Below are positions 1 to 64,000 of a stretch of DNA of 64,000 nt, in pieces (positions within the stretch are counted from its first letter, which is position 1; every line of letters starts with the position of its first letter). The notes under the pieces were generated by a model. That model was not told the DNA's origin, did not search any database, and saw nothing but the letters and a program-made list of their open reading frames with translations. A program made the translations under genes and the position numbers. The stretch is from Pseudoduganella dura (GTDB lineage Bacteria > Pseudomonadota > Gammaproteobacteria > Burkholderiales > Burkholderiaceae_D), in the NCBI RefSeq assembly GCF_009727155.1, contig NZ_WNWM01000002.1, positions 6,820,001 through 6,884,000 of the forward strand. Direction: 5' to 3'.

Positions 1-697
1 CCGTGCGGGTGCCTTCGGCCAGCGGCGGCAATGTCACGTGCGTGACCAGGTCGCCCGGTACGAGCGGCGTCTCGATGTGCGGCGTATCGCGCGGCAGCAG
101 GTGGAAGTTGGCGATCGTGACCTGCCGCCCGCCATGCAGTCCGGCGATGTGGATGCGGGCATCGAGCACGACCAGGGCCACGTTCATGTCCGACGGATTG
201 CTGGCGATACAGTGCTCGCTGGTGCCGAGCAGCGCGAGGTTGCGGTTGAAGCCGTCCATCGCATCGCAGCCACTCCCCGGCTCGCGCTTGTTGCATGCCA
301 TCGCCGTGTCGCGGAAATACACGCAGCGGGTGCGCTGCAGGAGGTTGCCGGCCGTCGTCGCCATGTTGCGCAACTGGCCGGAAGCGCCGGACAGCAGCGC
401 TTCGGACAGTACGGCATAGCCGTGCCGCACCCGTTCGTCGTGCGCCAGGTCGCTGTTGCGCACGGTGGCGCCGATCGACAGGCCGCCGTCGGGCGCCGCC
501 TCGATGCGGTCCAGCCCCAGGTGCCCGATCTGCACCACGTGGGCGGGATGTTCGATATCGAGCTTCATCAGGTCCAGCAGGGTCGTGCCGCCGGCCAGGT
601 AGCGCACGGCGGCGCCCTGCTGCGCGGTCGGCGACGAGGCGCCCAGCAGCACCGCATCCTCGATGCTCGACGCGCGGCGCAATTCGAACTGCCTCAT
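1..697 (-). CDS. FAD-binding subunit of a molybdenum hydroxylase (aldehyde/xanthine dehydrogenase type), 3' end outside window
   Basis: The visible 232 residues match the FAD subunit of PaoABC/YagTSR-type periplasmic aldehyde oxidoreductases, which passes electrons between the 2Fe-2S subunit and an acceptor. A flavin-binding AGGTT motif lies at about residues 35-39. Four cysteines at about 125, 135, 144 and 163 fit the extra 4Fe-4S cluster known in the PaoB branch and absent from plain xanthine dehydrogenase FAD subunits. The start ATG at 697 overlaps the stop of the 2Fe-2S gene by 4 bases (ATGA), so the two are translationally coupled. The C-terminus and the catalytic molybdopterin subunit would lie beyond the left edge. 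Substrate is not predictable from this fragment. Confidence 0.88.
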   Translation of the reverse strand, partial: MRQFELRRASSIEDAVLLGASSPTAQQGAAVRYLAGGTTLLDLMKLDIEHPAHVVQIGHLGLDRIEAAPDGGLSIGATVRNSDLAHDERVRHGYAVLSEALLSGASGQLRNMATTAGNLLQRTRCVYFRDTAMACNKREPGSGCDAMDGFNRNLALLGTSEHCIASNPSDMNVALVVLDARIHIAGLHGGRQVTIANFHLLPRDTPHIETPLVPGDLVTHVTLPPLAEGTRT

Positions 698-1185
698 TTG
701 CCGGCCTCCCCGCGCACCTGCTGGATCGCCGCCACGATATTGGCGTAGGCGCCACAACGGCACAGGTTGCCGCTCATGCATTCGCGCACGGCGGCATCGT
801 CCCCGCCGCATGGTTCGTCGAGCAGCGCCACGGCGGACATGATCTGCCCCGCCGTGCAGTAGCCGCACTGGTAGCCGTCGTGCTGCACGAACGCGGCCTG
901 CATCGGGTGCAGCCGCTCCGGCGCGCCGAGGCCCTCGATGGTGGTCACCTCGTCGCCCTGGTGGGCCATCGCCAGCGCCAGGCAGGCATTGATGCGGCGG
1001 CCGTTGACATGTACCGTGCAGGCGCCGCACTGGCCGTGATCGCAGCCCAACTTGGTGCCGGTGAGGTGCAGGTGATCGCGCAGGTAGTCGAGCAGCGTGG
1101 TGCGCACGTCCACGTCCATCGCCTGCTCGACGCCGTTGACGACGATGGCGGGCCCGATCGCCACCGCCGGCCTGACTGCTTGCAT
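694..1185 (-). CDS. 2Fe-2S subunit of a molybdenum hydroxylase
   Basis: This 163-aa protein carries the two cluster motifs of the small subunit of xanthine dehydrogenase/aldehyde oxidase enzymes. A plant-ferredoxin-type cluster is formed by C48, C53, C56 and C68, and an alpha-helical 2Fe-2S domain by C107, C110, C142 and C144. It transfers electrons from the molybdopterin subunit to the FAD subunit encoded immediately downstream with a 4-base overlap. E. coli PaoA has a Tat signal peptide; none is visible here, so this enzyme may be cytoplasmic or exported with a partner. Function class is secure; the substrate is unknown. Confidence 0.9.
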
Positions 1186-1287
1186 GGGAGTCCTTTCCGC
1201 CTGGAGACCCAGGCTTCTGAAACCCGACTACACGCAAAAAAACCGACATGCGGCGCACGATTGCCTTCCCGGCAATGTTTCTTCGAA

Positions 1288-1358
1288 CCGGGGTCAGACC
1301 CCGGTTTCTGGAAAGATTGCAAAAAACTGGGGTCAGACCCCGGTTTCAGGAAACTGGT
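1288..1358. repeat. Two copies of a GGGGTCAGACCCC palindromic element
   Basis: Two direct copies of an element built on the palindrome GGGGTCAGACCCC followed by GGTTTC(T/A)GGAAA lie about 40 bases apart just upstream of the molybdenum hydroxylase genes. Elements of this look are, from memory, frequent in intergenic DNA of Massilia and relatives. The function is unknown. Confidence 0.7.
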
Positions 1359-1423
1359 TGCAGGACACTTACGATCTCTGAGCAATATCTCAAGTACCAG
1401 TTCCGCTGATGTAAAGTTTTTGC

Positions 1424-1452
1424 AAAAAAAAAGCCCGCCAAGCTGGCGGGCT
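1424..1452 (-). terminator. Rho-independent terminator of the candidate small RNA
   Basis: A perfect 8-bp GC-rich stem with a 5-base loop is followed on the minus strand by nine T residues. Confidence 0.85.
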
Positions 1453-1486
1453 GAAGTCTATTTCCTTGGAGGAGAATAGAGGAGAC
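1424..1486 (-). ncRNA. Candidate small RNA with CCUC-rich (anti-Shine-Dalgarno) hairpin and Rho-independent terminator
   Basis: On the minus strand a promoter with TTGCAC (1516-1521) and CATAAT (1493-1498), separated by exactly 17 bases, predicts a start near 1486. The predicted transcript of about 63 nt contains two CU-rich blocks (TCTCCTCT and TCTCCTCC) complementary to ribosome binding sites. The second block lies in a hairpin whose arms are TCTATT and AATAGA. It ends in a perfect 8-bp terminator stem (1432-1439 with 1445-1452) followed by nine T residues. No ORF fits. The layout resembles the short betaproteobacterial toxic small RNA with an anti-Shine-Dalgarno motif known from Burkholderia; that identity is from memory and needs a covariance-model search. 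Confidence 0.65.
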
Positions 1487-1492
1487 AGGTCA

Positions 1493-1521
1493 ATTATGCT
1501 GCACCGCGCCATCGCGTGCAA
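1493..1521 (-). promoter_or_regulatory. Sigma-70-type promoter of the candidate small RNA
   Basis: The elements read on the minus strand are TTGCAC, a 17-base spacer and CATAAT. Both are close to consensus and the spacing is ideal. No protein start lies downstream before the terminator. Confidence 0.6.
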
Positions 1522-1659
1522 CGCGTTTGTCGTGATACTGGTTATTGCTGAGCCTCATAACTATAAATAGTCACCGATCTGAGCAATGCGGCGGCGCCAT
1601 CGGGTTATCGCCGGGGCGATCACCGGAGGTATCGCCGGGTTATTGCATCAGGTATGGAC

Positions 1660-1690
1660 AAAAAAAAGGGGAGCCCGGTCGGGGCCCCCC
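1660..1690 (-). terminator. Rho-independent terminator of prc
   Basis: About 20 bases after the prc stop, the minus strand has a 9-bp stem (1682-1690 with 1668-1676, one G-U pair), a 5-base loop and a run of eight T residues. Confidence 0.85.
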
Positions 1691-1712
1691 AGTTCATCCC
1701 TGCTGAGGATGA

Positions 1713-3959
1713 TCAACGTTCGGCGTACGGCAGCACGCGCGATGCAAGACGGGTGTCGGTTTTCAGCAGGCTCACTTCATCCGACATGATGTGCACCGCT
1801 TCGAGCAGCAGCACATCCTTGGCGTTCTTGGCGGCCTTTTCCGCTTCCAGTTCGGCCGCCAGCGACCGTTCGTCGCCCTGCAGGCCATCGTCGGTGCGGC
1901 TGACGCCCTTCATCGAGGCGGCGGCCTGCTTGGCCTGCTTGGCGCCGGCCGGCTTGGGCGTGATCGCATTCTTGGCCGTCGGGTCGGGGACCAGGATCGG
2001 ATCGTCCGCGGACGGCGCGGCGGCCAGCCGGGCGTCGCGCTGCTTGGCACGCGCTTCCTGCTCGTCGCGCTCCTTGCGACGGTCCTTCTCGTTCAGCGAG
2101 ATCAGGTTTTCCTTGCGCTGCTTTTTCACGTAGTTGACGTCGTCCACCAGGAACTGGAAGTCCTTGTCCTTCGCCACCCGCGCCTCGTGCTTCTTCGTCA
2201 GCAGCGGCACGATATCCTTTACTTCGCCGGCCGGGATGTAGACGGCAGGCTTGATCACCGTGTACGGCAGCGCGTTGTCGTAGCTCGACTCGCCGAAGTT
2301 CTCGGCATCGGACAGCTGCGGCAGCTTGATGTCCGGCGTGACGCCGCGCAGTTGCGTGGTGCCGCCGTTGATGCGGAAGAATTGCGCCACCGTCATCTTC
2401 AGCTCGCCGAGGCGGGCCTTGTCCTTGTCCTGCGCGAAGCGGTCCAGGCTGATCAGCGTCTGCACCGTGCCCTTGCCGAAGCTCGGTTCGCCGATGACGA
2501 TGCCGCGGCCGTAATCCTGCACGGCGGCGGCGAAGATCTCGGACGCCGACGCCGACCCACGGTTGATCAGCACGCCGATCGGACCGTCCCAGGCCAGGCC
2601 CGGCAGGGTATCGTTCTCCACCTCGACACGGCCTTCGGCGCTGCGCTGCTGCACCACCGGGCCCTTGTCGATGAACAAGCCCGTCAGTTCGACCGCCTCG
2701 GTCAGCGAACCGCCGCCGTTGTTGCGCAGGTCGATCAGCACGTTGTCGACCTTGTCCTTCTTCAGTTCGGCCAGCAGGCGGGCCACGTCGCGCGTAGCGC
2801 TCTTGTAATCCTTGTCGCCGCGGCGGCGCGCCTCGAAGTCCTGGTAGAAGGTGGGCAGCGAGATCACGCCGATGCGGCGTTTTACCGTGCCATCCTTCAC
2901 TTCCATGATCGTTTTCTTGGCCGACTGCTCTTCCATGCTGATCTTCTTGCGTGTGAGCGCGATCATGACCGGCTTGGCATCCGGGCCGGCATCGCCGGGC
3001 AGCACCTGCAGGCGCACCTTGGAATCCTTCGGCCCGCGGATCTGCTGCACCACGTCGTCGATGCGCCAGCCCAGCACATCGGTGATCGCGCCATTGTCGC
3101 CCTGCGCCACGCCGACGATCCGGTCGCCCACCTTCAGCTTGCCGGACATGCCGGCCGGGCTGCCGGTGACGATCTCGCGGATCACCGTGTATTCGTCACG
3201 CGTCTGCAGCACCGCGCCGATGCCTTCCAGCGACAGGCGCATCTGGATATCGAAATTGTCGGAAGCGCGCGGGCCCAGGTAATTGGTGTGCGGCTCGATC
3301 GACATCGCATACGCGTTCATGAAGATCTGGAACACATCCTCGCTGTTGAGCTTGCGCGAGCGGCCCAGGTAGTTCTCGTAGCGCTTGTCCAGCGTCTCGC
3401 GGATCGCCTTGTCGTCCTTGCCGGCCAGTTTCAGGCGCAGCCAGTCGTTCTTGACACGCTTGCGCCACAACTCCTTCACTTCCGCCTCGCTCCTGGTCCA
3501 TTCGGCCTTTTCGCGATCGTACTGGTAGCTTTCGTCCAGCGTGAAATCGGGCTTGGTCTTCAGCAGCTCGCGGGCATAGGCGATGCGCTCGTTGAAACGC
3601 TGCTGGTAGAGATTGTAGATGTCGAACGGCATCTGCAGGTTTTCGCCGACGATCGCATCGTCGAGCCGGGCCTTGGCACCGGCGTATTTATCCAGGTCGG
3701 CCTGCACGAAGAACAGCTTTTCCGCATCCAGCGACTTGAAGTAGCGGTCGTAGATCTTTTCCGACATCGCATCGTCGAGCGGCTGCGCCTTGTAGTGATA
3801 GCGCGACAGCACGCGCGACGCCCACAGCGCAGCCTGCGTCTGCTGGGCAGCCGGCTTCAACTGCTCGGTGGCGGCCTTGTCGGCGGGGGCGGCGTGACCG
3901 TAGGCGGACAGGATAGCCAGCGATATCGCGGCCAGCAGCATTTGCTTCTTCATCGGCAT
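1713..3959 (-). CDS. prc: Carboxy-terminal processing protease Prc/Tsp (S41A)
   Basis: This 748-aa periplasmic tail-specific protease degrades proteins with non-polar C-termini and trims cell-wall hydrolases and lipoproteins in its family. A signal peptide covers about residues 1-23. A PDZ domain lies at about 240-330. The Ser/Lys dyad is visible as S471 in a GSASAS motif and K496 in GKGTVQ; the 25-residue spacing equals that in E. coli Prc. A charged C-terminal region follows from about 590. It is somewhat longer than E. coli Prc (682 aa), the extra length being in the Lys/Ala-rich tail. It appears monocistronic and has a strong terminator right after the stop. Confidence 0.95.
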   Translation of the reverse strand: MPMKKQMLLAAISLAILSAYGHAAPADKAATEQLKPAAQQTQAALWASRVLSRYHYKAQPLDDAMSEKIYDRYFKSLDAEKLFFVQADLDKYAGAKARLDDAIVGENLQMPFDIYNLYQQRFNERIAYARELLKTKPDFTLDESYQYDREKAEWTRSEAEVKELWRKRVKNDWLRLKLAGKDDKAIRETLDKRYENYLGRSRKLNSEDVFQIFMNAYAMSIEPHTNYLGPRASDNFDIQMRLSLEGIGAVLQTRDEYTVIREIVTGSPAGMSGKLKVGDRIVGVAQGDNGAITDVLGWRIDDVVQQIRGPKDSKVRLQVLPGDAGPDAKPVMIALTRKKISMEEQSAKKTIMEVKDGTVKRRIGVISLPTFYQDFEARRRGDKDYKSATRDVARLLAELKKDKVDNVLIDLRNNGGGSLTEAVELTGLFIDKGPVVQQRSAEGRVEVENDTLPGLAWDGPIGVLINRGSASASEIFAAAVQDYGRGIVIGEPSFGKGTVQTLISLDRFAQDKDKARLGELKMTVAQFFRINGGTTQLRGVTPDIKLPQLSDAENFGESSYDNALPYTVIKPAVYIPAGEVKDIVPLLTKKHEARVAKDKDFQFLVDDVNYVKKQRKENLISLNEKDRRKERDEQEARAKQRDARLAAAPSADDPILVPDPTAKNAITPKPAGAKQAKQAAASMKGVSRTDDGLQGDERSLAAELEAEKAAKNAKDVLLLEAVHIMSDEVSLLKTDTRLASRVLPYAER

Positions 3960-4182
3960 ACTCCAGATTCTAAAATGACGATTCGCGGGCGGACACGACT
4001 ATTCCAGCCCGCTTTCGGCTTATTCTACAGGAGAGCGCGCGACGATTCGCCACCTACGCTTAAGTACGGATTAAAGTTTCCACCGGAATTCAGATATGGA
4101 TGACCGGATTGCAAATACTTGTAAATCCGGCACGCGAATAGATCAAGATCGCTTCGCCATCCAGTATCGGGTTATCAACCGG

Positions 4183-4737
4183 TCAATGGCCGGCCGAATA
4201 AAAACACCGCCCGCACGCCTGCCGGTAACGCTCGTTGCCGCCGATGGATATCTGCGCACCCTCGCGGATGCGGTTGCCATGTTCGTCGACCCGGATGTTC
4301 ATCGTCGCCTTCTTGCCGCACGTGCAGATGTTCTTCAGTTCCTCGATCGAATCGGCCAGCGCCAGCAGGTAGACCGAGCCGGGGAACGGCTCGCCGCGGA
4401 AATCGGTCCGCAGGCCGTAGCAGATCACCGGAACGCCCTTCACCTGTGCCAGCTGGTGCAGCTGCTGCACCTGCTGCACGGTGAGGAACTGCGCCTCGTC
4501 GACGAGCACGCAGGCGGCCCGGTCGATGGTGAGGAAATTGGTGGCCGCGTCATAGGTGTCCACTTCGCGCTGCAAGCCGAGGCGGGACGTGATCCTGCCC
4601 ACGCCGAAACGGTCGTCGATCGCCGCCGTGAACAGCCGCACGGCCTGGCCCTGCTCTTCGTAGTTATGCGCGACCTGCAACATCGCTGTCGATTTGCCCG
4701 CGTTCATTGCGGAGTACCGGAAATAAAGTTTTGCCAC
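4183..4737 (-). CDS. tdk: Thymidine kinase, type II
   Basis: This cytoplasmic salvage enzyme phosphorylates thymidine to dTMP with ATP. The P-loop is the family form around residues 8-17 (ending NAGKST). The catalytic glutamate is probably E81 in DEAQF. A structural zinc site is formed by C138, C140, C175 and C178. I chose the GTG start at 4737 because it places the phosphate-binding beta strand at residue 3, as in other family members, and gives 184 aa, close to the usual 190-205. The reading frame stays open upstream to 5139, but that stretch has no family similarity and is rejected. Confidence 0.93.
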   Translation of the reverse strand: MAKLYFRYSAMNAGKSTAMLQVAHNYEEQGQAVRLFTAAIDDRFGVGRITSRLGLQREVDTYDAATNFLTIDRAACVLVDEAQFLTVQQVQQLHQLAQVKGVPVICYGLRTDFRGEPFPGSVYLLALADSIEELKNICTCGKKATMNIRVDEHGNRIREGAQISIGGNERYRQACGRCFYSAGH

Positions 4738-5081
4738 TGCTGACCTGCTGAATGATTTGAATGCGGGATTATAAAGCAGCGCCCGCCGGCGGAGGCCATT
4801 GCGGGCAGCGCACATTCCCGGGGCCCGTGCTTGCACTGCACGCAGCATAGCGGCCGGCGCCGCCGCGATTGACGGAGCCTGAGCTGCCGCTAATTTGCAA
4901 CCGGTGACAAACCGAGACACTTTGCGCCATAGAACCAGACACTTCGCCTTTTTTTTGGGCATAGACTCGTTTCTCCCACCGACTGGGGTGCGAAGCGGCC
5001 GATATCGATTGCACAAGTTAGCCACGGTCGACATGCGCCGGCAGTCCGCGGGCCGATCCGTGACTATTTGAAGGAGGCACC
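4738..5081. other. Intergenic region between tdk and the calpain-like gene, with a short degenerate repeat
   Basis: No gene is convincing here. Two near-copies of ACC(G)AGACACTT followed by GCC lie at about 4910-4928 and 4932-4948. They resemble short repeats I remember from related genomes. The divergent promoters for tdk and the protease must lie here, but I see no clear boxes. Confidence 0.4.
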
Positions 5082-6500
5082 ATGCAAACCGACCAGAAAG
5101 CAGATCATCCGTCCGTGACGGCCGCCACAGGCCCCGCATCGACCGAGCCGCCCAAGGGGGCGGCGGCCCCTGGCTGCGCCATCAACCCGTACGCGCTCGC
5201 CGAAGTCATGTCGGGCCGGCGCATCGACTGGCGCCGGGTCGACGACAAGCCCGCCCTGCTGGAGCAGATCCTCGACATGCCTTACGCGGAACTGTTCGAT
5301 CCGCAATTCGGCGGCCCGCTCTACATCGGCGGAGCAATGCAGGAAGACGGCAGCATGAAGGCGCAGCGTTCGCCGCTGCTGGACGTGGAGCGCCCGCCCG
5401 CCCACGACGACCTGGAAAACCCGCCGGTCGGCGAGCTCGGCGGGCTCGTCACGCTGAAGGCGGTCGCCACGGCGCTCAACCTGAATACGCTGGACGAACT
5501 CGGCGTTCGCTGCATCGACTGGAGCACCATCAGCAAACTGCATCTCACGCTGGACGTGCCGCCGGCGGTGCGCATCCTGCGCATGGCGCGCAACTATGTT
5601 CCCGCCCTGGTGCGCGTGATCAGCCACGATCCCGCGCTGGAACGGGGCAATTCGCAGGACTGGACACCGCCGGGCGGCAGCTGGCAGGACGCCGGGCGCT
5701 TCTTCAACGAGACTGCGGAGCTGTTCGATCCGGTGCAGGGCGCGGTGGCCAACTGCTACTACATCGCGGCCCTGTCGGCCGTCGCCTGGTCGCAGCCCTA
5801 CCGGATCGCGCACCAGACGCGCGCCACGGGCCTCGGGCAGAACGAGTTCTTCGACCGCGTTACCTTCCACAAGCCCGACGGACAGGGCCTGGACCGCGAG
5901 ATCGAAGTGAGCGAAACCGTGCCCAGGACGGGTTCGGGCGGCTTCATCTATGCCCGCTCCAGCGAGGATGGCGAAGCGTGGCCGGCAATCTACGAAAAGG
6001 CGTTCGCAAAGCTCAAGACGGGAACCACCACGGACCACCCGGACATCACCTCCACGGGTTGGGGAGATTGCGTGTGGGCAACCGCACAGCTGACGGGCGG
6101 CAACCGGGCGTACTTCGACACGGCGAGCCGGACGGCCGAACAGCTATGGACCATTTTGCGCAGCAACTGCCTCAGCTACCGCACGTTCCGGCCGATGACC
6201 GCCTGGACCTACAGTTCCGGCGCGGCCTCGCCCGACCATGTGGACTACAGCGACGCCAACGTCGTCGGGTCGCACTGCTACACGGTGCTGGGCTGGGCCT
6301 ACCGGAACTGCCGGCGCTACATCCTGCTGCGCAACCCCTGGGGCAACACCGAAGCCACCGTCGGTTCGCTCGACGCCACCGTCCACGCCTACGACGTGAG
6401 CTGGTGGCGGCCGATCACGCTGCGCGACACGGACGGGATATTTGCGATGGAAATCAATACGTTCAAGAAGTACTTCGCGGGCTTCGGTGTGGTGAGCTGA
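5082..6500 (+). CDS. Calpain-family (C2) cysteine protease-like protein
   Basis: The 472-aa protein has the calpain catalytic triad in order: C225 in GAVANCYY, H398 in the GSHCYTV motif and N418 in the RNPWGN motif. The QG-x(4)-C block and the LRNPWGN block are diagnostic of papain-fold calpains. There is no signal peptide, no EF-hand and no C2-like domain; the first ~200 residues are unassigned. The start is supported by GAAGGAGG just upstream of the ATG at 5082. Bacterial calpain homologues are found mainly in large soil genomes and their targets are generally unknown. It stands alone between tdk and the transsulfuration genes. Confidence 0.85.
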   Translation: MQTDQKADHPSVTAATGPASTEPPKGAAAPGCAINPYALAEVMSGRRIDWRRVDDKPALLEQILDMPYAELFDPQFGGPLYIGGAMQEDGSMKAQRSPLLDVERPPAHDDLENPPVGELGGLVTLKAVATALNLNTLDELGVRCIDWSTISKLHLTLDVPPAVRILRMARNYVPALVRVISHDPALERGNSQDWTPPGGSWQDAGRFFNETAELFDPVQGAVANCYYIAALSAVAWSQPYRIAHQTRATGLGQNEFFDRVTFHKPDGQGLDREIEVSETVPRTGSGGFIYARSSEDGEAWPAIYEKAFAKLKTGTTTDHPDITSTGWGDCVWATAQLTGGNRAYFDTASRTAEQLWTILRSNCLSYRTFRPMTAWTYSSGAASPDHVDYSDANVVGSHCYTVLGWAYRNCRRYILLRNPWGNTEATVGSLDATVHAYDVSWWRPITLRDTDGIFAMEINTFKKYFAGFGVVS

Positions 6501-6785
6501 AATGCCGGCTGAGTTGCCGGCCGAGTTGCAGCTTGCCGGCAGCGCCGCGCAACGCCTGGGCACCGGACCGCCGCGTGCTGAACGCGCCCCGCGGCGGTAC
6601 CGGTGTCCAAGAATCCGGTTTCCGGTCCGGCGGCGGCCGGGCCGGCTTCCCGGTCGTTCCAACGCTCCCTGCCGCTGGCACCGGGCTGCGAATCGGCGCA
6701 TACTGGCATGGCACCGTCCTCGTCGCATCATCCACTGCAACGATCTTGCGGCGCCGCCACGACCGGCCCCGCGCAAGGAGACAGT
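6501..6785 (+). other. Intergenic region upstream of the transsulfuration operon
   Basis: It lies between the protease stop and the strong ribosome binding site (AAGGAGAC) of the cystathionine beta-synthase gene. I see no gene, no clear hairpin with a T-run and no riboswitch I recognise. Confidence 0.4.
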
Positions 6786-8174
6786 ATGCCAAGCACGCTG
6801 GAACGCTCTCCCGTGGCCGCGCTGTATGGCCTGATCGGCAACACCCCGCTGGTCGAAGTGACCCGCCTCGATACCGGCCCTTGCCAGCTGTTCCTGAAAC
6901 TCGAATCCCAGAACCCGGGCGGCTCGATCAAGGACCGCATCGCGCTGTCGATGATCGAGGCCGCCGAGCGCGATGGCCGGCTGCGGCCGGGCGGCACGAT
7001 CATCGAAGCCACCGCCGGCAATACGGGCCTCGGCCTCGCGCTCGTCGGCCGCATCAAGAACTACCGGGTAGTGCTGGTGGTGCCGGACAAGATGGCCACC
7101 GAAAAGGTATTGCACCTGAAAGCCCTGGGCGCCGAGATCCACATCACCCGCTCCGATGTCGGCAAGGGCCACCCCGAGTATTACCAGGACATGGCCGCCC
7201 GCATCGCCGCCGACATCCCCGGCGCGTTCTATGCCGACCAGTTCAACAATCCCGCCAATCCGCTGGCGCACGAAACCACCACCGGCCCGGAAATCTGGCA
7301 GCAGGCGGGCCAGCAGCTCGATGCGATCGTGGTGGGCGTGGGGTCGTCGGGCACGCTGACCGGCCTGTCGCGGTATTTCGCCAGGGCCAATCCGCAGCTG
7401 GAATTCGTGCTGGCCGACCCGAAAGGCTCGATCCTCACCGAGTTCCTGCGCACCGCCAGGGTGCCGCCGACCAGCGGCTCGTGGGCGGTGGAAGGCATCG
7501 GCGAGGATTTCGTGCCGTCGATCGCCGACTTTTCGCGCGTGAAGCACGCGTACACGATCACCGACCGGGAAAGCTTCGACAGCGCGCGCGAACTGGTGCG
7601 GGCCGAAGGCATCATCGGCGGCTCGTCGACCGGCACGCTGCTGGCCGCGGCCCTGAAATACTGCCGCGAGCAGACGGCGCCGAAACGCGTGGCGACCTTC
7701 GTCTGCGACACGGGGACCCGCTACCTGTCGAAAATGTACAACGACGGCTGGATGTTCGACCAGGGCCTGATCGAACGGGCGCCCACCGGCGATTTGCGCG
7801 ACCTGATCGGCCGCCGCTACGATGCCGGCGAGGTGGTCAGCGTGGCGCCGTCGGACACGCTGCTGGTGGCGTTCAACCGCATGCGCGCGGCCGACCTGGC
7901 GCAGCTCCCCGTGATCGAGAACGGCACCCTGGCGGGCATCATCGACGAGTCGGATCTGCTGCTGAAGCTGAGCGATCACGCGCAGGAATTCGCCGGCCGG
8001 GTGGGCGACACGATGACGACCCGGCTGGAAACGCTGCACCCCGGCGACAGCGTGCAATCGCTGCGCGGCACGCTCGACCGCGGCCTGACCGCCGTGGTGG
8101 CCGACGACCGCCAGTTCTACGGCATGATCACCCGCTACGACCTTCTCAACCACCTGCGCAGGACGCTATCGTGA
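6786..8174 (+). CDS. Cystathionine beta-synthase
   Basis: The enzyme condenses serine (or O-acetylserine) with homocysteine to cystathionine, the first step of reverse transsulfuration. The PLP-binding lysine is K49 in GGSIKDR, and the GGSSTGT phosphate loop follows further on. A tandem CBS domain pair occupies about residues 330-462, so a regulatory ligand may bind. The ATG at 6786 has AAGGAGAC in front and removes an unsupported 61-codon extension. The stop overlaps the GTG start of the next gene by four bases, which marks a two-gene operon converting homocysteine to cysteine. Some bacterial members act as cysteine synthases; the downstream lyase favours CBS. Confidence 0.9.
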   Translation: MPSTLERSPVAALYGLIGNTPLVEVTRLDTGPCQLFLKLESQNPGGSIKDRIALSMIEAAERDGRLRPGGTIIEATAGNTGLGLALVGRIKNYRVVLVVPDKMATEKVLHLKALGAEIHITRSDVGKGHPEYYQDMAARIAADIPGAFYADQFNNPANPLAHETTTGPEIWQQAGQQLDAIVVGVGSSGTLTGLSRYFARANPQLEFVLADPKGSILTEFLRTARVPPTSGSWAVEGIGEDFVPSIADFSRVKHAYTITDRESFDSARELVRAEGIIGGSSTGTLLAAALKYCREQTAPKRVATFVCDTGTRYLSKMYNDGWMFDQGLIERAPTGDLRDLIGRRYDAGEVVSVAPSDTLLVAFNRMRAADLAQLPVIENGTLAGIIDESDLLLKLSDHAQEFAGRVGDTMTTRLETLHPGDSVQSLRGTLDRGLTAVVADDRQFYGMITRYDLLNHLRRTLS

Positions 8175-9400
8175 CCGAGACCAATCAAGAACAGCAAACC
8201 CGGCAGCAAAACGAACAGCACGGCGGCGACCGGCCGGACCGGCAGCACCTGGCCACGCGCGTGATCCACGCCGGCCAGTACCCCGATCCGTCGACCGGCG
8301 CGATCATGCCGCCGATCTATGCCACGTCGACCTTCGTGCAGCAAAGCCCCGGCGTGCACAAGGGCCTGGACTACGGCCGCTCGCACAACCCCACGCGCTG
8401 GGCGTTCGAGCGCTGCGTGGCCGACCTGGAAGGCGGCGCGCAAGGCTACGCGTTCGCCTCCGGCCTGGCGGCGATCTCCACGGTGCTCGAACTGCTCGAC
8501 GCCGGCTCGCACATCGTGGCCGGCGACGACATGTACGGCGGCAGCTACCGCCTGTTCGAGCGGGTGCGCCGCCGCAGCGCCGGCCACGAATTCACGTATG
8601 CCGACCTGACCGACCCGGAAAACCTGCTCGCCGCGCTGCGCCCGGAAACGAAGATGGTGTGGGTGGAAACCCCGACCAATCCGATGCTCAAGCTGGCCGA
8701 CCTGGCGGCCATCGCCCGCATCTGCCGCGAGCGCGGCATCATCGCCGTGGCGGACAACACGTTCGCCAGCCCGATCGTGCAGCGCCCGCTGGAACATGGC
8801 TTCGACATCGTCGTGCACTCGGCCACCAAGTACCTGAACGGCCACTCGGACATCATCGGCGGCATCGCCGTCGTGGCCGGCGAGGAGCGGCAGGCCGCAT
8901 GGCGCGAGCAGCTCGGCTTCCTGCAGAATTCCGTGGGCGCGATCCTCGGTCCGTTCGACAGCTTCCTGGCCCTGCGCGGCGTGAAGACGCTGGCGATCCG
9001 CCTGGAACGCTACTGCGCCAGCGCGCTCGAACTGGCGCAGTGGCTGCACGAACAGCCGAAGGTGCGCAAGGTGTTCTACCCCGGCCTTGAAACGCACCCG
9101 CAGCACGAACTGGCGCGGCGCCAGATGGAAGGCTTCGGCGGCATCATCTCGATCGACCTGGCCACCGACCTGGCCGGCGCGCGGCGTTTCCTGGAGCGCT
9201 GCGAAGTGTTCGCGCTGGCCGAAAGCCTGGGCGGCGTGGAAAGCCTGATCGAACACCCGGCGCTGATGACGCATGCGACGATCCCGGCCGCTCAGCGCGC
9301 GCAACTGGGGATCGGCGACGGCCTGGTGCGCCTTTCCGTGGGCATCGAGGACGTGGGCGACCTGCGCAGGGACCTGGCCGGCGCGCTGGCCGCGATCTGA
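8171..9400 (+). CDS. Cystathionine gamma-lyase (PLP-dependent transsulfuration enzyme)
   Basis: A 409-aa Cys/Met-metabolism PLP enzyme. The internal aldimine lysine is K220 in the SATKYLNG motif. It most likely cleaves cystathionine to cysteine, 2-oxobutyrate and ammonia, given its coupling to the beta-synthase. The sequence class also contains cystathionine gamma-synthases and methionine gamma-lyases, so the exact reaction rests on context. The GTG start at 8171 overlaps the previous stop (GTGA). The first ~25 residues are Gln/Glu-rich and precede the conserved TRVIHAG block. Confidence 0.9.
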   Translation: MTETNQEQQTRQQNEQHGGDRPDRQHLATRVIHAGQYPDPSTGAIMPPIYATSTFVQQSPGVHKGLDYGRSHNPTRWAFERCVADLEGGAQGYAFASGLAAISTVLELLDAGSHIVAGDDMYGGSYRLFERVRRRSAGHEFTYADLTDPENLLAALRPETKMVWVETPTNPMLKLADLAAIARICRERGIIAVADNTFASPIVQRPLEHGFDIVVHSATKYLNGHSDIIGGIAVVAGEERQAAWREQLGFLQNSVGAILGPFDSFLALRGVKTLAIRLERYCASALELAQWLHEQPKVRKVFYPGLETHPQHELARRQMEGFGGIISIDLATDLAGARRFLERCEVFALAESLGGVESLIEHPALMTHATIPAAQRAQLGIGDGLVRLSVGIEDVGDLRRDLAGALAAI

Positions 9401-9446
9401 GCGGCCGGCCCGGCCCGCGTTCCCGCGCGGCCGATCGGGTGCCCCG

Positions 9447-10844
9447 CTAATCCGGCCGCCGCGCTTCGTCCTTGCCGAACACGCGCTGGACGAAATTTTC
9501 CAGCGCGCGGAACACGCCTTCGACGCCGAAGCCGGCGATGAACGACAGCGCCGACCCGGACAGCGCCCACGCATCGAGCAGGCCTTTCGATTCGCCGGGC
9601 GCCGCGCCGGAAGGGTTGATGAACAGGCCGATGCAGGCGCCGATGGTGCCGCCCAGCGCCAGCTGCAGCAGCGCCAGCGTCGAGTCGCGCGGCGACAGCA
9701 GGCTTTCCCGCATGCGTTCCCACAACCGGCGCAGCACGGCAGCGCCCGCGCCCAGCACGCCGTAGGCCAGCGGCAGCAGCGACGTGCCCACCACCAGGGT
9801 GACGATCCGGGCCATTTCCTCGGTGCCGCGGCGGCGCACGTTCAGCTCTTCCGGGTCCTGCGTGGGCGGCGGCTCGAAGCGGTAGAACGCGCCGTAGAAC
9901 GCCCGCCACGGGGCCAGCCACTCGCGCAGGTTCATCCGCACTGCGCGGCGCTCCTCGCGCAGTGCCTCGGCGCGGGAGCAGTACTGGTATTCCTCCGTGG
10001 TGCGGTAGCGCGGCGTTTTGTCCGGGTCCGCCAGCGTGCAGAAGCGCACCGGTTCCGGATCGCGCGCCAGCCTGCCGGTGGCATCGGCCGCCATCAGCCG
10101 CGCGCGCTCGTCGGCCGTGTATTTCAGTTCGGCGGTGGAGATCTCCGCGCGCAGTTCGCTCGTGTGCCGGCGCACCACATCGAGGTGGCCGAGGATCACG
10201 TTCCCCGCCGCCACGTGCCACGACAGCACGCAGGTGAACGCCAGGGACGACAGCAGGAACAGCACGAGCCACAGCATGCGCCGGTTGAAGTTGATGGCCA
10301 CGCCGATCAGGCCCGGGTAGGCGTAACGGGCCAGCGTGACGCGCGTGGGCTTGTCCCACAGTTCCCCGCCCTGCCGTCGCTGCGCCAGTACCGCCGGCGG
10401 CGCTTCCTCGCCGCTGCGCCTGAACAGGTCGCACAGCAGGCGGCGTACCTTGTTCAACTTCTTGCGCCGGTCTTCCTCGCCAACGACGAGGATCGTGAAC
10501 GCCACGGTGAGCCCGGTCGCCGGGCGCGCCACGGCGTTCAGCATGTCCTTCGCGCGCATCAGGGCCACGGCCTGCGTCAGGCGCAGCACGGGGTCGGTGG
10601 CGGGGGCAAGCCCGATTTCGCAGATGGTGCCGATGATCAGCGCCGGGTCGGCCCCGGTTTCGGCGCGCAGGTCCTTGTCCCAGCGGCCGGAGATATGGTC
10701 GAGCAGCAGGAAGACTTCGTACAGCTCGCGCACGAAAATGAATTCCTCGAGCCGCACCCTTTCGCCATCGCCCGGCGCAGGGTCGGGTGGCGGCCCGGGT
10801 GGCGGCCCGCGGGTTGGACCAATTTCTTCGGGGGTTGTGGACAT
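9447..10844 (-). CDS. Unknown integral membrane protein
   Basis: A 465-aa protein that I do not recognise. It opens with a Pro/Gly-rich stretch, then a mixed helical region. Hydrophobic segments lie at about 105-120 (weak), 190-215 (strong, LWLVLFLLSSLAF), 345-370 and 390-415, with another near 430-450. A soluble Arg/Glu-rich domain separates the second from the third. The ATG at 10844 is preceded by GGAGGAGG; a GTG four codons upstream would bury that site. The gene converges with the cystathionine lyase and is probably single. No catalytic motif is visible. Confidence 0.75.
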   Translation of the reverse strand: MSTTPEEIGPTRGPPPGPPPDPAPGDGERVRLEEFIFVRELYEVFLLLDHISGRWDKDLRAETGADPALIIGTICEIGLAPATDPVLRLTQAVALMRAKDMLNAVARPATGLTVAFTILVVGEEDRRKKLNKVRRLLCDLFRRSGEEAPPAVLAQRRQGGELWDKPTRVTLARYAYPGLIGVAINFNRRMLWLVLFLLSSLAFTCVLSWHVAAGNVILGHLDVVRRHTSELRAEISTAELKYTADERARLMAADATGRLARDPEPVRFCTLADPDKTPRYRTTEEYQYCSRAEALREERRAVRMNLREWLAPWRAFYGAFYRFEPPPTQDPEELNVRRRGTEEMARIVTLVVGTSLLPLAYGVLGAGAAVLRRLWERMRESLLSPRDSTLALLQLALGGTIGACIGLFINPSGAAPGESKGLLDAWALSGSALSFIAGFGVEGVFRALENFVQRVFGKDEARRPD

Positions 10845-10950
10845 GGCCTCCTCCACCGTGCTGGTGAGGCCATTCTACGCCCGCGCCGCCCGCCCGATGG
10901 CCGGCGGCGTCAGCCGCTTTTGCGCAAACGAGACACTGGCGTGCGCACTA

Positions 10951-11012
10951 CAGCCCCGGAATCACGGCCCGGAATCACAGCCCTGAATCACAGCCCTGAA
11001 TCACAGCCCTGG
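10951..11012. repeat. 13-bp tandem repeat at the 3' end of the acylase gene
   Basis: About four to five copies of a 13-base unit close to CAGCCCTGAATCA run from 10951 to the acylase stop codon region. The innermost copy includes the stop, so the repeat probably arose by slippage there. Confidence 0.75.
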
Positions 11013-13220
11013 ATGGTACTGCCGCTCCAGCTGCTTCAGCACGTCTTCCTTGTAGAACAGCACGTCCTTGAACTCGCCGCGCGCATACATCTCCGCCTGG
11101 TCGCTGAAGTGCGGCGACGCCGGATCGCCGCTCTGCCCGCCGGCCAGGATGCTTTTCGCGCGGATCTTCGGCCCGAACTCGACGGCGGCCACGAAGCTGT
11201 TGCCCCGGTCGCCGTAGATGCGCTTCGTGGTTTGCGGCGACGTCATGCCGTACGCCGCCAGCGCGCCCCAGTTGCCGGAGGCATAGGGCACCGGGATGCT
11301 GGGCTTGCTGTCGTCGAACGGCTGCACGATGTCGCCAGTGAGCCGCTGGAACCGGTTGATCTCGCCCCATGGCGTGCGCCACGTGCCGAACGCGCTCTCC
11401 AATCTTGCCGACGCGCGCGACAGCGCCTCCAGCCGCTGCACCGGCGTGAGGCGCTTCTCGGCATATTCGAGCACCGGCATGCCCTCCTCCTTCGCCGCCG
11501 GTCCATGGGTCTTCACCAGGTCCTGCAGCCAGTAGATGCCCAGCGACGTGGGCACCGACGTCAGTGAATAGCGCATGTCCCAGTCGCGCAGCTCGGCGAC
11601 CTGGCCCGCCAGGCCGGCCTTTTGCAGCGAGCTTGCCGGGGTTTCATCGTAGGCCTGCACCAGCAGCGGCAGCAGCGGCTCGAACGCCGTCAGGCGGCTG
11701 TCGTAGGCCGCCGCGATCAGCGATTCCAGCGTGAAATCGTTTTTGTTTTCCAGCACGCGCACGGCGTGGATGCCGCGCGGGTTTTCCGGGTTCATCGACA
11801 TGTAGGCGGGATAATCCTGCCTGCGCGGGCTGTATTGCCCGGCCGCCGAATAGGGCCAGTTGTTCGTGTTCTGGATCCAGCCGTTCTTCGGATTGAACAG
11901 GCGGATGGTTTCCTCCACGCTGTGCAGGCCCTTCCAGTCGGTGGCCGGATCGCTGCCGTCCACCGGTTTCGTGTAATCGAAGCGCGGGTCGCGTTTCGGA
12001 ATGAAATTGCCGTGGAAATAGGCGATATTGCCGTCCGCATCGGCATACACGGTGTTGTTCGACGAATTGGTGCGCAGCGCCATCGCCTTCCAGAACGCCT
12101 TGTAGTCGCGCGCCTTGGTGCGCAGGTACGACTGCTGCAGCGCCTTCAGCGGCTCGTTCATCAGCGCCACGGACACCCACTTGTCGCCCTCGCGCCGCAC
12201 CACCGGGCCATGGTGCGTGAAATAGGCGGTGACCTTCTTTTCCGCCATGCCGCCGATGACCTTGAACGGCAGGGTGATCTCCACCTCCTTCACCTGGCGC
12301 AGTTCCTTGCCGTACTGGTACCAGTACTTGCCGTCCTTCCTGACGACGGTTTCCAGGAACTCGTCGATGACGTCGCCGCCGCCGGACGTGTGCATCCAGC
12401 CCAGCCGGTCGTTGAACCCCTGGTAGACGAAGAACTGGCCCCACGTGACGGCGCCGTAGGCATTGAGCCCCGCCTCGCTGACCACGTGGATCTCGGGCCG
12501 GAAGTAGAACGACGTGTGCGGATTGATCATCAGGAGCGCGTTGCCGCTGCTGCTGATCTTCGGCGCGATGGCGAAGCCGTTCGAGCCGCCCGGCTCCTTG
12601 TCCAGGCCGCCGCGACCGGACGCCGACGGGGATTCCTGCAGAGGCGCGGCGGCCAGCACCGGGATATCCGCGTAAAAACGGTGCAGCGCCGGCACGTCCA
12701 CTTCCTCGATGTCGCCGCCGATGCTGCCTTCCGAGAAGCTCAGCGCCATCCACGGCTCGAAGCGCGCGATCAGTTGCGGCCGCACCTGCGGGTGCGTGTG
12801 CAGGTACCAGTTCAGGCCATCGGCCCAGGCGTTCATCAGCCCCTTCAGCCATGCCGGGCTGGCCTTGTACTGCGCCTTGAGCCCTTCGGGACGGATGAAC
12901 AGCTTCATCCGCAGGTCTTCATACAGCGCCTTTTCGCCGTCCACCTCGGCCGTGCGGCCCAGCGCGGTGATGAAATTGCGCTCCACCCGCCGGAAATCGT
13001 CTTCCGCCTGCGCGAACAGCATGCCGAAGACCGCATCCGCATCCGTCTTGCCGTACACGTGCGGGATGCCCCACCTGTCGCGCAGGATCGTCACGCGCTT
13101 GGCCTGCGCCTGCAGGCGCAGCACCTCGGCGGCATCGAGCTTCGTGGCCGCCGGCCCGGCGGGAGCCGCCAGCGCAGCGATCGGAAGGAGGCAGGCAATT
13201 GCGACGGCGGTTCTCGGCAT
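11001..13220 (-). CDS. Penicillin acylase family protein (Ntn-hydrolase)
   Basis: A 739-aa exported amidohydrolase of the group that includes penicillin G acylase and acyl-homoserine-lactone acylases. The signal peptide spans about residues 1-19 (ending ALAAPAG). The N-terminal nucleophile is S213 in GGSNGFAIA, exposed by autocatalytic removal of a spacer between the alpha and beta chains. Other typical blocks are WGIPHVYG near residue 50 and a HGPV block in the beta chain. The ATG at 13220 has AAGGG upstream and directly begins the signal peptide, so the in-frame ATG five codons upstream is not used. The substrate could be an AHL signal or another amide. Confidence 0.9.
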   Translation of the reverse strand: MPRTAVAIACLLPIAALAAPAGPAATKLDAAEVLRLQAQAKRVTILRDRWGIPHVYGKTDADAVFGMLFAQAEDDFRRVERNFITALGRTAEVDGEKALYEDLRMKLFIRPEGLKAQYKASPAWLKGLMNAWADGLNWYLHTHPQVRPQLIARFEPWMALSFSEGSIGGDIEEVDVPALHRFYADIPVLAAAPLQESPSASGRGGLDKEPGGSNGFAIAPKISSSGNALLMINPHTSFYFRPEIHVVSEAGLNAYGAVTWGQFFVYQGFNDRLGWMHTSGGGDVIDEFLETVVRKDGKYWYQYGKELRQVKEVEITLPFKVIGGMAEKKVTAYFTHHGPVVRREGDKWVSVALMNEPLKALQQSYLRTKARDYKAFWKAMALRTNSSNNTVYADADGNIAYFHGNFIPKRDPRFDYTKPVDGSDPATDWKGLHSVEETIRLFNPKNGWIQNTNNWPYSAAGQYSPRRQDYPAYMSMNPENPRGIHAVRVLENKNDFTLESLIAAAYDSRLTAFEPLLPLLVQAYDETPASSLQKAGLAGQVAELRDWDMRYSLTSVPTSLGIYWLQDLVKTHGPAAKEEGMPVLEYAEKRLTPVQRLEALSRASARLESAFGTWRTPWGEINRFQRLTGDIVQPFDDSKPSIPVPYASGNWGALAAYGMTSPQTTKRIYGDRGNSFVAAVEFGPKIRAKSILAGGQSGDPASPHFSDQAEMYARGEFKDVLFYKEDVLKQLERQYHPGL

Positions 13221-13338
13221 TTCAGGACCCTTCATGGCGGTGGATTGGGTGATGCGGGATGCGGCGTGTTGCGGTTACATATATAAAAGGTCGAAGATAA
13301 AGACCGGCCCGTCATGGGCCGCTCCACGATGCAGCGGA

Positions 13339-14187
13339 CTACGATGCGTCGACCAGCTGTTCGATCCGGTCGCGCAGCCCGGCATTCTCGGCACGCAGCG
13401 CGGCATTCTTTGCCTTCAGCTCGGCCACTTCCGCGCGCAGGTGCTCGACTTCCGTCAGCGGCTGGCCCGGCTGCGATGGTGTCTCGCCACCATCCTCCCA
13501 CGGGGCCGGCTTCGCCGGCTTGGCCGGGCGGGATGCGGCGCGCTGGTCGCGCACTTCCTTCGCGGCCTGCTGCAGCGATTTCTTGCCGCCGGCGACGGCG
13601 CTGACCTGGTCTTCCGCCGGCAGCGACGCCACGGTGGCCGCGGCGTTGATCGAGATCGTGCCGGTGCGCACGGCTTCCACCAGTTCCGGCGTGGCCGTCT
13701 TCTGGATCTTCTCGATCTGCGAGATGGTATTGCTGGACAGGCGCGCGGCGCGCGCGATGTCCTCGCGCGACGTGCGCACCTTCGGCGCGGCCGCTTCGGC
13801 ATCGGAGTCGGGCGGCGCGATGGCCGCATCTTCCGCCCTGATGCGCGCGGCGTCGGCTTCCAGCCGCTTGGCCAGGATATCCTTCTTGCGCAGCGCGAGC
13901 ACGCCGCGCTGGAAGTCGGACACGCTGCGGCGGCCCAGGTGGTTGTCGATCATCCACAACATCACGTCTTCCATGCTGCCGAAGCGTTCGTTCTGCACGA
14001 CCTTGAAGGGAATGCCGTGTTTCTGGCAGATGGCATAGCGGTTATGGCCGTCGACGAGCACGTCGTTCCACAGCACGAGCGCATCGCGGCACCCTTCGGC
14101 CAGCAGGCTGCGCTCGAGCGCATCGTGCTCGGCCTCGGTCAGCGGCTCGATATAGGCGCGCAGACTGTCGTTAATCTGGATTTGCAT
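13339..14187 (-). CDS. ParB/RepB-like partition-type protein
   Basis: A 282-aa protein with a ParB N-terminal nucleotide-binding-like motif (VDGHNRY at about 45-51), a central helix-turn-helix region around 155-180 (SREDIARAARLSSNTIS), an Ala/Lys-rich linker and a C-terminal coiled coil at about 240-280 with regular Leu/Glu/Ala heptads. It has no ParA neighbour and is on the chromosome, so a regulatory role is as likely as segregation. The ATG at 14187 has AAGGA eight bases upstream. It lies next to tRNA-Leu at the border of the low-GC island. Confidence 0.75.
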   Translation of the reverse strand: MQIQINDSLRAYIEPLTEAEHDALERSLLAEGCRDALVLWNDVLVDGHNRYAICQKHGIPFKVVQNERFGSMEDVMLWMIDNHLGRRSVSDFQRGVLALRKKDILAKRLEADAARIRAEDAAIAPPDSDAEAAAPKVRTSREDIARAARLSSNTISQIEKIQKTATPELVEAVRTGTISINAAATVASLPAEDQVSAVAGGKKSLQQAAKEVRDQRAASRPAKPAKPAPWEDGGETPSQPGQPLTEVEHLRAEVAELKAKNAALRAENAGLRDRIEQLVDAS

Positions 14188-14355
14188 TGGCGGTGTTCCT
14201 TGAAAAAGCAAGCGGCACGCCGTTGGCGTGCCGTCCAGCATGCTACACCAATGGGGCGGGTGGCGGAAGTTCGGGGTGGCGGGATCGAAGGCTCCTCGGG
14301 ACATGCACGGGGGCTCTGGAAGTTAGCGTGCGGACATGTCATAATGCCGGGCTGT

Positions 14356-14442
14356 GCCCCGGTGGTGAAATTGGTAGACACACCGGACTTAAAATCCGTT
14401 GCCTGCAAGGGCGTGCCGGTTCGATTCCGGCCCGGGGCACCA
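14356..14442 (+). tRNA. tRNA-Leu(TAA)
   Basis: A type II tRNA with a 7-bp acceptor stem GCCCCGG/CCGGGGC, a D-loop with GGTAGACA, the anticodon loop CTTAAAA (anticodon TAA), a long variable arm, the T-loop TTCGATTC and an encoded CCA end. Confidence 0.96.
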
Positions 14443-14596
14443 GTCTACATGCGGGTTTCAAGCGAAGTGACCACTATCAAAACGCTTGAACGTTTTTCCG
14501 CAATCCTGACTCTTTTCCGCCATAATGTTAAATGCCTCTTTCTGAGGCATGCGGAATTGTGTCATAAATCACCGCGGCGGATGCTCCCCGGGATCG

Positions 14597-14773
14597 CTAG
14601 GCCTCATCCCTCGAACCGTTCACCATCCTGCCGAGCGCCCGCTCGATCGCCTCCCAGTGCTCGTCCAAAACGCACGCCGTGAACGGTGGCGAGTGGGTCG
14701 TTTCCAGCTCGTCGGCAAGGTCTCGCAGCGCGTCGCCAGCCTCTTCGATCGACATCCGTTCATTTTCTTCCAT
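14597..14773 (-). CDS. Small acidic protein of unknown function
   Basis: A 58-aa reading frame with a strong ribosome binding site (GGGAGG, five bases before the ATG at 14773). The product is rich in Glu and Asp and predicted helical. I see no known domain. It lies between tRNA-Leu and the low-GC gene, facing away from the latter. Confidence 0.55.
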   Translation of the reverse strand: MEENERMSIEEAGDALRDLADELETTHSPPFTACVLDEHWEAIERALGRMVNGSRDEA

Positions 14774-14994
14774 GTGCCCTCCCACGCGAATGGTTGGCGG
14801 GCGCCACTGGCGCAGGTTGATCCGCGTCAAAGGCTGAGCAGCTTAGAAGGTAAAAGTCCAGTTTGCATTCCACGACTGCTGAGTGCATCATCTATATAGT
14901 TAACTACCTTGCTATACACTGCAAGGAACTCATTAGCTATCGTAGCCTGATCTTCGGCCAATTCCAAACATCCACCTCGACAGTGATCTCGATC

Positions 14995-15933
14995 ATGCTT
15001 AAGATAGTCTCAACAAACGAAACTGATATTACAGGACTAAGTAGTTTCACCGGAATACAAAAGCGCTTGACTGAGGCCTGCGAATGGCTAAAAAGAAATG
15101 GCGTGCAAGTTTCCAACACTCGTGTTGGTAGGTATCTAAAAATCCTAAGGGAACTAAATGAGGCACGAGCGAATAATTCTTTAGACGCTTACCATGAAAA
15201 AAATGGTCATGTATGGATAAATGCAGCCTTCGAAAGCGAGGAATTAATTTGGCTCTATAACAGCCTTAAAGAACACAGTAACGAAAAAGTTATTGAGCGA
15301 TTAAAACTTGCTGTGAAAGGTAATGACCTGTTTGCTACAGACGAATCAGATAATGCGAGCGGCCGCAACTTTAGCTTGGAGTTATCGACCGCTGGTGCGT
15401 TTGCTGCTACAGGATCTAGCGTCGACTTCGGTGGCGAGGCGGATGTCAGGGTTCTATTTCATGAACGTGAGTTATTTATCGAGTGCAAACGCCTCAAATC
15501 TGCCAACAAGGCTGAGAAGCGAATAAAGCATGGCTTTGAGCAGCTCAAAAAAAGATACTCTACAGCAAACTCCGCAAAAGCAGCTCGCGGAATCTTAGTG
15601 CTTTCTATAAGTAAGCTTGCTAACGAGGGCTTTAATTTATATAAGGGAAAGAACCCCATCGAGTTGTCTCAACAGCTCCAAGCGGAAGCACGTACATTTA
15701 TCGAGGCGCATAAGCAGCAGCTTGCAAAACGCACGCGTGATAAGCGTACTATTGCTACCGTAATACTTTATGATGCTCCAGGCCACACTTCGGACTTATT
15801 TTCAATAAACAAATATATTGTTACTGTTGAGACCTATGGGAATTCGGTGGAAGATATGCTACTCAGGCAGCGTATTTCAGCGACGTTCTCGCAGGCGCTT
15901 AATAAACAGATTAGTGCAAGTCAATCGTTATGA
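14995..15933 (+). CDS. Putative PD-(D/E)XK-type nuclease, low-GC acquired gene
   Basis: A 312-aa soluble protein of unknown family. A helical N-terminal half is followed by a candidate nuclease core: E129, D150 in a GEADV strand, and E163-x-K165 in FIECKRL, spaced as in PD-(D/E)XK folds. A Lys-rich helix with a conserved-looking Gln/Lys pattern follows. The frame is open upstream to a TTG at 14863, but A/T-rich promoter-like sequence lies there, so I chose the ATG at 14995; the start is uncertain. Base composition is far lower in GC than the flanking genes and codon use differs, which indicates recent transfer next to the tRNA gene. It could be a restriction or defence nuclease; no methyltransferase is adjacent. 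Confidence 0.6.
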   Translation: MLKIVSTNETDITGLSSFTGIQKRLTEACEWLKRNGVQVSNTRVGRYLKILRELNEARANNSLDAYHEKNGHVWINAAFESEELIWLYNSLKEHSNEKVIERLKLAVKGNDLFATDESDNASGRNFSLELSTAGAFAATGSSVDFGGEADVRVLFHERELFIECKRLKSANKAEKRIKHGFEQLKKRYSTANSAKAARGILVLSISKLANEGFNLYKGKNPIELSQQLQAEARTFIEAHKQQLAKRTRDKRTIATVILYDAPGHTSDLFSINKYIVTVETYGNSVEDMLLRQRISATFSQALNKQISASQSL

Positions 15934-16005
15934 TCCCTGATGGCAAAAGTCGAAGAGCTCGGCTCAGTAGCCGTACACCTTGGACAGCGCAATCGGCAGC
16001 TTGAG

Positions 16006-16434
16006 TCAGTATGAAGATGGATTTGCCGCAGTCAGTGGCCGCACCAGCCAAACCTGCTCTCGCTTTGTCTTCTGCCCTTCCACTGTCGACTGGATTTCGT
16101 AGCCACTAAGGACAAAGCCACGCTGGTCGGCCTGTTCGACAACGGGGTTGAAGAGTGGCTTGCAAACAGAGCCCAATTCCAGCGCGCCAGGCTTCATCAG
16201 GTCGGCCATCCGCGTAGAGCCGGTGCCGCCTTGGTGGCGACCCGTAGGCCCCAGCAGCAGGCGCCCGATCAACGGCACTGCAGCCTTGAACTCGTCCCAG
16301 TGATGCGCTGGCCGTCGCGGCGTAGAAGAATCACGGCAACAGGGATGGCCAGGAGACGCTCGGTCGTGGGCGGGCTGCCCATGGAATGACTGGTGCCGAA
16401 CATTCGCGCCTCTGACAAGTACTGTACAAAACAA
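16006..16434 (-). pseudogene. Hypothetical ORF, possibly frameshifted
   Basis: The frame encodes 142 aa. The C-terminal ~95 residues look like real coding sequence, but the first ~45 are His/Arg/Pro-rich and not protein-like. In another minus frame a more natural start (MGSPPTTERLLAIPVAVILLRR) begins at about 16380 and would need one frameshift near 16300 to join the C-terminal part. I do not recognise the family. It sits in the island beside the putative nuclease. Confidence 0.4.
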
Positions 16435-16537
16435 CAGTATATCAGTGCGCTACGGCAGTACCATTTTGATTACCCGGCGGCGATTAGCTGATGCTAAGAT
16501 TCGATTGCACTTATGACAATCCACTTACTGGAATATT

Positions 16538-17065
16538 ATGAAACGCCTCCTGCTGGCCGCGCTGCTTGCGCCGACCTTCGCTCTCGCAGCGCCTCAAGAA
16601 CTGTACGTTACCTACACAGGATTCCTGAGCTATAACGCAAACGGCCTTGGGCTCTTTGTGCCTGACCTCAAGCAGGTGCTGCACGTAACTTACGAAGACT
16701 TGAATGCGAACGGTTCGATCGAGCTACAGGAGCTGACGCAATTTTCTTTCGGCGAGATCAACTTCGTTGATAGCCTGTGCGCCAGCAGGGAGAAGTGCGT
16801 AGAAAGCTTCTCCTATACCCCCGAAAGCGCGCCAGAATTTCTCGCACATGATTACAAAGACGTATCCTCTCCGACTGGCCACTCTTACGATGTGTTCGGC
16901 GGCTACCGCTATTACACCGAAGAAGCCGGGGTCACCACAGAGCATAACTTCTGGACGTTAGAGACAACGTACTCGGTATCGGCCGTTCCAGAGCCGGCTA
17001 CCTATGGGATGCTGCTCGGTGGCCTGGGGATCTTGGGCCTTGCAATGCGTTGCCGCTCTGCTTGA
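16538..17065 (+). CDS. PEP-CTERM sorting domain protein (175 aa)
   Basis: A secreted protein with an N-terminal signal peptide (about residues 1-17) and a C-terminal exosortase signal: VPEP at about 150, a hydrophobic Gly/Leu helix, and a short basic tail. It should be cleaved by an exosortase (EpsH/XrtA type) and surface-released or anchored. The mature domain is acidic and unassigned. Base composition is lower in GC than the chromosome around it, like the rest of the island. No strong ribosome binding site is visible. Confidence 0.85.
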   Translation: MKRLLLAALLAPTFALAAPQELYVTYTGFLSYNANGLGLFVPDLKQVLHVTYEDLNANGSIELQELTQFSFGEINFVDSLCASREKCVESFSYTPESAPEFLAHDYKDVSSPTGHSYDVFGGYRYYTEEAGVTTEHNFWTLETTYSVSAVPEPATYGMLLGGLGILGLAMRCRSA

Positions 17066-17306
17066 TAAAGAGTCGTTCGTTATCTTCCATGGCACCTCCC
17101 GGTTAGAATGTTACACGCACGGCATCAGCGAATCTTGATCGGCCTCAAATACGAGCTTGCTCCAGATTTTTAAACAGCAAAAGGGTTTCAGTAATGTTGC
17201 CGAAAGTTTATTTTCGATCCGTGACAATTGGAGAGGGTAAAGGACTTCGATGTAAGATACCCTAGAAAAATCTGTTGACTGCTAAATACGAAATGGAGCA
17301 AATATA

Positions 17307-18089
17307 ATGAAAAGCACTCTCACTGCAGCCTTACTTGGCGCATTCGCCTTTGCCTCTGCAAGCACTCAAGCGGCCAGTCAGGCACAGGCGACGCTCAGCT
17401 CAATTTCCTACGAGCTGATCGACACAGATCTAAACGACGGCATTACGCCGAGCCTTACATTCCTATACCAAAATACTAACCATCGACACGCCGAGGTATG
17501 GACATCATATGGGAATCATGCCCAAAACAATGGCGATGGCTTTAGCGGAGCTTTCGCTTCCCTGAACGTGCCAGGGGAATCGGCGATCGCAATGATCACT
17601 GGCCGCGATTTTGTTATCCCAGCTGCGTTGTGGAGCAGCGCTGTAGTTGGCGATGGCACGAACTTTATGAATAGCGCTGGCACCTTTATTACCGGTTCAA
17701 ACCAGTTTTATCTTAGTGGAAACACTCAAGTCAAGATATCCACGAACGCGAGCTTGTCGACTCGGACGGACCTCGCAACTTTTGGCGATTATGCGAGGGC
17801 AAGCGTTTATGCTGGCGCGTCGCTTTATGCCAACTCGCAGTTTCTCGGGGCCAGTTCGGAAGGATTGGATAGTCGACTAGGCTACGGCGGCGCAACGGGT
17901 ACCAGCGAAAATTTGAGCGAAACTTGGAACCTTTTGTTGGACAATAACAGAAGTGAAACCGCAGTTGGCACTTTCGAATTTTCATCGTATCTTACCGTTG
18001 CGAGCCAAGTCCCAGAATCGAATACCTACGCGATGTTGCTTGCTGGCTTGGGGTTACTAGGATTCGCAGCGCGCCGCCGCAAGGCATAG
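17307..18089 (+). CDS. PEP-CTERM sorting domain protein (260 aa) with variant PES motif
   Basis: A signal peptide (about 1-22, ending TQAA) and a C-terminal sorting signal frame a Ser/Thr/Asn-rich beta-type domain. The motif reads VPESNTYAML rather than VPEP, followed by the hydrophobic helix and an Arg/Lys tail. GGAG nine bases upstream supports the ATG at 17307. It follows the previous PEP-CTERM gene by 240 bases and is not an obvious paralogue of it. GC content is low for this genome. Confidence 0.85.
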   Translation: MKSTLTAALLGAFAFASASTQAASQAQATLSSISYELIDTDLNDGITPSLTFLYQNTNHRHAEVWTSYGNHAQNNGDGFSGAFASLNVPGESAIAMITGRDFVIPAALWSSAVVGDGTNFMNSAGTFITGSNQFYLSGNTQVKISTNASLSTRTDLATFGDYARASVYAGASLYANSQFLGASSEGLDSRLGYGGATGTSENLSETWNLLLDNNRSETAVGTFEFSSYLTVASQVPESNTYAMLLAGLGLLGFAARRRKA

Positions 18090-18091
18090 GT

Positions 18092-18304
18092 CTACTTCTC
18101 CGGCGCCGGCTCGGCGCCATTGTTCATCGCGCAGCAGGCTTCGAATCGCTCGACCACACGCTGGTACTTCCGCAGGACTGGCCCTGTATCTGCGGCGAGG
18201 CCGAGAATATCGCCAGCCACCTCTCGCACAATTGCAGCTCCGGATGCGTCAGGCGCCGGCGCCAGGGCGCACACGGCGCTGAGCAGCAGAGACATTTTCG
18301 ACAT
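18092..18304 (-). CDS. Small phage-type ORF overlapping the spanin-like gene
   Basis: This 70-aa frame starts inside the 3' end of the spanin-like gene in another frame and runs past its stop. Two readings fit. It may be an Rz1-like outer-membrane spanin, which in many phages overlaps Rz in exactly this way; it has a hydrophobic start and a cysteine at residue 12, but the lipobox is poor. Or it is the natural C-terminus of the upstream gene separated by a frameshift in the repeated GGCGCC sequence. I lean to the second. It converges with the PEP-CTERM gene, two bases apart. Confidence 0.4.
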   Translation of the reverse strand: MSKMSLLLSAVCALAPAPDASGAAIVREVAGDILGLAADTGPVLRKYQRVVERFEACCAMNNGAEPAPEK

Positions 18305-18533
18305 AGGTTTGCTGCTTTATGGCCGCGGCGGCGTCGGCCGTGGCGAGTTTCGTGCGCAGGTTGCGCTCGGTGGTGCGATTGCGGGCACGCTCGGCATCGA
18401 GCTGCGCCTTGCCGGCAGCGACCGCCCTGGCATAGCCGGCTTTGTCGCCCTGGGCGCGGGCGCTCGACACCGCGTGCATGTGCCAAATCAGGCCCGCGGC
18501 GGCGGCTCCACCTGCGATCAGCACCGCGCCCAT
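18249..18533 (-). CDS. Phage Rz-like (spanin) protein remnant
   Basis: A 94-aa product with an N-terminal membrane segment (about 3-18) followed by a basic/acidic helical region with a coiled-coil pattern, as in Rz-type i-spanins that fuse the membranes at phage lysis. Its ATG overlaps the stop of an upstream open frame (TGATG) and has AAGGG in front. The C-terminal ~15 residues become Arg/Gly-rich, and the downstream overlapping frame gives a more protein-like continuation. No other recognisable phage structural or lysis gene is nearby, so it is a remnant. Confidence 0.5.
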   Translation of the reverse strand: MGAVLIAGGAAAAGLIWHMHAVSSARAQGDKAGYARAVAAGKAQLDAERARNRTTERNLRTKLATADAAAAIKQQTYVENVSAAQRRVRPGAGA

Positions 18534-18846
18534 CAGCCCTTGGATGCTCGCGTCAGCACTGCCGAGCAGTGCTTCGTCAGCGTCAGGCGCTTGTCATAGC
18601 CAATCGAATCCCGTACCCGCTGTCGTGGACCGCGGTGCCGCACAATGGCCTGGTCTACGTGGTCGCCCGCGACGTGACGGACGACCGTCAACGATGTGCT
18701 GCCCGCTCTGGCGATATGCCGGCCGACGCGGCGCAAGGACCGGCAGGCCCTCCGGCCAGCCACGACCGTCAAGGTTGATACCGCCGGCCGCCAGCCGGGC
18801 CGCGACGAATGCGCCATCCTCCCGCCGCAACTGCTATGCTTCGCCC
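18534..18846. other. Unassigned stretch, possibly degenerate prophage
   Basis: Several frames are open on the minus strand (one of 94 codons ends in the TGATG junction with the spanin-like gene at 18533), but none gives a product I recognise. It may hold a decayed lysis gene. A TATGCT box at 18835-18840 probably belongs to the next plus-strand gene. Confidence 0.35.
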
Positions 18847-19191
18847 ATGACTACCGATACCGACATTGAACTCTCCGGCCCGTTCCAGGCCGCCGACAGC
18901 GGCGGGCGCAAGCTCGACGTGAAAGCCATCCGCATCTTCGACGAAGGCTACGGCATCATCGACGTCTATGTCGACTTCGCCAAGCCGCTCGATGGCGGCC
19001 ACAAGGACAGCGTGCTGCTCAAGGGAATCGTCGAGCGCCTGCGTTCGCTCGGCTACAAGGGCCCAGATTTCGGCCTGAGCGACCCCGGCCTGCAGGAAAG
19101 CAAGCTGATCGTGCTGGAAGCGCCCGAGGAATTCTCGGTGTTCGCCAAGAGCCGCGGCTGGAAGAACCTGGCGGAAGAGTTCGACGAATAA
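18847..19191 (+). CDS. Conserved-looking small protein of unknown function
   Basis: A 114-aa acidic soluble protein without signal peptide or membrane segment. The frame shows good codon bias and marks the return to high-GC chromosomal DNA. I do not recognise a domain. A TATGCT hexamer ends six bases before the ATG, which would give a transcript starting at or next to the start codon (leaderless), as no Shine-Dalgarno sequence is seen. It converges with the DUF2726-like gene. Confidence 0.65.
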   Translation: MTTDTDIELSGPFQAADSGGRKLDVKAIRIFDEGYGIIDVYVDFAKPLDGGHKDSVLLKGIVERLRSLGYKGPDFGLSDPGLQESKLIVLEAPEEFSVFAKSRGWKNLAEEFDE

Positions 19192-19256
19192 GCTGCGCTG
19201 CAACGCCGGCGGCGTTGCGCACCGCATCGACGCGGGCGGCGCGACGCGCCATGGCG

Positions 19257-19733
19257 CTACTCGCCCGCAACCTCCGCCAGCGCCGCCTTGATCTCCCGCA
19301 GCGACGGCTTCGCCCGCGATTCGAACCGCAGCGTGCGAATCCCCGCCTGCTCCAGCCGCTCGTCCCGCACCGCGTCCTTGGCACGCGAATGCGTCCGGTC
19401 GTCCAGCTCGACCACGGCGACCACATTGCAGCGCTTGTCGCACACCACATAGTCGATGCGCTGCTGGGCGATGCGCAGCCGGTCGGTATTGCGCCGCGCC
19501 TCGTCGCGGCTCGCCGCTTCGAGCAGCGCCGTCATGGCCACCTGCGGGAACACGTAGTATTGCGGCAGCGCCTGGACCAGGCGGCCGAAGAACTCCAGCT
19601 CGTTATCGGTCATCAGGTCGCGGCCCTGGTATTCCCCCAGCGTGATCCGCCGGTTGCGCTCGCGGGCGTGCAGCAGGAAACCGGTCAGCGCCAGCGCGGC
19701 GATCACTACGACGATCAGGATCTGGTACTTCAT
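19257..19733 (-). CDS. DUF2726-type membrane-anchored protein
   Basis: A 158-aa protein with one N-terminal transmembrane helix (about 3-20) and a cytoplasmic domain of the DUF2726 type, with the TDNELEFFGRLVQALP block and a later VVELDDRTHS block. That core resembles a nuclease-like fold (a very-short-patch or topoisomerase-C-terminal relative) in family descriptions, but activity is unproven. The ATG at 19733 starts the membrane segment directly; twelve upstream in-frame codons have no support. Confidence 0.75.
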   Translation of the reverse strand: MKYQILIVVVIAALALTGFLLHARERNRRITLGEYQGRDLMTDNELEFFGRLVQALPQYYVFPQVAMTALLEAASRDEARRNTDRLRIAQQRIDYVVCDKRCNVVAVVELDDRTHSRAKDAVRDERLEQAGIRTLRFESRAKPSLREIKAALAEVAGE

Positions 19734-19801
19734 GACGCGACATCCAGGGTGAATTCGGGAGGCCGACATCTTAGCGCGCTATTGCCCCAGAGAACAATCC
19801 T

Positions 19802-22800
19802 TTACTTGTAACGGAACACCAGGCTCCCCTTGTATTCGCCGCCGGCCGTGGGCCAGGCCGCGGCCGGGCCCAGCACTTCCGTGCCGCTGAACTTCTCGCC
19901 GATGGCGGGAATGGCATGCAGCCATGACAGGTCGCCGGCCGGGAACTCCACCGTGGTGTTCGCATGCGAGATGCGCGGCGTGCCCACCCGCAGGTAGCCG
20001 TCCGGCCCGCCGGGGGTGACCGTCAATGCGCCGGCGCCGGTATCGAGCCGCGCCCAGCGTACGCCCGCATAGAAGCCCTGGGACTCCGGGTAGCGGTATG
20101 TCTCGCCCGGCTGCTGGTCGAAATGCGCCACGTCATGCACGCCGAGCCAGGTGCCGTGCAGCCGGTTCTTCCACACGCGGTATGGCCCTTCGCCGAGCCA
20201 GCGCATCGAACGCTGCGCGTTTTCCGGGTGGTCGAACGTCACGCCGTGGTACTGCATGCTGCCTTCCAGCCGGTAGGCATAGTCCAGCCGCAGCGCGCCG
20301 TCGCCGTGCAGCGTCCAGCGCACGCGGTCCAGGCCCGCGCTGTTCAGGGCTTCCACCCATGCCACCGGCCTGCCGTCGGCATCGGCGCCGGTGCCGCTGG
20401 TCACGGCGGGCGCCGCCCCGGCAGGGAGCGGGAAACGCTGCGCCGCATGACCGAGGCGCAGGCGCTCCAGCGCCACGGGCCGGCCCTGGGGATCGGCCAG
20501 GTTCGTCACGCGAACGGCCAGCACCGGCTGCGGCGGGAAGCGGTATTCGTTGCCGTCCGAGCGCCGGCGCGAGGCGTCGAACAGCGTCTTCCAGTTCCGG
20601 CCGTCGGCGCTGATCTCCAGCTTGAACCGGGCGTACGCCTGTTGCTTGTCGATCGCCGGGATGATTTCGAGCACGCTGGCGATCCGTGCCCGGTCGAGGC
20701 GCCGCGTGCCGCCGGCCGCATCCTCGCCGGCCAACGGCAGCCATTCGACAGCGACGTCCTTCGCCGGCCGCGCGAACGCCAGGCGCGGGCCGTTCGCCAG
20801 CGCCGACACGCGGCCGCCGCTGCGCAGCGCCAGCAGTTGGCCGACGGGGTCGAAGCTGGCGCTGACGCCGCCGGCCGTGAGGCGGATGCCGCCATTGTCG
20901 CTCTCGGCACGCGGCGCGGCGCTGGCCGGTCCATCGGGTGCACGCTGCCGCGCCGACAGGTCCGGCGCGGGATAGCTCCAGGTCCACAGCTGGCCGCCAT
21001 CCGGCCCGGTGGCCGTCACCTCCAGCGCATCGGCGCCATGCCCGCGCCAGCCGGCCGGCAGGCCCAGGTCCAGCGTGCCGCTGCTGCGCGCCGCCACGGC
21101 GGGTCCGCGCACTTCCCCTTTCGCCAGCACGGCCGCGTCGGTCGACGCCGCATCGGGCCCGGCATACCGCACCAGCCGCCAGCCGAAGCGCACGTCTTCC
21201 AGGCCATGGAAGTCGTACAGGTTGTCGACCGCCAGCCTGCCGTCGAATTTCGCATCCAGCACGGCGGCCCCCAGCCGCACCGGCGACCAGATGTGCCGCA
21301 CCGCGTGGTAGCTGCCTTCCTTTTCGTGGCGAGGCCCGACGATGCCGTCCGGGCCATACGTGCCGTACGGGTCCACGCGGTCGTTCTCGTCGGTGCGCAC
21401 GACGCCTTCGTCGTTCAATGCCCAGATCACGCCGCCCACGCCCACCTTCGACGCCATCATCGCGTTCCAGTAGTCGTCCAGGCTGGCGCCGCCGCCGCCG
21501 TCGTACAGCGCATGCATGAACTCGGTCGGCATGAACAGGTTCGGGCCCCGCAGGCGTTCGTTCAGCAGTTGCCAGTTCGGGTAGTGCTTGGTGTCGATGT
21601 CGCCGAAGATCGCCCAGGGGTGGATCACCGGTCGCTTCTGCGGATCGTGCTTGTGATATTCGCCGTCGAGCTCCAGGTTGAAGCCGCCCTCGTTGCCGTT
21701 GGCCCAGAACAGGATGCTCGGGTGGTTCACGTCGCGCGGCACCATTTCGGCCACGAGCTTGCGGCCGATCGGCGTGCCGTGCGCCGCCTGCCACCCGGAC
21801 AATTCGTCGATCACATACAACCCCAGTTCGTCGGCCGCCTTCAGGAAGGCAGGATCGGGCGGGTAATGCGACATGCGCGCCGTGTTCATGTTCATCGACT
21901 TGATCAGGCGCGCATCGGCGTAGTTGTCTTCGGTGTCGAGCGCGCGCCCCGTTCCGGGCCGGAAGCTGTGCCGGTTGACGCCCTTGATGACGATCTTGCG
22001 ACCGTTCAGGTACAGCCCGTCGCCCTTGCGCAGTTCGAACGTGCGAAAGCCGAAGCGCTCGGTGACCGTGTGCAGCGCCTTGCCGCCGCCCCGCAGCGTG
22101 AGGCGCAGCGAGTACAGGTTCGGCGTCTCGGCGGACCACAGGCGGGGGCCGGCGACCCTGGCGGACAGTGTCACGGGTCCGCCACCGTCGACGGGTACGC
22201 CGAACGGCTTGCCCACCGCCTTGCCGGCGGCATCGAGCACCTGCGCTTCCACCGTGGCGCCGGGCACGGGCCGGGCCAGCGTCACCAGCGCGGCCAGGCT
22301 GCCGTCGGCGCGCGCATCGATGGCGGCGTGCGCGATCGACCGCGCCGGCGCCGCTTCCAGCCACACCGGGCGGAAGATCCCGCCGAACACCCAGTAGTCG
22401 CCGCGCCGTTCGGCCTTTTCGCTGAGCGCATCCGACGCCACCTTGTTCACGTCGACTTCGAGCACGTTGTCGGCGCCGGCCGAATACTTCACCAGTTTGC
22501 CGATGTCGTAGCCGAAGCGATAGAACCCGCCGGTATGCGGCTCGCCCGCCTGCACGCCGTTCACGCGCACGGTGGCTTCGGTCATCACGCCTTCGAACAC
22601 GACCCTGATCGCGCGGCCTTTCCAGGCCGGCGGCACGGCGAACTTCACGCGGTAGCTGCCCCGCTCGTTGTGCCGCTTGTCGCCTTCGCCGTAGTCGTAG
22701 CCGCCGAAGCCCTGCAGTTCCCAGTTCGACGGCACGGCGATGGTGCTCCACGCGCCGGCGCGGCGCCCGTCCGACACCTTGAATTCCCACGGCACCGCGC

Positions 22801-22930
22801 TGCCCGGCCCCTTGCCGGACAGGTAGCGCTGCTCGGTAACGGGGGTGGCGGCGACGGTGGCTGCGACGATGGCGCCGCTGGCAGCCAGCAGGGTGGCCGC
22901 GGTCAATATCCGCTTGGTGTGTGCATGCAT
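19802..22930 (-). CDS. Glycoside hydrolase family 2 enzyme, beta-galactosidase-like
   Basis: A 1042-aa exported glycosidase. After a signal peptide (about 1-28) come a sugar-binding jelly-roll domain, an immunoglobulin-like domain and a TIM barrel from about 300. The acid/base is probably E414 in NGNEGG and the nucleophile E470 in MPTEFMHALYD. The C-terminal part (about 780-1040) resembles the beta-galactosidase small-chain domain. I set the start at the ATG at 22930, which opens the signal peptide; the frame is open 14 codons further. Substrate may be a beta-galactoside or other plant or algal glycan. It is divergent from the acyl-CoA dehydrogenase gene. Confidence 0.88.
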   Translation of the reverse strand: MHAHTKRILTAATLLAASGAIVAATVAATPVTEQRYLSGKGPGSAVPWEFKVSDGRRAGAWSTIAVPSNWELQGFGGYDYGEGDKRHNERGSYRVKFAVPPAWKGRAIRVVFEGVMTEATVRVNGVQAGEPHTGGFYRFGYDIGKLVKYSAGADNVLEVDVNKVASDALSEKAERRGDYWVFGGIFRPVWLEAAPARSIAHAAIDARADGSLAALVTLARPVPGATVEAQVLDAAGKAVGKPFGVPVDGGGPVTLSARVAGPRLWSAETPNLYSLRLTLRGGGKALHTVTERFGFRTFELRKGDGLYLNGRKIVIKGVNRHSFRPGTGRALDTEDNYADARLIKSMNMNTARMSHYPPDPAFLKAADELGLYVIDELSGWQAAHGTPIGRKLVAEMVPRDVNHPSILFWANGNEGGFNLELDGEYHKHDPQKRPVIHPWAIFGDIDTKHYPNWQLLNERLRGPNLFMPTEFMHALYDGGGGASLDDYWNAMMASKVGVGGVIWALNDEGVVRTDENDRVDPYGTYGPDGIVGPRHEKEGSYHAVRHIWSPVRLGAAVLDAKFDGRLAVDNLYDFHGLEDVRFGWRLVRYAGPDAASTDAAVLAKGEVRGPAVAARSSGTLDLGLPAGWRGHGADALEVTATGPDGGQLWTWSYPAPDLSARQRAPDGPASAAPRAESDNGGIRLTAGGVSASFDPVGQLLALRSGGRVSALANGPRLAFARPAKDVAVEWLPLAGEDAAGGTRRLDRARIASVLEIIPAIDKQQAYARFKLEISADGRNWKTLFDASRRRSDGNEYRFPPQPVLAVRVTNLADPQGRPVALERLRLGHAAQRFPLPAGAAPAVTSGTGADADGRPVAWVEALNSAGLDRVRWTLHGDGALRLDYAYRLEGSMQYHGVTFDHPENAQRSMRWLGEGPYRVWKNRLHGTWLGVHDVAHFDQQPGETYRYPESQGFYAGVRWARLDTGAGALTVTPGGPDGYLRVGTPRISHANTTVEFPAGDLSWLHAIPAIGEKFSGTEVLGPAAAWPTAGGEYKGSLVFRYK

Positions 22931-23137
22931 GGGGTGCGGGCCCGAAGGCAGTGGGAAACAACCGCCCAGCATAGCCGCATCGCCGGGAAAAGTGGACGGT
23001 TACCCGCAATCAGTCACCATCGTGCGCGCATGCCCTGGCCGACCGGCGGCGCGGCAGGCACCCGGGCGCGAACGATCGTGCGCGGCGCCGCTGAGCCGTT
23101 GGCCTATACTGGGCTCCTGCCCCACCACGGTACCTCC

Positions 23138-24295
23138 ATGATTTTTCCAAATGAACTTGAGCAGCTCGTCGGCCTCGCCCGCGGCATCGTCGAAAACGTC
23201 GTCGCACCGGCAGCGGCCGAGGTGGACGAGCATTGCCGATGGCCGGCCGCATCGATGGCGGCGTTCGCCGAGGCCGGGCTGCTCGGCCTGCAGGTGCCCG
23301 CGGCGCTGGGCGGCCACGGCCAGGGGCTGCTCGCGCTGGCCGCCGTCAGCGCCGAGATCGCCCGTGTGTGTCCATCGTCGTCGCTATGCTTCGGCATGCA
23401 CTGCGTGGGCACCGCGGTGATCGCCGCGAAGGCAACGGCCGACCAGGAGGAGCGCTACCTGCGCCCGATCGCCGCGGGCCGGCACATCACCACGCTGGCC
23501 CTGTCCGAAGCGGGCACCGGTGCGCATTTCTACCTGCCGGAAACACGGCTGGAAAGCCACGGTGACCACTATGTTGCCAACGGTACCAAGCAGTTCGTCA
23601 CCAACGGTAGCCGGGCCGACTCCTATGTCGTCTCCACGCTCGCCAGCGACGGTAGCGCGGCCGGCGGCGATTTCAGCTGCCTGGTGGTCGATGGCGACAC
23701 GCCGGGCATCGGCTGGCAGGGCGAGTGGGAAGGCTTCGGCATGCGCGGCAACTCGTCGCGCGCGCTGGCGCTCGACAACGTGCAGGTGCCGGCCGCCAAC
23801 CTGCTGGGCGCGGAGGGCGACCAGGTGTGGTACGTGTTCGAAGTGGTGGCCCCCTACTTCCTGATGGCCATGGCCGGCACCTACCTCGGCGTGGCCCAGT
23901 CCGCGCTGGAAGCGGCCGGCGCGCACCTGCGCAGCCGCCGCTATGCCCATTCCGGTACCGCCCTGCGCGACATCGAGACGATGCAGACGCGCTACGCGAA
24001 AATGTGGATCGCCTGGCAGAAGACCCGCGCGCTGGTGTTCGAGGCCGCCGCGCGGGGCGACGCCGGCGATCCCGATGCGTTGCCGTTCATCCTCGCCAGC
24101 AAGGCCGATGCCGGCGAAACCGCGATCGCGCTGGCCGGCGACGCGATGACGATCTGCGGCGGCACCGCCTACCGCGACAACAGCCGGGTGGCGCAGATGC
24201 TGCGCGATGCGCGCGCCAGCCACGTGATGTCGCCGACCACCGACATGCTCCACATCTGGGCGGGGCGCGCGCTGCTCGGCGTGCCGCTGCTATGA
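23138..24295 (+). CDS. Acyl-CoA dehydrogenase
   Basis: A 385-aa FAD enzyme of the acyl-CoA dehydrogenase family, which introduces a double bond into acyl-CoA thioesters. It has the helical N-terminal domain, the flavin-contacting TTLALSEAGTG block at about 110-120, the NGTKQFVTNG block and the C-terminal helical domain. A TATACT box lies about 30 bases before the ATG. The last four bases overlap the start of the hybrid kinase (ATGA), an unusual pairing of a lipid enzyme with a sensor kinase. Chain-length preference cannot be read. Confidence 0.9.
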   Translation: MIFPNELEQLVGLARGIVENVVAPAAAEVDEHCRWPAASMAAFAEAGLLGLQVPAALGGHGQGLLALAAVSAEIARVCPSSSLCFGMHCVGTAVIAAKATADQEERYLRPIAAGRHITTLALSEAGTGAHFYLPETRLESHGDHYVANGTKQFVTNGSRADSYVVSTLASDGSAAGGDFSCLVVDGDTPGIGWQGEWEGFGMRGNSSRALALDNVQVPAANLLGAEGDQVWYVFEVVAPYFLMAMAGTYLGVAQSALEAAGAHLRSRRYAHSGTALRDIETMQTRYAKMWIAWQKTRALVFEAAARGDAGDPDALPFILASKADAGETAIALAGDAMTICGGTAYRDNSRVAQMLRDARASHVMSPTTDMLHIWAGRALLGVPLL

Positions 24296-27252
24296 AGGCG
24301 CCGTGGCAGGCCGGCGTGCTGCTGGTGAGCGACACACCGGCGCACGAGGTTGCGCACGAGGTCAGTCATCAGGTGGAACATGAGGTAGCCCATGAGGTGG
24401 TCCATCAGGTGGTCCACGAGCTGGCCGCCAGGCTGGCGCGGGACGGCATCGAACTGCAACACGCGGCATCGGCCGATGCGGTGGCGGCGCTGTCCGGCGC
24501 CGTCCGGGCGGGCAGCCCGCCGGCCGTGTGCGTCCTGGCGGACGTGCCCGCGCCGCTGGCGCTGGCCAGGGCGCTGCGCCGCGTCTGGACCGGCGCCCTG
24601 CTGCTGGCCTGCCCGGCGCAGGCATTGCCCGCCCTGCGACGGCAGATGGGCTACATGCCGCTGCTGGGCCCCAACGTCATGCTGCTCGACGCCGGCGACC
24701 CCGCCCTCGCCGGCGAAATCGTGCGGGCCGTGCAGGCCGAGGGGCGTGCCCGCCAGTTGCGCACCACGCTGCAGCGCGCCAACGCCACGCTGGCCCCCGG
24801 CGCGGGCAACAGCGCCGGCATCGGCGCCGGCGGGTTCCAGCGACTTGCCACCGCCGAACGCTACCTCGCGCGCTTCCTCGAGCAATCGGCCGAGGCCATC
24901 GTCGGGCTGGACCAGCAGGACCGCGTGCTGTACTGGAACGACGCGGCGGCGCGACTGCTCCACCTGAGCGCGCGCGAAGCACGCGGCCGCGCCGTGCGCG
25001 ACCTGCCGTTCTGGCACGCGGACATCGGCAATGCGCTGGCGCAATTGCATACCGGCCCGGAACACGCGGTCGCCGAGGTGCGGGCGGTGCGCGGCACCAC
25101 GGTCGAGGTGCTCGAAGTGGCGCTGTCGGCCATCGCCGATGACCACGGCGCGTACGCCGGCGCCATGCTGCTGTTGCGCGACGTGTCCGAGCGCCACCGC
25201 CAGCTGGCGCTGGAACGTTCGCGCAGCAGCGAGGCGATTTCGGTGGCGAACAGCCGCTACCGCCACCTGGCCACGCTGTTCGACAGGGCGCCCGGCTTCC
25301 TGGCCGTCACGCGCGGTCCGGGCCACGTGTTCGAACTGGCGAACCGGGCCTATCTCGACACGTTCGGCGACCGCGCGCTGCTGGACCGCACGATGCACGA
25401 CGCGTTTCCGGAGCTGCGCGACCAGGCGTTCCTGGCCCTGCGCGACGAGGTGTACCGCACCGGCGAACCCTTCGTGGGGCGCGACGTGCCGGTCGGCGTG
25501 CGCCTCCGTCCCGATGCAGCCCTCGCGCAGCGCTATCTCGATTTCGTGTACCAGCCGCTGAAGGGCAAGGAGGGCCGCGTGTGGGGCATCTTCTGCCAGG
25601 GTAACGATGTGACCGAACAAAAACTGATGCGCGACGAACTGGTGGCGCACCAGAACGAGCTGGAGCGCCTGGTCGCGGAACGCACGGCCGAGCTGGAAGA
25701 AGCCCAGGCCGCCCTGCTGCATGCGCAAAAGCTCGAAGCGATCGGCAAGCTCACCGGCGGCGTGGCCCACGACTTCAACAATATCCTGCAAATCCTGCGC
25801 GCCAACCTGGAACTGCTGGCGCGGGAAGTGGACACCGCCGACGGCCCGGCGAAACGGGTGGCCAGCGCGATGGTCGCGGTCGACCGCGGCACCCGGCTCA
25901 CGGCGCAGCTGCTGGCGTTCGCGCGCCGGCAGCCGCTGCGACCGGAGCCGGTGGATCTCGCCGTGGTCGTGCGCGGCCTCGACGACATGCTGCGCCGCGC
26001 GCTGGGCGAAGCGATCGACATCGACACGGTGGTGGGAACAGCGCTGTGGGCCACGCCCGTCGACCGCGCGCAGATGGAAAACGTGCTGCTGAACCTGGCG
26101 ATCAACGCACGCGACGCGATGGACGGCGCGGGGCGCCTGACCATCGAGCTGGTGAACGTGGAACTCGACCGGGATTACGCGGCCCGGCAGGACGACCTGC
26201 AGCCCGGCCAGTACGTGATGCTGGCCGTTTCCGACACGGGCCACGGCATGTCGCCGGCGGTGTTGGCCCGCGCCGTGGAACCGTTCTTCACGACTAAGCC
26301 GGAAGGCGAAGGAACCGGCCTCGGCCTGAGCATGGCCTACGGCTTCCTGAAGCAGAGCGGCGGCCACCTGAAGATCTACAGCGAGCCCGGCAAGGGAACC
26401 TCGGTCAAGCTGTACCTGCCGCGCACCTTCGAAGCACCGCTGGAACCGGCGCGCGCGCCCGGCATCACGGTGCGCGGCGGCCACGAAACGATCCTCGTGG
26501 TGGAAGACGATGCCGATGTCCGCGCCGTCGTGACCGACGGGTTGACCGAACTGGGCTATACGGTGCTGCAGGCGCCGCATCCGGAAGCGGCGCTGGCCGT
26601 GCTGCAAAGCGGCGCCCCCATCGACCTGCTGTTCACCGATGTGGTCATGCCCGGCACGCTGCGCAGCCCGGAGCTGGCGCGCATTGCCCGCGCCATGCTG
26701 CCGGGGATCGCCGTGCTGTTCACGTCGGGCTATACGCAAAATGCGATCGTGCACGCCGGCCGCCTCGACCCCGGCGTGGAACTGCTCAGCAAACCCTACA
26801 GCCGGCAACAGCTCGCATTGCAGGTCCGCGAAGTGCTGGACAGGCACGCGGTGACGCCACCGGCACCCGGGCCAGACCCTGGTCTTGCTCCCGGCCCGGC
26901 CGCGGAACCGGCCGCGGAACCGGCCCGCCGCAAGGTGCTGGTCGTGGAAGACAACGACGACGGCCGGGAACTGCTGTGTGAAATGATCGGCTTCCTCGGC
27001 TACGAGGCCACAGGGGCCAGCAGCGGGGAAGAGGCGTTGCCGCTGCTGGAGGCGAGCCACATCCTGCTCACCGACATCGGCCTGCCGGGAATGTCGGGCC
27101 TGGACCTCGCGCGCAGGGCCCACCGCGAGCACCCGGGAGTGCGGATCGTGTTCGCCAGCGGCGGCGCGCGGCCGGAAGTCGACTTCCCGTGCGGCGCGAT
27201 CCGCAAGCCCTTCTCGATGGAGCAGCTCGAGGAAGCGCTCGGCGGCCGTTGA
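24292..27252 (+). CDS. PAS-containing hybrid sensor histidine kinase with two receivers and an N-terminal His repeat
   Basis: A 986-aa soluble kinase. The N-terminus resembles a degenerate receiver-like domain interrupted by seven histidines at residues 18, 22, 26, 30, 34, 38 and 42. PAS domains follow at about 195-300 and 320-440, then HisKA with H493 in VAHDFNNIL, an HATPase domain (about 590-720), a receiver with phospho-Asp in FTDVVMPG and a second receiver with LLTDIGLPG. A Pro/Ala-rich linker separates the receivers. Its kinase-receiver core is closely paralogous to the kinase at 48814-51306. Translation is coupled to the acyl-CoA dehydrogenase. The signal is unknown. Confidence 0.9.
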   Translation: MKAPWQAGVLLVSDTPAHEVAHEVSHQVEHEVAHEVVHQVVHELAARLARDGIELQHAASADAVAALSGAVRAGSPPAVCVLADVPAPLALARALRRVWTGALLLACPAQALPALRRQMGYMPLLGPNVMLLDAGDPALAGEIVRAVQAEGRARQLRTTLQRANATLAPGAGNSAGIGAGGFQRLATAERYLARFLEQSAEAIVGLDQQDRVLYWNDAAARLLHLSAREARGRAVRDLPFWHADIGNALAQLHTGPEHAVAEVRAVRGTTVEVLEVALSAIADDHGAYAGAMLLLRDVSERHRQLALERSRSSEAISVANSRYRHLATLFDRAPGFLAVTRGPGHVFELANRAYLDTFGDRALLDRTMHDAFPELRDQAFLALRDEVYRTGEPFVGRDVPVGVRLRPDAALAQRYLDFVYQPLKGKEGRVWGIFCQGNDVTEQKLMRDELVAHQNELERLVAERTAELEEAQAALLHAQKLEAIGKLTGGVAHDFNNILQILRANLELLAREVDTADGPAKRVASAMVAVDRGTRLTAQLLAFARRQPLRPEPVDLAVVVRGLDDMLRRALGEAIDIDTVVGTALWATPVDRAQMENVLLNLAINARDAMDGAGRLTIELVNVELDRDYAARQDDLQPGQYVMLAVSDTGHGMSPAVLARAVEPFFTTKPEGEGTGLGLSMAYGFLKQSGGHLKIYSEPGKGTSVKLYLPRTFEAPLEPARAPGITVRGGHETILVVEDDADVRAVVTDGLTELGYTVLQAPHPEAALAVLQSGAPIDLLFTDVVMPGTLRSPELARIARAMLPGIAVLFTSGYTQNAIVHAGRLDPGVELLSKPYSRQQLALQVREVLDRHAVTPPAPGPDPGLAPGPAAEPAAEPARRKVLVVEDNDDGRELLCEMIGFLGYEATGASSGEEALPLLEASHILLTDIGLPGMSGLDLARRAHREHPGVRIVFASGGARPEVDFPCGAIRKPFSMEQLEEALGGR
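24343..24417 (+). repeat. 12-bp coding tandem repeat, seven units
   Basis: Seven histidine codons occur exactly every 12 bases (24343, 24355, 24367, 24379, 24391, 24403, 24415) with (G/C)AG GTN following most of them. The unit encodes H-(E/Q)-V-x. Confidence 0.95.
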
Positions 27253-27292
27253 CGGGCCGGGAACGCACCGGTCGCCTCACTGGTGTCCCGAA

Positions 27293-28681
27293 TCAGAAAT
27301 TCATCGGCAGCCGCACCGACAGCGAAACGTCCGGCGTATCCTGCGTCAGGCCGGCGCCCACCGTCACGTTGATGGTGCGCTGGTTGTTCAGCCGGTAGGA
27401 AAACCCCATCAGCAGCGTGCCCAGCTGGGTACGCACCGAACCCGGCACCGGCACGCCATCCTGCTTCGTGCGGGACATCGAGCTGTGGTCGTAGCCGAGG
27501 CTGAGCGACGCCTTGTCGTTCAGCGCCAGGCCCACGCCGAAGTTGAAGCCGAGCACCCCGCCCGGCTTGATCTCGCCGAGCCATTCCATTGCGCCGTCCA
27601 GCACCTGCCGCTCCACGTCCTTGCGCTTCACGGTGTGCAGGTAGCTGACGCTGCCGAAGAAGATCGCCGGGTCCGACGGGAACAGCCAGGTCAGGCTCGG
27701 CTGCACGCCGTAGAACCCCGAGCCCGTGGGCAGGTCCAGCGGCAGGCCGGTGCCGGTGGCGTTCTGGCCCACGCAGCGCTGCGTGCAATCGGTGACGACT
27801 TCGAACGGGTCGCGGCCGGTACGCGACTTGATGCGCAGCCCGGCGATGTAGTACGGCTTGTCGATGCCGCCGTCGTTCAGCTGGTGGCGCAGCGACAGCT
27901 CGACGTCGCCGATCGCCCTGCCGCTGGTCTCGAACACGCGTTCGACCGCCGTGCCGGTGAACAGCTCGCGGCTCACCGTCGAATCGGAGCGGTACACGTA
28001 GGGCACGCGCAGCTCCAGTTCGGTACGGTTGGTCAGCCCATAGCGGCCGGTCATCGCCGCGGTGAACGTGTTGCGCTTGACCTCGCGCACGTCGACCAGA
28101 CCGATCAGCAGCGCCGGAATGATCGTGTAGCCCACCAGCGCCACGCGGTTGCTCGACGAATAGCCGAACTGGAACGATGGTTCCAGCACGTACCTGCCGC
28201 GCGCCGTCAGCACGCCGGGCGCTTCGAACAGGGGCGCCACTTCGGGCGGCCGGCTGTCGCGCTGCGGCGCCTGGCCGACGGCCGGCGCGGCCGGTGCCGG
28301 GCCCGGCATCGGTGCCTGCCCCGGCGGCTGCAGCGGCGGCTGCGGCTGCGACTGCGGCGTGCCGCCCGTGCCCCGCAGCGCCTCGAGCGCCGCCGCCGCC
28401 ATCGGGCGCTGCGCCGGCACGGCCGCGGCCCGCGGCGCACCCGCCTGCGGCCACAACTCGGGGATGACGGCCTGCCGCTGCGCGGCCAGTTCGGCGCGCA
28501 TCTGCCTGAGCAGCTCGCGCTGCTCGGCCAGCTCCTGCTTCAGTTCGCGCAGCTCGGCGGAAAGCTCGGCCGGGGAGCGCCCGCCCGCGGGATCCGGCGG
28601 CGGCTCCTGCTGCGCGAAGGCGCTGAGCATGCACAACGATAGACCGGCCGGGCCGGCACGCAGGATCTGGGGAAGCGGCAT
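27293..28681 (-). CDS. FapF-like outer-membrane beta-barrel with N-terminal coiled coil
   Basis: A 462-aa exported protein. A signal peptide (about 1-23, ending AFAQQ) is followed by a Glu/Leu/Arg coiled coil (about 38-72), a Pro/Ala/Gln-rich linker (about 75-150) and a C-terminal barrel of alternating beta strands (about 165-462) ending in phenylalanine, the usual outer-membrane insertion signal. This order matches FapF, the trimeric channel that exports Pseudomonas functional amyloid; the barrel also resembles the phenol-degradation MetA type. AGGAGA precedes the ATG at 28681. It is the last gene of a five-gene operon containing a C39 peptidase, as fapF is in Pseudomonas. Homology to FapF is inferred from architecture and context. 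Confidence 0.75.
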   Translation of the reverse strand: MPLPQILRAGPAGLSLCMLSAFAQQEPPPDPAGGRSPAELSAELRELKQELAEQRELLRQMRAELAAQRQAVIPELWPQAGAPRAAAVPAQRPMAAAALEALRGTGGTPQSQPQPPLQPPGQAPMPGPAPAAPAVGQAPQRDSRPPEVAPLFEAPGVLTARGRYVLEPSFQFGYSSSNRVALVGYTIIPALLIGLVDVREVKRNTFTAAMTGRYGLTNRTELELRVPYVYRSDSTVSRELFTGTAVERVFETSGRAIGDVELSLRHQLNDGGIDKPYYIAGLRIKSRTGRDPFEVVTDCTQRCVGQNATGTGLPLDLPTGSGFYGVQPSLTWLFPSDPAIFFGSVSYLHTVKRKDVERQVLDGAMEWLGEIKPGGVLGFNFGVGLALNDKASLSLGYDHSSMSRTKQDGVPVPGSVRTQLGTLLMGFSYRLNNQRTINVTVGAGLTQDTPDVSLSVRLPMNF

Positions 28682-28707
28682 GCGTTGTTCTCCTTGGTCG
28701 TGTGCCC

Positions 28708-29196
28708 TCAGCGCGGCACGATGGCGGTCGACAGTGCCTGGCGCAGGCTGTCGCCGAAATTGAGGTCCTTCATGATCGACGCGCTGTTGACGGTCGCATC
28801 GATCGTGGTCTGGGCGCGGATCAGCTGGTTGTTGACGCTGTTCTGCAGCACCAGGCCCATCGCCGGCGGATTCTCCAGCAGCAGCGCGTTGCCGGCGCCA
28901 AACTGGGCCGTGTGGAACGACGCCGTGCCGATGCCGGCCGCGGCGGCTTTCGCCACGTCCGGCACGGCCATCTGGCTGCTGGCGATCGTGTTGCCGTTCA
29001 GGCTCAGCAGGCGATCGACGGACAGCGAGACCAGCAGGCCGTTGCCGGCATCGAAGCCGCCGCGCGAGCCGGCCAGCAGCGTTTCGTCGACGGCGAGCCA
29101 GCCGTCCGGCGGGCTGTCGGCCCGCGCGGCGGGCGCGCACAGCAAGGACAGCAGGGACAGCGAGCACAGATACGGCGCCGGCCACAATGGTTTCAT
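28708..29196 (-). CDS. Small exported protein with double-glycine-like site (FapE position)
   Basis: A 162-aa protein with a signal peptide (about 1-26) and the segment VDETLLAGSRGG ending at residue 47, which resembles the leader cleaved by C39 peptidases. The rest is rich in Asn, Ala, Leu and Ser, with LENPPAMGLVLQNSVNNQL near 110-128. That block resembles the IQNSGANVLIQNATI block of the small protein encoded two genes upstream, so the two are probably distant paralogues. It lies between the C39 peptidase and the barrel gene, the position of fapE in Pseudomonas. GGGGAG supports the start. It may be a minor fibre subunit or an export partner. Confidence 0.65.
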   Translation of the reverse strand: MKPLWPAPYLCSLSLLSLLCAPAARADSPPDGWLAVDETLLAGSRGGFDAGNGLLVSLSVDRLLSLNGNTIASSQMAVPDVAKAAAAGIGTASFHTAQFGAGNALLLENPPAMGLVLQNSVNNQLIRAQTTIDATVNSASIMKDLNFGDSLRQALSTAIVPR

Positions 29197-29223
29197 GGTT
29201 GTCTCCCCAGCATGATTGTTTCC

Positions 29224-29907
29224 CTAATAGTCGCCGGCGTCGAACTTGGGCAGCGTGATGCGCTGCAGGCTGTCGCGCTCCAGTGCCAGGCCGGGCTGCA
29301 GGCGCGGCGCCACGGCCCAGTCTTCCTCGGCATTGAAACGGGGCTTGCCCGGCCGGCCGTGGATCACGAACAGCAGCTGGTTCAGCCAGATCTTTTCAAA
29401 CGCGGCGCGCGGCATCGCGCGGGTGCCGCCCGCGGGATCGCCCAGCAGAACGCGCCCTTCCCGCACGCCCTTCACGACCACGAAGTGGTGGTAGCCATGC
29501 TCGGCCACCAGCACGATGGCGGGAAAGCCCGACTTCGCCAGCTCGTCCAGCGGCTGCTGGAAGCCGTCCGCCGTGAACCCGTGCGCGCCCAGGAAGCCCT
29601 TCATGTCGAGCAGCGAAAACCCTTCGCGGCGAATGCGTGCCTGGTCGCCGCGCTGGAACATCTCTGCGAATGCCTGCTGCTCGGTGACCGGATAGCCGTA
29701 GTGATAGGTGAGCAGCGTGGCCAGCGCCGCCGACCCGCAGCTGAAATCGAACTGCTGGCGCACCGTCGACAGGTAGCGCACTTCCTTCATGCTCTTGACG
29801 CGCAGCGTCACCGGCCCGCCGCCCGCGAGCGGCAGGTCGGCCGCCCGCGCCGCCGGCACCGCGATGAACACGGCGGCAAGCGCCGTTGCCACCCGCCGCG
29901 CCGTCAT
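29224..29907 (-). CDS. C39-family cysteine peptidase, FapD-like
   Basis: A 227-aa exported stand-alone C39 (bacteriocin-processing) peptidase. A signal peptide covers about 1-22. The catalytic residues are C57 in DFSCGSAA, H141 in the YHHFVVV motif and D157 in LLGDPAG; the oxyanion Gln is probably Q51 or Q52. Unlike bacteriocin exporters it has no ABC transporter domains, as in FapD. The start ATG overlaps the upstream stop by four bases (ATGA). Its likely substrates are the double-glycine-like sites of the two small neighbours. A C-terminal extension of about 40 residues follows the peptidase fold. Confidence 0.85.
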   Translation of the reverse strand: MTARRVATALAAVFIAVPAARAADLPLAGGGPVTLRVKSMKEVRYLSTVRQQFDFSCGSAALATLLTYHYGYPVTEQQAFAEMFQRGDQARIRREGFSLLDMKGFLGAHGFTADGFQQPLDELAKSGFPAIVLVAEHGYHHFVVVKGVREGRVLLGDPAGGTRAMPRAAFEKIWLNQLLFVIHGRPGKPRFNAEEDWAVAPRLQPGLALERDSLQRITLPKFDAGDY

Positions 29908-30392
29908 CGCATCTGCAGGTTGACGATCGTGGCGTTCTGGATCAGCACGTTGGCGCCCGAGTTCTGGATCACCATCGGCAAGCCCGACGCATTGCTGAAC
30001 GCGCCATCGGTGATGATGTTGGCGCCGGTGACCACGTTGGTGGCTGCGTTGTTGCCCACCGTGCCGCCCAGTTTCATGTCGCTCCACGGCGTGTCGGTGC
30101 CGCCGCGCAGTTCGGCCAGGCGGTCGTCGCCGATTGCCCTTGCTGCCCCGCCGTGCGGTGAAGGCAGCGCCAGCGCGGGCAGCGCGGGCGCGGGCGCCGT
30201 GCCGGCCGCCACCGCGAACTCGCGCGGCGCGGTGGTGGCCGCCCCTGCCTGCGGTGGCTGCGCGTGGGCGCCCAGCCACCCGGTGGCCAGCAGCGCCGCC
30301 CCGCAGGCCCGCGCCAGGCCCGCCGTTCGCCGCGCCCGATGGCGCGGCCCGCTGTGCATCATTGTCCGCATCATGCTTTGCTGGTCATGCAT
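29904..30392 (-). CDS. Small exported protein with double-glycine leader-like site
   Basis: A 162-aa protein. A basic N-terminus leads into a hydrophobic segment (about 25-45), then an Ala/Pro-rich stretch, then IGDDRLAELRGG ending at residue 98. This agrees well with the double-glycine leader consensus (acidic residues, Leu-x-x-Leu, Gly-Gly). The following ~64 residues are Asn/Gly/Ala-rich and end in a beta-forming VIQNSGANVLIQNATIVNLQ block. AGGAGG precedes the ATG at 30392. Translation is coupled to the C39 peptidase gene downstream. It may be a nucleator or minor component of the putative fibre. Confidence 0.65.
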   Translation of the reverse strand: MHDQQSMMRTMMHSGPRHRARRTAGLARACGAALLATGWLGAHAQPPQAGAATTAPREFAVAAGTAPAPALPALALPSPHGGAARAIGDDRLAELRGGTDTPWSDMKLGGTVGNNAATNVVTGANIITDGAFSNASGLPMVIQNSGANVLIQNATIVNLQMR

Positions 30393-30452
30393 GTCGCCTC
30401 CTCGATGTCCGGAAAGCCGCCGCCCGGAAGACCGGACGGCGGCCTGGTCGAA

Positions 30453-30470
30453 GCCGGCCCGCGGGCCGGC
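30453..30470 (-). terminator. Perfect GC palindrome after the Gly-rich gene (possible attenuator)
   Basis: GCCGGCCCGCGGGCCGGC is a perfect palindrome 14 bases after the Gly-rich gene stop. There is no T-run, so it may lower, not stop, transcription into the four downstream genes or protect the upstream mRNA end. Confidence 0.45.
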
Positions 30471-30483
30471 CGGTGCGCTCCGC

Positions 30484-32751
30484 TTAGCGGCCCACGCCCA
30501 GGTTGGCCTGCACGTTGATGCTTTGCTGCACGAGCGAGCTGATGCCGCTGCTCTGGCTGATGACGGAAATGCCGGCCGCCGATTGCGCCACGCCGCTCAT
30601 CGTGTTCGACATGTTGAACACACCGGCATTGACGGTGTTGGTGCCGCCGGCACCGCCCGTGCCGCCCGCGGCATTGCCCGCGGTCGCCGAAGCCGTCGTG
30701 GCGCCGGTCGCGCCGCCGGCCCCGCCGCTGCCCGCACCGCCGGCACCGCCCGCACCGCCGTCGCCGGCCGTGGCATTGCCGTTGGTCGCGGCACCGCCGG
30801 TGCCGGCGCCGCCCGTCGTGGTGCCCGCCGTGGCGGTACCGCCCGTGGCCGCGCCGCCTGCCGCACCGGCACCGGCGGTGTTTTCCGCCGAGCCGCTGGC
30901 CGCGCCGGTGCCACCGGCGGCACCGGCCGCGCCGGCACCGGCCACGCTGGAGCCGCTGCCACCCGCCGCACCGTTGCCGCCGGTGCCGCCGGTGCCGGCC
31001 GCGCCCGCGCCGCCCGTCGTGCTGGCCGTGGCGCCGGCACCGCCGGCGCCGCTGGTGTTGGTGCCGCCCGCCGCGCCCGCGCCGCCGGTGTTGGTTCCCG
31101 CCGTGCTGGCACCGCCCGCCGATCCCGAGCCGCCGGCCGCGCCCGCGCCGCCCGTGGTGCTGGCCGTCGCGCCCGCGCCACCGGCGCCGCTGGTGTTGGT
31201 GCCGCCTGCCGCACCCGCGCCGGCCGTGTTGCTGCCTGCCGCGCCGGCACCGCCGGCTTCCCCGGCACCGCCGGCCGCGCCCGCGCCGCCCGCAGCCCCG
31301 GCACCGCCCGCGCCGCCCGTGTTGGTGCCTGCGGTGGCCGTGGTGGCGCCCGTGGTGGCCGAACCACCCGTGCCGGAACCGCCCGAGCCCGCGCCGCCGG
31401 TGCCCGTGCCGCCGGTGCCTGCCGCGCCGGTGCCGGTGCCTGCCGTTGCCGTGCCGGTGCCGGCACCGGCGGTCTGGTCGCCCGACGTGCCGGGATTGGT
31501 GCCCGATGGCGTGCCGGTCGTGTTGCTGGCGGTGGACCCGCCGCTGGTCGCACCGCCGGCACTGCCCGTACCGCCAATACCCGTAGCACCGGTACCGTTG
31601 CCGCCAGGGCCGTTGCCGCCCCAGCCACCGGCCGCCGTGGCGGTGCCGCTCGCGCTGGTATTGCCCGACGAGGCGCTGCCGCCCGCCGCGCCGGAACCGC
31701 CGGCGCCACCGGCGCCGCCTGCCGCGCCGCTGCCGCCGCTGCCGCCAGCCCCGCCGGTTGCGGCACCCGTGTAGCCGCCGGAACCGCCCTGTCCGCCGTT
31801 GGCATAGCCGCTGCCGCCGCCGGCGCCGCCGGTTGCCGCGCCGGCCAGGCCACCCGCGCCGCCCGCCGCGCCGCTGCCGCCCGCACCGCCCGCGCCGCCG
31901 TTGGCGTTGCCGGTACTGCCGCCGGCGCCGCCGGCCCCGCCGCTGGCATTGCCGCTGCCGCCACCGGCACCGCCGGTCGCCGCGCCGGCCAGGCCGCCCG
32001 CGCCGCCGCTACCGGCACCGCCTGCCGCGCCACTGCCGCCCGCGCCGCCGTAGCCGTCGGAGCTGGTGCCGCCGGCACCGCCCGCGCCACCCGTGCCGCC
32101 GGCGCCGCCGGCGCCCGACGTGGCCCCGCTTGCCGCACCGCCGGCACCGCCGGCGCCGGCATAGGCCGCGCCGGTGTTGGCGTTGCCGCCCGTGGCGGCG
32201 CCGCCAGTGCCTGCGCCGCCGTTGGCGCTACCGTTGGTCGCCACGCCGCCGATCGAACCGGAGGCGCCCGCGCCGCCCTGCCCGGCCGCGCCGTTGCCGC
32301 CGGTGGCGCTGGCGTTGCCGCCGCCCGCGCTGCCACCCATGCCGCCGGCGCCGGTGCCGCCGTTGGCGTTGCCGCTGTTGGTGGCGACATTGCCGATGTT
32401 CTGCACGTTGTTGCCGGTGACGGTGCCCGTCAGCGTGCTGACGGCGGTGGCCGTCGAGGTGTTGAAGGCGTTATCGAGGCTGGACGTGGCCGTGGCGCCG
32501 TTGTTCGCGGCGGCGGCACCGATGGCCAGCGCGCGGGCGTCGCCACTGCTGTTGTTGTTGGCGTTGGCCTGACTGGAATCGTTGTTGCGGTTGGAGCTGG
32601 AATCATTGTTGCGATTGCTGCTGCTGTCCTGTACCGCCGACGCGTTGTCGGTGGCATGGGCACCGGCGCCGCTCTGCGTCGTCGTGGTCTGGGCCTGCGC
32701 CCCAACGCTGAAGGCAAGTGCGATTGCTGCGGCAAGCATGGTTTTTTTCAT
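30484..32751 (-). CDS. Gly/Ala-rich repeat protein, putative surface fibre subunit
   Basis: A 755-aa exported protein. The signal peptide is about residues 1-20 (ending VGAQA). An Asn/Ser/Asp-rich region (about 20-75) with a duplicated SSSNRNND block and an Ala/Thr/Asn region with NNVQNIGNVATNSGNANGG follow. Residues ~130-690 are almost entirely Gly, Ala, Thr, Ser and Asn in GGAGGAG-type repeats, with one unit of about 25 residues repeated (GGTNTSGAGGAGATAST). The C-terminal ~50 residues are non-repetitive and Gln/Ser/Val-rich (VISQSSGISSLVQQSINVQ). It is the first gene of the Fap-like operon, behind a sigma-54 promoter, and fits the role of the main exported polymer. GAGGAT precedes the ATG at 32751. 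Confidence 0.75.
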   Translation of the reverse strand: MKKTMLAAAIALAFSVGAQAQTTTTQSGAGAHATDNASAVQDSSSNRNNDSSSNRNNDSSQANANNNSSGDARALAIGAAAANNGATATSSLDNAFNTSTATAVSTLTGTVTGNNVQNIGNVATNSGNANGGTGAGGMGGSAGGGNASATGGNGAAGQGGAGASGSIGGVATNGSANGGAGTGGAATGGNANTGAAYAGAGGAGGAASGATSGAGGAGGTGGAGGAGGTSSDGYGGAGGSGAAGGAGSGGAGGLAGAATGGAGGGSGNASGGAGGAGGSTGNANGGAGGAGGSGAAGGAGGLAGAATGGAGGGSGYANGGQGGSGGYTGAATGGAGGSGGSGAAGGAGGAGGSGAAGGSASSGNTSASGTATAAGGWGGNGPGGNGTGATGIGGTGSAGGATSGGSTASNTTGTPSGTNPGTSGDQTAGAGTGTATAGTGTGAAGTGGTGTGGAGSGGSGTGGSATTGATTATAGTNTGGAGGAGAAGGAGAAGGAGEAGGAGAAGSNTAGAGAAGGTNTSGAGGAGATASTTGGAGAAGGSGSAGGASTAGTNTGGAGAAGGTNTSGAGGAGATASTTGGAGAAGTGGTGGNGAAGGSGSSVAGAGAAGAAGGTGAASGSAENTAGAGAAGGAATGGTATAGTTTGGAGTGGAATNGNATAGDGGAGGAGGAGSGGAGGATGATTASATAGNAAGGTGGAGGTNTVNAGVFNMSNTMSGVAQSAAGISVISQSSGISSLVQQSINVQANLGVGR
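30650..32390 (-). repeat. GC-rich coding repeats of the Gly/Ala-rich gene
   Basis: Degenerate 9- and 12-base units encoding GGA, GAG and GAA triplets fill this stretch. Two longer near-identical copies lie at about 31010-31090 and 31140-31220. The opposite strand therefore shows long but artificial Pro/Ala frames. Confidence 0.85.
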
Positions 32752-32819
32752 TTGATCCTCACTGAAGTAGTTGGCCAATTCACCCTCCGAGAAACGTCGT
32801 TCCTCAGCGGCCTCTTCAA

Positions 32820-32835
32820 TGCAAGCTTGATGCCA
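32820..32835 (-). promoter_or_regulatory. Sigma-54 (-24/-12) promoter of the Fap-like operon
   Basis: The minus strand reads TGGCATCAAGCTTGCA: GG and GC are separated by exactly 10 bases, and the flanks match the TGGCAY-N5-TTGCW consensus. It lies about 70 bases upstream of the Gly-rich gene start, which leaves a leader of about 55 bases. Confidence 0.8.
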
Positions 32836-32919
32836 TCGGTATTAACGAAAGCTAAACTCTTGATATTGCTCAATTATCTGCATTGCCATATCGATGTTGG
32901 ATCCGCAATTGAATGCCTT

Positions 32920-32939
32920 TTGTCACTTCCGTGTTACAA
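32920..32939. promoter_or_regulatory. Putative enhancer site 1 (TTGTAAC-N6-GTGACAA, minus orientation)
   Basis: This 20-base element, read on the minus strand, shares both 7-base ends exactly with the element at 33003-33022. It lies about 85 bases upstream of the -24 box, a usual place for a sigma-54 activator site. The activator is encoded next upstream. Confidence 0.6.
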
Positions 32940-33002
32940 CGAAATCGCGCCGCGCTGGCTCGCCGCCGCCCTTTTCACAGGGCAACGGGTACTCTAGGCG
33001 CT

Positions 33003-33022
33003 TTGTAACGCTGGTGTGACAA
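33003..33022. promoter_or_regulatory. Putative enhancer site 2 (TTGTAAC-N6-GTGACAA, plus orientation)
   Basis: The second copy of the 20-base element, in opposite orientation, is centred 83 bases from the first, close to eight turns of B-DNA. Both would face the same side of the helix. Confidence 0.6.
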
Positions 33023-33166
33023 TGCAAGGCGTGCCGAACACGCCGGCATGGCGCTGTTCGCGTTGGCGCCGTTCGCATGAACTATGTAATTCCCCGAAGT
33101 GCGGAACTTGTTTAACGCTGACAGCGCCACCGGCATGGCCGGCGGACAGCACCCGCCCACTCGGCG

Positions 33167-34543
33167 TCAGGCGCGCCGCCGCGGCGGCAGCTTGATGTCG
33201 TGCTTGGCCATCAGCCGGTACAGCGTCATGCGCGACACGCCCAGTTCCTGGGCCAGCAGCGTAATGCTCTTGCCGGCGGCCAACCCGGCCGCGATCGCCA
33301 GCCTTTCGGCCTGCACGCGGGCGCCGTTCAACGGCAGCGTGAACCCGGCACCGGCTTCGGTCAGGCCCAGGTCCTCCGGCATGATCAGGCGCCCTTCGGC
33401 CATCACCGAGGCGCGGCGCACGCGGTTGAGCAGCTCGCGCACGTTACCCGGCCAGTCGTGGGCGCGCAGCGCCGCGAGCGCCGCACGGGAAAAGCCCTTG
33501 ACGCCGGCCGCCCGCTCGCAGGCGTAGTCGTGGAAGAAGGTCTCGGCGAGCGGCTGCACGTCGTCGAGCCGCTCGCGCAGCGCCGGTACCTCGAGCGACA
33601 GCACGTTCAGGCGGTAGAACAGGTCTTCGCGAAAGGCGCCGCGTTCGACCGCCTCCTCCAGGCGCACGTTCGATGCGGCCACGATGCGCACATCCACGGC
33701 CAGCGGCCGGTTTCCGCCCAGCCGGTAGATGGTCTTTTCCTGCAAGAAGCGCAGCATGTTCGCCTGCATGTCCAGCGGCAGGTCGCCGATCTCGTCCAGG
33801 AACACCGTGCCGCCGCTGGCCGATTCGATCAGGCCGATGCGCGCCTTGCCGGCGCCCGTGAAGGCGCCGCGCTCGTTGCCGAACAGCTCCGACTGGATCA
33901 GGCCCGCCGGGATCGCCCCGCAGTTGATGGGCACGAACGGACCGGCGCGCCGCGCCGAGTTCTCGTGCACGCCGCGCGCCACCAGTTCCTTGCCGGTGCC
34001 GCTTTCGCCCCAGATCAGCACGGGTGCCTCGGCACGGGCGGCCTTCAGTGCGCGCTGGCGCAGGGCCGTGATCGCCGGGCTGTTGCCGGTCATTTTCATG
34101 CCGCCGCCACGGACGAGGCGCGGCATGGTATCGCCCAGCGCGGCGAAGCCATAGGCGTGCCCGAGGGTATGGCCGAGCCGGGCCGGATCGATGGGAAACG
34201 TGTGGTAATCGATACAGTGATCGCGGATCAGCCGCCGCCATCGCTCGTCCTGCAGGGTGTCGCCACGGCACGCCGCCACCCAGGTCACCCACGGGTGTTC
34301 GCGCAGGAAAAGGTCGATCGCTTCGGCGGGCACGGCGGCGCCCAGCTCGATGATGCCCACCAAGATCGTCCGGCTGCTCAGCAGTGTTCGCGCATGGTCG
34401 AGATCGCGTGCCGCGGACAATTCGAAATTGCGCGCGGCCATCAGTGCGGCACTTGCTTCCCAGCTTCCGGATGTGATGCCCAGAAGTTTTTTTATGAACA
34501 TTGTATCGACAGTTGAATGTTCCGCATCGCGCCCATTTCTCAT
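33167..34543 (-). CDS. Sigma-54-dependent transcriptional activator, VpsR-like
   Basis: A 458-aa activator with an N-terminal atypical receiver-like domain (about 1-140) of the VpsR kind that lacks an obvious phospho-Asp pocket, an AAA+ domain with Walker A GESGTGKE, the sigma-54 contact loop GAFTGA, Walker B in VFLDEIGDLP and a C-terminal Fis-type helix-turn-helix (SITLLAQELGVSRMTLYRLM). VpsR proteins control matrix genes in response to c-di-GMP, and several c-di-GMP enzymes are encoded in this window. It lies directly upstream of, and parallel to, the Fap-like operon and most likely activates it. The start is uncertain: the ATG at 34501 is an alternative and neither has a clear ribosome binding site. 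Confidence 0.85.
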   Translation of the reverse strand: MRNGRDAEHSTVDTMFIKKLLGITSGSWEASAALMAARNFELSAARDLDHARTLLSSRTILVGIIELGAAVPAEAIDLFLREHPWVTWVAACRGDTLQDERWRRLIRDHCIDYHTFPIDPARLGHTLGHAYGFAALGDTMPRLVRGGGMKMTGNSPAITALRQRALKAARAEAPVLIWGESGTGKELVARGVHENSARRAGPFVPINCGAIPAGLIQSELFGNERGAFTGAGKARIGLIESASGGTVFLDEIGDLPLDMQANMLRFLQEKTIYRLGGNRPLAVDVRIVAASNVRLEEAVERGAFREDLFYRLNVLSLEVPALRERLDDVQPLAETFFHDYACERAAGVKGFSRAALAALRAHDWPGNVRELLNRVRRASVMAEGRLIMPEDLGLTEAGAGFTLPLNGARVQAERLAIAAGLAAGKSITLLAQELGVSRMTLYRLMAKHDIKLPPRRRA

Positions 34544-34966
34544 GGTTGAGCGTCGAACCCTGAAGCCGTGTTCACCCGCACGCGGACGAACCAATCAATT
34601 GCGCAAATCCCTCAACTACTCATTAATGAACCAACTATCAATTTTAAATACGAATCAACAGTGAATATTCGGCACTATAGGCCAGCGTCCGCAAAGGCGC
34701 CAATATTGATAAGAAAATACACCGCCGCGTCTTAACATTCGCTGCAACAGTCGACGGCGCACCACAAGCGGGGGCGCAAGGCGTGGACCGGATCGAGCGG
34801 ATGCAGGTATATACGCGGCGGGAATGGATTTGGATGCAGGCTTCAGCGAAAAAAGCTCGCTGGCAGTAGATGGCGGATGTTGCTGCCGGTAATGTGCGAG
34901 AGACTTTCGCGCGGCAGGATCGCGGGAAGGCCTGATTGCGCCTCGCAAGCGGGGGCCGCGGACGTG
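34544..34966. other. Intergenic region upstream of the activator gene
   Basis: The first ~180 bases (to about 34730) are A/T-rich with several promoter-like boxes and probably drive the activator gene. The rest is ordinary high-GC sequence in which I see no gene. Confidence 0.4.
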
Positions 34967-34995
34967 AAAAGGCCCGACGCATGACGCGCCGGGCC
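34967..34995 (-). terminator. Rho-independent terminator after the YsnF/AvaK operon
   Basis: The minus strand has a 10-bp stem GGCCCGGCGC/GCGTCGGGCC with one G-U pair, a short loop and TTTT, about 65 bases after the stop at 35058. Confidence 0.75.
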
Positions 34996-35057
34996 CGGAT
35001 GCCGGCGGCGGGCAATTACGCCTGCCGCCGCCGGCGGTGATGTTTCAATACCGGGCG

Positions 35058-36254
35058 TTATTGCGTAATGCGTTCCCAGCCGTGGCGAACCGCCGACTTG
35101 ACCTTGTCCCAGGTCGACTGCGGATAGCGGCTTTCCCAGCTGGTGCGCAGGCCGCTCTCGGAATCGTCCCACGAGCGGCTGCTGTAGCCCTCGGTACCGC
35201 GCATCGCGGCGCCGTAGCGGTAGGCAGGCGCGTAATCGTCATACGTGCCGCCGGCCGTGGAGAAATTGCTGGTCCAGTGGCTGCGGTAGTAATCCTCGTC
35301 ATCGGTGCTGCCCAGCTGTTCCACGTCCACTTCGGTGTGGCGCACGGTGTCCGTGATCTGGTCGGTGCGCTGGGTGACTTCCTTGCCGACGAGCACTTCC
35401 TCGACCACGCGGGCCGTCTTCTGGACCACGGCTTCTTCGGCGCTTTCACGCAGCTCGAACGAGGTTTCCTGGAATGCACCTACCTGCGAAGGATCGACCG
35501 AGCGGTCCACCGGGCGGCGTTCCACGTTCACGTGTTCCTCGCGCAGGCTCACGCTTTCATGCACCGGCGTTTCCACCGTGCGCTGGTAGATGCGCACGCC
35601 GCCGCGCTGCACGGTACGCTTGCCCACTTTCAGTTCTTCCTGGATCACGGGGATCACCTGCGATTCGGTCTCGGCGCGCTGCAGCGTGCCGGAGTCGCCG
35701 TAACCCTGCAGCGAACCCTGCGTGCCGGACGCGGACGTCACCGCCGAGCCGGACAGCGAACCGCCCTGCAGGCTGCCGCCCTGCACGCTACCGCTTTGCT
35801 GCGAGGCCGACAGCAGCGCGCCGCCGCTGCTGCTGCGCGCGCTGGCAGGATTCCAGCCGCCCGCTTCCCACTGCGAGCGATGCTCGTCGATATCGATCGG
35901 GCCGAAGCGTTCGACGATATCGGCGGCGCGTTCCACGTCGTCCTGCGACGCGGTTTCCACGGTCAGCACCACGTTGCCGCGGTTGACCGCTTCGCCGTAG
36001 ACCACGCGGTCGTCATCGTCGTCGCCAAACATGTTGCCGAAGAAGTTCTTGATGCTGTCGCCCAGCGACTGCTCGCCCGTGGCGGAGCTGCCGGTGGCCG
36101 AAGTGCTGCCGGCGCCGGTGGTGCCGCTGGCGTTGGCGGTGGAGGAACTGGAAGCGTTCAGTTGAACATTGGCGATTCCGGAACCGATCAGTTCGTCGCG
36201 GGCACGCTCGGCATCAGCGCGGTTGTCGAAAACAGCTGCTAGCGTATGGCTCAT
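35058..36254 (-). CDS. YsnF/AvaK (DUF2382) domain stress protein, long form
   Basis: A 398-aa protein. An N-terminal domain of the general-stress-protein 17M type (about 1-110, with AVFDNRADAERARDEL) is interrupted by a low-complexity Ser/Thr/Gly segment. A Gly/Ser/Gln-rich linker leads to the DUF2382 domain at about 200-320, with repeated charged beta strands (RVVEEVLVGKEV). The C-terminal ~70 residues are Tyr/Ser/Trp-rich. Such proteins accompany desiccation and oxidative stress responses; biochemistry is unknown. AGGAGA precedes the ATG. It follows the short DUF2382 gene by 28 bases and ends at a clear terminator. Confidence 0.85.
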   Translation of the reverse strand: MSHTLAAVFDNRADAERARDELIGSGIANVQLNASSSSTANASGTTGAGSTSATGSSATGEQSLGDSIKNFFGNMFGDDDDDRVVYGEAVNRGNVVLTVETASQDDVERAADIVERFGPIDIDEHRSQWEAGGWNPASARSSSGGALLSASQQSGSVQGGSLQGGSLSGSAVTSASGTQGSLQGYGDSGTLQRAETESQVIPVIQEELKVGKRTVQRGGVRIYQRTVETPVHESVSLREEHVNVERRPVDRSVDPSQVGAFQETSFELRESAEEAVVQKTARVVEEVLVGKEVTQRTDQITDTVRHTEVDVEQLGSTDDEDYYRSHWTSNFSTAGGTYDDYAPAYRYGAAMRGTEGYSSRSWDDSESGLRTSWESRYPQSTWDKVKSAVRHGWERITQ

Positions 36255-36282
36255 GGTTGATTCTCCTATTCAGGTTGATTGA

Positions 36283-36705
36283 TTACGGAATGTCGTTCCG
36301 CGCGTTGTCGTCGAAGGCTTCGATCTGCACGTCTTCGACCCGCAATGGAACGGTTTCCCGATACTCCTGCTCCTTCCTTACCCTGGTGATCCGCAGCTCT
36401 TCCTTGATGCGGTATCGCTTCTCGATCACCAGGATTTCTTCCAGTACCGGCACCACCAGCACGTCGCCTTCGTAGCGGGACGGCGGCGCTTCGGCCACCA
36501 CCCGGTCGACAGCCACGCGCTGCACGTCCACTTCCTCGTGCCAGAGTCGTTCGCGAACTTCCGCGGACTCCTCGGTGACATTCTTGGTGACGCGTACGCC
36601 ACGCCCCGTGTCCACGACCCTGGTCGTGATCGCCACCTCCTCGCGGAGGATGGGTACTGCCACGGTCTGATCCGCGGCGTGCTTCGGTTCCGGTGTGCTT
36701 TCCAT
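36283..36705 (-). CDS. YsnF/AvaK (DUF2382) domain protein, short form
   Basis: A 140-aa protein consisting almost only of the DUF2382 domain, with paired motifs VPILREEVAI and VPVLEEILVIEKRY. It is highly charged, without signal peptide. It is the first gene of a two-gene operon with the long form downstream. No ribosome binding site is obvious before the ATG at 36705. Function beyond stress association is unknown. Confidence 0.85.
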   Translation of the reverse strand: MESTPEPKHAADQTVAVPILREEVAITTRVVDTGRGVRVTKNVTEESAEVRERLWHEEVDVQRVAVDRVVAEAPPSRYEGDVLVVPVLEEILVIEKRYRIKEELRITRVRKEQEYRETVPLRVEDVQIEAFDDNARNDIP

Positions 36706-36921
36706 GTAAAAAAGTCTACGTTGAAAATAAATAATGTGGCGCTACGTTGCCTATCTGCATCGATCTGACCCCGAATTTCGTCCATTTCTGCGTAGCACTC
36801 AGGGCGCACGGTAATTCCGCCAGCGTACCGCGGCTCCGGCCGCCCGCGGCGCACGCCGCAACCGCCCCACCTGCCTCGCTTGCCCTTATACTTGCGCGCT
36901 TTACCTGCTTCGAGAACACCG

Positions 36922-37200
36922 TTGGACGCTACCTATGACCCGAACAGGCTGCTCGCTGCCCTGGCCCGCGAACTGAAGATCACGACGGACAAAAAGCTTG
37001 CGAAAACCCTGGGATTCAGCGCCGGCATCATTGCCGGCCTGCGTGCCGGCCGTCTCGCCCTCACCGCCACGATGTACCTGCAGATCCAGGAAAAAAGCGG
37101 GCTGCCGCTGCCGGCCCTGCAGGCCCTTTCGGGCGACCGCCGCCGGCGCCTGCGCCCTTCCGGCTCGGCTGCGCCGGGAGCGCCGCGCACTGAACGCTGA
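36922..37200 (+). CDS. Small helix-turn-helix-like protein
   Basis: A 92-aa protein with a predicted helical DNA-binding-like core (ITTDKKLAKTLGFSAGIIAG) and an Arg/Pro-rich tail. I chose the TTG at 36922 because GAGAA lies seven bases upstream and the product then begins with ordinary soluble sequence; a longer frame starts at 36880. It is divergent from the YsnF/AvaK operon and could regulate it, but nothing in the sequence proves this. Confidence 0.55.
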   Translation: MDATYDPNRLLAALARELKITTDKKLAKTLGFSAGIIAGLRAGRLALTATMYLQIQEKSGLPLPALQALSGDRRRRLRPSGSAAPGAPRTER

Positions 37201-37312
37201 GCCGGACGCCGAGGCCCCCGCCCGGCGACGCCGGGCGTCGGGCAGCGTAAACCGGCTCCCCGCCGGCCGTCCCTTAGAATGACGGGCATCCATCAGCCAA
37301 CCATCCTTCACC

Positions 37313-39751
37313 TTGACCAACCACATCGATTTCCTTTCCGGCGGTGGAGAAATGGGCGCGCTTATGCGCCGCCACGACTGGACCGCCACGCCGCTGGGCC
37401 ACCCGTCGGGCTGGCCGCAGCCGCTCAAGACGGTGATCCGGCTGCTGTTGACGAGCAACCACCCGATGTTCGTCTGGTGGGGCGACGACCTGGTCCAGTT
37501 CTACAACGACGGCTACCGCCAGACGCTGGGCCCGGAGCGCCATCCGTCCGCCCTGGGCGCGCTGGGCCGCGAGTGCTGGGCCGAGGCCTGGCACCTGATC
37601 GGGCCCGACATCGAATCGGTGATGAGCGGCGGCACGGCCGCGTGGCACGAAGACCGCCTGGTTCCGCTGACCCGGTTCGGACGCCGCGAAGACGTGTGGT
37701 GGACCTACGGCTACAGCCCCATCGAGGATGACGGACGCGTGCGCGGCGTGCTGGTCATCTGCAACGACGTCACGCGCGAACACGTCAACCGCGAGGGGCT
37801 GCGCCAGAGCTACGACACGCTGATCGAAACCATGGACGAAGGTTTCTGCCTGCTGCAGATCCTGCGCGACGCGGCCGGCAGGCCGGTCGACTACCTGTTC
37901 GTGGAAACCAACCGGGCGTTCGCGCAGCAGACCGGGCTCGCCGAAGCCAAGGGCCGGCGCGTGCGCGAGCTGGTGCCGGCCATCGAACAGCGCTGGATCG
38001 ACGTGTATGCGGAAGTCGCCGATACCGGCGTGGCGCGCCGGTTCGTCGAGGAATCGGGCACGATGGGGCGCTGGTTCAACGTGTATGCGAGCCGCGCCGC
38101 CCACATGCGCGATGGCGTGACGCTGCTGTTTACCGATATCACCGACATCAAGCGCACCGAGGCGGCATTGATCGCCAGCGAGGCACAGTCGCGCGCGCTG
38201 GCGGCGGAAGCCCACGCGCGGCGGCAGGCGCTCGATGCGCTGCTGGCATCGGCGCCGGTGGGCATCGTGTACGCCGACGCCAACGGCGCGCTGGTGCTGG
38301 TGAACCCGATGAACCGGCAGTTGTGGGGGGACCACCCGATGTCGGCTGACCGGCGCGAGTATGGCGCCTGGAAAGGCTGGTGGGCCGACGGGCCCGCACG
38401 CAACGGACAGCCCATCGCCCTGGACGACTGGCCGCTGGTGCGCGCGCTGCGCGGCGAAACCGTCGACGGCGACCTGATCGAGATCGAGCCGTTCAACCAG
38501 CCGGGCGTGCGGCGCACTTTACTCGTGCGCGCCACCGCCATCCGCGACGACGATGGCGCCATCGTGGGCGCCGTGGCCGCCAACATGGACGTGACGGCCC
38601 AGCGGGCCGCCGAGCGCGAGCTGCGCTCGTTTGCCGACGCGCTGGCGGCCGCCAGCGAACGCAAGGACGAATTCCTGGCGATGCTGGTCCACGAACTGCG
38701 CAATCCGCTGGCGCCGATCAGCAGCGCCGCGCAGATCCTCCGGATGCCGGGCATGGCCGCGCAGCACGTGGCGCACGCGGCGGAAGTCATCGGGCGCCAG
38801 GTGCGGCACATGACGGAACTGGTCGACGACCTGCTGGACGTGTCGCGCGTGCAGCGCGGCCTCGTCGAACTCGACCAGGCACCGGTGGACATGAAAGGCG
38901 TGGTGCACGCCGCCATCGAACAGGCCCGGCCGCTGATCGAGCGCCACGGCCATTTGCTGACCACGCGGATCGGCTCGAACGATGCGCCGGTGCTGGGCGA
39001 CCGCAAGCGGCTGATCCAGGTGGTGGCGAACCTGCTGACCAACGCGGCGAAATACACCGATCCCGGCGGCGAGCTCGCCGTCACGCTGCGCGCCGGCGCG
39101 GACGAAGTGCGGCTCGAGGTGGCCGATACCGGCATCGGCATCGAGGCGGCCCTGCTGCCCCAGGTGTTCGACCTGTTCACGCAGGCCACGCGCACGCCGG
39201 ACCGCTCCCAGGGCGGCCTGGGACTGGGCCTGGCGCTGGTGCGCAGCCTGGTGGGGCTGCATGGCGGCCGGGTCGAGGCGCACAGCGACGGCATCGGCAA
39301 GGGCAGCGTGTTTACCGTCTCGCTGCCGCATCACCGAACGGCCGGCGCGGCGCCGGAGAGCGGCCTGGTCCGGGCAGCGCCGCTGGGCGCCGTGCGGCGC
39401 AGGCGTGTCCTTGTGGTCGACGACAACGTCGACGGCGCCGGCGCCATGCAGCGGCTGCTCGCCGCCGCCGGCCACGACGCGTCGGTCGTGCACGATGCCG
39501 GGGCGGCACTGGCCCTGCCGCCGTTCGACGTGTACCTGCTCGACATCGGGCTGCCGGGCATGAGCGGGCACGTGCTGGCCACGGAACTGCGCGGCCGGTC
39601 GGCCGGCGCGCCGCTGACGCTGATCGCCCTCAGCGGCTACGGCCAGCGCCAGGATATCGCCGCGTCGCTGGCCGCGGGATGCGATGCGCACGTGACCAAG
39701 CCGGCCGATATCGGGGGGTTGCTGGCGCTGATCGAGGGCAGGCAGGCTTGA
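37313..39751 (+). CDS. PAS/GAF-type hybrid histidine kinase with C-terminal receiver
   Basis: An 812-aa soluble kinase with three PAS-like sensor domains in the first ~430 residues. The first, with FVWWGDDLVQFYNDGYR, is the kind common in Oxalobacteraceae hybrid kinases. HisKA contains H460 in VHELRNP. The HATPase domain follows (about 560-680), then a receiver with the phospho-Asp in VYLLDIGLPG. The TTG start at 37313 is chosen since homologues I recall begin MTxHxDFLSGGGEMG; an internal ATG at 37352 is the alternative. The gene converges with siaD. Confidence 0.85.
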   Translation: MTNHIDFLSGGGEMGALMRRHDWTATPLGHPSGWPQPLKTVIRLLLTSNHPMFVWWGDDLVQFYNDGYRQTLGPERHPSALGALGRECWAEAWHLIGPDIESVMSGGTAAWHEDRLVPLTRFGRREDVWWTYGYSPIEDDGRVRGVLVICNDVTREHVNREGLRQSYDTLIETMDEGFCLLQILRDAAGRPVDYLFVETNRAFAQQTGLAEAKGRRVRELVPAIEQRWIDVYAEVADTGVARRFVEESGTMGRWFNVYASRAAHMRDGVTLLFTDITDIKRTEAALIASEAQSRALAAEAHARRQALDALLASAPVGIVYADANGALVLVNPMNRQLWGDHPMSADRREYGAWKGWWADGPARNGQPIALDDWPLVRALRGETVDGDLIEIEPFNQPGVRRTLLVRATAIRDDDGAIVGAVAANMDVTAQRAAERELRSFADALAAASERKDEFLAMLVHELRNPLAPISSAAQILRMPGMAAQHVAHAAEVIGRQVRHMTELVDDLLDVSRVQRGLVELDQAPVDMKGVVHAAIEQARPLIERHGHLLTTRIGSNDAPVLGDRKRLIQVVANLLTNAAKYTDPGGELAVTLRAGADEVRLEVADTGIGIEAALLPQVFDLFTQATRTPDRSQGGLGLGLALVRSLVGLHGGRVEAHSDGIGKGSVFTVSLPHHRTAGAAPESGLVRAAPLGAVRRRRVLVVDDNVDGAGAMQRLLAAAGHDASVVHDAGAALALPPFDVYLLDIGLPGMSGHVLATELRGRSAGAPLTLIALSGYGQRQDIAASLAAGCDAHVTKPADIGGLLALIEGRQA

Positions 39752-39782
39752 GGTGCGGGCTTGAGGTGCAGGCTTGACGTGC
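39744..39782. repeat. 13-bp tandem repeat over the kinase stop codon
   Basis: Three copies of a unit close to AGGCTTGAGGTGC begin in the last codons of the kinase gene and include its stop. Confidence 0.7.
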
Positions 39783-39864
39783 AGGCCTGGCAAGCGCGCA
39801 TGAGAAGCCGGCCGTGACGGGAGCCGGCGTTGACCCTCAGGGCATCCACGATACCGGTGCTCCC

Positions 39865-39892
39865 CCAGTGCCGCCACCGGTGGCGGCACTGG
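39865..39892. terminator. 28-bp perfect palindrome between convergent genes
   Basis: CCAGTGCCGCCACC followed by its exact reverse complement lies between the convergent kinase and siaD genes, 4 bases from the siaD stop. No T-run is present; a bidirectional terminator or mRNA-end stabiliser is likely. Confidence 0.55.
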
Positions 39893-39896
39893 CCGT

Positions 39897-40664
39897 TCAA
39901 CGAAGGGGTTTCACCGCGTCAAGCGCGGGTCGGCAAGCCGACGGCACCGGCGCAATGGTGCGCACGCACCCCCTGCCTTCCCGCTTGGCCCGGTACAGCG
40001 CCGCGTCGGCCTGCCCGTAGGCCGACTCGAACGCCGTGCCCCGGTCGAACCAGCCCGCGCCGAGGCTGGCCGTCACGGCCCGGTCGACGGGCGCGCGGTG
40101 CGCCAGCGCGCCGACCGCGTCGCACAGCTGCCGGGCCACCGCCACCGTGGCCTCGGGCGCGAGGCCGGGCCAGACGATCGAAAACTCCTCGCCGCCGACG
40201 CGGCCGATCGCGGCGGGCGTCGGCACGAGCGCCTTCAGGCGGTCGACGATGGCGCAGATCACGGCATCGCCGGCCGGATGGCCGAACTCGTCGTTGATGC
40301 GCTTGAAGTGGTCGATGTCCAGCACGATCAACGCGGCGGCTTCGCGTTCCAGCACCCCGGCGGCGTAATCGATCAGCGCGCCGCGATTGAGCACGCCGGT
40401 CAGCGGATCGTGGGTGGCGCGGTGCTGCAGCTGCAGCGCGAGCTGGTGCAGCTCGCGGTTCATCTGCTGCATGTCGCGCTCGGCCCGGTCGCTGCGCCCG
40501 ATCAGGCGGCGCGTCTCGCGCATCAGCCGTTCGTAGTGCGCGATCAGCTCGCCCAGCACGCGCCGGTGTCCGGCGCTGTCCGCCTCCAGGGCGAATGCCT
40601 CGCGCGCCCGCAGCAATGCCTGGAACTCGGCGGCGAACAGGTCCGGCTGGTCCGCCACCGTCAT
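39897..40664 (-). CDS. siaD: Diguanylate cyclase SiaD-like
   Basis: A 255-aa soluble protein with a helical N-terminal region (about 1-80) and a GGDEF domain whose active site reads GGEEF at 157-161, a functional variant that makes c-di-GMP. The RxxD inhibitory site expected five residues upstream is absent. The ATG overlaps the siaC stop (ATGA). In Pseudomonas aeruginosa SiaD is activated by unphosphorylated SiaC to promote aggregation; gene order here (siaA-siaB-siaC-siaD) is the same. Confidence 0.88.
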   Translation of the reverse strand: MTVADQPDLFAAEFQALLRAREAFALEADSAGHRRVLGELIAHYERLMRETRRLIGRSDRAERDMQQMNRELHQLALQLQHRATHDPLTGVLNRGALIDYAAGVLEREAAALIVLDIDHFKRINDEFGHPAGDAVICAIVDRLKALVPTPAAIGRVGGEEFSIVWPGLAPEATVAVARQLCDAVGALAHRAPVDRAVTASLGAGWFDRGTAFESAYGQADAALYRAKREGRGCVRTIAPVPSACRPALDAVKPLR

Positions 40665-41056
40665 GCCTGGCGGGCGGGCAGCACGCAGTCGACGAATTCG
40701 AGCGCGGCGAAATCGTCGCGCAGTTCCTCGCCGAATTCGAGGATCGTTTCGTCTTCCTCGTCGCGGTACCAGTGCAGGCGTACTTCGTTGCCGAAGATGG
40801 CGGCATCGTTCAGCGCGTCGAACAGGGCGAACAGCATCTTCGTGCTGGAACTGTTGAAGTAGGCCAGCGCCACGTGCACGTCGATCGACTGGCCGTCGCA
40901 CAGCGCGAGGTAGGCGCGCGCGCTGTCGATCACGGGGCCGTAGAAAGCGGCGGCGTTTTCCGGATACGATTCGCCGCGGATCGACAGGGCGTGCCGCGAG
41001 AACTCGAACGAGACTTCGGGCGAGGTGGGGGATGCGGGGAGAAAGAAGTGTTCCAT
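40661..41056 (-). CDS. siaC: SiaC-like regulatory phosphoprotein (DUF1987)
   Basis: A 131-aa partner-switch protein. The YFNSSSTK block at 66-73 corresponds to the segment phosphorylated by SiaB in Pseudomonas (Thr68 there). It binds the SiaD cyclase when unphosphorylated. I chose the ATG at 41056 because family members begin just before the PTxxTPEV-like segment; the frame is open 18 codons upstream but would overlap siaB. It overlaps siaD by four bases. Confidence 0.88.
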   Translation of the reverse strand: MEHFFLPASPTSPEVSFEFSRHALSIRGESYPENAAAFYGPVIDSARAYLALCDGQSIDVHVALAYFNSSSTKMLFALFDALNDAAIFGNEVRLHWYRDEEDETILEFGEELRDDFAALEFVDCVLPARQA

Positions 41057-41069
41057 GGTCGGTCGGGGT

Positions 41070-41696
41070 TCAGATGGTGGCGGCGATGCAGAAGACGGTG
41101 CGGCCGGCATCGTCGCTGTCGGGCAGGAACTGGAACGTCAGCGGCGCGCTGGCATCGCGCGCCATCGTCAGGAAACCGAGGCCGGCGCCCTTGCTGTCTT
41201 CCGGCGCGGCCTGCCGCAGCGCGGTGCGGTAGGCGGACTTGATCTCGTCCACCGTCATCGCGCACAGTGGCGCGATCTTGCCGCGGATCGCTTCGACGCT
41301 GGCGTTGGCCACCGGGTTGGCGCACAGCAGGTAAAACTGGTCGCCGCTGACGCCGATGCAGAACGCGCCGCCGCGGATCTGGCGGTCCGGCTGCGCCGCC
41401 GGCGTGAGCGCGTCGGCCGAGTAGTGCATGATGTTCTGGGACATTTCGACGAATGCGGAAAAGATGCGCCGGCTGGTGGGCCCGGCGGTGCCGGCCGCGT
41501 TCAGCCGCGCCTTGATGGTCTCGGCGATCGCGCTGACCACGTGCTGCGAGAAATAGCCGGCATAGAAGAAGATGACCTGGCGCTTGCTGGCGGCATGCCA
41601 GAATTCCTGGAATTGTGGGTATTGCAAGGCGGCGGCTCCCATGGCGGTGTTGTCGGGGATTTGTCCTGTGGACTGTCCGGTGGTCTGTTCGGTCAT
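41070..41696 (-). CDS. siaB: SiaB-like protein kinase
   Basis: A 208-aa kinase of the SiaB family with a divergent GHKL fold: an N-box-like helix (SQNIMHYS at about 107-114) and a glycine-containing lid (GAGLGFLTMARDA near 170-182). In the Pseudomonas pathway it phosphorylates SiaC and so turns the cyclase off. It sits 13 bases upstream of siaC and 52 bases downstream of the phosphatase gene. Confidence 0.88.
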   Translation of the reverse strand: MTEQTTGQSTGQIPDNTAMGAAALQYPQFQEFWHAASKRQVIFFYAGYFSQHVVSAIAETIKARLNAAGTAGPTSRRIFSAFVEMSQNIMHYSADALTPAAQPDRQIRGGAFCIGVSGDQFYLLCANPVANASVEAIRGKIAPLCAMTVDEIKSAYRTALRQAAPEDSKGAGLGFLTMARDASAPLTFQFLPDSDDAGRTVFCIAATI

Positions 41697-41748
41697 GCGG
41701 TTCGGTGCTGTCGTTCGTCGATCCGGCCAGGCTGCGGCCCCGGGGCGT

Positions 41749-43050
41749 CTATGGCCTGCAGCACAGGAAGGTCACGTCGTCGCGGCGCGGCTGGCCACCC
41801 TGCCAGCGGGCCAGCTCGGCGGCCAGCAGCGCCGCGAGGCCGGCCGCGGGGTCGTCGCGCCGCTCCAGCAGCAGGCGCTGCGCGCGGCGCTTGCCGAACG
41901 AGATGTCGCGCTCTCCGCCGATCTGGTCGAACAGCCCGTCGGTACCGGTAAACAGCAGGCTGCCCGGCGGCAGGTGAACGGCGTGCACGGGCCAGCGATG
42001 GCCGGCCGGCGTTTCCGCGTAGCCGGCGCCCATCCGGTCCGGTTCGAGCACGCCGAACGCGTCGCCGTCCGGCGCCAGCACGAACAGCGGCAGGCGCGCG
42101 CCCGCGTACGACAGGTGCCGGGTCGCGCCGTCGAACCACAGCACGGCCGCATCGAGGCCGTCGTTCGACAGCGACGCGCCCTTGTTGTACTGGCCCGGCC
42201 CGTACCCCGCCCCAACTGCTTGCCCTCCCGCCGTCTGCACCGCCGCCGGCTGCCCCGGCATGTGCTGGCCCAGCATGTCCTTCACGCCGCGGTTCAGTTC
42301 CGCCAGCAGCGCGGCGGGATCGCGCGGCCCGAGCGCCTGCAGCGCCTGCGTCAGCAGCGACGAGGCGATCAGCGTCATGAACGCGCCCGGCACGCCGTGC
42401 CCGGTGCAGTCGGCGATGACGGCGCACCAGCCGTCCGGGTACCGGGCGACATGGTAGAAATCGCCGCCGACCACGTCGCGCGGCTGCCACACCAGTCCCG
42501 CGTCGGGCAGCGCGGCGGCCAGCGCATCGTCCGAGGCGCGCAGCAGCGCGCGCTGGATCACGCTGGCGTACTCGATGCTGTGCATGATCTGGCGATTGCG
42601 CTCGGCCTGCATGTCGGCAACCACGTTCATCAGCTGCAGGCCGAAGCCCACGCCCTGCAGCTGGCCGGCACGGGTGATGATGAAACCGTCGGCCAGCGCC
42701 TTCTCGCCGGACTCCACGGCGCGGAACGTCAGCGCCTCGATGCCCAGGCCGGCATCGACCACCAGCGGGTCCTTGTCCATGAACGCGATGCAGCTCTTGC
42801 GTCCGTACAGCTCCTGGTAGAACGGTTTCGACATCTGCGACATGAAGATGTTTCTGCAGATGAGCCCGATGGGCCGGCCCTCTTCCACCACCGGCAGCGT
42901 CATCAGCTCGCGCCGCCCGGTAAACAGCGCCAGCACGTCGCCGTTGCTGGCGTCGGCCGGCACGCACGCCGTCGGCACGCACAGGTCGGCCGCGGTGGCT
43001 GGCCGGAAGCGCGGCAATGGCAGGCGCGACGGGTTGAAGGATTCGGTCAT
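41749..43050 (-). CDS. siaA: SiaA-like PP2C phosphatase with CBS-like input domain
   Basis: A 433-aa protein. The C-terminal half is a SpoIIE/PP2C phosphatase (VVGGDFYHVARYPDGW, ADCTGHGVPGAFMTL, and an RDDVTFL end with metal-binding aspartates). It should dephosphorylate SiaC and switch on c-di-GMP synthesis. Pseudomonas SiaA has a membrane sensor with HAMP; here the N-terminal ~150 residues have no transmembrane helix and resemble a CBS pair or a similar soluble module (TLPVVEEGRPIGLI). A short coiled region (about 165-190) links the halves. The ATG at 43050 lacks a strong ribosome binding site. Confidence 0.85.
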   Translation of the reverse strand: MTESFNPSRLPLPRFRPATAADLCVPTACVPADASNGDVLALFTGRRELMTLPVVEEGRPIGLICRNIFMSQMSKPFYQELYGRKSCIAFMDKDPLVVDAGLGIEALTFRAVESGEKALADGFIITRAGQLQGVGFGLQLMNVVADMQAERNRQIMHSIEYASVIQRALLRASDDALAAALPDAGLVWQPRDVVGGDFYHVARYPDGWCAVIADCTGHGVPGAFMTLIASSLLTQALQALGPRDPAALLAELNRGVKDMLGQHMPGQPAAVQTAGGQAVGAGYGPGQYNKGASLSNDGLDAAVLWFDGATRHLSYAGARLPLFVLAPDGDAFGVLEPDRMGAGYAETPAGHRWPVHAVHLPPGSLLFTGTDGLFDQIGGERDISFGKRRAQRLLLERRDDPAAGLAALLAAELARWQGGQPRRDDVTFLCCRP

Positions 43051-43133
43051 GACGGCTCGCAAAGGTTTCCGATCATTCTAGAAAGAAATTGTGACACTGC
43101 CATGACGTTCGTAACGGAATGAAACCAGTATTG

Positions 43134-45809
43134 CTACATTGACATTTCGATGGAGCGCGCCGGCATGGTCATCATCTGCGGCCGGCCCAGCAGCGCGCCG
43201 GCCTGGCGGGCCGGCATCGGCGCGGCGAACAGGTAGCCCTGGCCTTCGTCGCAGCCGAGGGCGACCAGCGCTTCCAGCTGGCCGGCCGTTTCCACGCCTT
43301 CGGCCACCACCGCCATGTCCAGCGCCTTCGCCATCGACACGATCGCCTGGAACAGTACCCGGCCTTCCGGCGATACCGTCAGCTCGGACGTGAACGCGCG
43401 GTCGATCTTCAGCACGTCCATGTTCAGCCGCTGCAGCTGCGCCAGCGACGAATAGCCGGTGCCGAAGTCGTCCACGTGCAGGCGCACGCCCAGCTCGCGC
43501 AGCGCGGCCAGTTCGCGCTGCACGTCCACGCCTTCCGCGACCATGGCCGACTCGGTGATCTCGACCTCCAGCATCGCCCCCGCCAGGTGATGGCGCGCCA
43601 GGTGCATGGCCAGGTGCGCGTGCACGCCTTCGTGCGCGAACTGGTGCGCCGAGACATTGATCGACACCGGCACCAGCGCCAGGCCGGCGGTGCGCCACAG
43701 TGCCAGCTGGTGGCAGGCTTCCTCGATGACGAAGCGGCCGATCGGGCCGATCAGGCCGCTTTCTTCGGCGATCGGGATGAATTTCGCCGGCGGCACCATG
43801 CCCAGGTCGGGGTGGCGCCAGCGCAGCAGCGCTTCCATGCTGCACAGCCGGCCGGTGGCAAGGTCCACGCGCGGCTGGTAATGCAGCTCGAACTGTTCCG
43901 CCGCGAGGGCCCCCTGCAGGCTGTGGCGCAGTTGCGCGCGGGCGGTGGCGGCGATGTACAGGTCCGGATCGAAGAAGCGGAACTTGCCGCCCCGGTCGCG
44001 CTTCGCGGCGGCCATCGCGATGTCGCCATGCTTGAGCAGCGTGGCGGCGTCCTCGCCGTCGCGCGGGTAGCAGCTGATGCCGATCGATGCGCCGATCGTG
44101 TAGCGCACGTTGCCCAGCTCGTAAGGCCGGGACAGCGCCGCCGCCACGCGGCCGCCGATCGCGGCCAGTTCGTCGTCCCCGCCGCCGGGCGAGATCACGA
44201 CGACGAATTCGTCGCCGCCCAGGCGGGCCACGATGTCCTGCGGGCGTAGCAGGCCGCCCAGGCGCAGCGCGGCCTGCTTGAGCAGATCGTCGCCGGCGCC
44301 ATGGCCATGGGTCTCGTTGACATGCTTGAAGCCGTCCAGGTCGACCAGCAGCAGCGCCAGCGTGCCGTTGCGCCCCGCCGCCTCCTCGATCGCCTGCGGC
44401 ACGTAGCGTGTCAGCCAAGGCCGGCTGGGCAGGCCGGTCAGCGAATCGTAGTTCGCCAGGTACAGCAGCTCGCTCTCGAACGCCTTGCGTTCGCTGATAT
44501 CCTGCAGCGTGATGGCCAGGCCGTTGCCGACACGGACGATGCGCCGGCGGCCCCACGTGATCTGCATGCGCCGCCCGGCCGGCATCTGGCGCTCGTCTTC
44601 ATGGATGCCGTTGGCCATCGCCGCGTGGTACGCATCGAGCATCTGCACGTCATGCTCGCGTTCGATCGACGAGATGCGCCGCCCCACCAGATCGTCGCGG
44701 CTGCCGCCGTAGAACGAGGCGCCCCGCTCGTTGCAGTCCACCACGATGAAGTCGGTCACGGCGCCCGTCGTGTCGCGCACCGCCTGCGCCATGTAGAAGC
44801 CGTCCTTGGCGTTTTCGGTCGCGGCCCGGTAGGCGGTGCGTACCTCCTCTTCTCCGGCGCGGCGCAGCAGATAGCGCCGGGTGGCCAGCGCCAGTGCCAG
44901 CGCGGCCAGCATCAGGCCCGCCGATATCACCGCCCACACCCGGCGCATCGCCGCGGCGCGTTCATCCGCGCCGGCCAGCGCGTCGCTCATCGTCCTGCCC
45001 GCCATGGCGACCACCGGATAGACGGCGGAGCGGTGCCATGCCAGCAGCCGCGGCGTGCCGTCGCTGAAACGGGCGCCATCGAAGCGGGCGCCGCCGTCGC
45101 CGCCCTGGACGGCGGGCGCCGTGCCGAACAGCGTTTCACGGCGGCCGGCGGCATGGCCCTCGAGCCGCAGCCCGCCATCTTCCGCCACCAGCGCGAGCAG
45201 GCCGCGCATGCCCAGCACCCGTTCGTTGTAGAACGCGGTCAGGTAGTCGCCGGCGACGACGAACGACACCATGCCCGCGAACTCGTTGTCGGGCGACTCC
45301 AGCCGCAACGTCGCGCGCAGGTTGCGCTGGCGCCCGGCGGCGTCGCCCGGCGCGGCGCCGAGCAGCAGCGCACTGGAATTGTTTTGCCGGTGGTGGGCCA
45401 GCGCCGGACCGGCCGCGGGCAGGGCGAACCGGCCCCTGCGCGGGATCGCGGAGACCACCTTGCCGCCGGCATCGAAGATGGCCACTTCCAGGAATGCCGA
45501 ATCGGTGAACATGCCGTCGCGCCGCAGCGCCTCCAGGTCGAGGTGGCCATCGGCCTGCTCCCACGCGTGCTTGAGCTGGACGGCGACCTGTTCCAGCTGG
45601 CCGATCGAACGGGTAACGTACTGCTCGTACGCTTCGGCGTACGAGCGCACTTCGCGCATGGCATCGCGCTCGGCAAGCCGGCGGTCGTGCGCGATCTGCG
45701 CGGCCATCGCGAACCAGTAGACGGCCGTCACCAGCGCGGCCAGCAGGGGCCAGAGCGCGGGCAGCCAGGAATGCGGGGCAAACCGCGCGGGTGGGCGAAC
45801 ATGGAACAT
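43134..45809 (-). CDS. Membrane GGDEF-EAL protein with extracytoplasmic sensor and PAS domain
   Basis: An 891-aa c-di-GMP enzyme. Two transmembrane helices (about 17-37 and 290-310) flank a periplasmic sensor domain of the dCache/CSS type. A PAS domain (about 330-450), a GGDEF domain with intact RLGGDEF and an EAL domain with EALLRW and the DDFGTGYSS loop follow. Both active sites look complete, so it may be bifunctional. It is upstream of siaA on the same strand by 83 bases. The reading frame continues upstream to 47624 but only as an antisense shadow of the CYTH/CHAD gene. The ATG at 45809 starts just before the first membrane helix. Confidence 0.88.
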   Translation of the reverse strand: MFHVRPPARFAPHSWLPALWPLLAALVTAVYWFAMAAQIAHDRRLAERDAMREVRSYAEAYEQYVTRSIGQLEQVAVQLKHAWEQADGHLDLEALRRDGMFTDSAFLEVAIFDAGGKVVSAIPRRGRFALPAAGPALAHHRQNNSSALLLGAAPGDAAGRQRNLRATLRLESPDNEFAGMVSFVVAGDYLTAFYNERVLGMRGLLALVAEDGGLRLEGHAAGRRETLFGTAPAVQGGDGGARFDGARFSDGTPRLLAWHRSAVYPVVAMAGRTMSDALAGADERAAAMRRVWAVISAGLMLAALALALATRRYLLRRAGEEEVRTAYRAATENAKDGFYMAQAVRDTTGAVTDFIVVDCNERGASFYGGSRDDLVGRRISSIEREHDVQMLDAYHAAMANGIHEDERQMPAGRRMQITWGRRRIVRVGNGLAITLQDISERKAFESELLYLANYDSLTGLPSRPWLTRYVPQAIEEAAGRNGTLALLLVDLDGFKHVNETHGHGAGDDLLKQAALRLGGLLRPQDIVARLGGDEFVVVISPGGGDDELAAIGGRVAAALSRPYELGNVRYTIGASIGISCYPRDGEDAATLLKHGDIAMAAAKRDRGGKFRFFDPDLYIAATARAQLRHSLQGALAAEQFELHYQPRVDLATGRLCSMEALLRWRHPDLGMVPPAKFIPIAEESGLIGPIGRFVIEEACHQLALWRTAGLALVPVSINVSAHQFAHEGVHAHLAMHLARHHLAGAMLEVEITESAMVAEGVDVQRELAALRELGVRLHVDDFGTGYSSLAQLQRLNMDVLKIDRAFTSELTVSPEGRVLFQAIVSMAKALDMAVVAEGVETAGQLEALVALGCDEGQGYLFAAPMPARQAGALLGRPQMMTMPARSIEMSM

Positions 45810-46013
45810 AGGTTGCAAATGGTAATGCAACAATGTGACCGCATCGTGACGCAGCGACACAATCACACCGCCCGTCCGTGGCGACGGCCGAGTTCCGGAA
45901 ACAGTATAGTTCGTTTTTCCGGGAACCGGGAGTGACGCCTGCCGGTCCCCCATGACTGACAACACTGACGCCCGGGTACGCATCCGCGCCGGCGCAAACG
46001 AATGGAGAAGCGA

Positions 46014-47519
46014 ATGGAAACCGAACTGAAGCTGAAAGTCGCCCAGCGCGACCTGGCCAAATTGCGCGAGCACGCGCTGCTGGCAGAGCTGGCGATCGCC
46101 ACGCCGGAAGAACACGAACTGCGCGACACCTACTACGACACGCCGAAGCTCGACCTGTGGCACAACGGCCTGACCTTGCGCGTACGCACCGACAACGAGG
46201 CATACATCCAGACCGTGAAGACGGCGTCCGGCGGCTCGGCCGGCCTGCACGAACGGGGCGAATGGGAATCGGCGCTGGCCGGGCCCGCGCCGGAACCGGC
46301 GGAAGTGGCGCGCCAGATCAAGACGAAGCGCATCGCCGAGCTGCTGCGCTCGCCGAACATCGTCAACAACCTGCGCCCCGTCTTCAACAACGTCACGCGC
46401 CGCACCAGGTGGAATATCCTGTTGCCCGATGGCCGGCAGGTGGAATGCGTGCTCGATGCGGGCGACATCCATGCGGGCGGGCGCAACGCGCCGATCGGCG
46501 AGCTGGAATTCGAGCTGAAGCGGGGCGACCCCACGCAGCTGTTCGAGCTGGCGCTGTCGCTGCACAAGGATATCCCGCTGCAGATCGCCAACGACAGCAA
46601 GGCCGCGCGCGGCTATGCGCTGCTCGACATCGCGCCGCCGGCCCCGGTGAAGGCGGTGCCCGTGCACCTGACGAAGAAAATGCGGCTGGAAGACGCGCTG
46701 CAGTGCATGGGCCTGAACTGCCTGCAGCAGCTGGAAGCGAACGTGCCCGGCGTGCTCAAGCAGAGCGTGGAAAGCCTGCACCAGATGCGCGTGGGCCTGC
46801 GCCGGCTGCGCGCGCTGCTCGACATGTTCCGGGACATCGCGCCGCTGCCCGAACCGATGGCCGAGAGCCTGGAGTGGCTGGCCGGCGAGCTCGGCGCGGC
46901 TCGCGACTGGGACGTGCTGGCCGGCTCCACGCTGCCGCGGATCGCCGGGCTGGATACGGGCACCCTGCGCGCCATTGCGCAGCAGCGGGGCGACGAATTG
47001 CACCGCACGCTGGTGCAGACGCTGTACCTGCCCCGCTATACCCAGTTGATCCTGCAGCTGAACGGCTGGTTCCACGGCAAGGGCTGGCGCGACGGCGACG
47101 CCCTGCCGAAGGGCTCGCCACTGGCCCTGCGCGCGGCGGATGCGATGGCGCCGCTGCTGCACAAGGCCCAGCAGCGCCTGCGCAAGCGCATCGACGCGCT
47201 CGACGAAGACAATCCCGATGCGCGCCACCGGGTACGCATCGCCGCGAAAAAGGCGCGCTACGCGGCGGAGTTCTTCCACGACCTGCTGCCCGCCAGGCCG
47301 GTGAAGAAATACGTGCGCGCGCTGTCGGGGCTGCAAGACAAGCTGGGCCTGCTGAACGACCTGGCCGTGGCGGGCACGCTGCTGGGTGAAATGGAAGCGC
47401 GCGGCCCGTCCGGCGAGCTCAGCTATGCGCGCGGCTATGTGACCGCCACCGCCGAAGCGGAAAGCCATCATCTCGACACGGCGCTGCATGACATCGCGCG
47501 CCTGAAGATCGTGCGCTGA
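46014..47519 (+). CDS. CYTH-CHAD domain inorganic triphosphatase (YgiF-like)
   Basis: A 501-aa protein. The CYTH domain (about 1-200) starts with the signature METELKLKV (ExExK) and hydrolyses inorganic triphosphate in family members. The CHAD domain (about 215-500) has the conserved HxMRVGLRRLRALL and HRVRIAAKKARYAAEF blocks, which bind polyphosphate. GGAG seven bases before the ATG at 46014 decides the start over the ATG at 46002. It is divergent from the GGDEF-EAL gene. Confidence 0.92.
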   Translation: METELKLKVAQRDLAKLREHALLAELAIATPEEHELRDTYYDTPKLDLWHNGLTLRVRTDNEAYIQTVKTASGGSAGLHERGEWESALAGPAPEPAEVARQIKTKRIAELLRSPNIVNNLRPVFNNVTRRTRWNILLPDGRQVECVLDAGDIHAGGRNAPIGELEFELKRGDPTQLFELALSLHKDIPLQIANDSKAARGYALLDIAPPAPVKAVPVHLTKKMRLEDALQCMGLNCLQQLEANVPGVLKQSVESLHQMRVGLRRLRALLDMFRDIAPLPEPMAESLEWLAGELGAARDWDVLAGSTLPRIAGLDTGTLRAIAQQRGDELHRTLVQTLYLPRYTQLILQLNGWFHGKGWRDGDALPKGSPLALRAADAMAPLLHKAQQRLRKRIDALDEDNPDARHRVRIAAKKARYAAEFFHDLLPARPVKKYVRALSGLQDKLGLLNDLAVAGTLLGEMEARGPSGELSYARGYVTATAEAESHHLDTALHDIARLKIVR

Positions 47520-47641
47520 GCACGACCTGACTCGCCGGCTCGGGACGCTCCGCGGGCCGGCGCCATGGGAGTCGGTGCCATGCGGGCCGTTATGTACGGT
47601 CAAGCACGGAAGGACCCGCTGCACCGCCTACAATGGGCGCC

Positions 47642-48772
47642 ATGATGCGAGCAACCGACCAGCAATCCGGCCAGCCGCTCGCCGAGATCTCCCGGCGGGC
47701 ACTCGCGCTGCGCGACGACGTCATCGCACACTGGATGGCGCTGGCACGGCGCGAAGTGCGCGGCGCCAGTCACCTGCCTGCGCCGATCCTGGCCGATACC
47801 CTGCCCGCCTTCTACGACAGCATCGCCAGGACCCTGGCTCCCGGCTGTCCGCGCCTGCTGGCCACGGAGGGCAACAACGCCGCGGAACAGCACGGCGGCG
47901 AACGCGCCAGGATGACGCATTACGGCCCCGAACAGGTGATCCATGAATACCAGCTGTTCCGGGATGCGATCTACGAAGTGACCGGCGCGGCCGGGCTGTC
48001 GTTCGACTTGTACCAGCGTGCCCATATCGAGGCGGCAATCGATATCGCGCAGCGCCGGGCCATCGGGGAGTTCAGTACCATCCACGAGGAACTGCGCCGC
48101 AAGCTGGCGGCCACGCTGTCGCACGACATGCTGTCGCCGCTGGCCACCATCGTGTCCGGTGCCGAGCTGATCGGTCTGGCCACCGACGTTACCGCGGCGC
48201 GGCGCACGTCCCGCAAGATCCTGGAAAACGGCCAGCGCCTCGGGCACATGATCGCCCAGCTGCTCGACGCCCTGACGGTGGCCGGCATGGACCGGCTGCC
48301 GCTCGATCCCGCGCCGTTCGACATCCGCCTGCTGGTGCGTGCCGTGTGCGAGGAATTCTCCGCGCAGCACGTGCGGATCGAAATCGAAGGCGGCTCGGTG
48401 CACGGCTGGTGGGATTTCGTGCAGTTGCAGCGGGCGCTGGAAAACCTGGTGCGCAATGCCGCGAAATACGGCGACGGCGACGCGGTCACGATCCGTTCGG
48501 CCGAAACCCACGGCCGGCTGCTGCTGTCGGTGCACAACACGGGCAATCCGATCGCCACCGACCGGTTCGAACACATCTTCGCCTACCTGCACCGCGAGAA
48601 CGTGCTGCCGGTGGCGGGCTATGGCATCGGCCTGCCGTTCGTCAAATCGGTGGCCGAAGGCCACGGCGGCTCGATCGTCGTCGACAGCTCCGGGCCGGCC
48701 GGCACCACGTTCCTGATCGATATTCCGCTGGATTGCCGGCTGGCCGCAGGGGGCCGGGATCCTGGGGACTGA
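47642..48772 (+). CDS. Sensor histidine kinase with helical (RsbRD-like) N-terminal domain
   Basis: A soluble kinase of about 376 aa. A helical N-terminal domain (about 1-150) of the RsbRD or globin-sensor-like kind is followed by HisKA with the phospho-His in TLSHDMLSPL and an HATPase domain with NAAKYG and GYGIGLPFVKSV motifs. It has no receiver. A TACAAT hexamer at 47629-47634 overlaps the first possible ATG (47633), so I prefer the ATG at 47642, which would be at or next to the transcript start. It converges with the next hybrid kinase. Confidence 0.8.
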   Translation: MMRATDQQSGQPLAEISRRALALRDDVIAHWMALARREVRGASHLPAPILADTLPAFYDSIARTLAPGCPRLLATEGNNAAEQHGGERARMTHYGPEQVIHEYQLFRDAIYEVTGAAGLSFDLYQRAHIEAAIDIAQRRAIGEFSTIHEELRRKLAATLSHDMLSPLATIVSGAELIGLATDVTAARRTSRKILENGQRLGHMIAQLLDALTVAGMDRLPLDPAPFDIRLLVRAVCEEFSAQHVRIEIEGGSVHGWWDFVQLQRALENLVRNAAKYGDGDAVTIRSAETHGRLLLSVHNTGNPIATDRFEHIFAYLHRENVLPVAGYGIGLPFVKSVAEGHGGSIVVDSSGPAGTTFLIDIPLDCRLAAGGRDPGD

Positions 48773-48813
48773 CACTTTTCGGGGTGGATTTCCAGGAAAA
48801 TCCCGGTAAATTC

Positions 48814-51306
48814 CTAGCCCTTTCCCAGCGCCCCGATCAACCGCCGCAGGTCATCGATCCCGTACGGCTTGGCCAGCGCCTGCGTGCCCGGCAAGTCGGG
48901 CGCCGTGCCGAAGCCGGAGGCGATCGCGGTATGCAGGTGCGGCACGCGCTGCCGCGCCAGCCTGACCAGTTCGATTCCCTGCATGCCGGGCAGCTGCTGG
49001 TCGGTGATCAGCACGTCGATCTGGGTGCCGAGCAGCGCCAGCGCTTCCTCGGCGCTGGCCACGGCGATCACCTCGTGCCCGATGAATTCGATCATGTCGC
49101 GCGTATTGGCGCGGATCGCTTCCTCGTCCTCGACCAGCAGCACCTTCAGCCTGGACGGCGGCGGCGCCACCGGCACGGCGCCGGCGGGCCATGGCACCGC
49201 CGGCGCGCCGGGAACGCGCGCGCGCTGCCGCTCGCCGGCCAGCACATGCCGGATCTTGCGCGCCAGGCTTTCCTTCGTATAGGGCTTGCCGATCAGCTCC
49301 ACGCCCGGGTCGAGGCGCCCGCCGTGCACGATCGCGTTTTCCGTGTAGCCCGACGTGAACACCACGGCGAGATCGGGAAGCCGTTCCCTGGCCTTGCGCG
49401 CCAGGTCCGGGCTGCGCAGCGTGCCCGGCATCACCACGTCGGTGAACAGCAGGTCGACGTGGATGCCGCTGTCGATCACCGTCAGCGCCGCCGCCGCGTC
49501 GTGCGCCTTCAGTACCCGGTAACCGAGTTCGGTCAGCATGTCGACCACGGTACCGCGTACTTCGTCGTCGTCCTCGGCCACCAGCACGGTCTCGGTACCG
49601 CCGGTCGCCGGCGTGGCATCGAGCACGGTGTAGGCGTCTTCCGCCTCGCGCGTGCGCGGCAGGTACAGTTTCACGGTCGTGCCGAGCCCCGGCTCGCTGT
49701 AGATCTTCACGTGGCCGCCGGACTGCTTGACCAGGCCATAGACCATCGACAGCCCGAGACCCGTGCCCTTGCCTTCCGGCTTCGTGGAAAAGAACGGCTC
49801 GAACGCCTGCGCCATCACCTCGGCGCTCATGCCGGTGCCCGTATCGCTGACGGCCACCATCACATACTGGCCGGGCACCACGTCCAGGTGGGATGCGCAG
49901 TAGTTACTGTCGAGCAGCGCATTGTTCACCTCGATGGTCAGCCTGCCGTGGCCGTTCATGGCGTCGCGCGCGTTGATCGCCAGGTTGAGGATGGCGTTTT
50001 CCACCTGCGCCACGTCGATCGACGCGCTCCACAGGCCGCCGGACATCACCGTCTCGATCTCCACCTCTTCGCCCAGCGTGCGGCGCAGCATGTCTTCCAT
50101 GCCGGCGATCAGGCGGCTCACCTTGACCACCTTCGGTTCGAGCGGCTGGCGCCGCGCGAACGCCAGCAGGTAGCCGGCCAGCCTGGCGCCGCGCTCCACG
50201 CCGGCGCGCGCGTTTTCCAGGCGCCGCATCACTTCCGGCCGGTCGGCCACCCGCGGCGCCATCAATTGCAGATTGCCCGAAATGACCTGCAGCAGGTTGT
50301 TGAAGTCATGCGCCACGCCGCCGGTGAGCTTGCCGATGGTTTCCATCTTCTGCGCATGCTGCAGAGCCGCCTCGGTGCGACGCATCGCTTCGGCCTGCTC
50401 GATGTCGGCGGTGATGTCGCGGCCGATCGCGTGGATGTAGCGGGCATCCGGCGACGCGGTCCACGACAGCGAACAGTAGCTGCCGTCCTTGCGGCGGTAG
50501 CGGTTCTCGAAGCGGAACACGTGGGCGCCCGCGCTCAGCGCCGACACCTGGCGCACGGTGGTTTCGCGATCCTCCGGGTGCACCAGGTCGAGGAACGACT
50601 GGCCGATCACCTCGGCCGCCTGCCAGCCCAGGATCGACGTGAAAGCGGGGCTCACGGCGGTCAGCCGCGCGTCGAAACCGGCCACCAGGAGGATGTCCTT
50701 CGACAGCCGCCACATCCGGTCCCGCTCGGCGGTGCGCTCGGCCACCTGCGATTCGAGCGTGGCGTTCATGCGCGCCAGCGCCTGCGCGGCCGCTTTCTGG
50801 CTCGCTTCGCTCTCGCGCAGCGAGCGCTCGGCGCGCACCTTCGCGCTCGTTTCCACCACCACCGCGAACACGCCGCCGATCGTGCCGTCCTCGTACGTGA
50901 CGGGCGAATAATCGAGGTTCATCCATACCGGTTCCGGCTGGCCGCTGCGGTGCAGCGTCAGTTCCTGTTCCACGTAGCTGAGCTTGCCGCCCCGCAGTAC
51001 CACGCGCATCACGTTGTCGTTGAAGTCCGCCACTTCCGGCCAGCCCTTGCGCACCTCGGAGCCCAGCAACGTGGGGTGGCGGGCGCCCGCGAATTCGGAA
51101 TACGCATCGTTATAGATCATGTAGCCCAGCGGGCCCCACAGCGTGACGATCGGTACCGGCGATTGCAGGATCAGGGCGACGGTGGTCTTCATGCCGGGGT
51201 GCCATTCGTGCATCGCGCCGAGGGCGGTATCGGCCCAGGGAAATGCGCGAATGAGCTCGGCCGTGCGGCTGCCGGCGGGCAGGAACAGTGGAGAAATATG
51301 CGTCAT
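48814..51306 (-). CDS. PAS hybrid histidine kinase with two receivers
   Basis: An 830-aa soluble kinase with two PAS domains (about 40-155 and 200-305), a short coiled coil between them, HisKA with H333 in VAHDFNN, an HATPase domain, a receiver with LLFTDVVMPG and a second receiver with VLITDQQLPG. It is paralogous to the kinase at 24292-27252: both share the kinase core and a DPGVEL...KPY block in the first receiver, but this one lacks the His repeat. Output is unclear; no DNA-binding domain is present. Confidence 0.9.
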   Translation of the reverse strand: MTHISPLFLPAGSRTAELIRAFPWADTALGAMHEWHPGMKTTVALILQSPVPIVTLWGPLGYMIYNDAYSEFAGARHPTLLGSEVRKGWPEVADFNDNVMRVVLRGGKLSYVEQELTLHRSGQPEPVWMNLDYSPVTYEDGTIGGVFAVVVETSAKVRAERSLRESEASQKAAAQALARMNATLESQVAERTAERDRMWRLSKDILLVAGFDARLTAVSPAFTSILGWQAAEVIGQSFLDLVHPEDRETTVRQVSALSAGAHVFRFENRYRRKDGSYCSLSWTASPDARYIHAIGRDITADIEQAEAMRRTEAALQHAQKMETIGKLTGGVAHDFNNLLQVISGNLQLMAPRVADRPEVMRRLENARAGVERGARLAGYLLAFARRQPLEPKVVKVSRLIAGMEDMLRRTLGEEVEIETVMSGGLWSASIDVAQVENAILNLAINARDAMNGHGRLTIEVNNALLDSNYCASHLDVVPGQYVMVAVSDTGTGMSAEVMAQAFEPFFSTKPEGKGTGLGLSMVYGLVKQSGGHVKIYSEPGLGTTVKLYLPRTREAEDAYTVLDATPATGGTETVLVAEDDDEVRGTVVDMLTELGYRVLKAHDAAAALTVIDSGIHVDLLFTDVVMPGTLRSPDLARKARERLPDLAVVFTSGYTENAIVHGGRLDPGVELIGKPYTKESLARKIRHVLAGERQRARVPGAPAVPWPAGAVPVAPPPSRLKVLLVEDEEAIRANTRDMIEFIGHEVIAVASAEEALALLGTQIDVLITDQQLPGMQGIELVRLARQRVPHLHTAIASGFGTAPDLPGTQALAKPYGIDDLRRLIGALGKG

Positions 51307-51421
51307 ACGGTAGCAGTACGGTCAGGTCACGATTCGCGCCGGGGCGGCGCGAGATGCCGAAATAGTTAGCGATCATACACTTTCGTGGCCGAGAAGTATG
51401 TTCCTGCTGTACCGTACGCGC

Positions 51422-51446
51422 GAGCCGCCCTCCATGCGGGCGGCTC
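51422..51446 (-). terminator. Strong hairpin after the PEP-CTERM operon
   Basis: A perfect 9-bp stem GAGCCGCCC/GGGCGGCTC with a 7-base loop lies 28 bases after the stop of the last PEP-CTERM gene. No T-run follows, so termination is likely but not proven. Confidence 0.55.
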
Positions 51447-51473
51447 CCTTCCGTGCATCCGGGCGTCGTGGCG

Positions 51474-52031
51474 TCAGCGCCGGCGCCGCCGGCGCGCGGC
51501 CATGCCCGACCCCGCCAGCGCGGCCAGGCCCGCCAGCAGCATCGCCGCCGAAGCCGGTTCCGGCACCGCGCTGATATGGACCAGCCCCTTGCCGCCCACG
51601 GTGGTGCTGAACGCGCCCCAGTCGTAGTCGTAGTAGCCGGCCACCACGAACACGTACTGTTTGCCCGGATCCATCGCCGCCATGACGGAGGTCAGCTCGA
51701 AGCCGTCGCTGCCGTCCGACGACATCAGGTTCTTCTGCGGCTGCAGCGGATCGAACGCATCCCTGTAGAAGAACGACATGCAGTTGAAGGCGCAGTTCGT
51801 GAGGAACGAATACTGCCAGTCGCTGGTGTCGACGCTGACATTGAACGCGCGGTAGGTCACCGCGGTCACGTAGTCCGGCGTGGGCCCGCCGTACGAACCG
51901 GCCCGCGCATACGTGGGACCGAACGTGGTGTCGCCGGTGATCGTCGCCACGTCGGCGCGCGCGCCCTGCAGGCCGGCGGCCAGCAGGCCGGCCATGGCCA
52001 GGATGGCGCGGAGTTTTTTAGCGGATCGCAT
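51474..52031 (-). CDS. PEP-CTERM sorting domain protein (185 aa)
   Basis: An exported protein with a signal peptide (about 1-26) and a C-terminal VPEPASAAML signal, hydrophobic helix and a tail of seven consecutive basic residues with one preceding Ala. The mature part contains a CAFNC pair. It is a diverged paralogue of the gene just upstream: both start the mature region with TxTGDT, keep a Cys-x3-Cys in the middle and have a WGAF/FGSFSTT block before the sorting signal. The two reading frames overlap by 14 bases, and this is the last gene of the apparent operon. Confidence 0.88.
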   Translation of the reverse strand: MRSAKKLRAILAMAGLLAAGLQGARADVATITGDTTFGPTYARAGSYGGPTPDYVTAVTYRAFNVSVDTSDWQYSFLTNCAFNCMSFFYRDAFDPLQPQKNLMSSDGSDGFELTSVMAAMDPGKQYVFVVAGYYDYDWGAFSTTVGGKGLVHISAVPEPASAAMLLAGLAALAGSGMAARRRRRR

Positions 52032-52617
52032 CGATGTGTCCTTTCGTGCTGGTGGATGGGGCGGCGCGCCTGCGGACGGCGATGCCGAGGCCGAGCAGGC
52101 CGGCGCCCAGCATCAGCCAGGCCGATGGCTCGGGCACGGCGGCAACCGGCGTGATGGTGAAGGCCCCGGCACCGGAGATGGTGGTGCTGAAGCTGCCGAA
52201 CTGGGTGGCATCCTCGCCGGTGACGACGATCGTGTAATGGCCCGGATCGAGCGGCCCGCCGAAGGCCACCGCCCATGGCGTCACGTAGTTGCCGTTCGCC
52301 GCGAAGAAGTTCCTGGTCGGATCGGCGGGATCGAATGCGCCCGTATAGAGGTACATCGAACAGTCGAACACGCAGGTGGTGGCGAAGTTGAACGGATTCG
52401 CCGCTTCCTGGATATGCACATCGTAGGCGAGATAGCGCGTGCCCGGATAGACCGCGCCGTCCGGCCAGGACTTCGGGTCTTCCTCGATGCGGGTAAAGGT
52501 GGGCGCGTTACTGGTGTCGCCGGTGAAGGTGACTATTTCGGCGCTGGCGCCCTGCGCGAGGCCGGCGAGCAGCGCGGTCGCCGCGAGCGTGCGGGCCAGT
52601 CGGGTGGTTGTTTGCAT
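52018..52617 (-). CDS. PEP-CTERM sorting domain protein (199 aa)
   Basis: A signal peptide (about 1-27) precedes a beta-rich domain with a CVFDC pair and a C-terminal VPEPSAWLML sorting signal. The tail after the basic stretch is unusually long (about 17 residues, ending HIDAIR), probably because the frame runs into the start of the next gene. It is a paralogue of its downstream neighbour. It follows the third PEP-CTERM gene by 33 bases. Confidence 0.85.
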   Translation of the reverse strand: MQTTTRLARTLAATALLAGLAQGASAEIVTFTGDTSNAPTFTRIEEDPKSWPDGAVYPGTRYLAYDVHIQEAANPFNFATTCVFDCSMYLYTGAFDPADPTRNFFAANGNYVTPWAVAFGGPLDPGHYTIVVTGEDATQFGSFSTTISGAGAFTITPVAAVPEPSAWLMLGAGLLGLGIAVRRRAAPSTSTKGHIDAIR

Positions 52618-52650
52618 CGTTTTCTCCTCAGTGTGGATCGGGTTGTGCCG

Positions 52651-53388
52651 TCAAGCCTGGCGGGTGCGCCGGACCGCCGCGCCGAGCACGCCCAGGCCCG
52701 CCAGCAGCGCCATCCACGTGGCCGGTTCCGGCACCGCGCTGACGGTCGCATCGATGTTGTCCAGCGCGAACTGGGCCAGGTTGTAGGCGGGCTGGTCGAG
52801 CGAGTTGACACAGCTGCCTTCGATGAACACGCAGGCGCTGAAGGTCACGCTGGTGAACGCGGCGCCGTTGAAGCCGTCCAGCGCCGCGGTGGCGAACGCA
52901 TATGCGCCGTTCGCGTCGAGGCCGGGTAAATCCAGCGCCAGCGTGGCGGTGGCGCCATCGGCGCGCGTGCCGCTGACCACCAGCTGGCCGCGCAGGCCGG
53001 CATCGACCGGTTGCGGCGCGAGGAACGCAAAGTCCAGGCTCGTCACCGAGAAAGTCCGGCCGTCCGCCCGGGACAGCCGCAGCGCGCTGTCATTCAGTCC
53101 CGCGTAATACAGGCTGGCGTTGCCCGCCGGGCAGGCGATGCCGTCGCAACCGGACGGATCGCCGCCGTCGAGGATCGCGCCGCTCAGGCCGTTGACGCCG
53201 TTGGCGATGCCCCAGGGATTATCGAGAGCGGCGAGCGTGAATCCCGATTCGGCCAGCGTTTCACCGCCTCCGAGGATCACCGGCGCCTGGCTGTCGAACG
53301 TGATCACGCCGGCCATCGCCGGGGCCGTGGCCAGCAGCGCGCAGGCGAACAGCGCCTGCCGGACAGGGGTCTGCAAGAGTTTTTTCAT
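52651..53388 (-). CDS. PEP-CTERM sorting domain protein (245 aa)
   Basis: An exported protein with a signal peptide (about 1-26, ending PAMAG), a beta-sandwich-like mature domain (ITFDSQAPVIL... with a CDGIAC pair) and the C-terminal VPEPATWMALLAGLG signal with an Arg-rich tail. The mature domain is of the type often found in PEP-CTERM proteins and differs from the two downstream paralogues. It begins 23 bases after the subtilase stop and is probably co-transcribed with it. The ATG at 53388 opens the signal peptide. Confidence 0.88.
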   Translation of the reverse strand: MKKLLQTPVRQALFACALLATAPAMAGVITFDSQAPVILGGGETLAESGFTLAALDNPWGIANGVNGLSGAILDGGDPSGCDGIACPAGNASLYYAGLNDSALRLSRADGRTFSVTSLDFAFLAPQPVDAGLRGQLVVSGTRADGATATLALDLPGLDANGAYAFATAALDGFNGAAFTSVTFSACVFIEGSCVNSLDQPAYNLAQFALDNIDATVSAVPEPATWMALLAGLGVLGAAVRRTRQA

Positions 53389-53411
53389 GTGTTTTCCAGG
53401 GGGTGAAAGAT

Positions 53412-56400
53412 TCAGTGCAGGGCCTTCGACCGGGCGCGGCCGCTGGCGAACGACGGCAGCGGATCGGTGGTGTCCACTTCGAGCAGCGTGCCGGCCTCGC
53501 TGGCGCCGCCGAACAGGTAGCTGACCATGCCGACGTAGCGCTTGCCCGCCTCCAGCCCGGACCAGCTGTAGCCGACGGTGGCCGACCGGTTCGGGTAGAC
53601 CACGCCGGGCATCGTCACCTTCAGGTTGGCGCCGGCGCCCGGCGTGACGATCCAGCTGGACAGCTTGTACGTGGCGCTGCCATCCTGCGGCGCATAGCCC
53701 AGCACGCAAACGAAGTAGTTGCCGGGCGCGGGATCGCGCCAGGTGAGCATCTCGTCCGAGCCGCCGTTGCCGCTGGCGCCCAGCACCGTGCCGTCTTCCT
53801 TCGCCAGCACCAGGTCGAGGTCGCTCTGCTCGCCGCCGCTGGTGTCGCTGTTGTACAGCGCGAAGCGGGCCAGCAGCGTGCCCGGCGCGATCGTGACCGG
53901 GGTGACGGTCTGGCCTTCCGACGGGAACGGGCAGGTGTTGCCGCTGTTCGACGTGCCGACCGTGCCTTCGCTCTGCACGGCCGCGAGCAGGCCGCCCTTG
54001 CGCGCGGTGATGGCGCCGGCAAAGCCGGAGCGCAGCGCGACGACCTTGCTGCCGGCGGCCGCTTCGCTGGCCACCGTGTCCGGCACGTCCAGCGCCGCCG
54101 CCCGGGCGATCAGCGGGCTGGCCACCTTGTGGCCGCCGCCATCGCGCCAGGTGAGCGCGCCATAACGCCAGGTGTGCAGCGGGGCATCGGTGCGGGTGAG
54201 CTTCACGGTGAACGCGCCTTGCGCGCCCGGCGCCAGCGTCAGCGCGGCGGGCGCCACGTCGACCCTGAATCCCGGCAGGCTCGCGGTTGCCGTGTACGTC
54301 GCGCGGCTGTTGCCCACGTTCGTCACCGTGCGGCGCAGTTCGGCCACGCCCAGCACGCGCTCGGCGGTCAGCGCCGGCAGGTTCAGGTCCGTGCTGTCGA
54401 GCGGCGTCACGCCGCCGCAGTCGAGCGGCATGGCGAGCACCTGCCCGCACAGGAAGCGGCGGTAATCGTCCGGTCCCAGGTCATACACGAGGCCGGGGTC
54501 GGCCGCGGCCGTGGGCGCGATCTGCCCGGCGCCCTGCCCCCATGGCAGCTTGCCGGAATCGAGCGCGCTGCCATCCCATGCGACCGGCGCGGCGCGGCCG
54601 TCGCTCTGCGTGGCGAACGCGGTCGTCACCAGGGCCGACTTGATCGCGGCCGGGCTCCAGTCGGGATGCAGCTGTTTGAGCAGCGCGGCCACGCCCGACA
54701 CGTGCGGCGTCGCCATCGACGTACCGGTCAGGAATTCCCATGCCGGCGGCGCCAGCGTGCCGCCCGTGAACGGGGCCATGAACTGCTCCTCCGTCATCAC
54801 CGGCAGGTAGGCGGCCAGGATGTCGGTGCCCGGTGCGGCCAGGTCCGGCTTCAGGATGCTGGCATCGGCCACGTTCGGCCCGCGCGACGAGGAGCCGGCC
54901 ACCACCGGCGCCGCCGTGGGAGCCGGATCGTAGACCGCGCGCACGTCGCCCAGTGCCGCCGTGGCGCTGGCCGGCGCGGCGGCGATGTAGCTCTTCAGTT
55001 GCCGCGCCCCGGCCAGGTCGAGGTGCACCGTCGACAGCGTGTAGGGCTGCGCCGGCAGCGTGGTCGCGCCGCCTTCGACATTGACGAGGATGACGCCTGC
55101 CGCGCCGGCCGCCCTGGCGGCGGCGACCTTGTTGACCAGCACATTGCCGCCCCGGTCGCAGACGAGGATCCGCCCCTTCACCTTGTCCGGATCGAACGGC
55201 ATGCCGACCTGGTCGTCGGGGCCGAAGCACTGGGCGATGCGCGGATCATCCGGCGACGTGCCGGGCTTGCCGGCATCCTTCGCCAGCAGCAGCGGTGCGG
55301 ACGGCGTGTGCGCGTTGATCGATGCGCCCGTCAGCACAACGCCGCTGCCCAGCCTCGCGTTGCCGGCGTAGGTGCGGTTGTGGGTGGAGTTGGCCACCGT
55401 CGTCAGCCACGGGCTGATGTGCGTGACGGGCGCCGGTGCCGTCGAACCGGGCCCCTGGTTGCCCGCGGCCGCGGCGACGAACACGCCGGCATTGGCCGCG
55501 CCCAGGAAGGCCTGCTCGGTGGGCTCGTCGAACGTGCCGCCACCGGCCGAGTTGCCGATCGAAAAGCTGATCACATTGACGCCATCGAGCACGGCCTGCT
55601 CGATCGCGGCCACGCTGCTGTCGGTCGGGCACGCGTTCTGCATGCCGCCGCCGTAGTCGGCCGTCCAGCAGACCTTGTAGACGGCCAGGCGGGCGCGCGG
55701 CGCCATGCCGCCGACGTTGCCGAAGCCCACGCCGCCAATGCCGGCGGCCACGCCGGATGCGCCGCCGGCAGTGCTTGCCGTGTGCGTGCCATGGCCATCG
55801 CTGTCGCGCGCCGACACATACTCCCAGTTCGACATCTGCGCATCGGGCAGGAACGCCCGGGCGCCGATCAGCTTGTTGTTGCAATGCGAGGTCGTGAAAC
55901 CCTGCCCCGGCTGGCAAAAGCCCTTCCAGTGCGCGGGCGGCGGGCCGTAGGCCGGCGTGCCGCCCTCGAAGACGGGCCTGCCGTCGCCGTCGACACGGTC
56001 GGCGAACGCCGGGTTTTCAGGCCACACGCCGGTATCGAGCATGCCGATGATGACATCCTCGCCGGCGCCGGCCTGCCCGCCGAGCTGCTGCCACAGGCCG
56101 GCGGGCGCGTTCAGGCCGAGGAATGTCGGGGTGTAGCCGGTGGAGGTGTGCAGCAGCACGTTGGCGCTGACCTTCGCCACGGCGCCGTTCTTCTTCAGCT
56201 GGCGCACCTCGTCATCGGTCAGCAGCGCCGAAAAACCGTTGAACACCACGTTGTAGCGGTGCGTCACCGATGCCGCGCCGATCGTGCGCAGCACGTCGGC
56301 ACGGCGTTCCTCCAGGTACGCGATATACGTCTGCACGTGCGGCGCCCCGGCTTCGAGGCGCTGGCCCGCCGCCGGCCTGGTGGCCCGCATGCCGGACACC

Positions 56401-56576
56401 GTGCCGGCATACGACGCGGCCGGCTTGTCGACCAGTTGCACGATGTACGACTTGCGGACCGGCTCGGCCGCGCCGGCCGTGCCGGCCGTGCAGCACAGCA
56501 GCAGCACCGCGCCGACCACGGCTGTCAGCCGCCCGATTCCTGCGCCCGGCATGCCGGGTTTTATTCGATTTCCCAT
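53412..56576 (-). CDS. Secreted subtilisin-like serine protease (S8)
   Basis: A 1054-aa exported protease. After a signal peptide (about 1-36) comes an I9-type inhibitor propeptide (about 40-145). The S8 triad is D181 (MLDTGVWP), H262 (DGHGTHTAS) and S620 (GTSMATPHVSG), with a PA domain inserted at about 440-550. A fibronectin-III-like domain and a pre-peptidase-type C-terminal domain follow. The architecture resembles plant-type (cucumisin-like) subtilases. It has no PEP-CTERM signal itself but heads an apparent operon with three PEP-CTERM genes, so it may process or act on the exported matrix. GGAAGGAAG precedes the ATG. Confidence 0.92.
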   Translation of the reverse strand: MGNRIKPGMPGAGIGRLTAVVGAVLLLCCTAGTAGAAEPVRKSYIVQLVDKPAASYAGTVSGMRATRPAAGQRLEAGAPHVQTYIAYLEERRADVLRTIGAASVTHRYNVVFNGFSALLTDDEVRQLKKNGAVAKVSANVLLHTSTGYTPTFLGLNAPAGLWQQLGGQAGAGEDVIIGMLDTGVWPENPAFADRVDGDGRPVFEGGTPAYGPPPAHWKGFCQPGQGFTTSHCNNKLIGARAFLPDAQMSNWEYVSARDSDGHGTHTASTAGGASGVAAGIGGVGFGNVGGMAPRARLAVYKVCWTADYGGGMQNACPTDSSVAAIEQAVLDGVNVISFSIGNSAGGGTFDEPTEQAFLGAANAGVFVAAAAGNQGPGSTAPAPVTHISPWLTTVANSTHNRTYAGNARLGSGVVLTGASINAHTPSAPLLLAKDAGKPGTSPDDPRIAQCFGPDDQVGMPFDPDKVKGRILVCDRGGNVLVNKVAAARAAGAAGVILVNVEGGATTLPAQPYTLSTVHLDLAGARQLKSYIAAAPASATAALGDVRAVYDPAPTAAPVVAGSSSRGPNVADASILKPDLAAPGTDILAAYLPVMTEEQFMAPFTGGTLAPPAWEFLTGTSMATPHVSGVAALLKQLHPDWSPAAIKSALVTTAFATQSDGRAAPVAWDGSALDSGKLPWGQGAGQIAPTAAADPGLVYDLGPDDYRRFLCGQVLAMPLDCGGVTPLDSTDLNLPALTAERVLGVAELRRTVTNVGNSRATYTATASLPGFRVDVAPAALTLAPGAQGAFTVKLTRTDAPLHTWRYGALTWRDGGGHKVASPLIARAAALDVPDTVASEAAAGSKVVALRSGFAGAITARKGGLLAAVQSEGTVGTSNSGNTCPFPSEGQTVTPVTIAPGTLLARFALYNSDTSGGEQSDLDLVLAKEDGTVLGASGNGGSDEMLTWRDPAPGNYFVCVLGYAPQDGSATYKLSSWIVTPGAGANLKVTMPGVVYPNRSATVGYSWSGLEAGKRYVGMVSYLFGGASEAGTLLEVDTTDPLPSFASGRARSKALH

Positions 56577-56967
56577 TGTTGCGGCTTCCTTCCAAGTGAC
56601 AAGACGAACGATAGCGCTACCATTTACGGTAGTAATCCGTAGCGTTTGGCGTGGTTCGCTGCTTCAGGCATCGACAGCTCATTTCGGAGCGACAGCCTGC
56701 TATGCGCCCCGTCCACTAGGGCGCGGTGGCAACGTCATCGACAGTGACTTGCAAATAACGTAACAGCGCGAAGGACATTACATGTTTTCGATAGCGTTAT
56801 CATCCCCCGTTGTTTTTTACCTACGTTTTGGTGGAATAAATGTCTTGCGCAGCGGTGTTGGATCGTGTGGTGAAAGCGTAGGTAGGCGGCCGGCATCAGG
56901 TCGAAACCCTGGCCGTGCACGCCGGTCGTGCAGGACAAAAGTGCAGGTTTGCCGGCTGCCGGCTGCC
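56577..56967 (-). promoter_or_regulatory. Upstream region of the subtilase operon with two operator-like elements
   Basis: Two similar elements, CGATAGCGCTACCA (56609-56622) and CGATAGCGTTATCA (56789-56802), resemble operators of LacI-family regulators. A further TACGG-N7-CCGTA inverted repeat lies at 56625-56641. I see no gene in this stretch. Confidence 0.45.
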
Positions 56968-59022
56968 TCACCAGGGCTGGGCGGGCGTGACGGCCATGGC
57001 CGGATCGCTGGTGGCATCGAAGCCCGTCTCCACGCGGCCGGCAAAGCGCCAGGCCGCGCCGCCACAGCTGACGGCGGCGTCATACCACGGCGCGGGAAGC
57101 ACGACGCGTTCCCGCGTGCCTGGCGCCAGGCGCACGATGCGCGGGGCCGGGTCGCCATGGGCGAGCATGGTGACGGTGGCCTCGCGCGGCACGGCGCCGC
57201 CGTTGTGCAGGTCCAGCACGAGCCGATCGTTGTCGCGCACCGCGGACACGGCGATGTCGGGCGTACCGGTGCCGCGCAGGGCACGGTGGAAACCGTTCGG
57301 GCCGAGCAGCCACAGGTCGTAGGCGCCGGACGGCACGGCGGCGGACGGCGCGGCCCCCGCCGGCGCCGGGGGCGTCCACAGGTCGTCCAGCTCCCTGCCC
57401 GCCTCCACCGTGTAGCGCCGCGGGATGCCGCCCAGGCGCAGCCGGTCGTAGACATGGAACACGGCGCCCGCGCCACCCGTGTTGGCGAACCGGAGGGCGA
57501 TGCCGTCCGCACCCGGTTCGGCGCTCACTTCGAGGCGGTACGGCAGCGCACGCGACGGCCGCGTGCCGGATTCCTGGCGCGGCGCGGCCTGCGCGCCTTC
57601 CGCGGGCACATCGATGGCGGGGCCGGCGCGCTGGCGTGCGCGCACGGCGTCGGCCTGCGCCATGCCGAGGGCCGGCAGGCGCGGCCTCGCCGCATCGTTC
57701 GACGCGAAATCGAAGCAGCTCGTCAGGTCCCCGCACACCGCACGGCGCCAGGCGCCGATGTTCGGCTCCATCACGCCGAAGCGGCGCTCGAGCAGGCGCA
57801 GGATCGACGTGTGGTCGAACACCTGCGAGTTGACCCAGCCGCCCTTGCTCCACGGCGACATCACCAGCATCGGCACGCGCGGGCCGAGGCCATACAGCTG
57901 GCCGTCGGCGTGGCATTCGTCGGCAAAGGCAACGGTCGACTTGCCCGCGCGGGTGCCGTCGCGGCGCAGCGCGGGCGGCGCCGGCGGCGGCGCATGATCG
58001 AAGAACGCGTCGTTCTCGTCATACATCTGCAGGAACACGGTACCGCTCCACACCTCGGGATCGGCCAGCAGCGCTTCGAGCACCTGCAGCGTATAGGCGC
58101 CGCCCTGCACCGGCGTGGAGGGGCCCGGGTGCTCGCAGTACAGCCGCGGCGGAACCACCCAGCTCACCTGAGGCAGGCGGCCGTGCACCACATCCTCGCG
58201 CAGCGCATCGAGGGTGCCGCCCCGCAGCGTGCTGCTCACGCCCTTGTCGGCCAGCGGATGCGGGCGCGCGGCATGCGCTTCGCGAAAGCGGCGGAACGTG
58301 GCCAGCATGTTGCAGTCGTAGTTGTCCGCCATGTCGGTATAGACCTTCCAGCCGACGCCGGCGGCCTCCAGCCGCTCGGCATAGGTGGTCCATGTGAAAC
58401 CCTGCTCCGGCGGGCCGAAGCCTTCCATGCGGTTGTCGATGGCCGGCCCGCCATGGCGGCCGGACGGATCGTTCGTCCCCGTCAGCATGAACAGGCGGTT
58501 CGGATTGGTGCCGCCCTGCAGCGAGCAGTGGTACGCATCGCACAGCGTGAATGCGTCGGCCAGCGCGAACTGCACCGGCAGTTCGTCGCGCGTGTAGTAC
58601 GCCATCGCCGCGTCGGTCTTGGCGCGCGGCCAGGCGTTCATGCGGCCGTCGTCCCAGGCAGCCTGGGCATCGGGCCAGGCATGCGGCAGGTCCAGTGCGG
58701 GCTGCGCATTGCCGGCGCGCGCGTCCAGCCGGTAAGGCATCACGATGCGGCGGCCATTGTGCTGCTGCCACACCGTGCGGCCGTCGCGCAGCGGAATCGC
58801 CATGCGGTCGCCGAAACCGCGCACGCCGGCCAGGGTGCCGAAGTAATGGTCGAACGAGCGGTTTTCCTGCATCAGGATGACGACATGGCGTACATCGGCG
58901 AGGGTGCCCGTGGAACGCCGCGCCGGCACCGCCAGCGCCTCGCGCAGCAACGGCGGCATGGCGCCCAGCAGGCCGGCAAGGGCCGTGCCGCCGAGGAAGC
59001 GGCGGCGTGGAATCCGGCTCAT
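56968..59022 (-). CDS. Phosphocholine-type phospholipase C (Tat-exported)
   Basis: A 684-aa member of the bacterial phospholipase C/acid phosphatase family (PF04185 type). The N-terminus has a twin-arginine signal (RRRFLGG). The catalytic domain runs from about 40 to 460, with VILMQENRSFDHYFG carrying the metal-binding nucleophile region and a later DENDAFFDH block. Two small C-terminal beta domains (about 500-684) match the DUF756 repeats of PlcN/PlcH. It should release phosphocholine from phospholipids outside the cytoplasm. GGAGG seven bases before the ATG decides the start. It is followed by no co-directional gene in the window's left direction before the subtilase promoter. Confidence 0.9.
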   Translation of the reverse strand: MSRIPRRRFLGGTALAGLLGAMPPLLREALAVPARRSTGTLADVRHVVILMQENRSFDHYFGTLAGVRGFGDRMAIPLRDGRTVWQQHNGRRIVMPYRLDARAGNAQPALDLPHAWPDAQAAWDDGRMNAWPRAKTDAAMAYYTRDELPVQFALADAFTLCDAYHCSLQGGTNPNRLFMLTGTNDPSGRHGGPAIDNRMEGFGPPEQGFTWTTYAERLEAAGVGWKVYTDMADNYDCNMLATFRRFREAHAARPHPLADKGVSSTLRGGTLDALREDVVHGRLPQVSWVVPPRLYCEHPGPSTPVQGGAYTLQVLEALLADPEVWSGTVFLQMYDENDAFFDHAPPPAPPALRRDGTRAGKSTVAFADECHADGQLYGLGPRVPMLVMSPWSKGGWVNSQVFDHTSILRLLERRFGVMEPNIGAWRRAVCGDLTSCFDFASNDAARPRLPALGMAQADAVRARQRAGPAIDVPAEGAQAAPRQESGTRPSRALPYRLEVSAEPGADGIALRFANTGGAGAVFHVYDRLRLGGIPRRYTVEAGRELDDLWTPPAPAGAAPSAAVPSGAYDLWLLGPNGFHRALRGTGTPDIAVSAVRDNDRLVLDLHNGGAVPREATVTMLAHGDPAPRIVRLAPGTRERVVLPAPWYDAAVSCGGAAWRFAGRVETGFDATSDPAMAVTPAQPW

Positions 59023-59047
59023 GGGTACCCTCCTTCCCTTGTCCGGC

Positions 59048-59863
59048 TCACAGTACCAGGATGCCCTGGAGCGACGAGATCCGCTGGGGGTCCGACCACG
59101 CGTCGAGCAGCCGGCCTTCCGCATCGAAGGTGAGCAGCTGCCGCCCCTTGTGCCCGTTTTCCGGCCCATGGTCCTGCCAGTTGGCGACGACGATGCGGCC
59201 GTCGCCCAGCACCTGGAAGGTCGCGTAGAAGAACGGCGCCACCTCTTCCGGCACCTGGCCCGCCGCGCCGAACGTGCGCACCAGCGCCCCGCCCGCATCG
59301 AAGCATGCCATGAACGCGCCATAGCCGGCCGAGACCAGCGTGCCGCCATCGGCCAGCCGCTCGGCTTTCCACGCGTGCTCGAAGCCCGGCGCGGCCAGCT
59401 TGCGCAGCGGCCGCAGCGCCGCGTCCGTTTCGAGGATATGGTCGTTGGTGCACAGCAGGTAGCCGTCGCCGGCCGGGCGCATCAGGCGCACGTAGTCGCC
59501 TTCGCGGCGCACCGAGGCCGTTTCGCGCAGGTCGGCATCCAGCGTCACCACGTTGATGCCGTTGGTACTGCCATCGAGGTTCATCCCCGTCACCAGCGTG
59601 CGCCCGTCGGGCAGGCGATGCGCCGCCGTCACGCCGCGCCAGCGGTCACAGGTGCGCAGCACGGCACCGCTGCCGATATCGATCTCGATGAAGCCGCGCT
59701 CGAAGCCGATCAGCGCGCGGTCGCGGCCAATGCGCTGCAGGTCGCGCGCCAGCGGAAAGTCGGCCAGGTCGCGCTGCCAGCCGGCGGCCGCGTCACCCGT
59801 GTCGACCAGGTGCAGGCGCTGGCGTCCTTCGTCGATCGCCAGCAGGGTCAGCGCCGGCATCAT
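59048..59863 (-). CDS. Beta-propeller-like protein of unknown function
   Basis: A 271-aa soluble protein with repeated beta blades (for example TLLAIDEGRQRLHLVDT and RTLVTGMNLDGSTNGINVVTLD), suggesting a six- or seven-blade propeller like PQQ- or arylsulfotransferase-type domains. No signal peptide is visible. Its ATG overlaps the stop of the ABC ATPase gene by four bases, and the phospholipase gene starts 25 bases after its stop, so all three form an operon. Role unknown; perhaps a cytoplasmic sugar-binding or lactonase-like protein. Confidence 0.65.
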   Translation of the reverse strand: MMPALTLLAIDEGRQRLHLVDTGDAAAGWQRDLADFPLARDLQRIGRDRALIGFERGFIEIDIGSGAVLRTCDRWRGVTAAHRLPDGRTLVTGMNLDGSTNGINVVTLDADLRETASVRREGDYVRLMRPAGDGYLLCTNDHILETDAALRPLRKLAAPGFEHAWKAERLADGGTLVSAGYGAFMACFDAGGALVRTFGAAGQVPEEVAPFFYATFQVLGDGRIVVANWQDHGPENGHKGRQLLTFDAEGRLLDAWSDPQRISSLQGILVL

Positions 59864-60957
59864 GCGCCCTCCCGCGGGCCGAGGCCGATGTTCGCCTCAC
59901 TGGCGGCATCGAACACGTGCAGGCGTTCGGCATCGAGGTACAGCGTGGCCGGCTGTTCCGGCACCAGCTTCACGTGGCCATCGAGCCGCGCCACCACGCT
60001 GCCACTGCCCACGCGCAGGCTGACGATGGTTTCGGCGCCGAGTGGCTCCACGACGTCGACCACCGCGTTCAGCGCCTCCCCGGCCGTCGGGTCCAGCGAG
60101 AAGATTTCAGGACGCACGCCGAGCTTGACCGCGCGCCCGGGCCACGCCGCCAGCCGCGCGGCCATCCCGGCCGGCAAACGCACCGTGTAGCCGTCGCCGG
60201 CCACGCTGCCGCCGCGCAGTTCGCCTTCCAGGAAACTCATCGCCGGCGAACCGATGAAGCCGCCCACGAACACGTTCACGGGCCGATCGTACAGTTCCAT
60301 CGGGCTGGCCACCTGCTGGATCTCGCCGCCCTTCATCACGACGATACGGTCGCCCATCGTCATCGCCTCCACCTGGTCGTGCGTGACATACACCGTGGTC
60401 ACGCCCAGTTGCCGGTGCAGCTTGAGGATCGACGCGCGCATTTCCACGCGCAGCTTGGCATCGAGATTCGACAGCGGCTCGTCCATCAGGAACGCCTGCG
60501 GCTTGCGCACGATCGCGCGGCCCAGCGCCACCCGCTGGCGCTGCCCGCCGGACAGTTCCTTCGGCCGGCGCTCCAGCAGGTGATCGAGCTGCAGCATGCG
60601 TGCCGCTTCGTCGACCCGTTCGGCGATCGCCGCCTTCGGCACGCCGTCGAGCCTGAGCGCGAAGCCCATGTTCTGGCGCACCGTCATGTGCGGATACAGC
60701 GCGTAGCTCTGGAACACCATCGCGATATCGCGCTGCTTCGGTTCCATGTCGTTGACGACGGTACCGCCGATGCGCAGCAGTCCGTCCGAGATGTCTTCCA
60801 GTCCCGCGATCATGCGCAGCGTGGTCGACTTGCCGCAGCCGGACGGACCGACGAAGACGACGAATTCGCCGTCGCCGATATCGAGGCTGAAATCGCGCAC
60901 CGCATGAAAACCGTTGTCGTAGAACTTGCGCACCTGTTGTAACGAGATCGCCGCCAT
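59860..60957 (-). CDS. Sugar ABC transporter ATP-binding protein (UgpC/MalK type)
   Basis: A 365-aa ATPase of the CUT1 class. Walker A is GPSGCGKST at 37-45, the signature LSGGQ is near 134, Walker B ends in LMDEPLSNLD, and the H-loop is in VTHDQVEAM. A C-terminal TOBE/MalK regulatory domain covers about 240-365. It would energise uptake of glycerol-3-phosphate or an oligosaccharide. The membrane and solute-binding components are not in this window; such ATPases can serve several transporters. It is divergent from the polysaccharide lyase gene with shared operator-like sites between. Confidence 0.92.
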   Translation of the reverse strand: MAAISLQQVRKFYDNGFHAVRDFSLDIGDGEFVVFVGPSGCGKSTTLRMIAGLEDISDGLLRIGGTVVNDMEPKQRDIAMVFQSYALYPHMTVRQNMGFALRLDGVPKAAIAERVDEAARMLQLDHLLERRPKELSGGQRQRVALGRAIVRKPQAFLMDEPLSNLDAKLRVEMRASILKLHRQLGVTTVYVTHDQVEAMTMGDRIVVMKGGEIQQVASPMELYDRPVNVFVGGFIGSPAMSFLEGELRGGSVAGDGYTVRLPAGMAARLAAWPGRAVKLGVRPEIFSLDPTAGEALNAVVDVVEPLGAETIVSLRVGSGSVVARLDGHVKLVPEQPATLYLDAERLHVFDAASEANIGLGPREGA

Positions 60958-60986
60958 GCCTGTCGCCCTGAAAAGTTGAACATAAA

Positions 60987-60999
60987 TGTTAACGTTACC
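60987..60999. promoter_or_regulatory. LacI-type operator-like site 1
   Basis: TGTTAACGTTACC contains the palindrome TAACGTTA (60990-60997), 30 bases upstream of the ABC ATPase start. LacI/GalR-family operators commonly have this CG-centred form. Confidence 0.5.
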
Positions 61000-61059
61000 G
61001 CCTCTTCGGCGTATATTAGCCCCAGTTATCCCAGGATGCAACGAATTCATGGGCTCCGA

Positions 61060-61073
61060 ATGATAACGTTACC
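61060..61073. promoter_or_regulatory. LacI-type operator-like site 2
   Basis: ATGATAACGTTACC repeats the TAACGTTA core (61064-61071), centred 74 bases (about seven helical turns) from site 1 and 44 bases upstream of the lyase ATG. Confidence 0.5.
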
Positions 61074-61116
61074 GATGATTGCCACAGAATGCATGACCAC
61101 CGACAATGGAGAGCAC

Positions 61117-64000
61117 ATGTTGACCCGACCATCCCGCGTATCCCCTACCTCCCCGAGCCGCCGCGTGCCGGCGCCGCAGGTGCTGGCAGTGCTGCTGGCG
61201 CTTGCCACGCTGGCCCTCGCTCCCCACACCGCCCTTGCCGACGAATACGACACGCTGCGCACGAAGTGGCAGACCCGCCTGACCGGCGGCGTCGCGATCG
61301 ACACGGGCGATCCGGACATCGCCCAGGCCGTGGCCACGCTCGCCGCCAACGCGCAGCTGCACTGGAACGCGATGGACAAGGGCGCCGGCCGCACATTCCT
61401 GTGGAGCGACCTGGCGGCAACGGCCACGTCGGCCCATGTCACCAACAGCTACGGCCGCCTTCATTCGATGGCGCTGGCCTGGTCCACCACCGGCTCGCCG
61501 CTCAAGGGCAATGCGGCCCTGGCCGCCGATATCGTCGCGGCGCTCGACTGGCTGTACGCGAACCGCTACAACGAAACGGTCACGTATTACGACAACTGGT
61601 GGGACTGGCACATCGGCACGCCCCAATCGCTGACGGGCACGATGACGCTGATGTACGGCCAGCTCTCCACCGCGCAGCGCGCCAGCTGGCTGAAGGCGAT
61701 CGACAAGTTCGTACCCGACCCCGCGGTGCGGCTGAGGCCCGACGGCACCGCGCTGACCACCGAAACCGGCGCCAACCTGCTGGACAAGGCGCTGGCCGTG
61801 ATCCTGCGCGGCGTGCTGGGCAAATCGGCGGCGAAGATCGTCCAGGGCCGCGACGCGATCAGCCCCGGCTTGCTGTACGTGACGGCCGGCGACGGCTTCT
61901 ACCGCGACGGTTCCTTCGTCCAGCATGAATATGTGCCGTACACGGGCTCCTACGGCCCGGCGGTCATCGACGACATGTCGAAGCTGCTGTACCTGCTGAC
62001 CGGTTCAACATGGGCATTCACCGACCCGAACGTGACCAACGTATACGACTGGAGCATCAACGCCTTCGCGCCGCTGATCCACGATGGCGCCATGATGGAT
62101 GCGGTGCGCGGCCGCGGCATCGCGCGCCAGTACTCCACCGATCATACGGCCGGGCGCAGCATCGTCACCGCGCTGGTGCGGCTGACGCATGCCGGCGCGG
62201 CCACGTATCCGCAGCAGAGCGCCGCCATCGACGCCGCGGTCAAGGGCTGGATGGCGCGCGATACGACTTTCGGCGCCAGCTATTTCGCGGCCACGCCGAC
62301 GGCGGTGGCGGGCGTCTACTCCCCGCTGCCGGTCTATGAAATGACACTGATGAAGGCGCTGGCTGCCAATCCGGACGTCAAGGCGGCGCCCGAGCCCGCC
62401 GGCGTGAACGTCTTTGCCTCGATGGACCGCGCTGTGCAGCGCGGCCCCGGTTTCGCGGCCAGCCTGGCGCTGTTCTCGAACCGGATCTCGGCCTTCGAAT
62501 ACGGCAACGGCGAAAACCTGGCCGGCTGGTGGACCGGCATGGGCATGCTCACGCTGTACGACGCCGACCAGGCCCGGTACCTGAACGGTTACTGGCCCAC
62601 CATCGACAAGCGGCGCCTGCCCGGCACCACCACCGACCGTTCGGGCAGCGGCACGCCGGTGGCCTGGAAGAAGTACCCGAACACCCGCAACTGGGCCGGC
62701 GGCGCCGCGCTGGCCGGCAAGTACGCGGCAATCGGCATGGACTTCGCCACGTCGGGCGTGACCGGCAGTACGCTCACGGGGAAGAAATCATGGTTCATGT
62801 TCGGCGACCGGATCGTGGCGGTCGGCGCCGGCATCGCCAGCACGGGCGGCGCAGGGTCGGGCAACCCCGTCGAAACCATTGTCGAGAACAGCAAGCTCAA
62901 TGCCGACGGCAGCAATGCCTTCACCGTCAACGGCGCCGCGCAACCCGCCGCGCCGGGCGGCGGCACGGCGTTGGCCGCCGTGCGCTGGGCGCACCTGGCC
63001 GGCAACGTGCCCGGCGCCGACGTGGCGTGGTATTTCCCCGACGCGCCCACCATGAACAGCCTGCGCGAAACCCGCAGCGCCACGTGGCAGACGATGTCCA
63101 GCGGCGGCGGCACGGCCAGCCTGTCGAACCACTTCCACAGCCTGGCGCTGCCCCACGGCACCGATCCGGCATCCGGCAGCTATGCCTACGTGATCCTGCC
63201 GGGCCGCAGCGCGGCGCAGGCCGCGGCCTATGCCGCCGCTCCAGGCGTCACGATCCTGGAGCGCTCGGCCACGGCCACGGCGGTGCGCGATACGGCCCTC
63301 GGCCTGGTCGGCGCGCATTTCTGGACCGATGCCGACAAGACCGTGCAGGTCGACGGCGCGCCGTACTTGACCAGCAACCGCAAGGCGGCGGTGATCACGC
63401 AGGAGGCGGATAACGTCTTGCAGGTGGCCGTGGCCGACCCCACCCAGGCCAACACCGGCACGATCGTCATCGAGGTTGCCCGCGCCGCGGGCGCGGTGAT
63501 CGCGTCATCGGCCGGCGTGACGGTCAGCCAGCTGAAGCCGACGATCAGGCTCACGGTCGACGTCGACGCCGCTGCCGGCAAGTCGTTCGGCGCCAGCTTC
63601 AGGCTGCTGCGCACGAAGACGCTGCGGCCGGTCGCGGATGCCACGCTGCGCGACGGCACGTATGGCGCGACAAATTACGGGAGCGCGGCAACGATGACCG
63701 TCAAGAACGACGCGCCCGGCTACGCGCGGCAGGCGCTGGCACGCTTCGACCTCGCGTCGATCGACGGCACGATCGGCGCCGCCACGTTGAAGCTGGCGCC
63801 GCGTTTCGTCGGCCAGGGCACGGCGATGACGCACAACGTGCTGCAGGTCGCCGATACGTGGGCTGAAACGGGTGTCGCCTGGAACAGCCGGCCGGCCGAC
63901 ATCGCCACGCTGGGCACGTGGACCGTGCCCGCGGTGAACACCTACGCGACGCTGGACGTGACGTCGGCTGCGACCGCCGCGCAAAGTGGCGACAAGCTGC
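61117..64000 (+). CDS. Polysaccharide lyase family 8 enzyme with C-terminal DNRLRE-type module, 3' end outside window
   Basis: The visible 961 residues form an exported lyase of the hyaluronate/chondroitin/xanthan lyase family. A signal peptide covers about 1-42. The alpha/alpha toroid has the NWWDWHIGTP block with N160, and H270 and Y279 in VQHEYVPYTGSYG; the nine-residue His-Tyr spacing equals that in Streptococcus hyaluronate lyase. Central beta-sandwich domains follow to about 850. From about 855 a second beta module (PVADATLRDGTYG... AWNSRPADIATLG) matches the DNRLRE/CBM96 type. GGAG six bases before the ATG supports the start. Substrate is an acidic polysaccharide, not further predictable. 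Confidence 0.9.
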   Translation, partial: MLTRPSRVSPTSPSRRVPAPQVLAVLLALATLALAPHTALADEYDTLRTKWQTRLTGGVAIDTGDPDIAQAVATLAANAQLHWNAMDKGAGRTFLWSDLAATATSAHVTNSYGRLHSMALAWSTTGSPLKGNAALAADIVAALDWLYANRYNETVTYYDNWWDWHIGTPQSLTGTMTLMYGQLSTAQRASWLKAIDKFVPDPAVRLRPDGTALTTETGANLLDKALAVILRGVLGKSAAKIVQGRDAISPGLLYVTAGDGFYRDGSFVQHEYVPYTGSYGPAVIDDMSKLLYLLTGSTWAFTDPNVTNVYDWSINAFAPLIHDGAMMDAVRGRGIARQYSTDHTAGRSIVTALVRLTHAGAATYPQQSAAIDAAVKGWMARDTTFGASYFAATPTAVAGVYSPLPVYEMTLMKALAANPDVKAAPEPAGVNVFASMDRAVQRGPGFAASLALFSNRISAFEYGNGENLAGWWTGMGMLTLYDADQARYLNGYWPTIDKRRLPGTTTDRSGSGTPVAWKKYPNTRNWAGGAALAGKYAAIGMDFATSGVTGSTLTGKKSWFMFGDRIVAVGAGIASTGGAGSGNPVETIVENSKLNADGSNAFTVNGAAQPAAPGGGTALAAVRWAHLAGNVPGADVAWYFPDAPTMNSLRETRSATWQTMSSGGGTASLSNHFHSLALPHGTDPASGSYAYVILPGRSAAQAAAYAAAPGVTILERSATATAVRDTALGLVGAHFWTDADKTVQVDGAPYLTSNRKAAVITQEADNVLQVAVADPTQANTGTIVIEVARAAGAVIASSAGVTVSQLKPTIRLTVDVDAAAGKSFGASFRLLRTKTLRPVADATLRDGTYGATNYGSAATMTVKNDAPGYARQALARFDLASIDGTIGAATLKLAPRFVGQGTAMTHNVLQVADTWAETGVAWNSRPADIATLGTWTVPAVNTYATLDVTSAATAAQSGDKL

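Follow-up and report, generated by a model that had tools for sequence, protein, structure and literature searches.

The 64,000-nucleotide stretch of Pseudoduganella dura DNA analysed here (the window) carries a five-gene locus that is probably a sigma-54-controlled operon for fibre export, working by the mechanism proposed below. The locus is not a canonical Fap locus. It belongs to a separate, related lineage. The evidence lies in the gene set, the homology of the channel and the peptidase, the conservation of a leader motif and of a promoter, and a separate branch in the peptidase tree. Read along the minus strand, the genes encode an exported protein rich in Gly and Ala, the small protein sp1, a stand-alone C39 peptidase, another small protein, sp2, and a barrel of the FapF type (Table 1). 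The preliminary description had reported five genes, and this observation is confirmed, gene for gene, at the same positions.

Table 1. Features of the locus (window coordinates; all on the minus strand)
Feature	Coordinates	Strand	Remarks
VpsR-like sigma-54 enhancer-binding regulator, 475 aa	33167..34594	-	first in cluster; Pfam Sigma54_activat 1.4e-66, VpsR 7.1e-19
Sigma-54 (-24/-12) promoter-like site TGGCAT-N5-TTGC	32821..32835	-	one mismatch to TGGCAC-N5-TTGC
Gly/Ala-rich exported repeat protein, 755 aa, presumed main fibre subunit	30484..32751	-	low-complexity ORF upstream in 76/82 loci
Conserved N-terminal module, residues 94-127 of repeat protein	32371..32472	-	LxGxV..IGN-type pattern
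Gly/Ala-rich interior, about residues 128-707 (~580 aa)	30631..32370	-	lineage-specific
Conserved C-terminal module, residues 708-755	30487..30630	-	possibly a single Fap-like repeat
sp1, small exported subunit, 162 aa	29904..30392	-	C-terminal module similar to repeat protein's
Double-glycine leader end LAELRGG in sp1	30099..30119	-	I-12, L-7, L-4
FapD-like stand-alone exported C39 peptidase, 227 aa	29224..29907	-	Cys57; His in GYHHF; Asp in GDP
sp2, small exported subunit, 162 aa	28708..29196	-	FapE-like in position and leader
Leader end of sp2; predicted C39 cleavage between WLAVDETLLAGSRGG and F	29053..29100	-	V-12, L-7, R-3, GG
FapF-like outer-membrane channel with N-terminal coiled coil, 462 aa	27293..28681	-	
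Predicted long periplasmic helix (coiled coil), residues 37-72 of barrel protein	28466..28573	-	
LEALRGTGG motif, linker between coiled coil and barrel	28361..28387	-	possible further C39 site

Gene set, promoter, peptidase and channel

We compared 82 loci: 80 picked by the peptidase alone, the window locus, and its paralogue. The genes for sp1, the peptidase, and sp2 stand in this order on one strand in 80 of them; sp1 is present in 81, sp2 in 81, and the barrel in 79. An upstream ORF with more than 50% Gly/Asn/Ser/Thr/Gln/Ala occurs in 76, the other six having been set aside by hand (L053, L068, L073, L074, L077, and L084). Because the order and the low-complexity ORF are kept so widely, the gene set is not due to chance; the loci are related, and these counts are therefore not independent events. 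In the window, the start of the peptidase gene overlaps the stop of sp1. Purine-rich stretches resembling ribosome-binding sites are visible by eye ahead of four of the five genes.

The five genes are preceded by a VpsR-like activator of sigma-54 and by a conserved -24/-12 site, which starts 84 nt 5' of the ATG of the repeat gene. Of 66 upstream regions, 42 contain a site with at most one mismatch to TGGCAC-N5-TTGC, where Markov resampling of the regions predicts 1.1; this count omits 10 of the 76 repeat genes, for which the upstream stretch was short or masked. A relative of the regulator is found in 38/82 window-type loci (limited flanks) and, with a custom profile, in 14/16 canonical Fap stretches. 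The interval given in the preliminary description (27293..32751) omits both the activator (34594-33167) and the promoter-like site (32835-32821).

The peptidase matches Pfam Peptidase_C39 (1e-20), begins with a signal-like stretch (by eye), and has no ABC exporter domain. The preliminary description had likened its place in the gene order to that of FapD, and it does match the FapD model (1.1e-36; 126 bits, below the NCBIfam cut-off of 330). It also matches the double-glycine protease domain 6mpz (9.7e-8). The catalytic Cys and Asp patterns are present in 82/82 peptidases, as is the His pattern in its broad form (48/82 in its narrow form). In the peptidase tree, which omits L023, L074, L132, and L153, the 91 window-type sequences fall on one side (support 100/96) and the 14 canonical ones group together (support 100/95).

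The barrel matches the FapF model (3.7e-44) and FapF in the PDB (E 8.6e-34). In its predicted structure, the helix is followed by strands from residue 164 onward, and the best 18 Foldseek matches are FapF chains (8.6e-21, TM by target 0.81). Its FapF score is 151 bits, against 307-456 bits in canonical loci and a cut-off of 700 that none of the 369 genomes reached, canonical ones included. The preliminary description had set against its own reading the case of an unrelated porin among genes that do not co-occur; the barrel is instead FapF-type in sequence and fold, and the gene set co-occurs widely in other genomes. The linker motif was considered as a general cleavage site and rejected: LxxxRG occurs in 48/79 window-type linkers (shuffled mean 3.9, maximum 11) but in only 3/16 canonical FapF linkers. 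The fuller pattern is found in 17/79 window-type barrels, several times within signal peptides.

Leaders of the small subunits

Both small proteins begin with signal-like stretches (by eye). The leader of sp2 has the features of a C39 double-glycine leader, with hydrophobic residues at -12, -7, and -4 followed by GG, position -4 being mixed across sp2 proteins and Ser in the window's own. The strict form [LM]xxxRGG is present in 71/81 sp2 (shuffled mean 0.7). Position -12 is V/L/I/A in 77 and position -7 is L in 78 of the 81 leaders. R-3 with GG is found in all 81, although in two (L016 and L021) at spurious places, and Glu -8 in 10/79. In a solved C39 domain, as described in a passage of PMC6363468, leader residues -4, -7, and -12 occupy a groove. 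The predicted model of sp2 has a helix at residues 6-13; a fold search with it against the PDB gave no match. In sp1, [LM]xxxRGG is present in 53/81 proteins (shuffled mean 0.3, maximum 2), and GG is absent from the leader place in 25/81.

A related motif, [LM]xxxRG[RK], is present in canonical FapE from 15/15 loci (shuffled mean 0.2, maximum 2), the proteins being picked by their position between FapD and FapF. LxxxRG[RK] also occurs in 28/28 further FapE homologues, a sample that is not blind because the search query itself holds the motif (of the 30 found, two are the L122 and L133 proteins already in the set). A profile match between sp2 and FapE, made without selection on the motif, gave a probability of 85.0 and an E of 6.4e-6 (best of 20 shuffles 0.9). 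It covers 34 columns, comprising the leader and a short stretch beyond. Downstream of the leader, no match remains between the two proteins (probability 4.0, E 0.01), so their likeness may have arisen by convergence on the peptidase, without the whole subunits sharing an ancestor. The loose leader pattern is also found in FapB/C proteins (8/26 against 2.8 expected, maximum 7) and is therefore not specific.

The conserved leader points to FapE-type subunits as the substrate of FapD. In the 15 FapE, 44-90 residues separate the first Met from the predicted cut site. A passage of PMC5557850 reports that the first ~70 residues of FapE of strain UK4 gave no peptides, and this gap fits removal at the predicted leader site. 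The FapD substrate is called unclear in a passage of the same 2017 paper and still to be determined in one of a 2018 paper (PMC6173800); the portions of later literature searched gave no answer.

We propose that the repeat protein, sp1, sp2, the peptidase, and the channel would all reach the periplasm via Sec. There, the C39 peptidase would cut the double-glycine pro-leader (LxxxRGG) off sp2 and, in most species, off sp1; in parallel, FapD is predicted to act on FapE at LxxxRG[RK]. Leader removal would license passage through the FapF-type channel. Once exported, the subunits may polymerise into fibres, presumably amyloid, via short Gln/Asn-rich end modules; the Gly/Ala interior of the repeat protein would take no part in assembly and would serve as a spacer or as a soft coat around the fibre. 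A broader proposition, to which we give an even chance, is that FapD-family proteins are periplasmic double-glycine leader peptidases that license fibre export by cutting FapE-type (FapE, sp2) and FapA/sp1-type subunits at LxxxRG[G/R/K]. The window would then represent a second, largely unnamed Fap-type branch, mostly from Betaproteobacteria with relatives in Gammaproteobacteria and Geobacteraceae, whose main subunit bears a Gly/Ala brush.

The main subunit and rival readings

The repeat protein contains 266 Gly and 183 Ala in its 755 residues. Its interior shows a weak three-residue Gly periodicity and contains tandem units of 138-144 nt. Two short modules flank this Gly/Ala block, and it is they, not the block, that are conserved. 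The N-terminal pattern is present in 51/59 full-length Gly-rich relatives, and a loose five-residue core lies within the last 60 residues of 74/76 relatives (a count made without shuffled control). Glycine makes up only 4-9% of the corresponding ORF in the eight deep-branch loci that were counted, compared with 17-37% elsewhere. The preliminary description had stressed the Gly/Ala polymer and suggested a new kind of surface fibre. The polymer is not the defining feature, and the locus is more aptly seen as an export system of the same type in which the interior of the main subunit is hypertrophied and specific to the lineage. The GG-rich repeat protein was itself considered as peptidase substrate and is not favoured: the leader pattern occurs in 1/76 repeat proteins (3.0 expected), and it is therefore probably not cut.

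Profile comparisons link the C-terminal module to sp1 (probability 92.7); its status as a true Fap repeat is not established by matches to FapB/C. The module alone gave a probability of 2.7 against FapB/C with 20 shuffles (best shuffle 4.4) and, with 40 shuffles, 10.3 against FapB (shuffled maximum 10.8) and 3.8 against FapB/C (20.7). Pooled modules, with 40 shuffles, gave 60.4 against FapB (shuffled 2.9) and 41.1 against FapB/C (18.4). For sp1 (that of L077 left out of the profiles), the match to FapB/C was 42.2 with 20 shuffles (best 1.3) and 48.6 with 40 (maximum 7.4); the match to FapB, at 54.7, fell below the highest of 40 shuffles (71.3). The resemblance of the end modules to Fap repeats is thus only suggestive.

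The interior could itself pack, in a silk-like or polyglycine-II-like manner, to give a non-amyloid fibre that the end modules only cap or anchor. A 575-residue interior stretch with 250 Gly, 150 Ala, and 29 GGxGG, and a Gly autocorrelation of 0.22 at lag 3 (95% level of the shuffled maximum 0.13), would suit such packing. However, the GGx runs are short (longest 15 residues), and the eight Gly-poor deep-branch loci retain the peptidase, sp1, sp2, the barrel, and a short C-terminal module. We consider this reading unlikely.

Two further readings leave the fibre aside. Sp1 and sp2 bear C39-type leader patterns and might be double-glycine toxins or signals released by the peptidase, as in bacteriocin systems, with the repeat protein incidental. 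This is very improbable given the signal-like starts of all three proteins, a peptidase lacking an exporter domain, the low-complexity ORF upstream in 76/82 loci, and the FapE-like leader of sp2. Least credible of all is that the barrel takes up hydrophobic compounds as a COG4313/FadL-like channel served by its neighbours. The COG4313 channel 4rl8 is the next fold match after FapF (4.5e-11), and in L139 a C39-barrel pair adjoins a FadL-family protein; the 18 FapF chains nevertheless score far better, the peptidases of L136-L139 form a separate branch of the tree, and sp1, C39, and sp2 keep their order almost throughout.

Relation to Fap and other export systems

Comparing this lineage with canonical Fap yields a precise prediction of the FapD substrate and of the bond cut, and it reveals a wide group of fibre-type loci. 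We found 48 sp2 homologues; wherever the source name is usable, the protein is labelled hypothetical or uncharacterised. Our literature searches returned no experiment and nothing on this lineage. According to a passage in PMC12392863, that survey was filtered on Fap repeats; surveys with this requirement would miss loci of the present kind. The variable interior, Gly/Ala-rich or Asn/Asp/Ser-rich, provides a natural set of variants with which to study how the properties of a fibre depend on the sequence of its interior.

Like the fapABCDEF loci of Pseudomonas and relatives, the locus combines a FapF-type channel bearing a periplasmic coiled coil, a FapD-type stand-alone C39 peptidase, a leader-bearing small subunit between the two, a low-complexity exported main subunit, and a nearby sigma-54 activator of the same family. 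It differs in its main subunit, which has no detected Fap repeats and a 580-residue Gly/Ala interior, and in the single sp1, the positional counterpart that replaces FapA/FapB. The leader ends in RGG here and in RG[RK] in Fap, sp2 has no FapE match past the leader, and the peptidases branch separately. The curated models for FapB (NF058557), FapC (NF058558), and FapE (NF058559) found no match in the window's genome, whereas each matched 3/3 canonical control genomes; the repeat protein gave no match to the FapC model at E<=1. For FapA, the curated models missed the one canonical FapA given, and a custom profile found it in 5/16 canonical stretches.

The putative Fil pilus system (NF050078/NF050079) is also similar, through its FilB peptidase (2.1e-37) and FilC channel (2.2e-14), both matches being far under the curated cut-offs (129/475 and 53.6/630 bits, respectively). 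The channel is closer to FapF than to FilC. With the peptidase-containing ABC transporters LahT and ComA, the locus shares the C39 domain and leader hydrophobics at -12 and -7, often also at -4. Unlike in those transporters, the peptidase stands alone and is, by eye, exported, the substrates look Sec-type, and exit would be through a barrel instead of an ABC pump.

Gene cluster, promoter-like site and spread

The preliminary description had named five genes, and the gene listing of the window contains all of them in the order proposed, on the minus strand: a Gly/Ala repeat protein, sp1, a C39 peptidase, sp2 and a FapF-type barrel (sp1 and sp2 are small exported proteins encoded on either side of the peptidase gene). 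The cluster starts one gene before these five, with a VpsR-like sigma-54 activator. A site of the -24/-12 type starts 84 nt upstream of the repeat gene. At most one mismatch to the -24/-12 consensus was observed in 42/66 upstream regions (220 nt scanned; 16 sites perfect); by Markov resampling of these regions, 1.1 and 0.0 would be expected. The loci are mutually related. Such sites are not enriched across the whole window, so the support for this promoter-like site is its conservation. Canonical stretches (Fap loci, fapABCDEF, of Pseudomonas and relatives) have a nearby sigma-54 activator in 14/16 (match to own profile), and a -24/-12 site with at most one mismatch lies upstream of the peptidase in 9/15 canonical loci (several kb scanned, without a control).

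A peptidase-only scan of genome contigs yielded 119 relatives. The 80 best of them were retained, and the window and a paralogous set, L005, complete the set of 82 loci. Judged by the peptidase, Pseudoduganella species are the closest named relatives of the window's genome. The predicted co-occurrence of the genes was borne out (peptidase 82, sp1 81, sp2 81, barrel 79). The order sp1-C39-sp2 on a single strand is kept in 80/82 loci; the barrel lies downstream in the same orientation in 57 loci and nearby on the opposite strand in 22. The regulator is present in at least 38/82, a lower bound set by limited flanks. At the family level, 33/145 genomes have a peptidase match (E≤1e-30), a weaker, different class among them, and at the order level 23/300 do (E≤1e-40); neighbors were viewed in few loci at both levels. 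At the class level, 69/369 genomes have a FapF-family match (E≤0.001), many short or weak. No description of this window-type lineage was found in the open-licence literature searched.

Coordinates of a linker motif and of the paralogous gene set
Feature	Reference	Position	Description
Linker motif	window	28361-28387	LEALRGTGG in the barrel linker
L005	G000:C2:278000-296000 (G000, the window's genome)	6387-13561 (~284-291.5 kb of G000:C2)	second complete paralogous set in the window's genome, with regulator

A leader motif as candidate C39 substrate

The groove of the LahT C39 domain holds leader residues -4, -7, and -12 before the cut, and the ComA consensus cited in that study is Leu-12, Glu-8, and Leu-7 (PMC6363468). 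Rouse et al. state that canonical C39 sequences are absent from Fap proteins and that the target of FapD is unclear; they report missing N-terminal peptides in mass spectra for FapE alone (PMC5557850).

The motif LxxxRGG resembles the end of a double-glycine leader, with C39 cleavage predicted after GG. As [LM]xxxRGG it is found within the final 165 residues of 71/81 sp2 proteins, where shuffled sequences average 0.7 and reach 5 at most, and in 53/81 sp1 proteins (shuffled mean 0.3, maximum 2). In sp2, the residue following the motif is Phe or Tyr in 77/81, position -12 is V/L/I/A in 77/81, and -7 is Leu in 78/81; position -4 is mixed. A search with sp2 returned 48 proteins, our own counted in, 47 with LxxxRGG. 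No solved structure resembles the predicted structure of sp2 (pLDDT 74.5). Cupriavidus sp2 proteins (L034, L037-L039, L041, L047, L053) carry their own Ala/Gly-rich insert of ~100 residues between the leader and the C-terminal part. LxxxRG also occurs in 48/79 barrel linkers of the lineage, hinting at a further predicted cleavage site in the barrel.

FapE proteins chosen by position in canonical loci contain [LM]xxxRG[RK] in 15/15, compared with a mean of 0.2 and at most 2 after shuffling, and each of the 15 has [LVI] at -12; R55, G56, F67, and G68 are invariant in the alignment. Among 30 FapE homologues from a protein search, the motif is present in 28/28 new ones, a sample that is not blind because the query contained the motif; the other two are the proteins of canonical loci L122 and L133, one of which begins within the motif. 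A looser pattern is present in 4/5 FapA (0.3 expected), but also in 8/26 FapB/C (2.8 expected). Profile comparison of sp2 (n=81) with FapE (n=15) gave a probability of 85.0 (E 6.4e-6) across 34 columns; the highest value among 20 shuffles was 0.9. The post-leader parts gave only 4.0 (E 0.01), and the likeness is thus supported for the leader, not for descent of the whole subunits. A leader common to sp2 and FapE is well supported by these sequence comparisons. The motif offers a specific candidate answer to the question of the FapD target, with cleavage predicted.

The Gly/Ala repeat protein

By eye, as for all signal peptides here, the repeat protein comprises a signal peptide, a Ser/Asn-rich N-terminus, a short conserved N-module, the Gly/Ala interior, and a conserved C-module. 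We compared 76 upstream ORFs, some cut by contig ends, with 6/82 set aside. Whole-ORF Gly content is 17-37% in 68/76 and 4-9% in eight, every one deep-branch (four Nitrosomonas loci, one Burkholderiales, one Chromatiaceae and one other gammaproteobacterial MAG, and Geomesophilobacter). The C-module core is retained in 74/76, full-length Gly-rich ORFs vary from 335 to 839 codons, stop to stop (n=59), and the window's repeat gene contains tandem units of 138-144 nt. Taken together, these features favour reading the interior as a derived insert or spacer. Long FapC linkers are described as possible flexible "fuzzy coats" round a conserved core (PMC12392863), and the Gly/Ala interior may, by analogy, serve as such a coat. 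For the C-module and for sp1, the evidence of homology to Fap repeats is no more than suggestive. The repeat gene is doubled in tandem in L027, L030, L036, L042, L048, L049, L052, L055, L057, L059, L070, and L080, and, from two analyses taken together, in L066.

Relation to canonical Fap

Homologues of fapD and fapF are reported to colocalise in five further phyla (PMC6173800); the pair is therefore already known beyond Fap. A third kind of C39 and FapF-like barrel pair is found in the same bacterial family, in L136-L139, with peptidases on their own branch. In L136 and L139, the two loci with genes listed, the pair adjoins a larger outer-membrane protein (FadL family in L139; Pfam Toluene_X 1e-47) and a 180-aa protein, and no fibre-type genes were seen near it. 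One genome, G012, carries both a canonical fap locus and one of the window type (L128 and L147), ~90 kb apart on one contig.

The likeness to FapF and FapD put forward in the preliminary description was supported. Against the FapF model the barrel gives an E-value of 3.7e-44; against solved FapF the value is 8.6e-34. Its predicted structure (mean pLDDT 79) is a long helix plus barrel, and the 18 best fold matches are all FapF chains. The peptidase matches the FapD model at 1.1e-36. Both scores are below the curated cut-offs, although that for FapF is reached by 0/369 genomes. The barrel scores ~150 bits against the FapF model compared with 307-456 in the canonical group, a gap that, judged from these scores, is a matter of degree. 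Models of FapB, FapC, and FapE had zero matches in the window's genome and four relatives (canonical control genomes, 3/3). The peptidase tree (109 rows) separates 91 window-type rows (support 100/96) from 14 canonical (100/95) and four third-type rows (100/99). Because of the FapF and FapD matches, the lack of FapB, FapC, and FapE matches, and the separate peptidase branch, the window system is predicted to work like Fap yet lies outside canonical Fap.
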